A stretch of 48,133 nucleotides of DNA. It comes from Deltaproteobacteria bacterium. GTDB taxonomy: Bacteria; SAR324; XYD2-FULL-50-16. The notes below the pieces were generated by a model. That model saw nothing but the letters and a program-made list of their open reading frames with translations. It was not told where the DNA came from and ran no database searches. Below, piece after piece: positions 1 to 48,133 of the stretch (positions are counted from its first letter, which is position 1; the number at the start of each line of letters is the position of its first letter). Location of the stretch: positions 1-48,133 of the forward strand of contig JAOUME010000003.1 of NCBI GenBank assembly GCA_029881655.1, in the 5' to 3' direction. The position numbers were made by a program, and so were the translations under genes.

Positions 1-2
1 TT

Positions 3-986
3 TCTGGAGATCATGAAACCATCCATGGTGCCGCTTTCATTAGCCAAGATTCCGTGCAAAAAAACCCTGTCGGTAGTTGGGTCGTCAAAAACGGAACCAA
101 AATAAACCTTTTTGACGAATCAGATAAAATCTACCAGATCCGACTTGGTGAGAATCCTGGAGACAAGGGCGAATTCCGTTTTTACTTTACCTCCAAAGCA
201 AATGCGGAACTTTTACTTAAAAAAGGAAAAATATCCTTGATGATCGAAGAAACCGAAAACATCATACAATTTCATTTCGACCCCCGTCATTCTGACTCGA
301 AAATCGCTTTTCTTCTGATTAAAAACGGACTCCCACCCGAGTTTATCCAAAACAAAAAAACCGATGTGACGGTGATTTCGGCAATCGGCAACCGCTATAT
401 CGATTACTTGATACCTGGCTTGATAGCAATTGGGATTATGAATTCATGCATTTGGGGGATCGGGTGGACCTTAATCGAAATGCGGATGAAAAAACTACTC
501 CGTAGAATCGTCGCGACTCCTTTGAAAAAACATGTTTTTTTGATCTCCCATTTCACAAATAGGCTGATTATCACGCATTTCGAGTTATTGGTTTTATTTT
601 TATTCGCCCAATTTTATTTCGACATCACGGTCGAGGGAAGCCTTTTGGCTCTTTTTTTAATGGTGTTATGTGGTAACATCGCTTTCGCCGGTATCGCAAT
701 TGCCTTATCCTGCAGGGCACAACAGACGATCGTGGCCAACGGTCTGATCAATCTAACGACCCTGCCCATGTTTGTCGTATCAGGTATTTTTTTTAGTTAC
801 CACAACTTCCCTGAACTGGTTTTACCCATTATAAAAATTCTGCCGTTGACCATTTTAGCCGACGGTATCCGAAGTATCTTTATCGAAGGTAGCGGGGTAC
901 TTGATTTGACATCTTCATTTTCAATACTCATCGCAACCGGCGTGATCAGTTTTCTTGTCGGTCTGAAATTTTTCAAATGGCATTAA
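3..986 (+). CDS. ABC-2 type transporter permease, 5' end missing
   Basis: This is the C-terminal part of a membrane permease of an ABC exporter. The reading frame stays open to the left edge of the window, so the GTG at 54 is probably internal and the true start lies outside. The visible protein has a soluble, probably periplasmic segment followed by hydrophobic helices. One helix lies just after the central soluble part, and at least four more follow in the last 170 residues, ending a few residues before the stop. The run MRMKKLLRRIVATPLKK between the first helix and the rest is typical of ABC-2 permeases (NatB/YhhJ type), where a basic loop carries the RxxAT(P) motif. The substrate cannot be read from the sequence. 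The ATPase partner would be expected upstream, outside the window. Confidence 0.8.
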   Translation, partial: SGDHETIHGAAFISQDSVQKNPVGSWVVKNGTKINLFDESDKIYQIRLGENPGDKGEFRFYFTSKANAELLLKKGKISLMIEETENIIQFHFDPRHSDSKIAFLLIKNGLPPEFIQNKKTDVTVISAIGNRYIDYLIPGLIAIGIMNSCIWGIGWTLIEMRMKKLLRRIVATPLKKHVFLISHFTNRLIITHFELLVLFLFAQFYFDITVEGSLLALFLMVLCGNIAFAGIAIALSCRAQQTIVANGLINLTTLPMFVVSGIFFSYHNFPELVLPIIKILPLTILADGIRSIFIEGSGVLDLTSSFSILIATGVISFLVGLKFFKWH

Positions 987-1047
987 CGAATAACCCAGAT
1001 CGTCACAGTCCTGTCTATGATTATCACCTTCATACAAAGGAGAAGAG

Positions 1048-1728
1048 ATGACATTCAAGCACAAACCGGAACTTATTAGTTTTCAGCTTTGTCCTTTCGT
1101 TCAAAGATCAGTCATTACCCTGCTTTATAAAAATATCCCTTTCCACCTCCGCTTCATCGACCTAAAAAACAAACCGGACTGGTTTTTGGAAATATCGCCC
1201 CTCGGAAAAGTGCCGGTCTTAAAAATAGGTGATGAAGTTCTTTTTGAGTCACAAGTCATCAACGAGTATTTAGATGAAGTTTCCCCACCTCAGCTTCACC
1301 CAACCGATCCCCTTATAAAGGCAAAAAATAGAGCCTGGATCGAATTTGGTTCCAGCCTGATTATCGCTCATCATCAGTTTACGACCTCCAAAGAACAGGC
1401 TCAAATGGAAAGATTCCTTAAAGAGTTGCACAACAAGTTAAAAATACTTGAATCCAGATTGGATCAAAAACCTTTTTTTAACGGAAAGGAATTTTCGCAA
1501 GTCGAGACGGCTTACGCGCCTTTAATGATCCGGTTAAAAATCATTGAGCAAAAAACTTCCCTTTTTTCCCTTAAAGACTACCCCAAACTTAGTGCATGGT
1601 TTAATTTAACTTGTCATATTAGGGCAGTACAAGATTCCACCATTGATCAATTTGAAAAACTGTACCTAGAATACTTAGTTAATGCGGAGAGTTTCTTATC
1701 AAAAGATTTCCCAGATAAATCTCTTTAA
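1048..1728 (+). CDS. Glutathione S-transferase family protein
   Basis: This 226-residue protein has an N-terminal thioredoxin-like domain (about residues 8-80) and an all-helical C-terminal domain (about 90-200), the usual size and order for GSTs. The CPFVQR motif at residues 15-20 places a cysteine at the position typical of omega-class, dehydroascorbate-reductase and SspA-like GSTs rather than Tyr/Ser classes. The conserved cis-proline and glutathione-binding segment is visible as GKVPVL followed by FESQVINEYLDE. The start is supported by a strong ribosome site (AAGGAGAAGAG) directly before the ATG. It probably acts in the cytoplasm in glutathione-dependent reduction or deglutathionylation. 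The real substrate is unknown. Confidence 0.85.
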   Translation: MTFKHKPELISFQLCPFVQRSVITLLYKNIPFHLRFIDLKNKPDWFLEISPLGKVPVLKIGDEVLFESQVINEYLDEVSPPQLHPTDPLIKAKNRAWIEFGSSLIIAHHQFTTSKEQAQMERFLKELHNKLKILESRLDQKPFFNGKEFSQVETAYAPLMIRLKIIEQKTSLFSLKDYPKLSAWFNLTCHIRAVQDSTIDQFEKLYLEYLVNAESFLSKDFPDKSL

Positions 1729-2014
1729 AGGTTTACTCTGTTCAAACTCCCCTTCGTTAATAATGATTGATCAATGAAAATCAAATCTGACGGCCAACGC
1801 GACCTACCAATAAAATGATTAATTTGAATTTTAAGAACAGCGATAATAACTCCATTGAAATAAAATAAACAAAATGCTTGCTTGCTTAAGATATTCTCTT
1901 TTGATAGGTTTCAAGCCATACAAATGTTTTATTATAAAGCAAATCAATGAGTAAAGATTTCAAAAATACGCCGTTTACTGATATTAATTAATAAGAAATT
2001 ACCCTGGAAACGAC

Positions 2015-3337
2015 ATGAGCCTTTTTACACCTCTTCGAGAACTGCCTAAACAAGCAGAATTTAAAAAAAATGACGTTTTCCTGCTTTTTGGAGAATTAAT
2101 CCCCAGGGGCTACGCTAACGGGCTTGTGAACGCCGCTAAAGAAGCGGGAATGACCATCGTCGGAATTACAGTCGGAAGAAGAGAAAAAAATAACGCTTTA
2201 AGATCGTTAACCCCGGAAGAGCTCAAAGAAGCGGAAGCCAATCTGGGAGGAAAGATTTACAACGTACCTCTTTGGGGCGGTTTTGATATGGATTCCCCTG
2301 ATGATGGTCCCACTCCCCAGGAGATGCTAAAGGAGATTAAGGTCGACAACTGGGAAAGCTTTAAACTCGACTGGGACCGCATCAACGCCTGTAGAGAAAC
2401 TGGCATCAAGCGTTTTCAGGATTCGCTAGCCAAAGTGATGCGGGAGCTCCAAGCCGATATACCAAAAGACGCAAACGTTTTTTTTGCCCATACGATGGCA
2501 GGCGGAATACCCAAAGCAAAAATCCTTTTATTTCTTACCGCCCGGATCGTCAAAGGTACCGGTGATCGTTTTTTATCCTCGGAACCCTTTTGGAAATCGG
2601 ATTTAGGGCGGCTGGTTAAAATGAATTTCGAGGAAGTCACGGCCAACACTTTTAGCTACTTGATTCAGGCCAGTGAAACTATCAGGCAAAAACAAACCCA
2701 AAACAGTTGTCACGTCTGTTATTCGGCTTATGGTTATCACGGCTCGGAGATTTTAATAAACGACAAGTACCAGTGGCAGACCTACACCCCCTACCTTCCA
2801 GGATGGGCCAAGGTCAAACTGGAGGAAATCGCCAGACATGCATGGGAAAAAAACATCAAGGCGATCGTTTACAATTGCCCTGAAATCAGAACCAATTCAA
2901 GCGATCTTTTCGCCGGTGTAGAATTGTCCTTATTTCCCCTGATTCAATCTTTGGAAACAACCAGTGACTCGAACTGGACTAAAACTCAAATCGAAAAATG
3001 CGTAAGTAAGTTGGCCGACGGTATATCAAAAGATAAAATGCTCGACCAAATCAACGGATATCACTGTCATGAAGCGATTAAAGCTTTTTATGAAAATTTT
3101 GAAGACTGGCCCCGCCATAATAACCAACAACTTGCCGATTACATGATTGATATGTCTGAGCAGATCATGAATATGAACAAAACCAAGAAGGATTCCATTT
3201 CAGACTTTTTAAGTGCTCTCGTAGTTCAAAGCACTGGAAACCTCATGTTGCACGAGTCTTGGAATCCGCACGGACCTGTTTTATGGTTGGGACATGATTT
3301 GATCGCAAAAGATCTGACTCAAAGAGATAAAGGATAA
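2015..3337 (+). CDS. Putative enoyl-ACP reductase, FabV/FabMG-like
   Basis: This 440-residue soluble protein probably binds a nicotinamide cofactor. The N-terminal stretch around residues 25-46 (FGELIPRGYANGLV and on) reads like a Rossmann-type nucleotide site. Residues Y257 and K266 form a Tyr-x8-Lys pair, followed by WAKVKLE. This resembles the catalytic Y-x8-K and the G-x-A-K-x-x-L-E stretch of FabV enoyl-ACP reductases. I recall the overall pattern from proteins labelled FabMG-type enoyl-ACP reductases, but could not confirm it by search. If correct, it does the last reduction of the fatty-acid elongation cycle and could be triclosan-insensitive. It is preceded by 286 bases without genes and followed by genes on the same strand. 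Confidence 0.5.
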   Translation: MSLFTPLRELPKQAEFKKNDVFLLFGELIPRGYANGLVNAAKEAGMTIVGITVGRREKNNALRSLTPEELKEAEANLGGKIYNVPLWGGFDMDSPDDGPTPQEMLKEIKVDNWESFKLDWDRINACRETGIKRFQDSLAKVMRELQADIPKDANVFFAHTMAGGIPKAKILLFLTARIVKGTGDRFLSSEPFWKSDLGRLVKMNFEEVTANTFSYLIQASETIRQKQTQNSCHVCYSAYGYHGSEILINDKYQWQTYTPYLPGWAKVKLEEIARHAWEKNIKAIVYNCPEIRTNSSDLFAGVELSLFPLIQSLETTSDSNWTKTQIEKCVSKLADGISKDKMLDQINGYHCHEAIKAFYENFEDWPRHNNQQLADYMIDMSEQIMNMNKTKKDSISDFLSALVVQSTGNLMLHESWNPHGPVLWLGHDLIAKDLTQRDKG

Positions 3338-3399
3338 CTCTTGTTTAAAAGGTTTATCTGGTTTGAAAAAAATCATCAACCCGATCCCTTCTTTTAACT

Positions 3400-4557
3400 A
3401 TGAAGTTCGGTCTCTTTCATCAAACAGCTAGAGCCTGTATTTTTCTTGCACTTACCCTTTATTTCATATGTGGTTCTTTATCGGCTCAACAACTATTCAA
3501 TCTCGCAGAAATTGACCCCAATCAGACCAATTTTGAAGTTTATCACTCGTTTCAGCATAAATTGCTTCTAGTGGCTCTAACTTCAAAACCAAATGCCAAA
3601 TTCGACTGTTCTGCAAACCGATATTTGTTTTACGATTTCGCCAAAGAAATCTTTTTCGAGATTCCCGCAGGTTTTTTATTGATCAGCAAGGACTACTCCA
3701 AAGTTTTCTACACCAAGATTCATACTTTGGGTGGTCTCAACCTCAATAATACCAAACAGTGGGAAAGTGACGCGGCACTTATCATCAAGGCTCTGAACAT
3801 CTCTCCCGAGACCATGGAAAAAGCGAAGATCGTTAGCCGGGTAAGCAATCTTGCCTGTTGGATGCAGCCCGCTCTTTATAATTTAAAGTCAAAAAAATCC
3901 CAAACTTTTCCTTATCTGGCAGCCAATCTCTGTAAAAATAAATTTTGCGGGGAAGCTTTCTGGCCCAGCAACAAAGAAGTGCAATTCTGGATGCAGGTCG
4001 ATCCAAAACTACACCATTTGATCCGACTTAACGTCAACAGTCTGGATATCAAGTACAAGAAGAAGGGACCCGTGAACTTGCGTGATAATCTGAACCAGTC
4101 CAGTGCTCCAAGAGAAAACCTGATCAATGAAAAGAACCTAGGAAAAGGTCAAATCAAACTGCTTGCGAAAAAGGGCAAGGAGATCCTTCTTGTATGGAAC
4201 ACCACCACAAAGGGAACCATCAAGATCGATTTAAACCGCACTAAAGCAGATCATTTTGCCTCCAGCCACTATCAGCCTTTGATTCAAAATCTGATCAATA
4301 AACAAAAAATCCCCCAAGCGAAATCCCTTATCCAATTCGCCTTGTGGCTTGAACCAAAAAGCCAATTGATCCTCTATGAAAACATAAAACTTATGGGATC
4401 ACTTTTGATGTACGATGAAGTTTTTAAATCATTAAAGAAAGATTTCGATAAGCCTCAAAGAAAAGGGATTTGCCAAAAGATCCACCTAGACAAAACATTT
4501 CAGAAGTTATGGAAAAATCCTCTTTTTATCGAGGCCTTTAAAAAGAACTGTTCTTAA
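3400..4557 (+). CDS. Exported protein of unknown function
   Basis: I do not recognise this 385-residue protein. It begins with a signal peptide: a basic N-terminus, a hydrophobic core around residues 13-28 and a small-residue cleavage region (SLSAQQ). It is therefore likely periplasmic or outer-membrane associated. The mature part is rich in Lys and Asn, and has a Cys-containing stretch near residues 160-185. The last 100 residues are helical and could be a short TPR-like solenoid (paired helices around IQNLINKQKIPQAKSL and IQFALWLEPKS). It lies 62 bases after the reductase gene and 20 bases before a lipoprotein gene, and is probably co-transcribed with the lipoprotein. No good ribosome site precedes the ATG. 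Confidence 0.65.
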   Translation: MKFGLFHQTARACIFLALTLYFICGSLSAQQLFNLAEIDPNQTNFEVYHSFQHKLLLVALTSKPNAKFDCSANRYLFYDFAKEIFFEIPAGFLLISKDYSKVFYTKIHTLGGLNLNNTKQWESDAALIIKALNISPETMEKAKIVSRVSNLACWMQPALYNLKSKKSQTFPYLAANLCKNKFCGEAFWPSNKEVQFWMQVDPKLHHLIRLNVNSLDIKYKKKGPVNLRDNLNQSSAPRENLINEKNLGKGQIKLLAKKGKEILLVWNTTTKGTIKIDLNRTKADHFASSHYQPLIQNLINKQKIPQAKSLIQFALWLEPKSQLILYENIKLMGSLLMYDEVFKSLKKDFDKPQRKGICQKIHLDKTFQKLWKNPLFIEAFKKNCS

Positions 4558-4577
4558 GACAAGAAGGCTTTTTATCC

Positions 4578-5348
4578 ATGAATCGGCGATTTCTAGTTCA
4601 TTCCCAGTTGGTTTTTTTTTTCGCGTTGATTGTTTTAACAACTTCCTGCCAGCCGTCACCAAGACCAGCCTTAACTCATGGCATCAAATTGCCGACCGGT
4701 TGGTTCATTTCCCACTATAACGCTCAGGTCGATCTTTTGAGTGCAAATGAAAAGGGAAAAAACTACTCGATTAAGTTTGACCGTATCACAAATAATAAAG
4801 AGGAAAGTTATTTTCTAAGCCTTGCGGAAGCCATCTTCCCAATGAAAAATAAAATTTTGGCTGAAATCCGTGGCAGTTCCGTTCCAAAGCAAAAGCTTGA
4901 TAATTGGTATTTTGAGCGGTTATGGTGGTTCGATATTTATCAAGGTGGTTTTATACCATACGCTATAACAGGCGATGCGGTTAACTTTTACACCCAGCGT
5001 TATATCAACTTTAAAAAGAACTTAAAAGAGACCCCCTCAGATCTTTTATGGAAAAAAGGAAATAAGGACAAGGTGGAATTCACCTACGAGGCGCAAGTCA
5101 TCATCCCTCAAAAGAGAACCGATGCTAACTTGCGGGAAGTTAGCGAAAGTTATCCCATCCGGGTAATCATGAGCCTAAAATGGTATGAATTCTGTGGACA
5201 GCCTTGCGGTTGGGGATTCGAGAAGAAAAGGGAAATCCTGTTTAGCTCTAAAACAGAAGTCATCGAAATCAAAGGAGACGGTATTTTTAAAAAATGGGTC
5301 AGCACTCCAGAGTCTCCCTATGCTCCCCATCAATGGATAACTTTCTAA
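4578..5348 (+). CDS. Lipoprotein of unknown function
   Basis: The 256-residue product starts with a lipoprotein signal: basic MNRR, a hydrophobic run and a lipobox LTTSC with the lipidated cysteine at residue 24. It should be processed by the signal peptidase II encoded later in this window. The mature part is rich in Trp and aromatic residues, suggesting a beta-rich fold, and I see no known motif. The start ATG lies about ten bases after AAGAAGG. The gene follows the previous exported protein by 20 bases and is followed 10 bases later by the DUF362 gene, so the three probably form one transcription unit. Confidence 0.7.
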   Translation: MNRRFLVHSQLVFFFALIVLTTSCQPSPRPALTHGIKLPTGWFISHYNAQVDLLSANEKGKNYSIKFDRITNNKEESYFLSLAEAIFPMKNKILAEIRGSSVPKQKLDNWYFERLWWFDIYQGGFIPYAITGDAVNFYTQRYINFKKNLKETPSDLLWKKGNKDKVEFTYEAQVIIPQKRTDANLREVSESYPIRVIMSLKWYEFCGQPCGWGFEKKREILFSSKTEVIEIKGDGIFKKWVSTPESPYAPHQWITF

Positions 5349-5358
5349 ACGAGAAACA

Positions 5359-6186
5359 ATGCAACCCCTGCCTGCCGATTCCATCATCTATCAAGCCCGC
5401 TTGACAAACTGGAAAGATGCGGCAACAAAACTGTTGGATGCCGCTGGGCTTTTTGAGCGGATTCAATCACATAATAAAATTTTGCTTAAACCGAACCTCG
5501 TAACAAACGACCCTCCACCTATCACGACACCACCCGAATTAATCGAAGCGATTATCCTTTATCTTTGGCAAAAGGGGTGTAAGTCCGAAATTATCGTTGC
5601 CGACGGAACTGCCATGCCTTCCCTGAGTACCAAAGAAGTGTTTAGGCAGCTTGGATATAATCGATTATCGAAGGATTATGGAGTCATACTCAAAGATTTG
5701 GATACTGAGCCTTTGATGCTAAAGAAAAATCCCGCTTGCAAAAGATGGCCTGAAATCTATCTCCCGAAAATTGTCTTTGAAAGCTTTTTGATTTCCGTTC
5801 CCGTCTTAAAAGCCCACTCATTTTCAGGAGTTACACTCACCATGAAGAATATGATGGGTCTGCCGCCTTCAAAACACTATCAGCGAGGGGGTAGCTGGAA
5901 AAAATCGGCTTTCCATCACCGGATTGAAGAGGCAATATTCGATTTGAACCGGCATCGATCACCTGATTTTACGATGATGGATGCCACAGTAGGGATGAAG
6001 GACGCTCATTTATGGGGAGAAACTCTTAAGCCACCTCCCAACCTGCTTCTAGCGAGTTATGACCCTGTCGCGATAGACGCTTACGGAGCGAAGATCCTAA
6101 GTAGAAACTGGAAGGACATAGGCCATATCCGAAAAGCTGACGGAATATTAGGCAAAATCGAGGGATTGAGTTTAGTCGAGCTTTAA
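5359..6186 (+). CDS. DUF362 family protein
   Basis: The 275-residue protein matches the DUF362 pattern. It has KILLKPNLV near residue 38, a central block with P-V-L-K-A-H and M-K-N-M-M-G-L (about 150-175), a histidine-rich stretch, and the late D-P-V-A-I-D-A-Y-G motif (about 232-240). DUF362 proteins often carry ferredoxin-like 4Fe-4S motifs at the C-terminus. None is present here, so this is the short, ferredoxin-free form. The reaction of the family is not established. No signal peptide is visible, so it is probably cytoplasmic although its two upstream neighbours are exported. Confidence 0.8.
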   Translation: MQPLPADSIIYQARLTNWKDAATKLLDAAGLFERIQSHNKILLKPNLVTNDPPPITTPPELIEAIILYLWQKGCKSEIIVADGTAMPSLSTKEVFRQLGYNRLSKDYGVILKDLDTEPLMLKKNPACKRWPEIYLPKIVFESFLISVPVLKAHSFSGVTLTMKNMMGLPPSKHYQRGGSWKKSAFHHRIEEAIFDLNRHRSPDFTMMDATVGMKDAHLWGETLKPPPNLLLASYDPVAIDAYGAKILSRNWKDIGHIRKADGILGKIEGLSLVEL

Positions 6187-6372
6187 GCTTTGACCTTTAA
6201 TGAATAGTCAGCTACCCGAAATTTTTTCTATTTTTTCAGACATCGATCCCACGTCAAATGGCTTCAACTACATTTTCGCAACCTAACTGGCGCAAAATAT
6301 TTTAATGCTTAACCATAAATAAATTTCTCAAATTCCAATTGTCTTGCAAGAATCTCTTCTATGTCTTTTATA

Positions 6373-6401
6373 TTGACTAAGTCCAATAATTCATAGATAA
6401 A
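6373..6401 (+). promoter_or_regulatory. Possible sigma-70 promoter for rpsA
   Basis: TTGACT (6373-6378) is separated by 17 bases from GATAAA (6396-6401). This would start transcription about 65 bases before the rpsA start codon. The -35 box is good and the -10 box is only fair. The 286-base gap before rpsA contains no other gene. A short AAGGA/TCCTT hairpin lies between this promoter and the gene. Confidence 0.4.
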
Positions 6402-6472
6402 TAAATATTTTATGTCTTAAAAAGGATCTATTTTCCTTATATCGTCAACCTTTAACCTTTAGACCCAATTTT

Positions 6473-8311
6473 ATGAGTGAAACAGCAACCCAAATAAATG
6501 ATAATCATATCAAATTTATTGAAGAAGAAATTGATTTTGAACAATTAATCTCCGCCAGTTTAGATAATCTAAAAGAAAAAGAGACCGTCAAGGGAAAAGT
6601 AACGAACATCTCAAAAGATTTCGTGACGGTAGACTTTGGTTACAAATCAGAAGGCCAAATCCCCAAACAGGAATTTCAGGGTGAAGATGGCGAGCTGACT
6701 GTTCAAGACGGTGATGAGACGGAAGTTTATATTGAGCGTTTTGAAAATGATGAGGGACAGGTTGTTGTTTCTAAAGAAAAGGCAGACAAGTTAAGAGTCT
6801 GGGGAGAAGTCGGAGAGGTTTTCGAACAAGATGGTATCGTCAGTGGTGTAATCACCGCCAGGATCAAGGGTGGTCTATCAGTCGATATTGGCATCAAGGC
6901 ATTTTTACCCGGTTCACAAGTTGACCTGCGACCGATTCGCAATTTAGACAAACTGCTGGGAGAACGCTTTGATTTTAAAGTTTTAAAATATAATCCAAAG
7001 AGAGGCAATATCGTTCTTTCAAGAAGAGCGATATTGGAAATCGACCGACAGGAGCAAAGAAAAAAGACATTGGGCTTATTAAAGGAAGATTCGGTTATCA
7101 AAGGCCATGTTAAAAATATTACCGATTATGGCGTATTTGTAGATCTTGGTGGTGTAGACGGACTGTTGCACATTACCGATATGACTTGGGGCCGTATCGT
7201 TCATCCTTCAGAGATGTATCAGATCGGGGATGAGATAGAGGTTCTCATTTTAAAGTATGATGAAGAAGAAGAGAAGGTCTCTTTGGGCCTGAAACAAAAA
7301 ACAGCCAATCCATGGGATATGGTAAAAAAGAATTATCCAATCGGAACAGAAGTTTCAGGAAAAGTCGTCAGCCTTACGAACTACGGAGCCTTTATTGAAA
7401 TTGAAGAAGGTGTCGAGGGCTTAATTCACGTGTCGGAAATGTCCTGGACAAAAAAGGTAAGACAACCTTCCTCGGTCGTTTCGCTTGGTGATGTGGTCAA
7501 GGCCATCATCAAAGAGCTTGATACCGAACAAAGGAGAATTTCTCTCTCTATGAAAGAGACAATGTCTAATCCATGGAACGCCGTTGCCGAAAGGTATCCG
7601 CCCAACGCTATAGTTTCAGGAAAGATCAGAAACATTACCGACTTTGGGATATTTGTCGGTCTGGAAGAAGGGATTGACGGTTTAGTTCATGTTTCTGACA
7701 TGTCCTGGAGTCAAAGACAAAAAAATCCGCATGAACTTTATAATAAAAATGATGAGATCCAAGTTAAGATCTTGAGCATTGATGTTGATAACCAGAGGCT
7801 ATCCTTGGGGATTAAGCAATTGGAAGAGGACCCTTGGCAAGCGTTAGAAAACAATCTTAATGAGGGCGATGTCATAACAGGAAAAGTCGTGCATGTTGCC
7901 GATTTTGGTGTTTTTCTAGAAGTAAGGCCCGGTGTCGAGGGACTGATTCATGTCAGTGAGATCGATAAAGAGGTTAGTAAAAAAAGTCTGACACAGTTTT
8001 ATCCATTGGGCAGTGAAATCCAGGCTAAAATCATTAACCTGAAACTCAGCGAAAGGCGCTTAGGTCTTAGCGTGACGAGTGTTATGGACAAAGATGCAAC
8101 CGCTGAAGTGGTAGAAAGTCAAGATACCGATATCCCTTCAGAAATGAGTGAAAAGGACAAGCCAAAGAAAAAAGCTAAAGCCGAAACTGAAATTGTAGCT
8201 GATACCAGCCCGGAAGAAGAAAAACCGGTAAAAAAAGCTACGAAAAAAGCCAAGGCAGAAGATTCTGCGGAACAAGCCGATGACGCAAAACCTAAAGAAG
8301 AAGGTAATTAG
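6473..8311 (+). CDS. rpsA: 30S ribosomal protein S1
   Basis: The 612-residue protein contains six S1 (OB-fold) RNA-binding repeats at roughly residues 36-101, 119-185, 206-275, 291-362, 378-449 and 463-533. The last four carry the recurrent pattern G-x-V/I-x-x-I/L-T-D/N-Y/F-G-x-F followed by G-L-x-H-V/I-S/T-x-M. Repeats 1 and 2 are more divergent, as in other bacterial S1 proteins where they dock to the ribosome through S2. S1 helps the 30S subunit bind mRNAs with weak ribosome sites. Such sites are common in this window, and rpsA itself lacks an obvious one. The C-terminus (534-612) is a low-complexity tail rich in Lys, Glu and Ala, longer than in the 557-residue E. coli protein. Confidence 0.97.
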   Translation: MSETATQINDNHIKFIEEEIDFEQLISASLDNLKEKETVKGKVTNISKDFVTVDFGYKSEGQIPKQEFQGEDGELTVQDGDETEVYIERFENDEGQVVVSKEKADKLRVWGEVGEVFEQDGIVSGVITARIKGGLSVDIGIKAFLPGSQVDLRPIRNLDKLLGERFDFKVLKYNPKRGNIVLSRRAILEIDRQEQRKKTLGLLKEDSVIKGHVKNITDYGVFVDLGGVDGLLHITDMTWGRIVHPSEMYQIGDEIEVLILKYDEEEEKVSLGLKQKTANPWDMVKKNYPIGTEVSGKVVSLTNYGAFIEIEEGVEGLIHVSEMSWTKKVRQPSSVVSLGDVVKAIIKELDTEQRRISLSMKETMSNPWNAVAERYPPNAIVSGKIRNITDFGIFVGLEEGIDGLVHVSDMSWSQRQKNPHELYNKNDEIQVKILSIDVDNQRLSLGIKQLEEDPWQALENNLNEGDVITGKVVHVADFGVFLEVRPGVEGLIHVSEIDKEVSKKSLTQFYPLGSEIQAKIINLKLSERRLGLSVTSVMDKDATAEVVESQDTDIPSEMSEKDKPKKKAKAETEIVADTSPEEEKPVKKATKKAKAEDSAEQADDAKPKEEGN

Positions 8312-8337
8312 TCACTTCACTAAACAAAACCATCAGC

Positions 8338-8379
8338 TAGAGGACACAGTTTTTTGATAATATTTTTATGTGTCCTCTA
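8338..8379. repeat. Perfect 11-bp inverted repeat after rpsA
   Basis: The arms TAGAGGACACA (8338-8348) and TGTGTCCTCTA (8369-8379) are exactly complementary and enclose a 20-base AT-rich loop. The hairpin lies 27 bases after the rpsA stop codon. It has no T-run after the second arm, so it is not a textbook terminator. It could be an RNA 3'-end or stability element, or a protein site. It covers the earliest possible start (GTG 8370) of the next gene, which argues that translation begins later, at 8427. Confidence 0.7.
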
Positions 8380-8426
8380 ACTCATCCAACGTAAACTTCA
8401 ATCACAGCAATTGGTATGAGGTTGTG

Positions 8427-9320
8427 ATGAATAAATTAAAGTCGTGGATAAAACAACACCCTCTCTGGGTCTTGTTAATAGTTTCCGCCGTTTTGCACCT
8501 TATCGTCATTTCTTCGATTAACCTCAAACAGTGGATTAATCCACCTACGCAAAAAACCTTTGAAGTCGATCTGGTTGAAAAGCAAAAAAGCTTATCCAAG
8601 CCCGCCAAATCATCTGTAGCAGTCAAGAAAGCCCCCCCACAACCCGAAAAGGAAGTGCCGAAAAAGGACGAAATTTCAAAAATACCACCAGCAAAACCGA
8701 CCTTGAGTCTTCGATCAAAACTCACATCTCAAGAGCAGTTGGAAGGACTCGTATCGGGCACGCCGCCTAATGAAATCAAGCAGGAACAAATCGCCATCCA
8801 ACCTGAAGAAAGCAGAATTGTTTTAGATGCCGACGAAAAAAGCAAAGCCGATATAAAAGCACTCATCATCAAAAAACCCGAAAAAAGCACCTCCCCAATA
8901 ACCGGGGTCAACGCCAGCCAAGTTAAGGGCAAAAGAAACAAATCTATACCCACCCCTCAACTGATCGATAAATCAAGTAGTTTAATTAAAAACGCTGAAA
9001 AAACACCTTCAGGGATAAGTGGCGGGAAAAAGACTTCCTCTAAGTCCGACAGCATTATCGAAGGAGAGGTCAGTAAAAGAAAGATCATCTCCAAACCCAA
9101 GCCGCCAAAACTCAACCTGGATAAAGACGTGACCATCTCCCTGAAGTTTACCGTGCTCTCAAACGGAGAAGTCGATCAAATCATCCCTTTCATTAAAGCG
9201 GACTCGGAGTTGGAACGTCTCGCGACCCGTCTTTTAAGGCTATACCGATTTGAGCCTCTTTTCGACAGTGAAAACACCCAAAACGGTATCATCCACTTCA
9301 CCATCAAACGAAAGAATTAA
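8427..9320 (+). CDS. TonB-like energy transducer
   Basis: This is a 297-residue protein from the chosen start. It has a short cytoplasmic N-terminus and one transmembrane helix at about residues 13-32. A long Lys/Pro-rich periplasmic linker runs from about 45 to 215. The C-terminal TonB-like domain has the pattern V-T-I-S-L-K-F-T-V, then G-E-V-D-Q, then L-E-R-L-A-T-R-L-L-R-L-Y-R-F-E-P-L. The ATG at 8427 is preferred to a GTG at 8370 because GAGG sits five bases before it, and the GTG lies inside an inverted repeat. No ExbB/ExbD genes are next to it, so it may work with a system encoded elsewhere or serve another envelope role. Confidence 0.75.
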   Translation: MNKLKSWIKQHPLWVLLIVSAVLHLIVISSINLKQWINPPTQKTFEVDLVEKQKSLSKPAKSSVAVKKAPPQPEKEVPKKDEISKIPPAKPTLSLRSKLTSQEQLEGLVSGTPPNEIKQEQIAIQPEESRIVLDADEKSKADIKALIIKKPEKSTSPITGVNASQVKGKRNKSIPTPQLIDKSSSLIKNAEKTPSGISGGKKTSSKSDSIIEGEVSKRKIISKPKPPKLNLDKDVTISLKFTVLSNGEVDQIIPFIKADSELERLATRLLRLYRFEPLFDSENTQNGIIHFTIKRKN

Positions 9321-9338
9321 AACAATCGACAGTGTTTC

Positions 9339-10331
9339 CTAATTATCTTCAGTATAATAAGATCGCATAACCTTTCGGTTCCCGACTGGATCAATGACCT
9401 TTACATTGCTGATTTTTTCTTTCCAATTGGCCTTGACCGGTATTGAAATTAAAGGCGCGACGATTTTCAATGCTTTTGGTAAAAAAGTAAAAGCGGCGGG
9501 AAGACGACCCAATAACACGCCGTCTATGATCAATTCCACCTCCTCGTCCAATCCATCAATACCCAGATCTGAAAAAGCTTCTTTCCGCATTAAATCATTA
9601 TCTAAAAAGGTTTGGAATGGGTTTAAACTCGATAGCTTTTTAAAAGACCCAGGGCAAAGATGGTAATAGTCAAACTTACTCTTGCTGATTCTTAGTTTAG
9701 TATGGATTTTAGGCCCACCAATCAGTGAATTACCAAGTAAAATAAAGGCCAAAAAAACTTTTTTATCATTAATAACTTTATCCTTTTGACTGAGCACTAA
9801 TCTTTTGTTTTTTTTATCGGAGTTAATTAATGACGATAACTTCATCCAGGTTTTCCCCCCTCTTTGAAGAAAAGGTAGTTGAAAACTTGAAACCCCCATC
9901 ACAGCGTCATTGAGGACCAGTTGGCTAGCCGGCAAACCCTTCTTGTCAGTGAAGTGACAACGGACCAGATCTATTGGAACCATCGTCTTCTTTTGCAAAA
10001 GCTCTGACATCTCTATTATTCCGGATGGAAAACCCAGACTTTGGGCAATGGCTGTTTTTTTCTGATCAGGTAAATATGCGAGATAATTTTCTCGTTTTAT
10101 GTTAGACAGATAGGAATAGAGACTATTTACAAAATTGCTGAAAAAAAAATCATCCCCCACCACAATAATATAATCAAAAGATCTCAACTGAACAGATGAA
10201 AATGAATTGGCAGCGTCAGGGTAAAACAACTCTGCGTTTGGAAATAACTTTAACAGATACGCCTGGTTTTTGCTCCAAAACCGGGCCGTTTTAGAGGATA
10301 AAACTAAGTTGACAATAAAAAGATATTTCAT
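9339..10331 (-). CDS. Degenerate diacylglycerol-kinase-like protein
   Basis: The 330-residue product has the overall plan of diacylglycerol/lipid kinases (DAGK_cat family). It has an N-terminal Y-L-F-I-V-N strand and a central nucleotide-binding region. The C-terminal lobe contains E-V-E-L-I-I-D-G and P-A-A-F-T-F-L-P-K-A-L-K-I-V-A-P. The nucleotide motif normally written GGDGT...VNG appears at residues 54-71 as YIIVVGDDFFFSNFVNSL, without the second Gly and Thr. The next motif, usually P-x-GTGN-x-x-A, appears at 84-102 as LAYLPDQKKTAIAQSLGFP, with GTGN lost. The fold is probably kept but ATP binding is doubtful. It converges with the TonB-like gene, with 18 bases between stop codons. Confidence 0.6.
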   Translation of the reverse strand: MKYLFIVNLVLSSKTARFWSKNQAYLLKLFPNAELFYPDAANSFSSVQLRSFDYIIVVGDDFFFSNFVNSLYSYLSNIKRENYLAYLPDQKKTAIAQSLGFPSGIIEMSELLQKKTMVPIDLVRCHFTDKKGLPASQLVLNDAVMGVSSFQLPFLQRGGKTWMKLSSLINSDKKNKRLVLSQKDKVINDKKVFLAFILLGNSLIGGPKIHTKLRISKSKFDYYHLCPGSFKKLSSLNPFQTFLDNDLMRKEAFSDLGIDGLDEEVELIIDGVLLGRLPAAFTFLPKALKIVAPLISIPVKANWKEKISNVKVIDPVGNRKVMRSYYTEDN

Positions 10332-10651
10332 AAAACGTTACTTGTGACCTGACGGTTTAATTACATTAATATACAAAAAACCTTAGTTTAAAAGTTTTAA
10401 ACCTTATAGTTAAACATAACTGATTCTTTTTGTTTTTAAAACTGCTTTTTCCTTATGATTTATAAATAGCATCATAAACAATCATTGCAAAATAATCCTG
10501 ATCAATGCTATCGGATTTGATAAGCTTGATCCCGTTGACATCTCGGCTCTTTGAGCTCTATGATTAACGGAACATAAAGTTAATATATACCTAAAATTTA
10601 AAATGACCATGGTTATGTCAAACCATTTTATTACTTCCTGATAAAGAATCG
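10332..10651. other. 320-base gap between divergent genes
   Basis: This stretch separates the minus-strand kinase-like gene from the plus-strand hldE-like gene, and so should contain promoters for both. It is AT-rich, with no open reading frame of note and no tRNA-like structure. The only strong signal is the promoter-like pair at 10535-10564. Confidence 0.6.
10535..10564 (+). promoter_or_regulatory. Near-consensus sigma-70 promoter for hldE-like gene
   Basis: TTGACA (10535-10540) matches the -35 consensus exactly. TATGAT (10559-10564) matches five of six -10 bases, with an 18-base spacer. The spacer contains GCTC-TTT-GAGC, a small palindrome that might be an operator. Transcription would start about 80 bases before the ATG at 10652. 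Confidence 0.6.
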
Positions 10652-12076
10652 ATGGATCAACAAATTAGACAGCAATTAATCAAAGTCATCAGCAACTTCA
10701 CCCCAAAAAAAATGATGGTTATTGGTGATTTGATGTTGGATCAATATACTTGGGGTAGTGTCAGTCGCATTTCGCCCGAAGCACCCATACCGATTTTATC
10801 AGTCGATAAAGAAGAATTCCGCCCAGGGGGCGCGGCCAGTGTCGTGGCAAATATCCACGCGCTGAATTCAAAAGTCTTTCCCGTCGGTTTAATCGGCAAC
10901 GACTCTCAGGGCGAGACTTTTTTAAAGGCCATGGATGATTTGAAGATCGACAGATCCGGCATCATTAAAGGAGACTCCATACAGACGATCATCAAAAAAA
11001 GAGTGCTGACCTCCCAACAACAACTGCTCCGGATCGATTACGAAACCACCTCAGAAGAATATGAAAAGTTTGAAAATGCCCTCATGGAAAAAATCAAGGG
11101 ACTCCTGCCTCAAATGGACGGTATTATTTTTTCAGACTATGCGAAAGGGGTTTTCAGCCCGAATCTCACTCAACAAACCATCCAGTTGGCTAAAAAGCAC
11201 CAGATACCAATTTGTTGCGACCCGGGAAAGGGAAAGGACTATACTCAATATAAAGGTGTTACGACCATCAAACCGAACCGATCGGAAACTGAACAAGCCT
11301 CCGGCATCAAACTGAACACCCATGAGCAAATCCTTCAAGCTGCTGAGGTTCTTCAAAATAAATGCGCCTGCGAATTTTTGACCATCAGTCTGGATAAGGA
11401 CGGCATTTTGCTTTTTAGAAACAAAAACGACTTTCAGTTCATACCAACTTCCGTCAAGGAAGTCTTTGACGTTACTGGAGCCGGGGATATTGTCATCAGT
11501 ATCCTAGGCGTTTTGATCGCATCGAAGATTTCTCCAGAGATTGCCATCCACATGGCCAATGTCGCGGCGCAAAGAGAAATCTCTCACCTAGGAGTGGTCC
11601 CCATCCCCTGGAGGGAGATTAATGCTTACTTGTGCGATAACAGCCTCAGTCAAAAAGTCACTACGGTTGAGCAGTTACAACACGAACAATGGGACCATAA
11701 CAAAAAGCCTCTTATTTTCACCAACGGTTACTTTGACCAGTTTTCTACGGGCCACTTAAGGTTCATTCTCGAGATCGGCGAGATCCCGGGAAAACTCATC
11801 GTTGCCATCAACAGCGATCAATCCATCTTTCGGCAAAAGGGGGTTTACCCCTTGCTAAAGGAAAATGACAGGGCACGCATTCTGGCCAGTTTCGAAAATG
11901 TTTTTAAAGTCCTGATCTTCGATGAAGACGATGCCTCAAATCTGATCGAAAAACTCAAACCTGAGATAGTCGTCAAGGGAGAGAAATTTAAAGGCCAGGT
12001 GCTTCCGGAAAATGATATCCTTAAACAAATCGGCACTGAAATAAAATACATCCCCCATTTCTCCAATCTGCCATGA
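10652..12076 (+). CDS. hldE: HldE-like heptose kinase / degenerate nucleotidyltransferase
   Basis: The first ~320 of 474 residues form a PfkB/ribokinase-type sugar kinase. It contains GDLMLDQYTWG, the P-G-G-A-A substrate loop and the catalytic T-G-A-G-D motif near residue 276. This is the HldE kinase domain, which phosphorylates D-glycero-beta-D-manno-heptose 7-phosphate for LPS core synthesis. The rest (about 345-474) matches the HldE adenylyltransferase domain in layout (TNGYFD, then L-I-V-A-I-N-S-D, then V-V-K-G). However, the nucleotidyltransferase HxGH signature is S365-T-G-H368, with its first His lost. The protein also ends before the usual C-terminal S-T-T-R-I-I segment. The kinase half looks active and the second half may not be. 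The stop codon overlaps the rsmD start (ATGA). Confidence 0.85.
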   Translation: MDQQIRQQLIKVISNFTPKKMMVIGDLMLDQYTWGSVSRISPEAPIPILSVDKEEFRPGGAASVVANIHALNSKVFPVGLIGNDSQGETFLKAMDDLKIDRSGIIKGDSIQTIIKKRVLTSQQQLLRIDYETTSEEYEKFENALMEKIKGLLPQMDGIIFSDYAKGVFSPNLTQQTIQLAKKHQIPICCDPGKGKDYTQYKGVTTIKPNRSETEQASGIKLNTHEQILQAAEVLQNKCACEFLTISLDKDGILLFRNKNDFQFIPTSVKEVFDVTGAGDIVISILGVLIASKISPEIAIHMANVAAQREISHLGVVPIPWREINAYLCDNSLSQKVTTVEQLQHEQWDHNKKPLIFTNGYFDQFSTGHLRFILEIGEIPGKLIVAINSDQSIFRQKGVYPLLKENDRARILASFENVFKVLIFDEDDASNLIEKLKPEIVVKGEKFKGQVLPENDILKQIGTEIKYIPHFSNLP

Positions 12077-12630
12077 TTCGGATTTCTGGTGGTTTTTTAA
12101 AAGGGAAAAAAATTCGAGCACCTAATATCAGCCCTTTACGGCCTACTTTGGAAAAAACCCGTTCCGCCATCTTCGACACGCTGGTTTCACGTTTCCAACT
12201 AAAAGACTACTGCGTCATTGATCTTTTCGCTGGTTCGGGAGCACTTGGTTTTGAAGCTCTCAGCAGAGGCGCGGCAAAAGCGGTCTTTATCGAAAACAAT
12301 AAGAAACTTTTCTCTGGGCTAAAAAATACGGCTGAGGAGCTCAAAGTTGGAGAATTTTGTACCTTTTTCCTGAGCGATGCGTTAAACTGGATTCAGGATT
12401 TGTCCGTTAATGCTTCCAAGTCTCTATTTCTGGTAGATCCACCTTATAAAAGCAACCTCAGTCAAAAAGTGCTGGAACTTCTGGCACATAATAAAATAGA
12501 CTTGACCAATAGCCTTGTAGTTATTGAAGAAAGTAAGCGTTCAGAAATAGATATCCCAGAATGTTTTTTGGTGATCAAGCAGAAAATATTTGGAGATACA
12601 CAATTGTATTTCCTTGAATTTAAAATATGA
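12073..12630 (+). CDS. rsmD: 16S rRNA (guanine(966)-N(2))-methyltransferase
   Basis: The 185-residue protein is a full-length RsmD-type methyltransferase. It starts with the family pattern I-S-G-x-x-K-G-K-K-I-x-x-P and R-P-T-x-x-x-x-R-x-A-I-F-D. The S-adenosylmethionine loop is FAGSGALG at residues 52-59, and the catalytic N/DPPY motif is DPPY at 122-125. RsmD methylates G966 of 16S rRNA (E. coli numbering) during 30S assembly. Its start codon overlaps the stop of the hldE-like gene by four bases, indicating translational coupling. Confidence 0.93.
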   Translation: MIRISGGFLKGKKIRAPNISPLRPTLEKTRSAIFDTLVSRFQLKDYCVIDLFAGSGALGFEALSRGAAKAVFIENNKKLFSGLKNTAEELKVGEFCTFFLSDALNWIQDLSVNASKSLFLVDPPYKSNLSQKVLELLAHNKIDLTNSLVVIEESKRSEIDIPECFLVIKQKIFGDTQLYFLEFKI

Positions 12631-12640
12631 AATACCCCCC

Positions 12641-13375
12641 ATGAAAAAACTTATATCCAGTTTGATGTTAATCCTAATACCCTTGAACATTTTAGTAGCG
12701 AGTCAAGGAGCCTTTTTGATCGTCAAATCCACTTATCTTTATGATGAAATAAACAAATCCGGCAGGAAATTTTTAACGCGCTCAAAAAAAGCCTTTGAAG
12801 TGATCGATATCAAGGAGCTTTCATCGGGTTCCTTGATGTTTCAAATTATCTACCCCCTAAAAAAAACATCGATTACCGGCAGCGGTTTTATAGTCGAAAA
12901 CGATCTTGAACTAAAAGAACTAGGTACGGCAAACATCAAAGTTTATAACAAAATCCCTCAAAACAAAAAAGAAAATTTCAAATACAAACTCATACCCGCA
13001 AACCAATTTTTATTTTCAGGCAAACAATCAGAATCTCCCGTTTTTAAGAATATTTTATTCAGAGCCGTCAATTATAAGGCAAAAGTCCCCAAATTGTACT
13101 GGGTCGACAGATGGGCCGGAATATTTAGAGCCGACAAGACGGCTGAATGGTTAAATGATGTTCATCAAAGACTCAAGGCGCAAAAACAGCCCTGGTCGAT
13201 TACGCAAAAAATCCTGATGGGATCGGTTGAAACGGGTTTTACTAAAGAGCAGGTATTGATGTCGCTGGGGCAACCTGAAAAAGAAATCAAGTCCGATGAC
13301 GGAAAGCAGGATGAATGGGTATACCCGCACTATAAATTAATTTTTGAAAACGAAAAAGTAGTCCGGGTTTTGTAA
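12641..13375 (+). CDS. Exported protein with BamE/SmpA-like C-terminal domain
   Basis: From ATG 12641 the product is 244 residues and starts with a signal peptide (MKKLISSLMLILIPLN and on). A longer frame from 12590 overlaps rsmD and would bury the signal peptide, so I reject it. The middle part is unrecognised, with a beta-rich look. The last ~55 residues carry G-F-T-K-E-Q-V-L-M-S-L-G-Q-P-E, then D-E-W-V-Y and L-I-F-E-N-E-K-V-V-R-V. This is the pattern of BamE/SmpA and related small periplasmic domains. It is probably periplasmic; no lipobox cysteine is seen. It converges with the next gene, with seven bases between them. Confidence 0.65.
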   Translation: MKKLISSLMLILIPLNILVASQGAFLIVKSTYLYDEINKSGRKFLTRSKKAFEVIDIKELSSGSLMFQIIYPLKKTSITGSGFIVENDLELKELGTANIKVYNKIPQNKKENFKYKLIPANQFLFSGKQSESPVFKNILFRAVNYKAKVPKLYWVDRWAGIFRADKTAEWLNDVHQRLKAQKQPWSITQKILMGSVETGFTKEQVLMSLGQPEKEIKSDDGKQDEWVYPHYKLIFENEKVVRVL

Positions 13376-13382
13376 CAGAAAA

Positions 13383-14987
13383 CTATTTCATTGACTTGAC
13401 ACAGCGAAAACCGACATCCTTCCAAGCATAGTCGACCTTGCTACTAGTTCGAAACCAACCCAGGGACTTATCCTCAGGTTGTGCCCATGAGCCTCCCCGG
13501 ATCACTTTTTGTTGAGAAATCTGACGGCCTTTCGGAAAGGACTTTAAATAATCATCTACCCATTCTCGAACATTCCCCGCCATATGTTGTACACCATAAA
13601 CCGATACATCCCTGTTGTCTGCCTCAACATCCAGTGGTTTTAATTCTGCCGACTCCAGTGTTCTTGCGTAATTTGGTTTGAATTCATCCCCCTCCCAAGG
13701 ATATTTCCTGCCGGACTCACCACGAAAAGCTTTTTCCCATTCCGCTTCAGTTGGTAACCTTTTATTGTTTTTCTTGCAATAAAGGCTGGCGTCGTTCCAA
13801 CTGACCTCGACGACGGGTAGGTTCTCCTGTCCTGGGGGTATTTGAGAGTTGACCCAATAAGGGGGAGCTCTGTGTCGATATTGTTCGATGAAATTTTTAT
13901 AATTCTCGTTGGAAACCTCAGTCCTATCAATATAATATCCCTTGCTTAGATTTACGGTGAACTGGGGACTTGAAAGACGGTCTCCCTCATTGGAACCCAT
14001 GATGAATCTACCAGAGGGTACAAACACCATCTCGCCTTTTATGTGGTTCATGTTTTTGGTTGAGTTTTCAGCTTTCACATCTTGCTTTTCACTCGAAAAG
14101 CTTATCAAATCTGCCCACTCAATAACACCGTTGTAAATATTTAATAGTTTAAGTGACGCGACAAACTGCCCTTTTTTTGAGGTGATGCTGCCGTAAATAA
14201 AAGCATCCACACCATAAAGCTCTCCCATTTTCTTCGCTTTATTCTCATCAATGAATTCCAACATACCCAGTTTCTGTTCTTCTAATATCAACCTCAAGTT
14301 ATCCCTGTCCACAACCTGAAATACTTTATCTGCGGTAAGGGTCACCGAGAGAAAATCGATGATCTGGTTTGTCTTGAATTCGCTTTTAATGCTCCAAAAA
14401 CTAATCTGATGAATCTTGTCTTTTTTAAACCTTTCCAAATCACTACGGATAGACGTAACCATTTTTTGGGAAAGGTTTAAAATTGCTTTTGTCTCTGGCC
14501 TCAAAGGCGCGATTTCAAAAAAGTCCGCCCAAATAATCGCCGAACTTTCAACATCAATGGCTTTAATGGTGATGGTGTCCTTATAAAAGTTACCATAAAT
14601 AAACAAATCCACACCCAATAAACGGCCCAGTTCCTTATAGGTATCCGTAGAGACCATACCAGACAAGTTAAACTTCTGTTCGTTTAAGATCAGTTGGAGC
14701 TTTGAGCGATCGATAACTTTAAATTTATGACTACGGACAATAGCGACATTGGTATAGTCGATCAGCTCATTGATTTTATCAGTCTGTAGATTTCCTTGAA
14801 TTTTTGAAAATGCGACGGTTTTATATTTCTGCCCATCCACCTGATTGAGTGAATCGGCAATCTGGCGGGAAAGATTTATGGTGTCTAACGCAATAAGCGG
14901 GGAGGAGCCGAATGCGAAAAGAAAAATCCCGACAGTGATGATCCTAATCCAAATTGAATTCGATAATGGTAATGTCAGTTTTTTCAC
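13383..14987 (-). CDS. Exported tandem CsgG-like domains plus SUMF1 domain
   Basis: The 534-residue product begins at a GTG and has a signal peptide (hydrophobic core about residues 12-34). Two related domains follow, at about 50-180 and 190-305. Each has a K-V-I/V-D-R-x-x-L-x-L-I-L-x-E-Q-K core, then L-G-V-D or Y-G-V-D, then F-I-Y-G and a late I-x-W-A-D. This resembles CsgG/LpoB-type lipoprotein domains. From about 312 to the end lies a SUMF1/formylglycine-generating-enzyme-like domain: F-V-P-S-G-R-F-I-M-G-S, R-L-P-T-E-A-E-W-E, G-N-V-R-E-W-V-D, I-R-G-G-S-W and a final G-F-R-C-V. It is likely a periplasmic binding or signalling protein rather than an enzyme, since the catalytic cysteine pair of true FGE is not evident. 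Confidence 0.8.
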   Translation of the reverse strand: MKKLTLPLSNSIWIRIITVGIFLFAFGSSPLIALDTINLSRQIADSLNQVDGQKYKTVAFSKIQGNLQTDKINELIDYTNVAIVRSHKFKVIDRSKLQLILNEQKFNLSGMVSTDTYKELGRLLGVDLFIYGNFYKDTITIKAIDVESSAIIWADFFEIAPLRPETKAILNLSQKMVTSIRSDLERFKKDKIHQISFWSIKSEFKTNQIIDFLSVTLTADKVFQVVDRDNLRLILEEQKLGMLEFIDENKAKKMGELYGVDAFIYGSITSKKGQFVASLKLLNIYNGVIEWADLISFSSEKQDVKAENSTKNMNHIKGEMVFVPSGRFIMGSNEGDRLSSPQFTVNLSKGYYIDRTEVSNENYKNFIEQYRHRAPPYWVNSQIPPGQENLPVVEVSWNDASLYCKKNNKRLPTEAEWEKAFRGESGRKYPWEGDEFKPNYARTLESAELKPLDVEADNRDVSVYGVQHMAGNVREWVDDYLKSFPKGRQISQQKVIRGGSWAQPEDKSLGWFRTSSKVDYAWKDVGFRCVKSMK

Positions 14988-15165
14988 GGATATTATTTAT
15001 TTTAGATTATCACCGTTTACTATCGATCGAAATGGAAAATTCAGCTACTAATGAATTTCCTCTTTATATTTTTACCCTGAAACGGTATCCAGTATCTAAC
15101 AAAAACCAAAGAATATTTATAACTTATCCTTGTTTTTTAGGCAAGTATCATAATAAATTACGAGC

Positions 15166-15873
15166 ATGACTTTGTTTATCGTTTCCACACCCATCGGAAA
15201 TCCCGATGACATCACTTTAAGAGCTCTAAAAACCTTAGAGACCGTCGATTTTATTATCTGTGAAGAATTTAAAAACGGACAGCGTTTTTTAAAACAGCAC
15301 AAGATACTAAAAGAGATTTTCACCTTAAACGAACACAACGAAAAAACAGAGGCCACCTTTATTTTATCGATGCTCTTAAAGGGTAAAAATGCCGCTCTTA
15401 TTTCAGATAATGGAACTCCGGTTTTCGCTGACCCGGGAAATCATTTGGTCAGTATGTGTCATCAAGCAAAGATCAAGGTCTCACCAGTACCGGGCGCATC
15501 ATCGCTCTTATCCGCTATCGCCGTTGCCGGTGTCGATTTTAACCAATTTTACTACGCCGGTTTTCTGTCCAGGAAATCAGAGGCCCGACGAAAAGAAATC
15601 AGATCGTTTCAAACCATGTGCTGTCCGGTCATTATTTACGATACGCCTTACCGACTGCTACAGGTTTTAAAAGATATGCAAAGCGAAATCCAAGATCGCA
15701 GGATGATCACGATTTTGTTTTCCATGACAAAAGAAGATGAAATGATTTTAAAGGGTTATCTGACGGATTTGTTGAAAAAACTGACCAAAAATCCATTGAA
15801 GCAGGAGTTCGTCATTATCTTGGAGCCTTCGATGAAAAAACAGCGTGCGCACATGCTCAATAAACACCGGTAA
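15166..15873 (+). CDS. rsmI: 16S rRNA (cytidine(1402)-2'-O)-methyltransferase, short form
   Basis: The 235-residue protein matches the tetrapyrrole-methylase fold of RsmI. It has S-T-P-I-G-N-P-D-D-I-T-L-R-A-L at the N-terminus, then I-S-D-N-G-T-P-V-F-A-D-P-G, then P-V-P-G-A-S-S-L-L-S-A, and a Y-D-T-P-Y-R-L motif. RsmI adds the 2'-O-methyl group to C1402 in the decoding centre of 16S rRNA. It is shorter than the ~286-residue E. coli enzyme and stops soon after the catalytic domain, so the C-terminal extension is missing. The canonical glycine-rich D-A-G-x-P sequence reads D-N-G-T-P here. It converges with ubiD, with 14 bases between them. Confidence 0.85.
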   Translation: MTLFIVSTPIGNPDDITLRALKTLETVDFIICEEFKNGQRFLKQHKILKEIFTLNEHNEKTEATFILSMLLKGKNAALISDNGTPVFADPGNHLVSMCHQAKIKVSPVPGASSLLSAIAVAGVDFNQFYYAGFLSRKSEARRKEIRSFQTMCCPVIIYDTPYRLLQVLKDMQSEIQDRRMITILFSMTKEDEMILKGYLTDLLKKLTKNPLKQEFVIILEPSMKKQRAHMLNKHR

Positions 15874-15887
15874 ACATGTTAGGTGAA

Positions 15888-17663
15888 TTAAAACCGATCC
15901 AACAGGCTACCCCATTTATCAAGGACTTTTCGTTGTGTCTCGGGATCTTCTTCCAACACCGGCGGATACCATGTCTTCATTCGACAATCGATCACCACAG
16001 ATCCTTTAATCCCTATATGAAAACGCTCAACCCTTTGATCACCGTAGATATCTGCCGCCGGCTCAAAACGGGTAAAGACATGCCAGATGAAATCCTCCGG
16101 ACTCCTACAGGCCTCAATTGCGTCATCAAGCAAAAAAATTATTTTAAATCCTTTTGCCAGCGGTTCCAAAAGAACTTCCTGAGCTAAATCCTTTTTCATA
16201 ATATAAGGGACACCTGAAACACATAAGGCACCAGGACAAAATACCACCGGATTTTTTAAGTGCGCTGATTTTAGTTTACAGTCCAGATCCCTTTTCAGCT
16301 GATTTATCACCGGACCGATTCCCATTAAAATTCCCTTGCTTCCCTTATTTACTTTAGGACCCGTATAATCCAGGGTATCCTGAGAAATGTTTGAAAGTAT
16401 AAATAGGTCCTTTTCAAAATCAGCCCTTTCCAAAACTATTTCGAGCAAAACCTTAAAATTTCTAATTTCACAATCCTGATCGGTAACAAACAAAAACTTG
16501 GTCAAGGAGAGATGCCCCTCACTAAGTATCCTTAACGCCGCCGTAAATGCCTCCTTATAATATCGGTTCTTCACCACCGCAGCAGCCAAAGAGTGCACAC
16601 CTGACTCCTCGTAAGCCCAAACCTTCTTCACATTAGGCATCACAATCGGAAAAAGTGGCTCCAAAATCTCTTGCAAAAATTCGGCGATAAAATGATCCTC
16701 TTGAGGCGGGCGACCGACGATCGTGGCCGGGAAAATAGCGTTCTTGCGGTGATAGACCGACTTTACCTTCATAAATGGATAGTCATGACAAAGAGAATAA
16801 TAACCGTAGTGATCTCCAAATGGCCCTTCCGCTCTTCTTTCGTGAGGAAATATTTCACCCTGAATCGAAAAATCAGCCTCCACCACTGAAGGGATTCCGA
16901 AACGGTCAAAGTCACCGATTTTAAGTTTTTTGCCCATCAGCATTGACGCGAAAAGCAGTTCAGGCACGTCCTCTGGAAGAGGCGCAATCGCCGCGACCGT
17001 CAAAGCGGGCGGACCTCCGACAAAAATCCTGGCCTTAAGGGGAAGGTTCCTTTTTTCAGCCTCGAAATAATGAAACCCGGCTCCACGGTGAATTTGAACA
17101 TGCATCCCAGCATGGGTAGCGTCAAAAATCTGAACCCGATACATCCCCAGATTCCCTTTACCGCTAACCGGGCATTGGGTATAGACCAAAGGCAGGGTGA
17201 TAAAACCACCACCGTCATTGGGCCAACTTTTGATTTGAGGCAGTTTCGTCATATCGCCACCTGGAATAAGGCTCTCAAACCCCGGTCCCTTGTTTTGCCT
17301 TTTCAGCCCGATTTGAAGCCCCTTAAACGCAAGGTCTTTCGCATTCCAGATTTTTTTGAAATTTGGTGGCAGCATATTCATCATCACGCCAGCGGCCGAT
17401 GCGATGAATTTCCTGGCATCATCACCAAACGCCAGATCGATTCTTTTAACCGAACCGTAGAGATTCGTAACCACCGGGAACTCGGTCCCCATGACATTGG
17501 TAAACAGCACCGCTGGCCCTTTTCTCCTATTGACTTCCCTTTGAATTTGCGCCAATTCCAAGTCGGGATCGACCGGATCGTCCAAAACCCAAAGCTCATC
17601 ATTGTTTTTTAGCAATCTAGTGAAATCCTCTGTACAAAGAAGCGCTTTATTTTTCCGGCTCAT
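15888..17663 (-). CDS. ubiD: UbiD family prenylated-FMN decarboxylase
   Basis: The 591-residue protein is of UbiD-family length and contains the catalytic EGPFGDH motif near residue 280. Arg/Glu/Asp residues in this region work with prenylated FMN. It also has the early P-A-V-L-F-T-N-V segment and G-G-P-P-A-L-T. UbiD enzymes decarboxylate aromatic or unsaturated acids. The usual housekeeping role is 4-hydroxy-3-polyprenylbenzoate decarboxylation in ubiquinone synthesis, or the equivalent menaquinone step. Which quinone route applies cannot be told here, and the UbiX partner is not in the window. The ATG at 17663 is supported by AAGGAAA in the end of lspA, which it overlaps by 17 bases. Confidence 0.9.
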   Translation of the reverse strand: MSRKNKALLCTEDFTRLLKNNDELWVLDDPVDPDLELAQIQREVNRRKGPAVLFTNVMGTEFPVVTNLYGSVKRIDLAFGDDARKFIASAAGVMMNMLPPNFKKIWNAKDLAFKGLQIGLKRQNKGPGFESLIPGGDMTKLPQIKSWPNDGGGFITLPLVYTQCPVSGKGNLGMYRVQIFDATHAGMHVQIHRGAGFHYFEAEKRNLPLKARIFVGGPPALTVAAIAPLPEDVPELLFASMLMGKKLKIGDFDRFGIPSVVEADFSIQGEIFPHERRAEGPFGDHYGYYSLCHDYPFMKVKSVYHRKNAIFPATIVGRPPQEDHFIAEFLQEILEPLFPIVMPNVKKVWAYEESGVHSLAAAVVKNRYYKEAFTAALRILSEGHLSLTKFLFVTDQDCEIRNFKVLLEIVLERADFEKDLFILSNISQDTLDYTGPKVNKGSKGILMGIGPVINQLKRDLDCKLKSAHLKNPVVFCPGALCVSGVPYIMKKDLAQEVLLEPLAKGFKIIFLLDDAIEACRSPEDFIWHVFTRFEPAADIYGDQRVERFHIGIKGSVVIDCRMKTWYPPVLEEDPETQRKVLDKWGSLLDRF

Positions 17664-18150
17664 CAGTTTTCCTTGAAAGGAAGCTATAAAGAATCAGGAT
17701 GACAAATCCCACACTAATCAAGTCATCTGCGAGATTGTTGACGAAAAAACTTTTGTCATAAAAATGAAAATACATATAATCCGTAACCTGTTGACGGAAG
17801 GCCCGGTCAATGAGATTTCCAATAGCACCAGCTAAAATCAAGGAATAACCGACTTTTTCGACAGTAACCAGTTTCGCCCAGTATATAAACAAGTAGATAA
17901 AAATCCCCGCAACGACGACAAACGACACCCCTGCCAAAGCTGGAACCCTAACCATATCAGGCAGATTGGACAAGAAACTAAAGGAAATTCCTCTGTTTTC
18001 CTGATATGTTAAATGAATAAAATTTGGAATGATCTCAACAAAGCTGCTGGAAGTTAAATAACTTCTCACCAATATTTTAATTACTTGATCTAAAAGCGCT
18101 AAAATCCCAATAAGAATAAGATAAAGCACCATCTCTGTATGTTTCTTCAT
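17647..18150 (-). CDS. lspA: Lipoprotein signal peptidase (signal peptidase II)
   Basis: From ATG 18150 this is a 167-residue inner-membrane protein with four hydrophobic helices, the normal LspA size. A longer frame from 18207 adds a polar extension without support. Family motifs are present: Q-V-I-K near the first helix, Q-E-N-R-G-I-S-F, G-N-L-I-D-R at 111-116, V-T-D-Y-M with the catalytic Asp at 124, and N-N-L-A-D with the second catalytic Asp at 142. It cleaves prolipoprotein signal peptides after lipidation, and several substrates with clear lipoboxes are encoded in this window. It overlaps the ubiD start, so the two are co-translated. Confidence 0.93.
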   Translation of the reverse strand: MKKHTEMVLYLILIGILALLDQVIKILVRSYLTSSSFVEIIPNFIHLTYQENRGISFSFLSNLPDMVRVPALAGVSFVVVAGIFIYLFIYWAKLVTVEKVGYSLILAGAIGNLIDRAFRQQVTDYMYFHFYDKSFFVNNLADDLISVGFVILILYSFLSRKTDEPEK

Positions 18151-18302
18151 TATGAAATACCGCCGATCTATTTGTTGGGAGTTGGAATTAACAGGAAAAC
18201 CAATCATAATCCAGAGGGATTAGGAGTACAGGAAGACTCAAGGTTGTCTCATCGAATATAAGAACTCTTCTGGGGTCAAATTTAACGTCAAACAAACGAA
18301 AC

Positions 18303-18989
18303 TTACAATTTGATTTTTTCACCGGACATCTCGTCCTCTTCCATTTTCGTGCCTGAAATTTCGACACCCGACATGATCTCGCCTGCGATATCCTTTAATG
18401 CCATAACTTCTCCCGAAGGTGAAACACTCGACATTTTTCCCTGAGGAATATCAATATCCTTATTGGTCACCGATGAGGCCATATTGACCAGACCATCGAC
18501 CGTGGCGACCGTGGTTTGTTCCATTTTATATTCAACCACAAAATCGGTACCCTTTACTCCGATCACCGCATTGGAAGTCTTTATGATCACTCTTTGCTTT
18601 CTGCTTTTGGTTATCATTGCTCTGATTTTCCCGAATGGAGAAAGGAAGAAATTTTTGATAGCACTATCTTTTTTAGCGTTATCCTGATTGATTTCCAGTT
18701 TCGTCGAAGCTGCCACGATAACCTCGTCACCCGTACTCAATTGAACCTTGGCCTTTCCAGTCGCCCCAGTTTTAACAACATCCTTCATCTTTAAGACCAT
18801 CCCGAAACCGCTAACTTTCTTTTCCACTCCGTCCCTTACGACGAGGACTTCTCCTTGAACGACGAAAACCTTGCCCAGTCCATCCGAAGCGGGACCAAAC
18901 TGACAAAAAGCCGTCAAAGGCAGGAAAAAAAGAATCACGATGAACAAAGTCCGTTGGGCCGCAAAGCTGGATATTTTTTTCGGTTCCAT
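18303..18989 (-). CDS. Exported FecR-domain protein
   Basis: The 228-residue protein has a signal peptide (hydrophobic run about residues 13-29). A FecR-like domain follows: G-K-V-F-V-V-Q-G-E-V-L-V-V-R-D-G, then D-V-V-K-T-G-A-T-G-K-A-K-V-Q-L, then T-S-N-A-V-I-G-V-K-G-T-D-F-V-V. The G-V-R/K-G-T-x-F/D motif is diagnostic of stand-alone FecR domains. The C-terminus is acidic and Met-rich with repeated S-G-x-E/K-x segments. No anti-sigma N-terminal domain or partner sigma factor is seen, so it is not a classical FecR regulator and is more likely a periplasmic or surface beta-rich protein. It is separated from lspA by 152 bases. Confidence 0.8.
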   Translation of the reverse strand: MEPKKISSFAAQRTLFIVILFFLPLTAFCQFGPASDGLGKVFVVQGEVLVVRDGVEKKVSGFGMVLKMKDVVKTGATGKAKVQLSTGDEVIVAASTKLEINQDNAKKDSAIKNFFLSPFGKIRAMITKSRKQRVIIKTSNAVIGVKGTDFVVEYKMEQTTVATVDGLVNMASSVTNKDIDIPQGKMSSVSPSGEVMALKDIAGEIMSGVEISGTKMEEDEMSGEKIKL

Positions 18990-19372
18990 AGTTTCGAAAG
19001 TCGCTACAAGTTTGTTAAAATAATTTCAAGTTCGACGAAAAAGCAAATAATCTTATTGTATCAGAAGCCTTAGACTATATTTATTTATAATAAAATACAA
19101 CAAAAAACCCAAATTCCCGGACCGGAGTTAAATAAACCGACTCACTTAATTTAAACCTTCTGGTCACTATGGCGATGAATCATGATTAAAACTTGGTCTG
19201 GTCTTGTTTAGGTGTTGGCGCATAGATTGCAGATATTCTTTAGTAGTACGATTCAGTCTGGATTTTTTGTTAAGGTTTTTTATTTTTGTTGCCGATAAAA
19301 GAAGTAGTGATGTAAACACATCCTGCGTCAACGACTTTCAATAGAAGTTAAACCCAAAAAAAGGATCAACGG
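18990..19372. other. 383-base gap between divergent genes
   Basis: This AT-rich region separates the minus-strand FecR-domain gene from the plus-strand Hsp20-like gene and must hold both promoters. I see no convincing -35/-10 pair, no heat-shock consensus and no RNA gene. A small GATGT-AAAC-ACATC hairpin lies about 50 bases before the Hsp20-like gene. Confidence 0.5.
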
Positions 19373-19768
19373 ATGAAAAAGACTCCTTTGAAAAAAACGC
19401 AACAAAATGCACGAATCCAACTTAAAAATCATGCGGAATACAAAAAAGTAATCTTCCCACTTTCTGATTTAAATATCACTGACAACGAAAAAAACGCGTC
19501 CGTTTTTTTGGATTCCGCGGGAACCGGAACCAAGCGCATTGAGGTCCGCTTGGAAGGAGACCGTTTTTTAGTCGAAGGGAAAAAAATTCCTCAGGAGGGT
19601 TTCAACCTGAAAATGATTTTCCATGAATATCTGGACGGCTTTCTAAATTCCCAAATCACCCTTTCTGACTCCCTTAATCTGAGCCATATTGAGGCCAACC
19701 TTTTTAACGGACAGTTGCGCCTCAAGGTATCAAATAAACTAACAGCAAAAAGCTTAAATTTTAATTAG
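19373..19768 (+). CDS. Divergent Hsp20 (alpha-crystallin)-like protein
   Basis: The 131-residue protein shows two stretches that fit the alpha-crystallin domain. R-I-E-V-R-L-E-G-D-R-F-L-V-E-G-K-K (55-71) corresponds to the D-I-x-V-x-x-E-G-D-x-L-x-I-x-G-E strand pair. I-T-L-S-D-S-L-N-L-S-H-I-E-A-N-L-F-N-G-Q-L-R-L-K-V (95-119) corresponds to the closing A-x-x-x-N-G-V-L-x-V block. The N-terminus is short and basic, and the usual C-terminal I-x-I anchor is absent. If the assignment is right it would be a small holdase chaperone or an altered relative. A good ribosome site (AAGGA) precedes the ATG. The gene stands alone between divergent and convergent neighbours. Confidence 0.55.
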   Translation: MKKTPLKKTQQNARIQLKNHAEYKKVIFPLSDLNITDNEKNASVFLDSAGTGTKRIEVRLEGDRFLVEGKKIPQEGFNLKMIFHEYLDGFLNSQITLSDSLNLSHIEANLFNGQLRLKVSNKLTAKSLNFN

Positions 19769-19774
19769 TCTTTT

Positions 19775-19801
19775 AGGCAAGATATTATATTGATCCTGCC
19801 T
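19775..19801. terminator. Possible bidirectional terminator
   Basis: AGGCAAGAT (19775-19783) pairs with ATCCTGCCT (19793-19801) with one mismatch and a nine-base loop, followed by TTCCTT. It sits between the convergent Hsp20-like and PreP-like genes, where a shared terminator is expected. The stem is modest and the T-tract is imperfect. Confidence 0.4.
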
Positions 19802-19822
19802 TTCCTTGCGTATGATTAAAAT

Positions 19823-22807
19823 TTAGATTTCGAACATACGCAAGGGACTATCGTTTAAAAGTTTCAACTCCCTTTTCATAACTTCCTCTCCAGTGACAAC
19901 AGCGACAGAGGATTTCTGATCAAGGTATTTTTGTGCCACCTGAATAATCTCCTCCTTGGTGCAACTTAAAATCTTTTGTCTCACCTGCTCTCTCATCTTT
20001 AGAGATTTCCCTTTGCGGTCGAGGATATATTCCTTTTGAGCCTTGGCAGCCGGAGAAACAGGAACATCCAGCTTGCTACAAGTCTGCAGAATCGCTTCGT
20101 CAACGTCATGTTGGCTAAAATGATCACCATTGATCCATTCCAATGCCTTCTCGTAAACACTTAAGGTGTTCGAGATATGCGGATCACGGTAAGAAAGAAA
20201 GGTCAAAACCCCTTCCTCTGAATCATAACCGGCCATGCCGCCATAGGCGCCACCTTTTTCTCTAATCTCACCGTGCAGATAACATGATTGAATCAGATTG
20301 GATAACACCAATAAAACCGGACTGTCTGGATTTTCATAGGTCGGCACCTTAAAACATTGGGCCACATACGCCACCGGTGTCGTAGTGATCCAGGCTTCCC
20401 TTTGGTAACCTAGGCTGAATTGGCCCTTATGCTCAGGAACATCCTTTTTATCGGTACTTTCCGGCCATTCGGTATTTATCTTGGACAGAAAATCGCAAAA
20501 CTCCCGGATATAATCCTGGGTTTGTTCAAATGCCTCTTTTTCGCCAACGATCAACAGAGAAAGCTTTGATGCCCGCAAAAAGTCTCTAAGCACCATCTGA
20601 AAGGATTTGGATGCCTCAATCAAAGCGGGCTGACTCATCTCGGCCAACCGGTTCATCAAGCGCAGTTGATAGACCCCTGAATGAACTTCACTGACATGAC
20701 TCACGAAACCATAGTTTCTTTTCGCCAGACTGTTGGCATAACTATGACCTGAAGAAATCACTGAATTATAAAGCCGGTTGGCTCTTTGTGTGATTAAGGT
20801 CTGAAGATGATGGGTCTCATCCATTCTGAAATGGCCCATCATTTTTTTAGCTAACTCAAAAAGCTTCCCTTGATTTTCGTTCAGAGCCCGACTGGCGACG
20901 CAAAAATACTCCTGAAATTCCTGCTCGCCACCGATCACAGGCTCGATAACAGGTCCCGCTGAAAAACCACCTGTAAAGCGGTTGACCTGAGCATACATCT
21001 GGTCAAAGCTGAGATCCTCCGCCCCGACATTGGTCAGAAAAAAACCCAACACCGACATAAGTTCACGGTCTTTCTTAGGCAAGTCTTCCACCTTAAAATA
21101 CCAGTTGAAATACATGATGCCGTTTGTTGGTTGTTCATAAAAAGTCACATTAAGATCGCTCATCTTCATGGTCGGCTCAACATGTTTTACCTCAACGGGG
21201 ATATCTGAGACCCTCAGGCTCGGCAGACAAGAAAGATCCTCTTCTTCTTCCTGGTATTTCTTCAGTTTCAAAGCATCCTCTATAATCGACTGTTTTTCTT
21301 CGTCAGTCAGTTTTGAACGAATTTCCTCCAGGCTTTTCTTTAATTTTTCATCCCTCATGTTTTCCAATTCATGATCAGGTTTCAATACCACTTTTACCCT
21401 GTGTGGATTTTTAAGGAGATACTTCTCAATCTGCTTCTCCAGAAAAGGACCTTTCGCGATATTTTCCTTTAATTGACGCATGGTCTGATCGAAATCAATG
21501 GCCTTTACCGGGTCGCCACCATGTACCCAAATACTGAAAAATCGGAACAATAAATTCAGGCAATAAGGGTAATGCCCGCCACTGATCTCTTTTACGTCTA
21601 ACTCGATCTGGTGGATAGCTGAATCGATCTGTTGTTGATTAATCCCGTCTTTGACCACCCCTTCCAAAGTTTCGATAATCAAGGCTTCCACCTTGTCGAC
21701 ATCTTCATCAGCTACCCCCTGAAGGCCCGCACTGAAATAAGTCTCTAAAATATCATCTTCAAACCCAGTGGTATCGGCCATCGATTTCCCTAAATGGGAT
21801 TCCAGCAATTTCCGGCTCAATGGCGCGCCTGGATGGCCCAATAAAATCAAATTGACCAATTGAAGAGATAAGACTTCTAACGGCTCCTTAATGTTGCAGG
21901 CCAGCCAAGCCAAAGCGACCTGGCTTCTTTTACCATCATCTTCCTCCTTGTTTAATGGGTAGGAATAAGTAAAAGATTGTCGCTCATTATATCTTTCGAC
22001 CTCTTCGACGAAAACCACGGGGTTTGCCTTGTTAAATTTGCTCAATACCATTTCATCAATCAATTTTAAATGGTTCCCCAATGGGAAAGAACCATAGGTA
22101 TAAAACAAAGAATTACTAGGATGATAATATTTCTTATGGAAATCGTTCAACTGCTGGTGAGTCAGGCTACGAATCTCTTCAGGATCGCCACCAGAATTGA
22201 ACCGGTAGTTGTTAGTCGGGAAAAGCGCCTGATTAAGGCTTTGATGCATAACACTGCTTTGGGAGGACATCGAACCCTTCATTTCATTATACACAACCCC
22301 CTTTACCATCAAAGGTGAATCTGGATCATCTTCTTTCTCAAATTCGAGTCGGTGACCTTCTTGCTTGAAATTGATATCGAGCAAGCTGGGGAAAAAGGCG
22401 GCATCCAGATAAACCCGCATCAGATTATTAAAATCAACCTCATTTTGACTGGAAAAAGGATACATGGTCCAATCGCTGGCGGTAAAGGCGTTCATGAAAG
22501 TCTTCATGCTCCTCTTGATCATCGAAAAAAATGGATCACGAACCTGATATCTCTCCGATCCGCAAAGGGCAGTATGCTCCAATATGTGAGCCACCCCTGT
22601 CGAGTCAGAAGGAGTCGTCCTAAAAGCCACACCAAAACAATTGTTGTCGTCCTCATTGCTGAGGTGGATCATCAAAGCACCTGTCTTCTCATGCTCCAAC
22701 TGATACATAATGTTTTTTAAGGTTGGAATCGAGGTTGCCTTTTTAATCAAAAATCCGTGGATGCTTTGTCCTTCTTTCAAATTCGGGTTTCTTTCGTCAA
22801 TTACCAT
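19823..22807 (-). CDS. PreP-like M16C metallopeptidase
   Basis: The 994-residue protein is a single-chain insulinase-family (M16C, presequence protease type) peptidase of normal length. The inverted zinc motif H-I-L-E-H lies at residues 74-78 in the expected context V-A-H-I-L-E-H-T-A-L-C-G-S. The third zinc ligand is probably the Glu of V-V-Y-N-E-M-K-G near residue 174. A second, inactive M16-like half follows a charged central linker (about 480-540), and R-E-K-G-G-A-Y-G-G near residue 855 is the substrate-binding R/Y segment. Family members degrade peptides in a closed chamber. No signal peptide is seen, so it acts in the cytoplasm. The ATG has AAAGGA before it. Confidence 0.92.
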   Translation of the reverse strand: MVIDERNPNLKEGQSIHGFLIKKATSIPTLKNIMYQLEHEKTGALMIHLSNEDDNNCFGVAFRTTPSDSTGVAHILEHTALCGSERYQVRDPFFSMIKRSMKTFMNAFTASDWTMYPFSSQNEVDFNNLMRVYLDAAFFPSLLDINFKQEGHRLEFEKEDDPDSPLMVKGVVYNEMKGSMSSQSSVMHQSLNQALFPTNNYRFNSGGDPEEIRSLTHQQLNDFHKKYYHPSNSLFYTYGSFPLGNHLKLIDEMVLSKFNKANPVVFVEEVERYNERQSFTYSYPLNKEEDDGKRSQVALAWLACNIKEPLEVLSLQLVNLILLGHPGAPLSRKLLESHLGKSMADTTGFEDDILETYFSAGLQGVADEDVDKVEALIIETLEGVVKDGINQQQIDSAIHQIELDVKEISGGHYPYCLNLLFRFFSIWVHGGDPVKAIDFDQTMRQLKENIAKGPFLEKQIEKYLLKNPHRVKVVLKPDHELENMRDEKLKKSLEEIRSKLTDEEKQSIIEDALKLKKYQEEEEDLSCLPSLRVSDIPVEVKHVEPTMKMSDLNVTFYEQPTNGIMYFNWYFKVEDLPKKDRELMSVLGFFLTNVGAEDLSFDQMYAQVNRFTGGFSAGPVIEPVIGGEQEFQEYFCVASRALNENQGKLFELAKKMMGHFRMDETHHLQTLITQRANRLYNSVISSGHSYANSLAKRNYGFVSHVSEVHSGVYQLRLMNRLAEMSQPALIEASKSFQMVLRDFLRASKLSLLIVGEKEAFEQTQDYIREFCDFLSKINTEWPESTDKKDVPEHKGQFSLGYQREAWITTTPVAYVAQCFKVPTYENPDSPVLLVLSNLIQSCYLHGEIREKGGAYGGMAGYDSEEGVLTFLSYRDPHISNTLSVYEKALEWINGDHFSQHDVDEAILQTCSKLDVPVSPAAKAQKEYILDRKGKSLKMREQVRQKILSCTKEEIIQVAQKYLDQKSSVAVVTGEEVMKRELKLLNDSPLRMFEI

Positions 22808-23051
22808 TGTATCCTTTCACTAAAAATTAAAATAGAATCGATGTTGAAAAAAATGAAACAAATAAACTGCTGCTACAATTTCGTCGGACAGCAACAAATT
22901 TGGTTTTTAAAATTTATTTAACTTATTAAGTCAATAACCATATTTAATTTCGCGTATCTTTTCCTCGCGCTTAACGAAATAAAAGTTAATCTCTTTTTAT
23001 TTTATATATTTACAAAACAATTAATTTTTGCGTGATATTTTATTTGCCATC

Positions 23052-23116
23052 ATTGTCAATCATTTGAGAAGCAATTGAATAATTGATTTATCTTATAATA
23101 TCATCTGATTGACAAT
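23052..23116. repeat. 11-bp perfect inverted repeat
   Basis: ATTGTCAATCA (23052-23062) and TGATTGACAAT (23106-23116) are exact reverse complements, 43 bases apart. The second arm runs into the palindrome ACAATATTGT. The spacing suits paired regulator sites better than a terminator. Confidence 0.55.
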
Positions 23117-23452
23117 ATTGTAGGTCTCCTTCAATAACAAAACCTCCAGCTCTAAACTCAAACAATAAGCGTGGTTTCGTTCATTATCTGATATTTTTTG
23201 CTTCGACTTTGCCCGCAAATTGGCTGATTGTCTTTTAACACCTAACACATTAATTTTAATTCTTTTTATACTATACAAAACTATTGAACAAAATTGTAAT
23301 GGGATTTAACAATAAACTACACAATTGAATGAATGATTCAGAAAAAGCCCAAGGTTTTTTCAATTCGTTTTATTAACAAATGCGCTCCTCCAAGCACCAC
23401 CGATCAAGTGAAAGTCCATTATAGGTTTTTTACAATCCACTATTTTATCTTT

Positions 23453-23468
23453 TGGCACAGTATAAGCA
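23453..23468 (+). promoter_or_regulatory. Candidate sigma-54 promoter
   Basis: TGGCACAGTATAAGCA keeps the invariant -24 GG and -12 GC with exactly ten bases between them. TGGCAC matches the -24 consensus fully, while the -12 element has AAGC instead of TTGC. Transcription would start near 23479 and run through the 14-bp hairpin into the small gene at 23574. No activator gene is nearby. Confidence 0.35.
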
Positions 23469-23493
23469 GAAATAGAGGGACTCCTGCGAGACA

Positions 23494-23539
23494 AATCGGA
23501 AGAGACTTTCTTTCATAGAAATGTCAGTCTCTTCCGATT
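23494..23539. repeat. 14-bp perfect hairpin upstream of small gene
   Basis: AATCGGAAGAGACT (23494-23507) and AGTCTCTTCCGATT (23526-23539) are exact reverse complements with an 18-base loop. The loop can itself pair TTTC with GAAA. It lies 34 bases before the ATG of the 69-residue protein, so it would be in its 5' leader. It could be a terminator/attenuator, a structured leader or part of a small RNA. Confidence 0.7.
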
Positions 23540-23573
23540 ACAAAAGATTTAACCCTAGATGTTGGAGACCAAC

Positions 23574-23783
23574 ATGAAAAAAACATTTGTGATCGCCAGA
23601 AGAAGAAAAAAATCGACTTCTTTTAATCCCAGCAAAGAATATGTGAACAAAGCTATTGAGGATTACCTTAAGAAAGGTGGAAAAATAACCAAAATTGTTG
23701 ACCTTTCAGATAATCTCAATGAATTTATATCAGCTCCGGATGTTAAATCTCCTGCTGATGAGTTCTTGATGGATCGTTTTTAG
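23574..23783 (+). CDS. Small basic protein of unknown function
   Basis: The 69-residue product starts at ATG 23574, seven bases after GGAG. An ATG at 23559 would add only five residues and has no such site. The N-terminus is strongly basic (KKTFVIARRRKK), followed by a helix with the pattern A-I-E-D-Y-L-K-K-G-G-K-I-T-K. That pattern is common in small conserved proteins of Gram-negative bacteria. The acidic C-terminus ends in A-D-E-F-L-M-D-R-F. It could bind nucleic acid or a polymerase-like partner, but I know no function for it. Its last 41 bases overlap the 3' end of the convergent uracil-DNA glycosylase gene. Confidence 0.65.
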   Translation: MKKTFVIARRRKKSTSFNPSKEYVNKAIEDYLKKGGKITKIVDLSDNLNEFISAPDVKSPADEFLMDRF

Positions 23784-24621
23784 TCGTTTTAAATAGATAC
23801 TGCCGAATTTGCTTCATATCATCCCATACCAGACTTAAGGCTCTCGAGTTCCTTAACAGATATGATGGATGAAAAGTCGGAATCAATGGGAACTTATCGT
23901 AACGGATCAAAGTTCCCCTCATTTTCATAATCCCTGACGCATCAGGGATTAAGGCCTTAGTCGCTATATTTCCAAGAGTGACGATCAACTTAGGTTGAAT
24001 GAGGCTGATTTGCCTTTTGAGTATAGGTAAACAAGCGTCCATTTCCTGCGAAGTTGGATTACGGTTACCAGGTGGTCTGCATTTAACCACATTGCAGATA
24101 TAAACCGAATTCCTGCTGATCCCGATCGATTGAATGATTTGGGTCAAAAGTTTTCCGGCTTTACCAACAAAGGCCAACCCCATATTATCCTCTTCCTCTC
24201 CAGGCCCTTCGCCAATAAATAACAATTCAGCCTTTTGATTTCCCTGTCCAAAAACAATCGTCTTTCTTTCTAAAGACAAATCACAGTTCGCGCAGTTGAA
24301 ATAGCTTAGTTTTAAAGAATCAAGGTTTTCCGGATTTTTTCGAACATCCTGCTTTTCCTCAAGCTGTTTTTTCGCAGCCAGAATTACTGCTGGTTGACGC
24401 GGTATTTTCTCAAGGGTCTTATTTTCCAGTGAGACTATTATCTCTCCGCTTAAAGTTTCGATTGGCTTCCTTTCGGACTGAAAAGTCTTAAACGCGCTTA
24501 ATATCTGTTCTCTGCATGCCTCGTCCAGTGGCTCCAAACATATGTAGTCCGATGCTCCACTAAGGGCTCTGAGCTTGTTTTCCAGTTTTTTTGCCGTGTC
24601 AGAAACAGTTTCTTGATTCAT
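23743..24621 (-). CDS. Family 4 uracil-DNA glycosylase (Fe-S)
   Basis: The C-terminal ~190 of 292 residues are a family 4 uracil-DNA glycosylase, which removes uracil from DNA as the first step of base excision repair. Family motifs are G-E-G-P-G-E-E-E-D (138-145), N-V-V-K-C-R-P-P-G-N-R-N-P (178-189) and H-P-S-Y-L-L-R. Cysteines 110, 113, 181 and 197 are spaced as the four ligands of the 4Fe-4S cluster. The N-terminal ~100 residues form a charged, helical extension seen in other bacterial members and of unclear role. Its 3' end overlaps the convergent small gene by 41 bases. Confidence 0.93.
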   Translation of the reverse strand: MNQETVSDTAKKLENKLRALSGASDYICLEPLDEACREQILSAFKTFQSERKPIETLSGEIIVSLENKTLEKIPRQPAVILAAKKQLEEKQDVRKNPENLDSLKLSYFNCANCDLSLERKTIVFGQGNQKAELLFIGEGPGEEEDNMGLAFVGKAGKLLTQIIQSIGISRNSVYICNVVKCRPPGNRNPTSQEMDACLPILKRQISLIQPKLIVTLGNIATKALIPDASGIMKMRGTLIRYDKFPLIPTFHPSYLLRNSRALSLVWDDMKQIRQYLFKTTKNDPSRTHQQEI

Positions 24622-24814
24622 TTACGAAGCTTAATTTTTATCACGCGATTTTGGATGCTTACTTTTTTTGAATTTTCGCATCTTTTCTATTGGTAGTTGA
24701 AACCAGAAGAAAAAGAGTTTAGTTTTGATGATCCAGGAATAAAAAAAATGAATTACATCTACAACTTTTTAATAAATAAGTTTACGCTTCCATAAGAACA
24801 ATGAAAAGGGGTTT

Positions 24815-25849
24815 ATGAAAAAAATATACTGCTTTTTGATAGTTTTTCTTTTTGGAGTCGTTGTCGCGCTGGGAGGTGGTTTCGACGTTTTTCATTTTGA
24901 TGACGCTCCAGATGAGGTGATGGACAGCGGGAAAAACCGATGTTCCTTCGATAGACTTCAAATGGATACCAGATGGCCCTGGAAATCGTATTTATCCTGC
25001 ACGGATTATGATTTCAAAGGAGTCAAAACCAAGCTTTATTTTGAATTTAATAACAACGAACTTCAGGCGGTTTACGTTGTTTCGATCGATATTGCGGATT
25101 ATCGGCTCATCAAGCACTTAAAACCAAAACATCTTGTAGCAAAAAACAAAGGTAGTAAAAAATTGTCTTCTAACTTGGCTGACCAGCTTATTTTTCAAGA
25201 CAAGGTTTATGTCTTTGATAAAGGCAAACAAAGAACCGATTTTTTTTATAATGGGAAATGGGAGTGGGAATTAAAATTTTCTGATCTTTATCAAATCGAG
25301 TCCGATCTCGACCGTCAAAAAAGCCTATTGAAAAATGAGGAAGATGGGGCTGTGACCGAGTGGAAAAATTATTCTTTCGGGGAAAAACCCGACATAACCA
25401 AATCTAAGCTGGAAGGTTTTTGTGAAAAACTTGAGGCTTCAACCTTCGAAGGTTCGGATGGAAATAAACTTTTTGTTTGCAAAGGCTATCCTTTTGTCGA
25501 ACAAAAAATACAAGTCCGTTTTTTGTTTTTCAAGGACGCATTGGTGAAAATCGAATTGGACCTAGATCCAAAATGGTATGAGACTCTGTTACCACAGCTA
25601 AAAACAAAATATGGCAAACCTTATATTGAACTTTACCAAAGCCGCCTTTTCTACTCTTTTATCGAATTCCCAAAATTCAATGTGGTTATGCGCCATAAAA
25701 TTGATCCACAATCCCAGGGACTTCGTGTTTATTTGGAATACTCAAGCCAGGAATTTATGAACTCCAATTTGCCGTCAAGGAACATAAAACCCGATAATAA
25801 ATTAAAGAGGAAAAAAACCCAGCTTGAAAAAATCCAGGATAATATATAA
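24815..25849 (+). CDS. Exported protein with a duplicated cysteine-pair domain
   Basis: I do not recognise this 344-residue protein. It has an N-terminal signal peptide (hydrophobic core about residues 5-20) and a good ribosome site (AAAAGGGG) before the ATG. Two regions look alike. Each has a Cys, 19 positions later another Cys (C43/C62 and C203/C222), and then two beta-strand-like segments ending in a short helix. Matching examples are V-K-T-K-L-Y-F-E-F-N-N-N-E-L-Q-A-V-Y-V and I-Q-V-R-F-L-F-F-K-D-A-L-V-K-I-E-L. This suggests an internal duplication with one disulfide per copy. The C-terminus is a basic tail. It is probably periplasmic. It stands alone before htpG. Confidence 0.65.
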   Translation: MKKIYCFLIVFLFGVVVALGGGFDVFHFDDAPDEVMDSGKNRCSFDRLQMDTRWPWKSYLSCTDYDFKGVKTKLYFEFNNNELQAVYVVSIDIADYRLIKHLKPKHLVAKNKGSKKLSSNLADQLIFQDKVYVFDKGKQRTDFFYNGKWEWELKFSDLYQIESDLDRQKSLLKNEEDGAVTEWKNYSFGEKPDITKSKLEGFCEKLEASTFEGSDGNKLFVCKGYPFVEQKIQVRFLFFKDALVKIELDLDPKWYETLLPQLKTKYGKPYIELYQSRLFYSFIEFPKFNVVMRHKIDPQSQGLRVYLEYSSQEFMNSNLPSRNIKPDNKLKRKKTQLEKIQDNI

Positions 25850-25899
25850 TAGTAATCGCCTTTGTTATTAGTATATTATAAATTTTCAAATGCTATTTT

Positions 25900-25928
25900 T
25901 TGACGATTTATACTCTTGCTGATAGAAT
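25900..25928 (+). promoter_or_regulatory. Sigma-70 promoter for htpG
   Basis: TTGACG (25900-25905) and TAGAAT (25923-25928) each match five of six consensus bases, with the optimal 17-base spacer. The start point would be about 53 bases before the htpG ATG. No heat-shock sigma-32 type box is apparent in the same gap. Confidence 0.65.
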
Positions 25929-25987
25929 ATTTAGTGAATTATATTGTTTTTGTTTAATAACAACCCTTTAGATTTAAGTCAGAAATT

Positions 25988-27868
25988 ATGAGCAAGCAAA
26001 CAAAAAAAAATGAAGTCGAAGAATTTCAGTTTCAAGCTGAAATGTCGCAGTTATTGCACCTTATTACCCATTCTCTATATAGCCACCGTGAAATTTTTTT
26101 AAGAGAGTTGATATCAAATGCGTCAGACGCTTTAAATAAAATTCATTTTTCATCCCTGACAAACGACAAGATCCTGGGAGATGACCCAGAGCTTAAGATT
26201 CAGATACAATTCGATGAAAAAAAGAAAACCTTTTCCATAACCGATAACGGTATCGGTATGACTCATGATGAACTCATCAAGAATATCGGAACGATCGCCA
26301 GTTCCGGCACATCCGAGTTTATCAAGCAGATCACCGGTGATAAGAATAAAGATATGGAATTGATCGGTAAGTTCGGGGTTGGCTTTTACTCCGTCTTTAT
26401 GGTCGCGGATGAAGTTTCTGTCGAATCCAGGTCATTTGATGATAAAAAAGCTTACAAATGGACCTCTGCCGGGACCGGCTCTTTTTCGATTGAACCGATC
26501 GAAAAAGATAAAAGAGGTACAACCATTTCTTTTAAATTTAACAAAGACTCTCAAGAATTCGCCTCCAAATTCAAAATCGAAAGCATTATTAAAAAATATT
26601 CTGATTTTGTATCCTTTCCAATTGAATTAAACGAAGAAATCACCAACAAATCTACCGCCCTCTGGGCTCGGGACAAGAAAGAGATAAAAAAAGAGGACTA
26701 CATCGAATTTTACAAATATATCTCCAACGCTTATGACGAACCTCTATCCTGGCAGCATTTCAATGTTGAGGCTCCCGTTCAGTTCAAATCGATTTTATTT
26801 ATCCCCAAGGAGCCGGATCGGCAACTTTTCAACCAGAACCTAGATACCAAGATCATGCTTTACGTCAAGCGGGTATTCATCCAGAATGACTGTAAGGACC
26901 TCTTGCCTCAATGGCTTAGATTTGTTCACGGAGTCGTCGACTCTGAAGATTTATCCTTGAATGTATCCAGGGAGACCACTCAGAAAAGCCCAGTCATGGA
27001 TAAAATCAGTAAATATCTGGTAAAAAAGCTGATAGCCGAATTTCAAAAATGGGCTGAAAAGGATCAGGATAAATACGCGTCCTTCTGGAAGGAATTTGGC
27101 AATTTCATCAAGGAAGGGATTCACACCGATTTTTCCAACAAAGATAAACTAATCGAGCTCTATCGTTGTTACTCATCAGAAAGTCCCGACAAGTTGATTT
27201 CACTCATGGATTACAAAAATCGTATGGGTGTTGATCAGGAAGAGATCTATTTTGTCTGTGGGAAAAACAAGGACATAATCGAAAATTCGCCCAACATTGA
27301 ATATTTCAGAAAAAACAAGATAGAAGTCTTATATCTTTTCGATGAAATTGACGATTTCATCATGCCTTCCATCGGCACTTATCAGAAAAAAAAGCTGGTC
27401 GGCATCGACAAGGCTGAAATTAAGATCAGCGAGTCTGAAGAGAATAAAAAAGACGCTCTCGGCAAGGCAGACCAAGAAAAACTGCTGGGTTACATCAAGG
27501 ACATTCTTGGCGAAAAAGTTGAGGATGTCATCGAGTCAAAACGTCTGGTGGACAGTGCTTGTACTCTGGTCAGTCCCAAGGACGAGATGAATGCGAACAT
27601 GGAAAAAATGATGAAGATGATGGACAAAAATTATCAAGGAAGCAAAAGAGTAATGGAAATCAATTCGTCCAACTCCTTGATAAAAAACTTATCCAGCATT
27701 CAAAATAAGTCCCCCCAAGATCCACTCCTTAAAGACTGTATCGAACAGCTTTACGAAGGCGCGCGTCTTTTGGAAGGTTCACTGAACGACCCATCCAGAC
27801 TGGTTCCCAGAACCAATCAGATCATGCAAAAAGCGACCGATCTATATTTGAAGTCGATAGGATCGTAA
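25988..27868 (+). CDS. htpG: Chaperone HtpG (Hsp90)
   Basis: The 626-residue protein is a full-length bacterial Hsp90. The N-terminal GHKL ATPase domain shows E-L-I-S-N-A-S-D-A-L, D-N-G-I-G-M, G-T-I-A-S-S-G-T-S-E-F and G-K-F-G-V-G-F-Y-S-V-F. The middle domain has the conserved L-N-V-S-R-E segment with the catalytic arginine. The C-terminal dimerisation domain covers about the last 120 residues. It is a cytoplasmic ATP-dependent chaperone. A good promoter precedes it, and lptD follows after 20 bases. Confidence 0.98.
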   Translation: MSKQTKKNEVEEFQFQAEMSQLLHLITHSLYSHREIFLRELISNASDALNKIHFSSLTNDKILGDDPELKIQIQFDEKKKTFSITDNGIGMTHDELIKNIGTIASSGTSEFIKQITGDKNKDMELIGKFGVGFYSVFMVADEVSVESRSFDDKKAYKWTSAGTGSFSIEPIEKDKRGTTISFKFNKDSQEFASKFKIESIIKKYSDFVSFPIELNEEITNKSTALWARDKKEIKKEDYIEFYKYISNAYDEPLSWQHFNVEAPVQFKSILFIPKEPDRQLFNQNLDTKIMLYVKRVFIQNDCKDLLPQWLRFVHGVVDSEDLSLNVSRETTQKSPVMDKISKYLVKKLIAEFQKWAEKDQDKYASFWKEFGNFIKEGIHTDFSNKDKLIELYRCYSSESPDKLISLMDYKNRMGVDQEEIYFVCGKNKDIIENSPNIEYFRKNKIEVLYLFDEIDDFIMPSIGTYQKKKLVGIDKAEIKISESEENKKDALGKADQEKLLGYIKDILGEKVEDVIESKRLVDSACTLVSPKDEMNANMEKMMKMMDKNYQGSKRVMEINSSNSLIKNLSSIQNKSPQDPLLKDCIEQLYEGARLLEGSLNDPSRLVPRTNQIMQKATDLYLKSIGS

Positions 27869-27888
27869 ACCGTCCAAAAGAGTAAACT

Positions 27889-30342
27889 TTGAAAAATATA
27901 GCGATTGTGATTTTTCATAAGTTTCTTTTCTCCATTTTGCTAATACTTCCCATCGCCAGCTTGGCGCATGGGAAGTCATTGGTCGTCGAGGGGGAATTGG
28001 ATCGGTTTGACAAGGAAAAAGGAATCCTGATCTATAACCATCCGCGGGTCACCTTCGAACAAAAGACCATCTTGGGAGACAAACTACAATACAACCAAAA
28101 AGATAAATTTCTGGTTTTCAGCGGCAATATCATTATTCGCATGCCGGAATTGCTCTTGAGTGCCGATCAGGTTACCTATGACATCCAAAGCAAGGTACTT
28201 ACCCTAACAAACGCCACTCTTTTCGACAAACACTCGCTCGCATTCATCAAGGCATCCAAAATCAAGACCCTCAATGACAGCGAGTTTGTCGTTTACGATG
28301 GGTCCATCACCACCTGCAAGCCCGACTCAAGGGCTTGGGAACTCAACGCCAATTATATCAATTATCAAGTAAATCATTTTGCTTATGCCAATAACACCGT
28401 ACTTAAATTTTATCGTATACCACTTTTTTATACTCCTTTTTTTTCCTGGCCAACCAAAAAAGGAAGAGCCTCTGGACTTCTTCCACCTAGTTTCACCAAT
28501 CAAATCGGGAATCTCGACTACTCAAAAAACTACGGCAAACGCCTAAAAATCCCTTATTATTTGGCGATCGACAAGGCCCAGGACTTGACGTTGACAGCTG
28601 ATATCATAGATAAAAGAGGGACGGGGATTGAGGTTGAATACCGTTACGCTTTTTTAAAAGACATGCTGGGAGAAATTCGTTTCTGGTACCTGGATGAGAG
28701 TAAAGAACAAAGGGATTTATACCATGAGAACCTCGGCGACCTCGAAAGAGCGAATGATCCCTTTCTACCAGCCGAGCCCTTGGACCTTAGGCCTACGAGG
28801 TATAAAATCGAATTTGATCACAAGCAAAACATTTTTTTAAGCGGTCGGCTTTTTTTACAGCACCACCAATACAGTGATGCTGAGTTAAATTCAGAATATT
28901 TCGACTCCGAATTGTTCGGGGCAAACCGCTATTATCAAAGAATCGACTTGATCTTTCCCTGGAAGAACGGGGATATCAACCTTGGGCGAGAAATCGGCAA
29001 TAATTTTAGACATCCTTCACTTTACGACACCTCCCCCGAATACGACACCAGTACCAACAAAGGGTCATACATCAATATTTCCCACCGCTCCGCAAGAATC
29101 CTAGGCTCACCCTTATCCCTTTCAATGAACGGAAACTCGACAAACCACATAGGTGAATGGGGTTGGAAAGGTAAAGTCAACCAGTTTAATGCCGCCTTCA
29201 GCGCCCCAATAAAAATCGATTTTATCAATGTTATGCCGCAACTCAAAAGACGTTACCTAAACTTCGACATAAATTATGATAAAAGCAATATCGATTCCAA
29301 GATGCTACCTTTAAATTTCAATGCCTTTCCAGAACCTTTCGCATGGTATATTGACCAAAGAGAATTGGAGTTAAATTTTGAAATTTTTCGTATTTTTAAA
29401 AACCAAAAAAATCTAGGGAAACTCTCTTTTCAACCCAGACTGATTTTTTCAGAGATCAATGATGTCGATCAGAAGCAATCCATCGATTTCACAACCGAAA
29501 GTTTGTTGACCACAAAAGGGCTAGAGGAGATCTCGGCGGACAGCACCAATTCGGATTACTATAAGTATAAATCAATTTTCGTCGAGCCGACCTTGAGTAG
29601 AAAAAGTATCGAATACCGTCTTGACACAGTCTACCTAACCAAGGATCCCTTAACCCAAAAAATCAGACCCTTTTTCAAGCTTGAACTGAGTCAGACCTTT
29701 AACCTGAACCGCAAAGGTAGCAAAGAAGAAACCGATCAGGCGTTCGTAGGTCCTCAAATTCCTGATAATCTAAACGAAACCAGTTTCGGCAATAAAAAGA
29801 TGCCCTTCATAATCAACATGACCCTTTCTCCAATATCCCGTTTCCAGGCATCCCTTTTTAACCGATACGATTACGAGGAGAACCGATTCGTTGAAACCGT
29901 TATCAAATTATCCGCCGTATCTCCAGATGAAAGTCATTATGGCCTTCAGTACATCAAAAATACTAAAAGCTATATCGACCTAAACGGTGACGAGCATCAA
30001 TCAAAATCCAGATACTCAATCTATCACTTTCTGAAAATAGGTAATCGGTTCGACCTTTATTTGCGTGGAGAATGGGATTTAAACAGAAACGATCTGAAGA
30101 TCCAATATGGATCAAACAAGCAGATCAAAAGGCTCAACACCCAATTATTCGCAGCTGAAACCAAGCTCTATTTTAAGCATGACTGTTACCAGTTTATAGC
30201 GGCTTATTCGGAGTACAGCAAATACCAATGGATAAAAGGAGTTCAAACGGAGTATATGGACCGTAAATTTACCTTTACATTTCTACTAGAGGGATGGCCT
30301 GACATATCTAATCCCTATCATAGGGAATACTTGCTTCAATAA
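27889..30342 (+). CDS. lptD: LPS-assembly protein LptD
   Basis: The 817-residue protein begins at a TTG with AAAAGAG just upstream and has a signal peptide. An LptA/OstA-like domain lies at about residues 30-170. The family signature follows: T-T-C-K-P-D...W-E-L, the G/N-N-T-V-L-K-F-Y-R-I-P-L-F-Y-T-P-F-F segment and R-A-S-G-L-L-P-P-S-F. A long beta-barrel fills the rest, and LptD inserts LPS into the outer membrane. The whole protein has only two cysteines, C143 and C766. E. coli LptD has four, including a vicinal pair. Here the N-terminal Cys is missing and the C-terminal pair is reduced to one, so at most one long-range disulfide can form. No lptE gene is recognised next to it. Confidence 0.93.
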   Translation: MKNIAIVIFHKFLFSILLILPIASLAHGKSLVVEGELDRFDKEKGILIYNHPRVTFEQKTILGDKLQYNQKDKFLVFSGNIIIRMPELLLSADQVTYDIQSKVLTLTNATLFDKHSLAFIKASKIKTLNDSEFVVYDGSITTCKPDSRAWELNANYINYQVNHFAYANNTVLKFYRIPLFYTPFFSWPTKKGRASGLLPPSFTNQIGNLDYSKNYGKRLKIPYYLAIDKAQDLTLTADIIDKRGTGIEVEYRYAFLKDMLGEIRFWYLDESKEQRDLYHENLGDLERANDPFLPAEPLDLRPTRYKIEFDHKQNIFLSGRLFLQHHQYSDAELNSEYFDSELFGANRYYQRIDLIFPWKNGDINLGREIGNNFRHPSLYDTSPEYDTSTNKGSYINISHRSARILGSPLSLSMNGNSTNHIGEWGWKGKVNQFNAAFSAPIKIDFINVMPQLKRRYLNFDINYDKSNIDSKMLPLNFNAFPEPFAWYIDQRELELNFEIFRIFKNQKNLGKLSFQPRLIFSEINDVDQKQSIDFTTESLLTTKGLEEISADSTNSDYYKYKSIFVEPTLSRKSIEYRLDTVYLTKDPLTQKIRPFFKLELSQTFNLNRKGSKEETDQAFVGPQIPDNLNETSFGNKKMPFIINMTLSPISRFQASLFNRYDYEENRFVETVIKLSAVSPDESHYGLQYIKNTKSYIDLNGDEHQSKSRYSIYHFLKIGNRFDLYLRGEWDLNRNDLKIQYGSNKQIKRLNTQLFAAETKLYFKHDCYQFIAAYSEYSKYQWIKGVQTEYMDRKFTFTFLLEGWPDISNPYHREYLLQ

Positions 30343-30364
30343 AAAAAAACGCACTGAATTGCAC

Positions 30365-31048
30365 ATGGTTGCTAAAACCCGATACCTTTATGTTTTGATC
30401 ATTATTTTTGTCAGTTATCTCGCAGCTGGTAATAATCCTCTTTGGGCTCAGGAATATCAAAAACCTCTCGAGACTTTTTCAACAGATAAAATCCAGATCA
30501 TTGAGGGGATATCCTATTGCCACGGAGGCTACGGTTACCAGAAAACCGCCATTAGAATCAACGGAGAATACTACCATAAAGATTCCAATATCAGCCCCTA
30601 TATACCGACCATTCAACCATTATATATTACGTTTTTAAGTTTTGGATGCTCCTTTAATCCATTTTTTGTGGATTATTATATTATCGACGACTCTTTAAAA
30701 TTGCCGAAAATAGTAAATGTTAATGGCATCGACTACAACAGCATCGAATTTCAGGTCAGTTCCCTGTCAACCGGATATACCTTTAGCTTAATTCCGCATT
30801 ATTTGTACCTGGACATCGGTGTCAGCTACATGCAGTACAACTACAAATTTGGGATGTATGGTGATAACAGGTATCAGGAGTATGAAAGTCAGGACGTTAA
30901 CGTCAGAAACTATTACTCGCTAGGATCGCTAAAATGGTTTATCAACCCTTTTATCTATATAAAATGGCAAAATCAGCTTTCCATGTATCAAGACAATCTA
31001 ATCAACTCGACCAATCAAGTCGGGATTAATCTTTTTTCCAAATTTTAA
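30365..31048 (+). CDS. Probable outer-membrane beta-barrel protein
   Basis: The 227-residue product has a signal peptide (hydrophobic core about residues 8-24, then W-A-Q) and a mature part dominated by alternating aromatic strands rich in Tyr. It ends in phenylalanine, the usual C-terminal signature of barrel proteins inserted by the BAM complex. A TTG two codons earlier (30359) is possible, and no ribosome site separates the two. It lies just after lptD and directly abuts the next lipoprotein gene (TAA then ATG), so it may be part of the same envelope operon. The function is unknown. Confidence 0.6.
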   Translation: MVAKTRYLYVLIIIFVSYLAAGNNPLWAQEYQKPLETFSTDKIQIIEGISYCHGGYGYQKTAIRINGEYYHKDSNISPYIPTIQPLYITFLSFGCSFNPFFVDYYIIDDSLKLPKIVNVNGIDYNSIEFQVSSLSTGYTFSLIPHYLYLDIGVSYMQYNYKFGMYGDNRYQEYESQDVNVRNYYSLGSLKWFINPFIYIKWQNQLSMYQDNLINSTNQVGINLFSKF

Positions 31049-31978
31049 ATGAAAAAAATCATCCTTTTTTCAACCTTAATCATCGTGGCTTTTGTTGCCT
31101 GCGGAAGAAAAACTTCTCCAAGTCCCTACAACTCGGATCAGGTGATCTCTAAAACCTTGCCCCCGGTTGAAAATTCCAAAGTCAGTTACAAGAATAAAGA
31201 CATCAAGGTCACCTTTGAGCTTCCAAAAAGTTTTTTAATCCAACAACAAAAAATTGCCCCCCAAGCTTATCAAAAGTCCATGGGGAAAACCAGTCAGCTA
31301 TTCTCATACGGAAAAGATAGCGAAAAACAATTAAAAATCATATCTTTCGTGCAGCTCAATTTCTATAAACCCCAGAGCGGTTGTCTACTCTGCGAACCCT
31401 TACTGGTCGAGTCGGTCCGTTTTGATTTAAAAACCGGAACTCCAAGGATCAATTCAAGCGATTTTTCAAATCCAGAATATTTAACAAAAATTCAGTTTGA
31501 AGCCATTAATAAATGGAAATACAAAATTACTCTTCCTAATAAACTCTTTCTTCTGAATTGGGAGCAAATGGGATACTTCATGCAGGTCAATTATTTGACC
31601 AATAGGGAAGAAATCTCTTTTCCCTCTGAAAACCTGATCCCTGTAAGGCCCGCTCCTCTTCCAAAACCGAAGGTTTTTGTTAAGCAGGTTGATCCACAAG
31701 ATCCATTATTGGAAAAAGCTTTTATTTTTCTTAAATGGAACCTTGTGTTAGAGACGACACAAGTTGTCATCGAAGAAAATGGCAACCTCTTTTCTGAGCC
31801 CCTTTATTATAAATTAAATTTATACCAGATTAAAAATGACGGCAAAGAAACTCAGCTCAATAAAAATCCGCTTGTTAAGGGAACCTTTTTAATCAAAAGA
31901 CCGGCGGATACAATTTACGCGACATTTATGGATCGCTTTGATAACGAATCAGAAAAAGTATTTATTTTCCAGGAATAA
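31049..31978 (+). CDS. Lipoprotein of unknown function
   Basis: The 309-residue protein has a lipobox A-F-V-A-C with the lipid-bearing cysteine at residue 18. After it comes G-R-K-T-S-P-S-P-Y, the short polar/Pro-rich linker seen in many small envelope lipoproteins. The rest has repeated V-x-F/L-x-L and aromatic strands that could form two fibronectin-like beta-sandwich domains. A pair Cys-x-x-Cys (C-L-L-C) lies near residue 112. The start codon immediately follows the stop of the barrel-protein gene. A role with LptD is possible by position only; it lacks clear LptE features. Confidence 0.65.
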   Translation: MKKIILFSTLIIVAFVACGRKTSPSPYNSDQVISKTLPPVENSKVSYKNKDIKVTFELPKSFLIQQQKIAPQAYQKSMGKTSQLFSYGKDSEKQLKIISFVQLNFYKPQSGCLLCEPLLVESVRFDLKTGTPRINSSDFSNPEYLTKIQFEAINKWKYKITLPNKLFLLNWEQMGYFMQVNYLTNREEISFPSENLIPVRPAPLPKPKVFVKQVDPQDPLLEKAFIFLKWNLVLETTQVVIEENGNLFSEPLYYKLNLYQIKNDGKETQLNKNPLVKGTFLIKRPADTIYATFMDRFDNESEKVFIFQE

Positions 31979-32152
31979 TTTATTTGTAATTATCTCCTGC
32001 ATTTAAAAGAGTGTTTCTTTTTTCGATAGTCAAAATATCTAAAACATGAAAAATAAACCCATAAGTTAAAAATCAAGGTCGAATTTATTGATGCGATTAA
32101 ATGATTATAAACTATCAATTTACTTGCATTTGACCCAACTCCACCGAATTTA

Positions 32153-33955
32153 ATGATTCAAAATCACCCTTATATTAATCAAGTTTTCGTTATTATTTGT
32201 TTTTTTCTCATTATAGGTTGCTCTTCCCAAGCTTATATCCAGGAAAACGAATTGCTCATCCTACAAGGCAAAAATGAAGAGGCATTAAGAAATTACAAGA
32301 GAATTTCCAAAGAAGACCCAAAAAATCCCGAGTTGCACTACCGCTTTGCCTACGCTGCCCATTCCGTCGGTCAGTATAACCTGGCTGAGACCGAGATTTT
32401 AAAAGCCATCCTGCTTGACCCTTTAATTGATCGCTACCAGCTATTGGCCGGGATGATCTTTTATAAAAACGAGAACTATTTTAAAGCGATCAATCACCTT
32501 AGCAGTGCCTTGGATCTAAACCGCCAGATGTTGGAGGCTTATTATTATTTGGCATTGTCCTATGAAAGAACCGATAAGGTCGATGACGCTCTAAAGAGCT
32601 TAGAAGCCGCCATCGACATCGAACCGCTCTATTTCGAAGCCCACTTAGCATATGTTTCGATCAATTACGACCGCCTAAAGTCACAAAATAAATTCCCATC
32701 TTTAATTCATCAACTCGAAAAAGCTCTGAAACTTAAACCGAAATCGCCTCAGGGGAATTTACTGCTTGCGAAATTATATAACTCGATAGGAGCCAGTTTT
32801 AAAGCTAAAAAAGTTTTAACCGATTGGATCAAAAAATATTCTCAAGATGACCAAATCATCCTGGAGTTGGCAGGGATGGAATATCAGTTAGGGAATCAGG
32901 AGTTGGCGGGTGAATACCTAACTAAAATAAAACAACACAACTTAGAATCCCGGTTGTTAAATCTAAAAATTAAAAGCGAAACCCAAGATACTGACAGTTT
33001 CGTCAAGGAGATTAAAAACTTGATCTGGAAGTATCCATCAGAGATTCAATTATATATCCTGTTGGGAGAAATCGAGCTTTCCAGGGGAAATTTAACTGAA
33101 TCCGAAAATCTGTTGCAAAAAGCTCTGAAGCTAGAGCCAAATTCAGCCAAAGTCTATTTCCAATTATCGAAAGTTTGGAACGCAAAAAACGATCAACAGA
33201 GTTCTCAATGGGCTCTCAGTAAGGCCATTGAGTTTTCACCGACCGACTTGAAAATTCAGCTGGAATACCTAAAAAATCTCATCCATACCGGGAATGTTGA
33301 ACAAGCCAAAGAGTTGATCGCCAATTTCAACCCTGACCCGAAAAATTCCGATGTCATTTTTGTCAAAGGGTTAATCGCGAAAAAACAAGGCGACTTTAAT
33401 CTGGCGGACAAGCTTTTTAGACGCGCCCAAAAACAACAGTTTTCCATTGATATCGAACTGCAGCTGATTGATATCGAAATCTTGCAGGGTATGCACAATG
33501 ATGCCGAAAAACGTCTTAAAAGGGTTTTTAAGCTTTTCCCCGAACATTTCCAAGCTAAAATGATCTTTACAAAGTTATTGTTCTACCGGAAGAGTTTTGA
33601 CGAAATCATCAAGGTGCTTTCCCCTTATTTGAAAAGCGATAAAGTCAATGGAGAAGTCTATCTGTACTTGGCTGAGGCTTGGGTCCAGAAAAATAACATC
33701 CAAAGAGCCATCGAAATTTTAGAGAGTGGAGTTAACATCTGGCCTCGAGACCTCGAATTGATTCAAGCCTATACTTTTTACCTGGGCATTCATAAACAAT
33801 ACAAAAAAGCCGTCCAACTTCTAGAAGACGCCCTTACTTTTAAACATCAATACCGTTCATTGTTTTCTTACCGTCTTGGTTATTATTACTTTTTGATGGG
33901 AGACAATAAAAAGTTCAAACAAGTGGCCCAGCAAAATCACCTAGATTCATTTTAG
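32153..33955 (+). CDS. TPR-repeat lipoprotein
   Basis: The 600-residue protein has a lipoprotein signal with lipobox L-I-I-G-C (Cys at residue 23). After that it consists almost entirely of about fifteen tetratricopeptide-like repeats (for example A-L-K-S-L-E-A-A-I-D-I-E-P and L-Q-K-A-L-K-L-E-P-N-S-A-K-V-Y-F). TPR solenoids are protein-binding scaffolds, and outer-membrane-anchored ones often serve envelope assembly or export machines. No partner genes are recognisable next to it, and the preceding gap is 174 bases. The specific function is unknown. Confidence 0.8.
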   Translation: MIQNHPYINQVFVIICFFLIIGCSSQAYIQENELLILQGKNEEALRNYKRISKEDPKNPELHYRFAYAAHSVGQYNLAETEILKAILLDPLIDRYQLLAGMIFYKNENYFKAINHLSSALDLNRQMLEAYYYLALSYERTDKVDDALKSLEAAIDIEPLYFEAHLAYVSINYDRLKSQNKFPSLIHQLEKALKLKPKSPQGNLLLAKLYNSIGASFKAKKVLTDWIKKYSQDDQIILELAGMEYQLGNQELAGEYLTKIKQHNLESRLLNLKIKSETQDTDSFVKEIKNLIWKYPSEIQLYILLGEIELSRGNLTESENLLQKALKLEPNSAKVYFQLSKVWNAKNDQQSSQWALSKAIEFSPTDLKIQLEYLKNLIHTGNVEQAKELIANFNPDPKNSDVIFVKGLIAKKQGDFNLADKLFRRAQKQQFSIDIELQLIDIEILQGMHNDAEKRLKRVFKLFPEHFQAKMIFTKLLFYRKSFDEIIKVLSPYLKSDKVNGEVYLYLAEAWVQKNNIQRAIEILESGVNIWPRDLELIQAYTFYLGIHKQYKKAVQLLEDALTFKHQYRSLFSYRLGYYYFLMGDNKKFKQVAQQNHLDSF

Positions 33956-34121
33956 ACTTCTTTTCTATTTATTGCCCTGTTTATTTTGAAAAGTTTTCCA
34001 AATCACCCTTTTTAAATCGTTTTGAAACCTCAAAGCATCATTACTTGGAAATTGCGCTTGATCGAGGAAAGTGTTTTATATTATGCTTTTTCAAAAAGAA
34101 CGAGGTTAAAAAATCAAAGTA

Positions 34122-34322
34122 ATGTTTAATCTAAGTAAAAAAAAAGAAGCAAAATACCTTTATCTGTTGCCGGGTCCAGACGATTTAGCACAGTGGGAAG
34201 TTTTAAATGAGGAGGAACTTGAAAAACGCGTCAAGGAAAACCGACTTGAGGAAGGGTGTAAGCTCTTTAAAATTGAGCAGGAAGTCAATATCCGTTTTGA
34301 AAAAATAATCCATTTGGATTAA
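34122..34322 (+). CDS. Small acidic protein of unknown function
   Basis: This is a 66-residue soluble protein. Its centre is rich in glutamate and lysine (N-E-E-E-L-E-K-R-V-K-E-N-R-L-E-E-G), followed by strand-like C-K-L-F-K-I and V-N-I-R-F-E-K-I-I. The ATG has no clear ribosome site; GAGG is about 16 bases upstream. It lies between the TPR lipoprotein and mutS with gaps of 166 and 72 bases. I do not recognise it. The composition and the strand-turn layout make it look like a real gene rather than a random frame. Confidence 0.45.
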   Translation: MFNLSKKKEAKYLYLLPGPDDLAQWEVLNEEELEKRVKENRLEEGCKLFKIEQEVNIRFEKIIHLD

Positions 34323-34394
34323 TTTCATTTTTTTGGTTCGCCCGTCCAGATCCTCCGCCTTTTTTCAATAATTTAACACGCTTCTTATTATTTC

Positions 34395-37082
34395 ATGACT
34401 GTACCCCTTTTAGATAAAACAACTCCGATGATGCGGCACTTCTACCAAGTGAAGGCTGACTATCCGGGTACAATCGTTTTTTACCGCATGGGAGAATTTT
34501 ATGAAATGTTCGGGGACGATGCCATTTTGGCTTCGAAGCACCTTGAAATTTCCCTGACTACAAGAAACAAGAATCAACAAAATAAAATCCCCATGTGCGG
34601 TGTTCCCGTACACAGCTACGAGAGCTACTTAAACAAGCTATCCCTAAAAGGATTTAAGGTGGCTATCTGCGAACAGGTTGAAGACCCAAGTCTCTCTAAA
34701 GGACTCGTCAAGAGAGAAGTTACTAGGGTCGTCACCCCCGGCACGATCATCAGTTCTAATCTTTTAAATAACCGTGAAAATCATTATATTTGCTGTTTGT
34801 ATCCAGATAAGAAAAATTCTTTGCTGGGAGTTGCCTTTTGTGACTTTTCAACAGGCGAATTCGAGGTTGATGAAATCCTCAACGATGTGAATTTATCAAA
34901 ATTAACCGAAATAATCCATCTCTATCAACCTGTTGAAGTTCTTCTGCCTGACTTTTCAATAGAAAAATCCTCACCAACCCACCAGGAATTCTCAGAAAAG
35001 ATTAATAAGATTCTTTTTACGCTAAACAGTCCGCCGCATATCGAACTGTTAAAGACATATTATTTCGACTATACCAACAGCAAAAAAGCACTTCAAAATC
35101 ATTTCTCCATTCATAATCTGGCGGGATTCGGAATTGAGTCTTTTACCGTTGGCATTTGCGCTGCTGGAGCGGGTTTGAACTATCTGATGGAAACCCAAAA
35201 AAACCCCCTTTCCCACTTTAAGAGCATCAAACGCATCCATAAAAACGATGTTATGTTTTTGGATGATACGACCACGAAAAATCTTGAACTTTTCGACAGC
35301 TTTGACAAGCAGAGTTCCAAATTCAGTCTGGTATGGCATATAGATCACACCAAGACTTCCATGGGGGCTAGGCTTCTAAGGAAATGGCTAAAGACTCCCT
35401 TGACCAACCGAAGCATAATCGAAAACCGCTTGGATTTGGTCAGTTCCATGACCAAGGAGTTCACACTCTTGAAAAACATTCGCCTTGATCTGACAAAAAT
35501 TGGGGATCTGGAAAGAATAATCACAAGAATATCCCTTCCCACAAGTTTAATCCAGGATTTCATCTATTTAAGACAAAGCCTGAAACCCTTAAAATATCTC
35601 AAGGAGTATTTTTCCCAATTTAAGGACCCTAAACTGATCGACAAAACAGTATCCTTTGATCCGCTAGAGGATCTTCACCTGTTTTTAGAGAATCACTTTT
35701 TAGACGAACCAACAAAAAAAATCAATGACGGAGGTTATATACGCTCCGGAATTGACCCAGAGCTCGACGAATTAAGAAACCTCATGCAAAACGACAAGCA
35801 GATCATCGCCAACATTGAAGCCGAGCAACGACGAAAAACGGGAATCTCTTCACTAAAGGTACGTTTCAACAGAGTGTTCGGATACTATATCGAGGTATCA
35901 AACGCCTCTCGTCACTTAGTTCCCCAAAATTATATCCGAAAGCAGACCCTGGTTAACAACGAACGCTTTATTACAGAAGAACTAAAAGAGCTTGAAGAAA
36001 AAATTCTCACAGCCCAGGAAAAGGCAATTAAACTTGAAATGGATATCTTCCAAAAGATCAAAGCGCGCCTCTATAATGAAATCGGCAGAATCCAATCGAC
36101 TTCTGCTTTGATCGCAGAGATGGACAGCCTGGGTTGTTTTGCCTATCTCGCTAAAATGAACAACTACTGCCGACCTGAATTTTATCCAGAGGATCAATCA
36201 CAACAAATATTCATTGATGAAGGACGGCATCCGGTTATCGAAACCCTTCAGTTAAGCGAACCCTTTATCCCCAATGATTGCGAACTTAGTGCGGAAAACC
36301 AGTTCATTATGATCATTACTGGTCCAAATATGGGTGGAAAATCAACCTATATGAGGCAAACCGCCTTGATTGCCCTTATGGCCCAGATCGGGTGCTTCGT
36401 ACCCGCAAAAAAAGCAAAGCTATCCATCTTCGACAGAATCTTTACCCGGGTGGGCGCTTCGGACAACCTGACCCGAGGTCAAAGCACTTTCATGGTGGAA
36501 ATGAGCGAAGCCGCGTCAATCCTCAACAACGCGACTTCAAAGAGCCTGATTATCCTGGATGAAATCGGAAGGGGAACCAGTACTTTCGATGGAATCAGCC
36601 TTGCATGGTCAATTATCGAATTTTTACACCGCATAAAGCCTTTGACCCTGTTTGCGACACACTATCATGAACTAGTTCTGCTGGAAGACAAACACCCTGG
36701 AATCCGAAATGTTAAGGTAGTCGTGCATGAGGAAAACGAAAACATCGTGTTTTTAAGAAAGGTGATTGCCGGACAGGCCGATAAAAGTTATGGTATCCAA
36801 GTCGCTCGCTTGGCAGGCTTACCGACCGAGGTCATTAGTAGAGCAAGGGAGATCTTACAGGAACTTGAGGTGGCTGAGAAACAATTTGGGAGTTACGAAG
36901 CGATTAAATCAGGGCAATGGAGCGAAACCCGACCTTTAAAAGAAAATGAACAAATAAGTTTCCTGCCGCCATTGGAGCCTTGGTTGGATGAACTAAAGAG
37001 TTTTGATTTAAACAATAAAACTCCCTTACAAGCGCTGGAATTTCTGAATAATATTCAAATTGAACTCAAGAAACTAAATTGA
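34395..37082 (+). CDS. mutS: DNA mismatch repair protein MutS
   Basis: The 895-residue protein is a complete MutS1. The mismatch-reading motif F-Y-E lies at residues 35-37 within G-E-F-Y-E-M-F-G. The lever/clamp region follows, then the ATPase domain with Walker A G-P-N-M-G-G-K-S-T near 645 and Walker B I-I-L-D-E-I-G-R-G-T-S near 720, plus the F-A-T-H-Y-H-E histidine. It recognises base mismatches and starts repair. The last codons overlap the start of the amidase gene (TTGA), indicating translational coupling. Confidence 0.98.
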   Translation: MTVPLLDKTTPMMRHFYQVKADYPGTIVFYRMGEFYEMFGDDAILASKHLEISLTTRNKNQQNKIPMCGVPVHSYESYLNKLSLKGFKVAICEQVEDPSLSKGLVKREVTRVVTPGTIISSNLLNNRENHYICCLYPDKKNSLLGVAFCDFSTGEFEVDEILNDVNLSKLTEIIHLYQPVEVLLPDFSIEKSSPTHQEFSEKINKILFTLNSPPHIELLKTYYFDYTNSKKALQNHFSIHNLAGFGIESFTVGICAAGAGLNYLMETQKNPLSHFKSIKRIHKNDVMFLDDTTTKNLELFDSFDKQSSKFSLVWHIDHTKTSMGARLLRKWLKTPLTNRSIIENRLDLVSSMTKEFTLLKNIRLDLTKIGDLERIITRISLPTSLIQDFIYLRQSLKPLKYLKEYFSQFKDPKLIDKTVSFDPLEDLHLFLENHFLDEPTKKINDGGYIRSGIDPELDELRNLMQNDKQIIANIEAEQRRKTGISSLKVRFNRVFGYYIEVSNASRHLVPQNYIRKQTLVNNERFITEELKELEEKILTAQEKAIKLEMDIFQKIKARLYNEIGRIQSTSALIAEMDSLGCFAYLAKMNNYCRPEFYPEDQSQQIFIDEGRHPVIETLQLSEPFIPNDCELSAENQFIMIITGPNMGGKSTYMRQTALIALMAQIGCFVPAKKAKLSIFDRIFTRVGASDNLTRGQSTFMVEMSEAASILNNATSKSLIILDEIGRGTSTFDGISLAWSIIEFLHRIKPLTLFATHYHELVLLEDKHPGIRNVKVVVHEENENIVFLRKVIAGQADKSYGIQVARLAGLPTEVISRAREILQELEVAEKQFGSYEAIKSGQWSETRPLKENEQISFLPPLEPWLDELKSFDLNNKTPLQALEFLNNIQIELKKLN

Positions 37083-38899
37083 AACTGCGGCTTTTAAAGA
37101 AAACAAGGACTATTCCCCCCGGAAGCTCAAACCTCCATTTGCTCTTATTTGGGGTTTTTTTATCCTTTGTTCTTTTTTTATATGTTCCATCAGTTTTGGC
37201 AGATTCAGTCGACCGAGCCTACCAGAAAGCCGCAAAGAAATATTATCTTTTATACAAAGACACTCCTTTTAGAGATAAAGAAGATAACTGGCTTAAAACC
37301 ATTAGCCAATTTGAGCGTATCTACAAAAACCACCCCAATCACTCAAAAGCCCACAAGGCTCTCTTTAATATCGGCAACCTTTATCGCTCCCTGTATAAAT
37401 GGAATCATAAGCAGATTTATATCGACCGTAGCAATATCTCCTTTCGCAATCTGGTCAACGAATACCCCAAATCCAATCTGGTGGACAACTCCCAATTTAA
37501 CATCGCCGAAAACTATGAAGTCTACAAGAAAGATAAGAATCTGGCTTACATCGAATATAATAAACTGATCGAACAGTTCCCCAAAAGCTTTTACACAGCC
37601 AAAGCCAAAAAAAAAATCAGTTCCCTTGGGCCTCCGAACAAAGATCTACAAATCCTTCCCGTAACTGAAAATGCCATCACTCCGATCGATTTAACCAGAG
37701 CCCGCTTCGGAGGTTTAAGTGAAGAGGAGGACAAAATTTCTCGCCCCTTGATCCTTGTTTCAAAAGTCGATTATTGGTCAACTTCGGACTGGTCAAGAAT
37801 GGTCGTCAATATTAAAGACGATGTCCGCTATAAATATCAGGTCTTAAAGGAAGACAAAAGTATCGGGAAAGGCAAACGGATGTACATCGATATTCACAAT
37901 GCCTTTATCCCGAAAAAATTTAAGAAAAAAATCGCGGCAAACGACGGATTGATCAAACAGGCAAGAATCGCCCAATACAATAAATCCACCGTCCGTATCG
38001 TCTTAGATCTTGCCAGTCTAAAAAGAATCAAGGTATTTCACTTCAAACTCCCCAATCAGTACAAAATCGTCGTCGATATTCTCGGGCAATCGGCTATAAA
38101 CGGCCTTAAGGGCGAATTCGCCAATGCTGTGCCCAAAAAACAAACCAAAAAAAATAACTTTGTCAGCCATATCAAACCGGGAAGATACAGTGCTGATCAA
38201 AACGCCATTTCTCTTTCAAAAGCATTGGGCTTGAAGGTTAAAAGGATTATTTTAGACCCAGGTCACGGTGGAAGGGACCCCGGAGCTTCGGCTTACGGTC
38301 TGAAAGAAAAGGATATCACCCTTAAAATCGGTCATACTTTAAAAACCCTTATCCAGAATAAATATCCTGATATCGAAGTCCTGATGACTCGCGAAAAAGA
38401 CCGGTATCTGAGCCTGGAGGCTCGAACGGCCTTTGCAAATAAATACAAGGGAGATCTGTTTATCAGTATCCATTTTAACGCCAGCAAAAGAGAGCATATC
38501 CGCGGTATCGAGACTTATTTTCTAAACCTGACAACGGATAACGACGCTCTGGAACTGGCGGCGAAAGAAAATCAGACCAGTTTAAAAAGCATCAGCCAAC
38601 TACAAAATATTCTCAACGACCTTATGACCAACTCAAAAATCCAAGAGTCAAGCTTGTTAGCGGAAAATATCCAAACCTCCTTGATTAAGGGGGCAAATAA
38701 CAGCAAAATGATCAGACAAAGAAATCTTGGTGTAAAACAGGCACCGTTTTTTGTGCTTCTCGGAGCAGAGATGCCCAGTGTGTTGGTTGAGTTTGGATTT
38801 ATTACCAATAAAAAGGAAAATCGATTGATCAAAAATAAAGAATACCGTGCGGTCCTGGTTGAAGGAATTTTTAAAGGGATCGAATCCTATATGAATTAA
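37079..38899 (+). CDS. N-acetylmuramoyl-L-alanine amidase with TPR and AMIN-like domains
   Basis: The 606-residue protein starts at a TTG overlapping the mutS stop and has a signal peptide ending near A-D-S. Residues about 45-180 form TPR-like helices (tetratricopeptide/YbgF type: N-I-G-N-L-Y-R-S-L-Y, F-N-I-A-E-N-Y). Residues about 220-345 resemble an AMIN domain. The C-terminal Amidase_3 domain has zinc ligands H396 (D-P-G-H-G-G), E410 and H465 (S-I-H-F-N-A), and the late V-L-V-E-F-G-F-I-T-N with the catalytic Glu. It should cleave the peptide from peptidoglycan glycan strands in the periplasm, as in daughter-cell separation. The extra N-terminal TPR is unusual compared with E. coli AmiC. 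Confidence 0.92.
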   Translation: MKLRLLKKTRTIPPGSSNLHLLLFGVFLSFVLFLYVPSVLADSVDRAYQKAAKKYYLLYKDTPFRDKEDNWLKTISQFERIYKNHPNHSKAHKALFNIGNLYRSLYKWNHKQIYIDRSNISFRNLVNEYPKSNLVDNSQFNIAENYEVYKKDKNLAYIEYNKLIEQFPKSFYTAKAKKKISSLGPPNKDLQILPVTENAITPIDLTRARFGGLSEEEDKISRPLILVSKVDYWSTSDWSRMVVNIKDDVRYKYQVLKEDKSIGKGKRMYIDIHNAFIPKKFKKKIAANDGLIKQARIAQYNKSTVRIVLDLASLKRIKVFHFKLPNQYKIVVDILGQSAINGLKGEFANAVPKKQTKKNNFVSHIKPGRYSADQNAISLSKALGLKVKRIILDPGHGGRDPGASAYGLKEKDITLKIGHTLKTLIQNKYPDIEVLMTREKDRYLSLEARTAFANKYKGDLFISIHFNASKREHIRGIETYFLNLTTDNDALELAAKENQTSLKSISQLQNILNDLMTNSKIQESSLLAENIQTSLIKGANNSKMIRQRNLGVKQAPFFVLLGAEMPSVLVEFGFITNKKENRLIKNKEYRAVLVEGIFKGIESYMN

Positions 38900-38945
38900 T
38901 TTTGAAATTTATCTCCACTACAAAACTCTTCTTTTAAAATATTTT

Positions 38946-39644
38946 ATGTCAAAACAATTCACGGTTCTTATCCTATTTTGTGCCTTTATGGTGTCCTGCC
39001 AAAGCTTAAGCCAAAACCTAAACGAAAGCATCTCCAATAGCGGAATCGAAAGACTCAAGTTAGAGTACCAAATTCAAAAAGCTCCTAGTCTTTCCCACGA
39101 ATTCAATGAACTTTTACATCAGAATGTCGCCGTTTTTTCAGTGATAACCGCCAGGGAAATACCAAGTAATCTTTCCGATGAACTCATTGATATCGTCAGA
39201 CAAAGAATCAATCAAACAGGTTTTTTCTCTAAATTAATTGGAGATGAAACGATTCGGGAGTTTTTCTCAGGGAACCAAGAAGCCAACCATTTAAAGGATA
39301 ACTACTTGGACAGCTTGGTAACAGTATCCGTCTCTGATAAGGATATCATCAATCCTTTGGGAAAAGAGCTCCAATTCGGCAATCTAGTCGTCCTGCACAT
39401 GGATTTGTGGCCCTGTCCGACATGCAAAACAAATGACCTGATCAGGATCAAAGTCCGCGTCGTTGATGCAGATTCCGGTATTATTATCTGGACAGGAATC
39501 AACGAACAGGTTATAAATTTCAAGGAAGAACTGGACTTACCGTTGATATCAAAAAATCTTACCAAAGGTTTGATGACCGCTTTTTATCACCGATTCAAAA
39601 AAAAGTGGCATAAAAAAAGATACGTTCATCTTGCGGAAAATTAA
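38946..39644 (+). CDS. Lipoprotein of unknown function, possibly CsgG/LpoB-like
   Basis: The 232-residue protein has a lipobox F-M-V-S-C with Cys at residue 18. The mature part resembles a CsgG/LpoB-type periplasmic domain in layout. An N-terminal helical region is followed by N-V-A-V-F-S-V, then a helix, and D-S-L-V-T-V-S-V near the middle. R-I-K-V-R-V-V-D-A-D-S-G-I-I-I-W-T-G near 170-185 matches the late strand pair of that family (compare the I-x-W-A-D of the SUMF1 protein in this window). A C-P-T-C motif near residue 158 is unusual for such proteins. It follows the amidase by 46 bases, so a cell-wall role is plausible but inferred. Confidence 0.6.
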   Translation: MSKQFTVLILFCAFMVSCQSLSQNLNESISNSGIERLKLEYQIQKAPSLSHEFNELLHQNVAVFSVITAREIPSNLSDELIDIVRQRINQTGFFSKLIGDETIREFFSGNQEANHLKDNYLDSLVTVSVSDKDIINPLGKELQFGNLVVLHMDLWPCPTCKTNDLIRIKVRVVDADSGIIIWTGINEQVINFKEELDLPLISKNLTKGLMTAFYHRFKKKWHKKRYVHLAEN

Positions 39645-39661
39645 CAAATTATCTAGATCCC

Positions 39662-40258
39662 ATGTTGAAAACTATTGATATTTTCATTAAAAACCACCTT
39701 TTTTACCCTAAAAAAGAAACGGCGGAAAATACCGAAATCCAAGATAATCCCTTGTTCGGTTATCTTAAGATATATGAAAATCAACATCGTATTCTCTTTG
39801 TTTTGTACAGGGGTTTGATCGTTACTTTTTCTTGTTTTTTATTATTAATCAGCTATTTGATCTTCAACTTGATGGATAACCAGCTTTTCCCCGGCTGGGC
39901 AATATACACATTTTACGGGATTGATATTTTGCTTGCTGTTGGTGTGGTCAAAGCGGTCATTGAATTAAAAAAATACCAAAGAAAAAGTCATAATCTGATG
40001 CGTGAGATCAAAGAACATCTCAAAAAAGATCTTGGAAAACTGGAAAAAATCAAATCAGAACATAACTACATCAGCAACACCCATAAAAAGATCCAGCAAA
40101 AAATCAAATCCATCGGTCTGCAGACAAAAAAACCAGAATTTCTTCAACATGAAGGATGGGACTTCAAGACCTGTCCTCATTGTCACTCGAAAGTTGAGTT
40201 AACAGAGGATACTTGTTCTCACTGTCAGCAGCATCTGGGCGAGACGCTTGAGAATTAA
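39662..40258 (+). CDS. Membrane protein with two TM helices and zinc ribbon
   Basis: The 198-residue protein has two hydrophobic helices (about 43-71 and 78-104). A charged, probably coiled-coil segment follows (about 105-158). A C-terminal zinc ribbon has Cys at 171, 174, 185 and 188 (C-P-H-C...C-S-H-C). Both termini are likely cytoplasmic. I do not recognise a family. The gene follows the lipoprotein by 17 bases and converges with recJ with four bases between stop codons. Confidence 0.65.
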   Translation: MLKTIDIFIKNHLFYPKKETAENTEIQDNPLFGYLKIYENQHRILFVLYRGLIVTFSCFLLLISYLIFNLMDNQLFPGWAIYTFYGIDILLAVGVVKAVIELKKYQRKSHNLMREIKEHLKKDLGKLEKIKSEHNYISNTHKKIQQKIKSIGLQTKKPEFLQHEGWDFKTCPHCHSKVELTEDTCSHCQQHLGETLEN

Positions 40259-40262
40259 GCTT

Positions 40263-41966
40263 CTACTGGGAAATCGCCTTAACAAGCAACTGTCTTTTCC
40301 TTTCACCCCGAAATAGATTTTCCTCTAAAGTAAAAGCGATATCCAGATTTGAACCTGGGGAAAAATCCTGTACACCGTTCCAATAGATCATTTCCAGATC
40401 TTCTCCAAAGTTCCATTTCAAATGTTTTTCCATCATTATCTTTGGCTCCGGCAGCTTTAAATCCTTCAACATAAAAACGGGTTTATCGTTATTAAGGCCG
40501 TAGGGTTCAAACAGCTTTAACCTTTCGATAAGATCAAATGAGCACATTTCCAAAGTCACCTCCAGATCTGTTTCTATTTTTGGGTTTAAAACATTGACCG
40601 TTTCCCGCTTGCAGTATTGGTAGTATTTTTCCTCCAAAATCACGAGGTTTTCTTTCGTTATACTTAGTCCTGCGGCATTGGCGTGACCACCATAAAAAGC
40701 CATGAGATCGCCGTTCTCATGAAGAAAGTCGAACATATTGATGTTGTACGACCGACAAGACCCCTTAATGATTCCATCCAAACCATCAGCCAAAATAATC
40801 GTTGGCAGTTTTAAGCTTTCCATGATTCTGCTAGCAATAATACCAATAAGCCCTTCATGAAAAGAGGGGTCGTAAAGTAAAACCCCCAACTGGTCCCTGG
40901 CGATCACCTCCGCTTTTTCCAATGCGGCCTTTGACATGCTTTGCTGTTTTTTTTGTCTTTTTCTGTTTAACTGAGCTAACAGATTATGATTCTCCTCAGC
41001 TGACTGCTGGTCATCAGAAACTAAGAAATTAAGGGCTTTATCGGCTTCTCCTAAGCGACCCGCGGCATTTATCATCGGTGCCAAACGAAAGGCGATCAGT
41101 CTTGGATCAATTTTTTGGATTTTATTTTTTCTATAAAAGATCTTAAAACACCAAGAGTCAGACTCTTGCCCCTCATCCAAGGCTTTTTGATCCATCTGCT
41201 CCAAACCAAATTTGACGAAAAGCCGATTTAATCCCAGAAGGGGCACTTGATCGGCGATCGTGCCTAGTGCAACCAGATCCAGGTACTTTAATAGATTGGG
41301 TTCAGGTAAGGATTGAGACCAGAAGCCTTTGGTCCTGAGCTCCGTTCTAAGTGCCGTCAAAAACAAAAAAGCGATTCCTACACCAGCTAGATTTTTTTCC
41401 GGATAGGGGCAGCTTTCCTGCTTCGGATTGATCACCAGACACTCGGGCGTTTGCTCTAATATCGGCAAATGGTGATCAGTGATAATTACCTCGATTTGAT
41501 GATCTTGAAGAAAAGACACTTCTTGCTTTGAACAGATCCCGTTATCGACAGTTAATACCAATGAAGGTTTCCTTATAACGATTTCGTCCGCGATTTTTTG
41601 CGTCAGACCATAACCATGTTTAAAACGGCTTGGGATTAAAACCTCAAAATTCTCAATCCGGGAAGCTTGGAAAAAACGGAATATCAATGCGGAAGAGCTG
41701 ATTCCATCGACATCGTAATCCCCCAAAATCAGTATTTTCCCTTTCTCGTTGATAGCTTGAATAACCCTTTGAACAACCTCTTTCATATCTTTAAGAATGA
41801 CAGGATCGGGAATATCCTTTAAGGCTGGCTTAAAAAAAGAGGATGCCTCCTTTAGCGAATCGTCCTTGATGATCGCCTGAACGATCTGATCTTCGGTCGA
41901 AAGGGGAGATTGCTTTTGATACCAAGAATGAAGGTAGGTTTTTGAAATGATTTTTGGACGGATCAT
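40263..41966 (-). CDS. recJ: Single-strand DNA-specific exonuclease RecJ
   Basis: The 567-residue protein has the DHH phosphoesterase motifs of RecJ: D-Y-D-V-D-G (83-88), T-V-D-N-G (139-143) and D-H-H (164-166). The DHHA1 motif G-G-H-A-N-A-A-G lies near residue 425, and an OB-fold is at the C-terminus. RecJ degrades single-stranded DNA 5' to 3' in recombination, mismatch repair and base excision repair. Its start overlaps the stop of the preceding gene (ATGA), so it is translated together with the HEAT-like protein. Confidence 0.96.
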   Translation of the reverse strand: MIRPKIISKTYLHSWYQKQSPLSTEDQIVQAIIKDDSLKEASSFFKPALKDIPDPVILKDMKEVVQRVIQAINEKGKILILGDYDVDGISSSALIFRFFQASRIENFEVLIPSRFKHGYGLTQKIADEIVIRKPSLVLTVDNGICSKQEVSFLQDHQIEVIITDHHLPILEQTPECLVINPKQESCPYPEKNLAGVGIAFLFLTALRTELRTKGFWSQSLPEPNLLKYLDLVALGTIADQVPLLGLNRLFVKFGLEQMDQKALDEGQESDSWCFKIFYRKNKIQKIDPRLIAFRLAPMINAAGRLGEADKALNFLVSDDQQSAEENHNLLAQLNRKRQKKQQSMSKAALEKAEVIARDQLGVLLYDPSFHEGLIGIIASRIMESLKLPTIILADGLDGIIKGSCRSYNINMFDFLHENGDLMAFYGGHANAAGLSITKENLVILEEKYYQYCKRETVNVLNPKIETDLEVTLEMCSFDLIERLKLFEPYGLNNDKPVFMLKDLKLPEPKIMMEKHLKWNFGEDLEMIYWNGVQDFSPGSNLDIAFTLEENLFRGERKRQLLVKAISQ

Positions 41967-44293
41967 GAATTTTTATTGACCAATTTTAACCTCGCTTTTT
42001 TTGAGTCATATGAATCCATGGTTTCTAAAAAATATCTAGACTGCTCGACAAAATAAGATAAAGCGGTAGAATTTTTTCCATCGACATAATTTTTATCAAT
42101 ATAGCCGAAGTATTGCCTGGAATCAACATAGCCTGAAAGTCTGTAGTTCGCCAAACCCATTAAAAAATTCCATTCCACTTTGTTTTTCTTCGAAGGTTTC
42201 ACATCTTCAAGAATATCAATTATCTCATCCCATTTCTCCAAGCTCTTTTTTATCCTTGCCTGTTTCATTTTCAATTCCTGAAGCTCTCCGTTGCTGATAA
42301 TTCCTCCGCTACTCATTTTCATGACCAACTTGTCAAAATCAATCGGATTATAAGATTTCTCAAGATACCTTGGAAAATCAATAAAATATATCTTGTGGGA
42401 CGAACCTTTGACAGTACCAATCTCGTTGAACTTGTGACTTCTTTCAACTCTCACCTGATTTTTTAGCTCCTCAAGCTGGATTTCATCCAGCCTAAAAGGG
42501 ATTATTGAATTGCAGTCACTACAGTAAATATCATTTGGTATCCAGACGGATTCGGTTAGAAAGTTTTCCATATAGTAAATAACCGATTCGTCGATATAAA
42601 CCTTATCCAAATTGTAACTAGAAACGATACCGCAGTGATCGCAACGAAGTCGAGCCGACATGACTAAACCCGATTTTCTCTTGATAAATCCTTCGCTGAG
42701 GATATCTTTTTTTAAACTATCTGGAATTTCTATTTTTAACACTTGTGATAAAAATAGCAAAAGCTCTGCCTTTTGATCGTCCATCGGCTGATCACAATCA
42801 ATCAAAAGTTCCAAAAAAGATTCATCCGGCAGGTACTCAATGGTTTGATACAACATTTCATAATGGGTTTCAGTTAAATAATCGAAATTTTTCCATAACA
42901 ACCCAATGATTTTTTTCTGCGGATGGAGTTGGAAAAGTTTTAAAGCATAATCAACTGCGATAACATCCTTTTTATCGATGTAATATTTAAAATTCTCGAA
43001 ATAGATCTGAAACAAAACATCAACCAGATATTTTGAATAGTTTGGGTTAGGGAAAAAACTGGACCAAGGGATATCATAACCTAAGAACTTCCCCTGAAAA
43101 AGTCCCCAAAGAACCTCGGATTTCGATTTCTCGATGGAAAGTGAAAATTCTTTCTTGGTTATTTTTAATTGTTTTCCCGTCCAAATGGGTGCTTCCGGGA
43201 AAAAAAGATTTAATATCCTTTCCTGGTTTTCCTGGGTCAAAAGAGATGAATGATAATAATTGGCAATATGGTGAAGATTTTCATCGGGGTTTTCGAGCCA
43301 CTGCTTAACATACTTTGAGACAATTAAATAAATAGGAATCGATAATAAATAAAATGACTCCAGTTTGTTGATTTTAATAACTGTATTTCCAAATTGCTCC
43401 TTTTTATCGTGAAATTTCTCTACCACCCAAAGCTGCCTATGGTAATCCTCAAGAGGGATCACATCTTTTATATTTTTGATGATTTTATAAACACCTTCGA
43501 TAAATTCACCATATTTTTTTGGAATGTCCGAATGCGTTTCAAAAAAACTTTTGAGGGAGCGATCAACATCGTGCCACAGTTGCTGATCGAGGATGTTAAC
43601 GTTAATTCCAAACATATTCAAGCATTGCTTGAGTATTGAGTTAAGACTATACCCGCTAAGAAGTTTGCTTGATATCCATTCGTAGATCTCCATTTTACCG
43701 AAAAAATTGATAAATTGAAAGGTTAGTTCCACATCGGAGAACAAATCCCTGATAATGAAATAATGATCAATGATCCTTTCGATCTCTTCTTTCTCTTCAC
43801 AAAACAAAAGCAAAGAACCAATCAAAACCGTGCTCTTGATCAAATCCTTTCGGTAACTCATTAAATCCTGCAAAACGATTGGAATATGCCTCTTTTTATC
43901 TATATTTAAAAACGAATCAACAGCCACCTCCAACTCAATTCGGGTTGATTGCTCGCTCATCACCAATTGGCGGTACCATTTCTGTAACAATCCGATGGAA
44001 AAATCGTTCGGAAACACCGACAAACAGTAGGCAGCAGCGTACTTGAGTTGCCCTTCCGATTCGCGGAATATTTTCACGGCATCCTTGAAATGCTGATCAA
44101 GTTTCAATTCAGATATTTTGGATAAACCCGCTTCCTGAATTTCAATAAAAGGGGAATCAATAAAGTTGTGAATTTCTTTTTCTACTTTATCAGGATAATG
44201 GATTAGGAATTGGTAAGCACCCCAAATCGCGACCGTTTCATTTCTTGAAACCAATGCATCTTTGATCGTTTTAAGGCTATATATTTTTTCCAT
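41963..44293 (-). CDS. HEAT-like repeat protein with a Cys4 zinc site
   Basis: The 776-residue protein is mostly alpha-helical. The first ~550 residues look like HEAT/ARM-type repeats (for example E-I-Q-E-A-G-L-S-K-I-S-E-L, L-K-Y-A-A-A-Y-C-L-S-V-F). A likely zinc site has C-x2-C pairs at 551/554 and 591/594. The last ~100 residues are helical again, with a TPR-like look (L-E-K-W-D-E-I-I-D-I-L-E-D-V, F-L-M-G-L-A-N-Y-R-L). No signal peptide is present, so it is cytoplasmic. The stop overlaps the recJ start. I do not know this protein. A scaffold or nucleic-acid-associated role is a guess from its fold and coupling to recJ. Confidence 0.7.
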   Translation of the reverse strand: MEKIYSLKTIKDALVSRNETVAIWGAYQFLIHYPDKVEKEIHNFIDSPFIEIQEAGLSKISELKLDQHFKDAVKIFRESEGQLKYAAAYCLSVFPNDFSIGLLQKWYRQLVMSEQSTRIELEVAVDSFLNIDKKRHIPIVLQDLMSYRKDLIKSTVLIGSLLLFCEEKEEIERIIDHYFIIRDLFSDVELTFQFINFFGKMEIYEWISSKLLSGYSLNSILKQCLNMFGINVNILDQQLWHDVDRSLKSFFETHSDIPKKYGEFIEGVYKIIKNIKDVIPLEDYHRQLWVVEKFHDKKEQFGNTVIKINKLESFYLLSIPIYLIVSKYVKQWLENPDENLHHIANYYHSSLLTQENQERILNLFFPEAPIWTGKQLKITKKEFSLSIEKSKSEVLWGLFQGKFLGYDIPWSSFFPNPNYSKYLVDVLFQIYFENFKYYIDKKDVIAVDYALKLFQLHPQKKIIGLLWKNFDYLTETHYEMLYQTIEYLPDESFLELLIDCDQPMDDQKAELLLFLSQVLKIEIPDSLKKDILSEGFIKRKSGLVMSARLRCDHCGIVSSYNLDKVYIDESVIYYMENFLTESVWIPNDIYCSDCNSIIPFRLDEIQLEELKNQVRVERSHKFNEIGTVKGSSHKIYFIDFPRYLEKSYNPIDFDKLVMKMSSGGIISNGELQELKMKQARIKKSLEKWDEIIDILEDVKPSKKNKVEWNFLMGLANYRLSGYVDSRQYFGYIDKNYVDGKNSTALSYFVEQSRYFLETMDSYDSKKARLKLVNKNS

Positions 44294-44612
44294 TATTATT
44301 AATGCGAAAACTAAGAAAGCGCTCTTAACTTAATATTTATTTTATTGTTTTAATTGGGGTTGAAAAGCAAGTCCCATTTTTTTGATTTTTACAGTGCTAA
44401 ATTATTTATACTAGCAGTCTCTCAAAGCATCAAGTTAAAATCATGATATTTTCGACTTCATCAAAATCAAATAACCAAAAAAATGATCTAAGCCACTTGC
44501 TTACTTCACCTGAAAAAGTTAGATTTCAATCAGGAACCATTGACTTTAATTAGCATTAACCCGAGCCACCTTTTCTTTAAGCGTTTTAGCAAACTCACTT
44601 TAATCATAACTG
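44294..44612. other. 319-base gap before the purine cluster
   Basis: This AT-rich region separates the minus-strand HEAT-like gene from the plus-strand purine genes. It contains a 36-codon reading frame (44443-44553) without a ribosome site, which I do not believe to be a gene. A weak promoter-like pair lies at 44382-44412. I see no riboswitch aptamer of a known purine type. Confidence 0.5.
44382..44412 (+). promoter_or_regulatory. Weak sigma-70-like promoter for the purine cluster
   Basis: TTGATT (44382-44387) and TATACT (44407-44412) resemble the consensus boxes but are separated by 19 bases, longer than optimal. The leader to the purD-purE start would be about 190 bases, long enough for post-transcriptional control. 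Confidence 0.3.
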
Positions 44613-46376
44613 ATGAATGTACTTATCGTTGGCGCGGGCGGCAGAGAGCATGCCCTAGCCTGGAAATGTTCAAAAAGCGCTAAAATCTCATCGCTTTTCG
44701 TGACCCCTGGAAATGGAGGAATTGCCAAAATCGCCGAATGTCTCGGAATAACCGACATTGATGAGATCGTCAAGCTGGCGGTAGACAACAAGATTGATTT
44801 GGCAATCATCGGACAGGAAGATTACTTGGTAAAAGGGCTTACCGAGTTGTTAGAAGTCAAGGGGATCTCGGTTTTTGGCCCGGGCAAATTCGCCTCCCAG
44901 CTTGAGGGAAGCAAGGTCTTCGCAAAAGAATTCATGCAAAAGCACAAAATCCCGTCCGCCAGCTACGAGGTCTTTAATGATCCAAAAAAAGCATCTAAAC
45001 ACCTAAAGGCACAACAACCACCCTATGTCATCAAAGCGAGCGGGCTGGCTGCCGGAAAAGGAGTGATCCTTGTCGATGATTTTGAGCAGGCCGAAAAAGC
45101 CATTGAGCGGATCATGGTGGATAAGTGCTTTGGAGAGGCGGGCGAACAGGTTGTCATCGAAGAATTTCTCAAGGGCGAGGAAGCTTCCTGGTTCGTCATC
45201 ACCGATGGCGAAAACTTCCACTGCGCTCCAAGCCTCCAGGATCATAAAAGACAGCTTGATCTCGATCAAGGCCCCAATACAGGCGGCATGGGGTGTTACT
45301 CCCCTGCGCCAGTCGTCACGAAGGCGGTTCAAGAGAAAATCATCAGAGAGATCGTTGAGCCTACCCTGGAAGGGATGAAAAAAGAGGGGCATCCCTATAA
45401 AGGCGTTTTATACATCGGCCTGATGATTGACCAGCAGCAACCAAAGGTCATCGAATACAACATCCGTTTCGGCGATCCAGAGTGTCAACCCTTAATGATG
45501 CTTTTAGACAGTGATCTATTGGAGATCGCTTTGGCCGCTACTGAAAAAAGACTCGATAAAATCTCAATTGACTGGAAGCAAAAATCAGCTGTTTCCCTGA
45601 TATTGGCATCGGGGGGGTATCCCCACTCCTACCAAAAAGGCCACGTCATTCAAGGATTAGAAGAGATCATTGAAGGCGATGATCTGATGGTTTTTCACGC
45701 TGGCACAAAAAAAGATCAAAACCGTTTTATGACTTCCGGCGGCAGAGTCCTTGGCGTAACCTGCCTTGCCGATGATCTCCCGAGTGCCATTGAAAAAGTC
45801 TATGAGACCGCTAAATACGTTCATTGGCCACAAATGCAATACCGCAGGGATATTGGCCTGAAAGGATTAAAAAGAATGAGCGGTAGCCGCTCTGAAAATC
45901 TGGTTACAATCCTTATGGGATCGGCCTCCGATGCTCCCGTTGCAAAAAAAGCCACCCAAATTTTAAAACAGTTCAATATCTCCTTTAAGGTTTATGTTTC
46001 TTCGGCTCACCGTACTCCGGAGAGAACCCGGAATCTTATTCAGCAGACAGAAAAAGATGGTTGCGAGGTTTATATCGCCATTGCCGGTATGGCGGCTCAC
46101 CTCCCAGGGGTTATCGCCTCTGAAACCCAAAAACCGGTCATCGGGATTCCCGTTGATAGCATGTTAGGAGGACAAGACGCCCTTTACGCGATCGTTCAAA
46201 TGCCACCTGGAATCCCGGTCGCGACCGTCGGAATCAACCGTGGTGAAAACGCGGCTCTCTTGGCGACTCAAATTCTGGCATTGAAATACCCGGCGATAGC
46301 GGCCTATCACCAAGAATACCGCCTGCAAATGGAACAAAAGGTCATCACTTCTCAGGCGGGGATAGTAGACGCATGA
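44613..46376 (+). CDS. purDE: PurD-PurE fusion: GAR synthetase plus AIR carboxylase/mutase
   Basis: Residues 1-421 are a full PurD (phosphoribosylamine-glycine ligase). They have G-A-G-G-R-E-H-A-L (7-15), the ATP-grasp loop K-A-S-G-L-A-A-G-K-G-V near 142, G-G-M-G-C-Y-S-P and the usual PurD ending R-R-D-I-G. After about seven residues a complete class I PurE follows (429-587), with M-G-S-A-S-D (435-440) and the catalytic S-A-H-R-T-P (464-469). PurD makes glycinamide ribonucleotide. PurE converts N5-carboxy-AIR to CAIR, three steps later in the pathway. No frameshift is needed. An internal ATG at codon 422 with AAAGGA nine bases before it could also give free PurE. The stop overlaps purN (ATGA). 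Confidence 0.95.
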   Translation: MNVLIVGAGGREHALAWKCSKSAKISSLFVTPGNGGIAKIAECLGITDIDEIVKLAVDNKIDLAIIGQEDYLVKGLTELLEVKGISVFGPGKFASQLEGSKVFAKEFMQKHKIPSASYEVFNDPKKASKHLKAQQPPYVIKASGLAAGKGVILVDDFEQAEKAIERIMVDKCFGEAGEQVVIEEFLKGEEASWFVITDGENFHCAPSLQDHKRQLDLDQGPNTGGMGCYSPAPVVTKAVQEKIIREIVEPTLEGMKKEGHPYKGVLYIGLMIDQQQPKVIEYNIRFGDPECQPLMMLLDSDLLEIALAATEKRLDKISIDWKQKSAVSLILASGGYPHSYQKGHVIQGLEEIIEGDDLMVFHAGTKKDQNRFMTSGGRVLGVTCLADDLPSAIEKVYETAKYVHWPQMQYRRDIGLKGLKRMSGSRSENLVTILMGSASDAPVAKKATQILKQFNISFKVYVSSAHRTPERTRNLIQQTEKDGCEVYIAIAGMAAHLPGVIASETQKPVIGIPVDSMLGGQDALYAIVQMPPGIPVATVGINRGENAALLATQILALKYPAIAAYHQEYRLQMEQKVITSQAGIVDA

Positions 46377-46996
46377 GCAATCTGGCCGTTTTTATCTCCG
46401 GAAACGGAAGCAACCTTCAGGCGATCATCAACCGCTGGAAAAAAGAAGACACCGCTTTCGACATCAAACTTGTCTTTTGTAACAAAGATGACGCTTACGG
46501 GATCAGAAGGGCAACCAAGGCGGGTATACCGGTAAAGATCCTGTTGCACAGCGATTTTGTTGATAGACAAGCCTACGACCAAAAAATACAGGAGATCATG
46601 CTGGCGCATCAAATCGACCTGATTGCGTTGGCCGGGTTCATGAGACTCTTAAGCTCTTGGTTTGTCGAGAAATGGGCCGGAAAAATCTTAAATATCCACC
46701 CCTCACTTCTACCCGCTTTTCCAGGATTAAACGCTCAAAAACAAGCCTTGGAACATGGTGTCAGGTTTAGTGGATGCAGTGTTTTTTTTGTTGACTCTGG
46801 AGTCGATACTGGGGCGATCATCAGCCAAGCGGTCGTCCCCATTTTCCTAAACGACAGCTTGGAGACACTTTCAAAGCGAATCCTGAAAAAAGAGCACCTG
46901 ATTTTCCCTACCGCGATCAACGATGTAGCTCTGGGAAAGGTTTCGCTATGTAACAGTAAGGCTGTATTTAAAATAAAGGCAACCCAAACAAATTAA
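46373..46996 (+). CDS. purN: Phosphoribosylglycinamide formyltransferase
   Basis: The 207-residue protein is a standard PurN, which transfers a formyl group from 10-formyltetrahydrofolate to GAR, the product of the PurD half of the upstream fusion. It has G-N-G-S-N-L-Q (10-16) and the catalytic triad N107, H109 (I-L-N-I-H-P-S-L-L-P) and D145 (S-G-V-D-T-G), one position off the E. coli numbering. Its start overlaps the fusion gene by four bases. Only one base separates its stop from the selenoprotein ATG. Confidence 0.96.
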   Translation: MSNLAVFISGNGSNLQAIINRWKKEDTAFDIKLVFCNKDDAYGIRRATKAGIPVKILLHSDFVDRQAYDQKIQEIMLAHQIDLIALAGFMRLLSSWFVEKWAGKILNIHPSLLPAFPGLNAQKQALEHGVRFSGCSVFFVDSGVDTGAIISQAVVPIFLNDSLETLSKRILKKEHLIFPTAINDVALGKVSLCNSKAVFKIKATQTN

Positions 46997-46997
46997 A

Positions 46998-47345
46998 ATG
47001 ACAAAAACATCCATCGCCTGGTTTTATTCCAGAAAAGGCTGAACTACCGCCAAAAAAGCTCAAGAGTTTCTTGAGAGAAAAAGGATTCAAATCGAAGATA
47101 CCCAGTATTCAGGCGAAGTTAAATTTAACGCCGAACAAGCTTGGGAACTGCTCAAAAAAGCCGAAACGATCTATTGCGCGAAAGGAAAAAGAATTATTTG
47201 TTTTGTGCCGGAGAAAGATCCCAAAGAGGATATCCTTAAAAAGATCATCGGCCCTAGTGGAAACCTTAGAGCCCCAACATTAAAAATCGGAGAGATATTT
47301 ATCGTTGGCTTTAATCTCGACCTTTATACGGAAAAAATCGCGTGA
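46998..47345 (+). CDS. ArsC-family selenoprotein (in-frame UGA read as Sec)
   Basis: From ATG 46998 the frame is open for 115 codons except for one TGA at 47040-47042 (codon 15). Read as selenocysteine (U), the protein is W-F-Y-S-R-K-G-U-T-T-A-K-K-A-Q at residues 8-22. This is the active-site region of ArsC/thioredoxin-fold proteins, where Cys-x-x-Cys is usual; here Sec takes the first Cys place and Ala18 the second. The end, G-P-S-G-N-L-R-A-P-T-L-K-I-G followed by V-G-F-N, matches the ArsC-family (seleno)protein group I know from deltaproteobacteria. A hairpin with a G in its loop lies 24 bases past the UGA. The gene follows purN by one base. The substrate is unknown, and arsenate reduction is not implied. 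A calling program that ends at TGA would miss it. Confidence 0.85.
47040..47075 (+). promoter_or_regulatory. Candidate bacterial SECIS element
   Basis: After the UGA (47040-47042) and 16 spacer bases comes the stem CTCAAG (47059-47064), loop AGTTT and stem CTTGAG (47070-47075), a perfect six-pair hairpin. The loop has G as its second base (47066), 24 bases past the UGA. This fits the usual bacterial SECIS layout of an apical loop with an early G, 16-37 bases downstream. The element lies within the coding sequence, as expected for SelB-dependent decoding. Confidence 0.7.
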
Positions 47346-47469
47346 GTTAAAGGCTGTCGAAAAATCTATTTTCATTGACCTAGATACTCCATAAACATTA
47401 TGCATGAATTCACCCCAAGATATCGGTTTTTTGGACGTTATCTTTTCCTTAAACTCCCGGAAGTGTTGA

Positions 47470-48133
<664 letters not shown>

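Follow-up and report, generated by a model that had tools for sequence, protein, structure and literature searches.

The locus and its purine-gene surroundings

The window (the whole stretch of DNA that was analysed, 48,133 nucleotides) ends in a purine gene cluster that encloses one unexpected small frame. This frame starts with an ATG at 46998 and ends with a TGA at 47343-47345, and its sole interruption is a second TGA at codon 15 (Table 1). With standard gene calling the gene would stop after 14 residues. The initial annotation had described a full-length ArsC-like frame containing only this TGA, and exactly such a frame was found. The apparent stop is very probably read as selenocysteine (Sec), which would make a small redox protein.

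Table 1. Features of the selenoprotein locus (positions in the window).
Feature	Position	Strand	Remarks
purN, directly upstream of the selenoprotein gene	46373..46996	+	TIGR00639, 238 bits
NF041106 selenoprotein gene	46998..47345	+	115 residues with Sec15
TGA read as selenocysteine, codon 15	47040..47042	+	same column is TGA in every member above the cut-off
GCC, Ala18	47049..47051	+	resolving Cys at this place in most members
bSECIS-like hairpin	47059..47075	+	7 pairs, loop GUU 47066-47068, silent-site constraint
purA (5' part only, truncated at the window end), downstream	47494..48133	+	59% identical to the purA beside the L045 copy

The purN frame is separated from the selenoprotein gene by one base, and the two genes are likely located on one transcript. 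Further upstream, purD and purE are fused in a single frame of 587 residues (44613-46376), with TIGR00877 matching residues 1-419 and TIGR01162 residues 431-581. The position one base after purN, inside a purine cluster, had been pointed out before together with the question of a functional link. The position itself was confirmed. The order purN-selenoprotein gene-purA is also present at L045, in a genome (G003) of the same family as that of the window, while purN and purDE were not found at the other loci tested (L019-L128, with flanks of 1.5 to 5 kb at most). A link of the selenoprotein gene to purine metabolism is possible but weakly supported, because a single further genome showed this order at the loci tested.

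Family assignment and fold

When the TGA is read as a residue, the protein matches the NCBIfam model NF041106 ("ArsC family (seleno)protein") with 111.7 bits (E 2.4e-32) over model positions 1-107 of 107. The window protein thus scores above the curated cut-off of 85 bits over the whole model and carries the in-frame TGA at the active site, as members of this family do. Its active-site motif is Sec-Thr-Thr-Ala (UTTA), which bears out the Sec-x-x-Ala arrangement proposed earlier and deviates from the published UxxC motif of NF041106. The latter was not treated as defining, since members with UxxS or UxxA still pass the cut-off of the model.

The structure was predicted with high confidence (pLDDT 94.6, pTM 0.87). 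The best PDB matches, both by profile and by fold, are Spx chains, with moderate Foldseek TM-scores (0.51-0.56), and a Pfam search of the window protein gave no match. The kinship in fold is therefore distant. An assignment as Spx was considered as well and rejected, the score being well below the TIGR01617 cut-off.

The in-frame TGA in relatives

Members of NF041106 above the cut-off were found in 75 genomes, each with exactly one in-frame TGA. The 52 SAR324 genomes contributed 25 of these and 80 genomes of a second phylum 19; another 28 came from a sample of 395 genomes in the phylum of Desulfuromusa, and the last three are further genomes. Desulfuromusa kysingii, Malonomonas rubra and Desulfocicer vacuolatum are among the carriers. 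A Cys form, without TGA at codon 15, was not found above the cut-off in the genomes searched. The alignment with Cys homologues that had been suggested as a check consequently has no counterpart within the subfamily: proteins with Cys at this place belong to the more distant Spx/ArsC family, and those weaker matches that lack a stop and were read proved to be ordinary proteins of the Spx/ArsC type. The protein of the relatives is conserved on both flanks of the TGA, in agreement with the earlier view that it is not a decay mutation. Because the TGA occurs in every member above the cut-off in the genomes searched, the family serves well as an indicator of selenium use.

A single-sequence search of the genome contigs retrieved no relative; a query with an alignment gave 371 matches, of which 80 were kept. 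In a tree the window gene falls outside any well-supported group and long branches meet, and no transfer history is therefore claimed. One copy from a Geopsychrobacter MAG (L113) has an in-frame stop inside the hairpin region, caused by decay or by an assembly error. Below the cut-off, in-frame TGAs also turned up in more remote ArsC/glutaredoxin-like frames (L048, L147, L177 and other matches), which probably represent other selenoprotein families.

A bSECIS-like hairpin downstream of the TGA

The arms of the hairpin (47059-47065 and 47069-47075) are fully complementary, and its loop begins with a G, 23 nt past the TGA. The initial annotation had counted six pairs, in which case the loop reads AGUUU with the G in second place. 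The bSECIS model (PMC13188914) allows a loop of 3-9 nt and a stem of 4-16 bp, with a G in loop position 1-2 and a distance of 16-37 nt from the UGA. The hairpin (3-nt loop, 7 bp, 23 nt) lies within all of these limits, and the early loop G and the SECIS-typical distance noted before are consistent with this model.

The loop G is invariant in 90 distinct sequences and is kept in 112 of the 116 sequences of a wider set. Silent sites in the hairpin are constrained as well. Glu codon 9 is GAG in 86 of 86 cases, compared to 260 of 591 (44%) elsewhere in the same genes (Fisher 2e-28, uncorrected for relatedness), and for Leu codon 11 the codon CTT accounts for 77 of 89, compared to 94 of 571 (16%) elsewhere (Fisher 3e-39, likewise uncorrected for relatedness). 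The direction of this bias is the one predicted for an RNA element under selection. All four inner pairs form in 79 of the 90 sequences.

For the outer stem, pairing at the Ala wobble position averages 2.41 pairs over all sequences, against 2.00 after shuffling (maximum 2.16), and within the Asp class it occurs in 30 of 40 sequences, against 27.9 (maximum 31). This covariation may be a product of relatedness and is suggestive only as evidence for the hairpin. Folding energy proved too weak to serve as evidence, with a z of -0.5 over 60 nt and of -1.5 over 41 nt, and an Rfam search of the region gave only matches below the threshold. The selenoprotein gene is considered to stand beyond chance because of the E value of the protein match (2.4e-32), the TGA in all relatives above the cut-off and the silent-site constraint of the hairpin.

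The selenocysteine machinery of the genome

The genome assembly that was searched comprises 3.0 Mb in 304 contigs and is 88.7% complete. It contains selA (450 bits), selC (a tRNA-Sec with anticodon TCA, 65 bits) and selD (348 bits). For selB, two fragments were found at contig ends, covering model positions 2-342 and 454-579; the N-terminal part runs off contig C21 and the C-terminal part runs onto contig C59, and the two pieces presumably belong to one gene. On its sequence, then, the organism can make selenocysteine. SelA was also found above its cut-off in 44 of 52 SAR324 genomes. The selD gene (L010 1471-2526, contig C287) likewise belongs to the selenoprotein genes, with a single in-frame TGA; its motif RTCGUAAK fits UxxK, which PMC13188914 gives for SelD.

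The initial annotation had named two observations that would speak against its interpretation, absence of selABCD and relatives that all end at the TGA. All four genes were found and the conserved protein of the relatives continues past the TGA, so that the interpretation as a whole is supported.

A decayed gene, in which translation simply ends at the TGA and never reaches the 3' part, would not be excluded by a single sequence, and the UxxA motif does deviate from that of the family. However, the downstream frame and its motifs are intact, and the in-frame TGA in 75 of 75 genomes, the constraint on the hairpin and the full Sec machinery all oppose it. Decay appears close to refuted by this conservation and is extremely improbable.

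Active-site motif and proposed mechanism

A census of 116 distinct sequences yielded 110 with UxxC, four with UxxS and two with UxxA, the latter being the window protein and L138. Seven loci were left out of this census, among them L131 and L145, which were read separately and carry UxxS. Members of NF041106 with UxxS or UxxA are thus, besides the window protein, L131, L134, L135, L137, L138, L145 and L171. Together with the window protein they are spread over SAR324, the second phylum and that of Desulfuromusa. Apart from the window protein, those in the 116-sequence census contain no other Cys at all. The UxxA arrangement can be described more precisely as a minority state in a UxxC family, with one other case.

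The Ala18 codon rests on one assembly, as the genome is assembled in 304 contigs, and this degree of fragmentation is what could be put forward for a sequencing or assembly error that masks a TGC (Cys) at codon 15 or codon 18. Yet the TGA at codon 15 is common to all members above the cut-off, a change from TGC to the Ala codon at position 18 takes two base changes, and UxxA was found once more (L138). Such an error has a very slight probability.

Taken together, the gene can be assigned with high confidence to a selenoprotein of the thioredoxin-fold ArsC/Spx superfamily, in which UGA 15 would encode Sec. The protein would most likely act as a one-selenol reductase. During translation, SelB and tRNA-Sec, acting at the hairpin that follows, would decode the UGA at codon 15 as Sec, and we infer from the sequence that Sec15 is incorporated into the protein. 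The corresponding position in ArsC/Spx proteins holds the catalytic Cys. Sec15 would then attack the oxidised substrate, generating a selenenyl-sulfide, which would subsequently be resolved by an outside thiol (glutaredoxin, thioredoxin or a small thiol). The CxxS-type arsenate reductases work in a similar way. This one-selenol step is somewhat favoured, because the other UxxS/UxxA members of the census have no further Cys.

Alternatively, the same selenoprotein may use an internal resolving thiol, Cys60 or Cys68, in place of the lost motif Cys. In an alignment of 44 sequences neither of these cysteines has a counterpart outside the window protein, the very one that has lost Cys18. Cys60, located in the strand E57-62 of the model, moreover precedes the conserved Lys62-Gly63 by two residues. 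The other UxxA/UxxS members of the census, which lack any further Cys, however, indicate that loss of the motif Cys needs no internal replacement, and internal resolution is rather unlikely.

With resolution by an outside thiol as the preferred reading, NF041106 could comprise a recurrent one-selenol subtype (UxxA/UxxS), with Sec in the absence of the motif resolving Cys and mostly of any Cys in the protein; the chances for and against such a subtype are about even. This minority is a ready-made natural experiment on whether a selenol in an ArsC/Spx-type fold can work without a resolving thiol.

Comparison with known selenoproteins and related families

The family has already been catalogued: a 2026 review table lists it as the predicted selenoprotein "Arsenate reductase-like protein" with UxxC (PMC13188914), and among the papers searched no other was found that names NF041106. 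Arsenate-reductase-type selenoproteins with UxxS and UxxC were already listed in a 2008 ocean survey (PMC2398784). The UxxA motif is absent for this family in the table of PMC13188914.

The selenoprotein ArsC 1 (UxxS; PMC2398784, PMC13188914) resembles the window protein in having Sec in an ArsC-type protein and a motif without the second Cys. It differs in being assigned to pfam03960 and TIGR00014 (PMC2398784, PMC13188914), neither of which is among the matches of the window protein. Spx, ArsC and YffB (COG1393 superfamily) share the thioredoxin-type fold and an equally placed redox residue, but carry Cys where the window protein has Sec, at about 20% identity. The closest known system is NF041106 itself, the "Arsenate reductase-like protein" in Table 1 of PMC13188914, with which the window protein shares the whole-length match, the Sec position and the conserved R12, KG, GPSGNLRAP and GF. 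Compared to the usual form of this family, the window protein has UxxA instead of UxxC and two private cysteines, and its gene is located between purN and purA.
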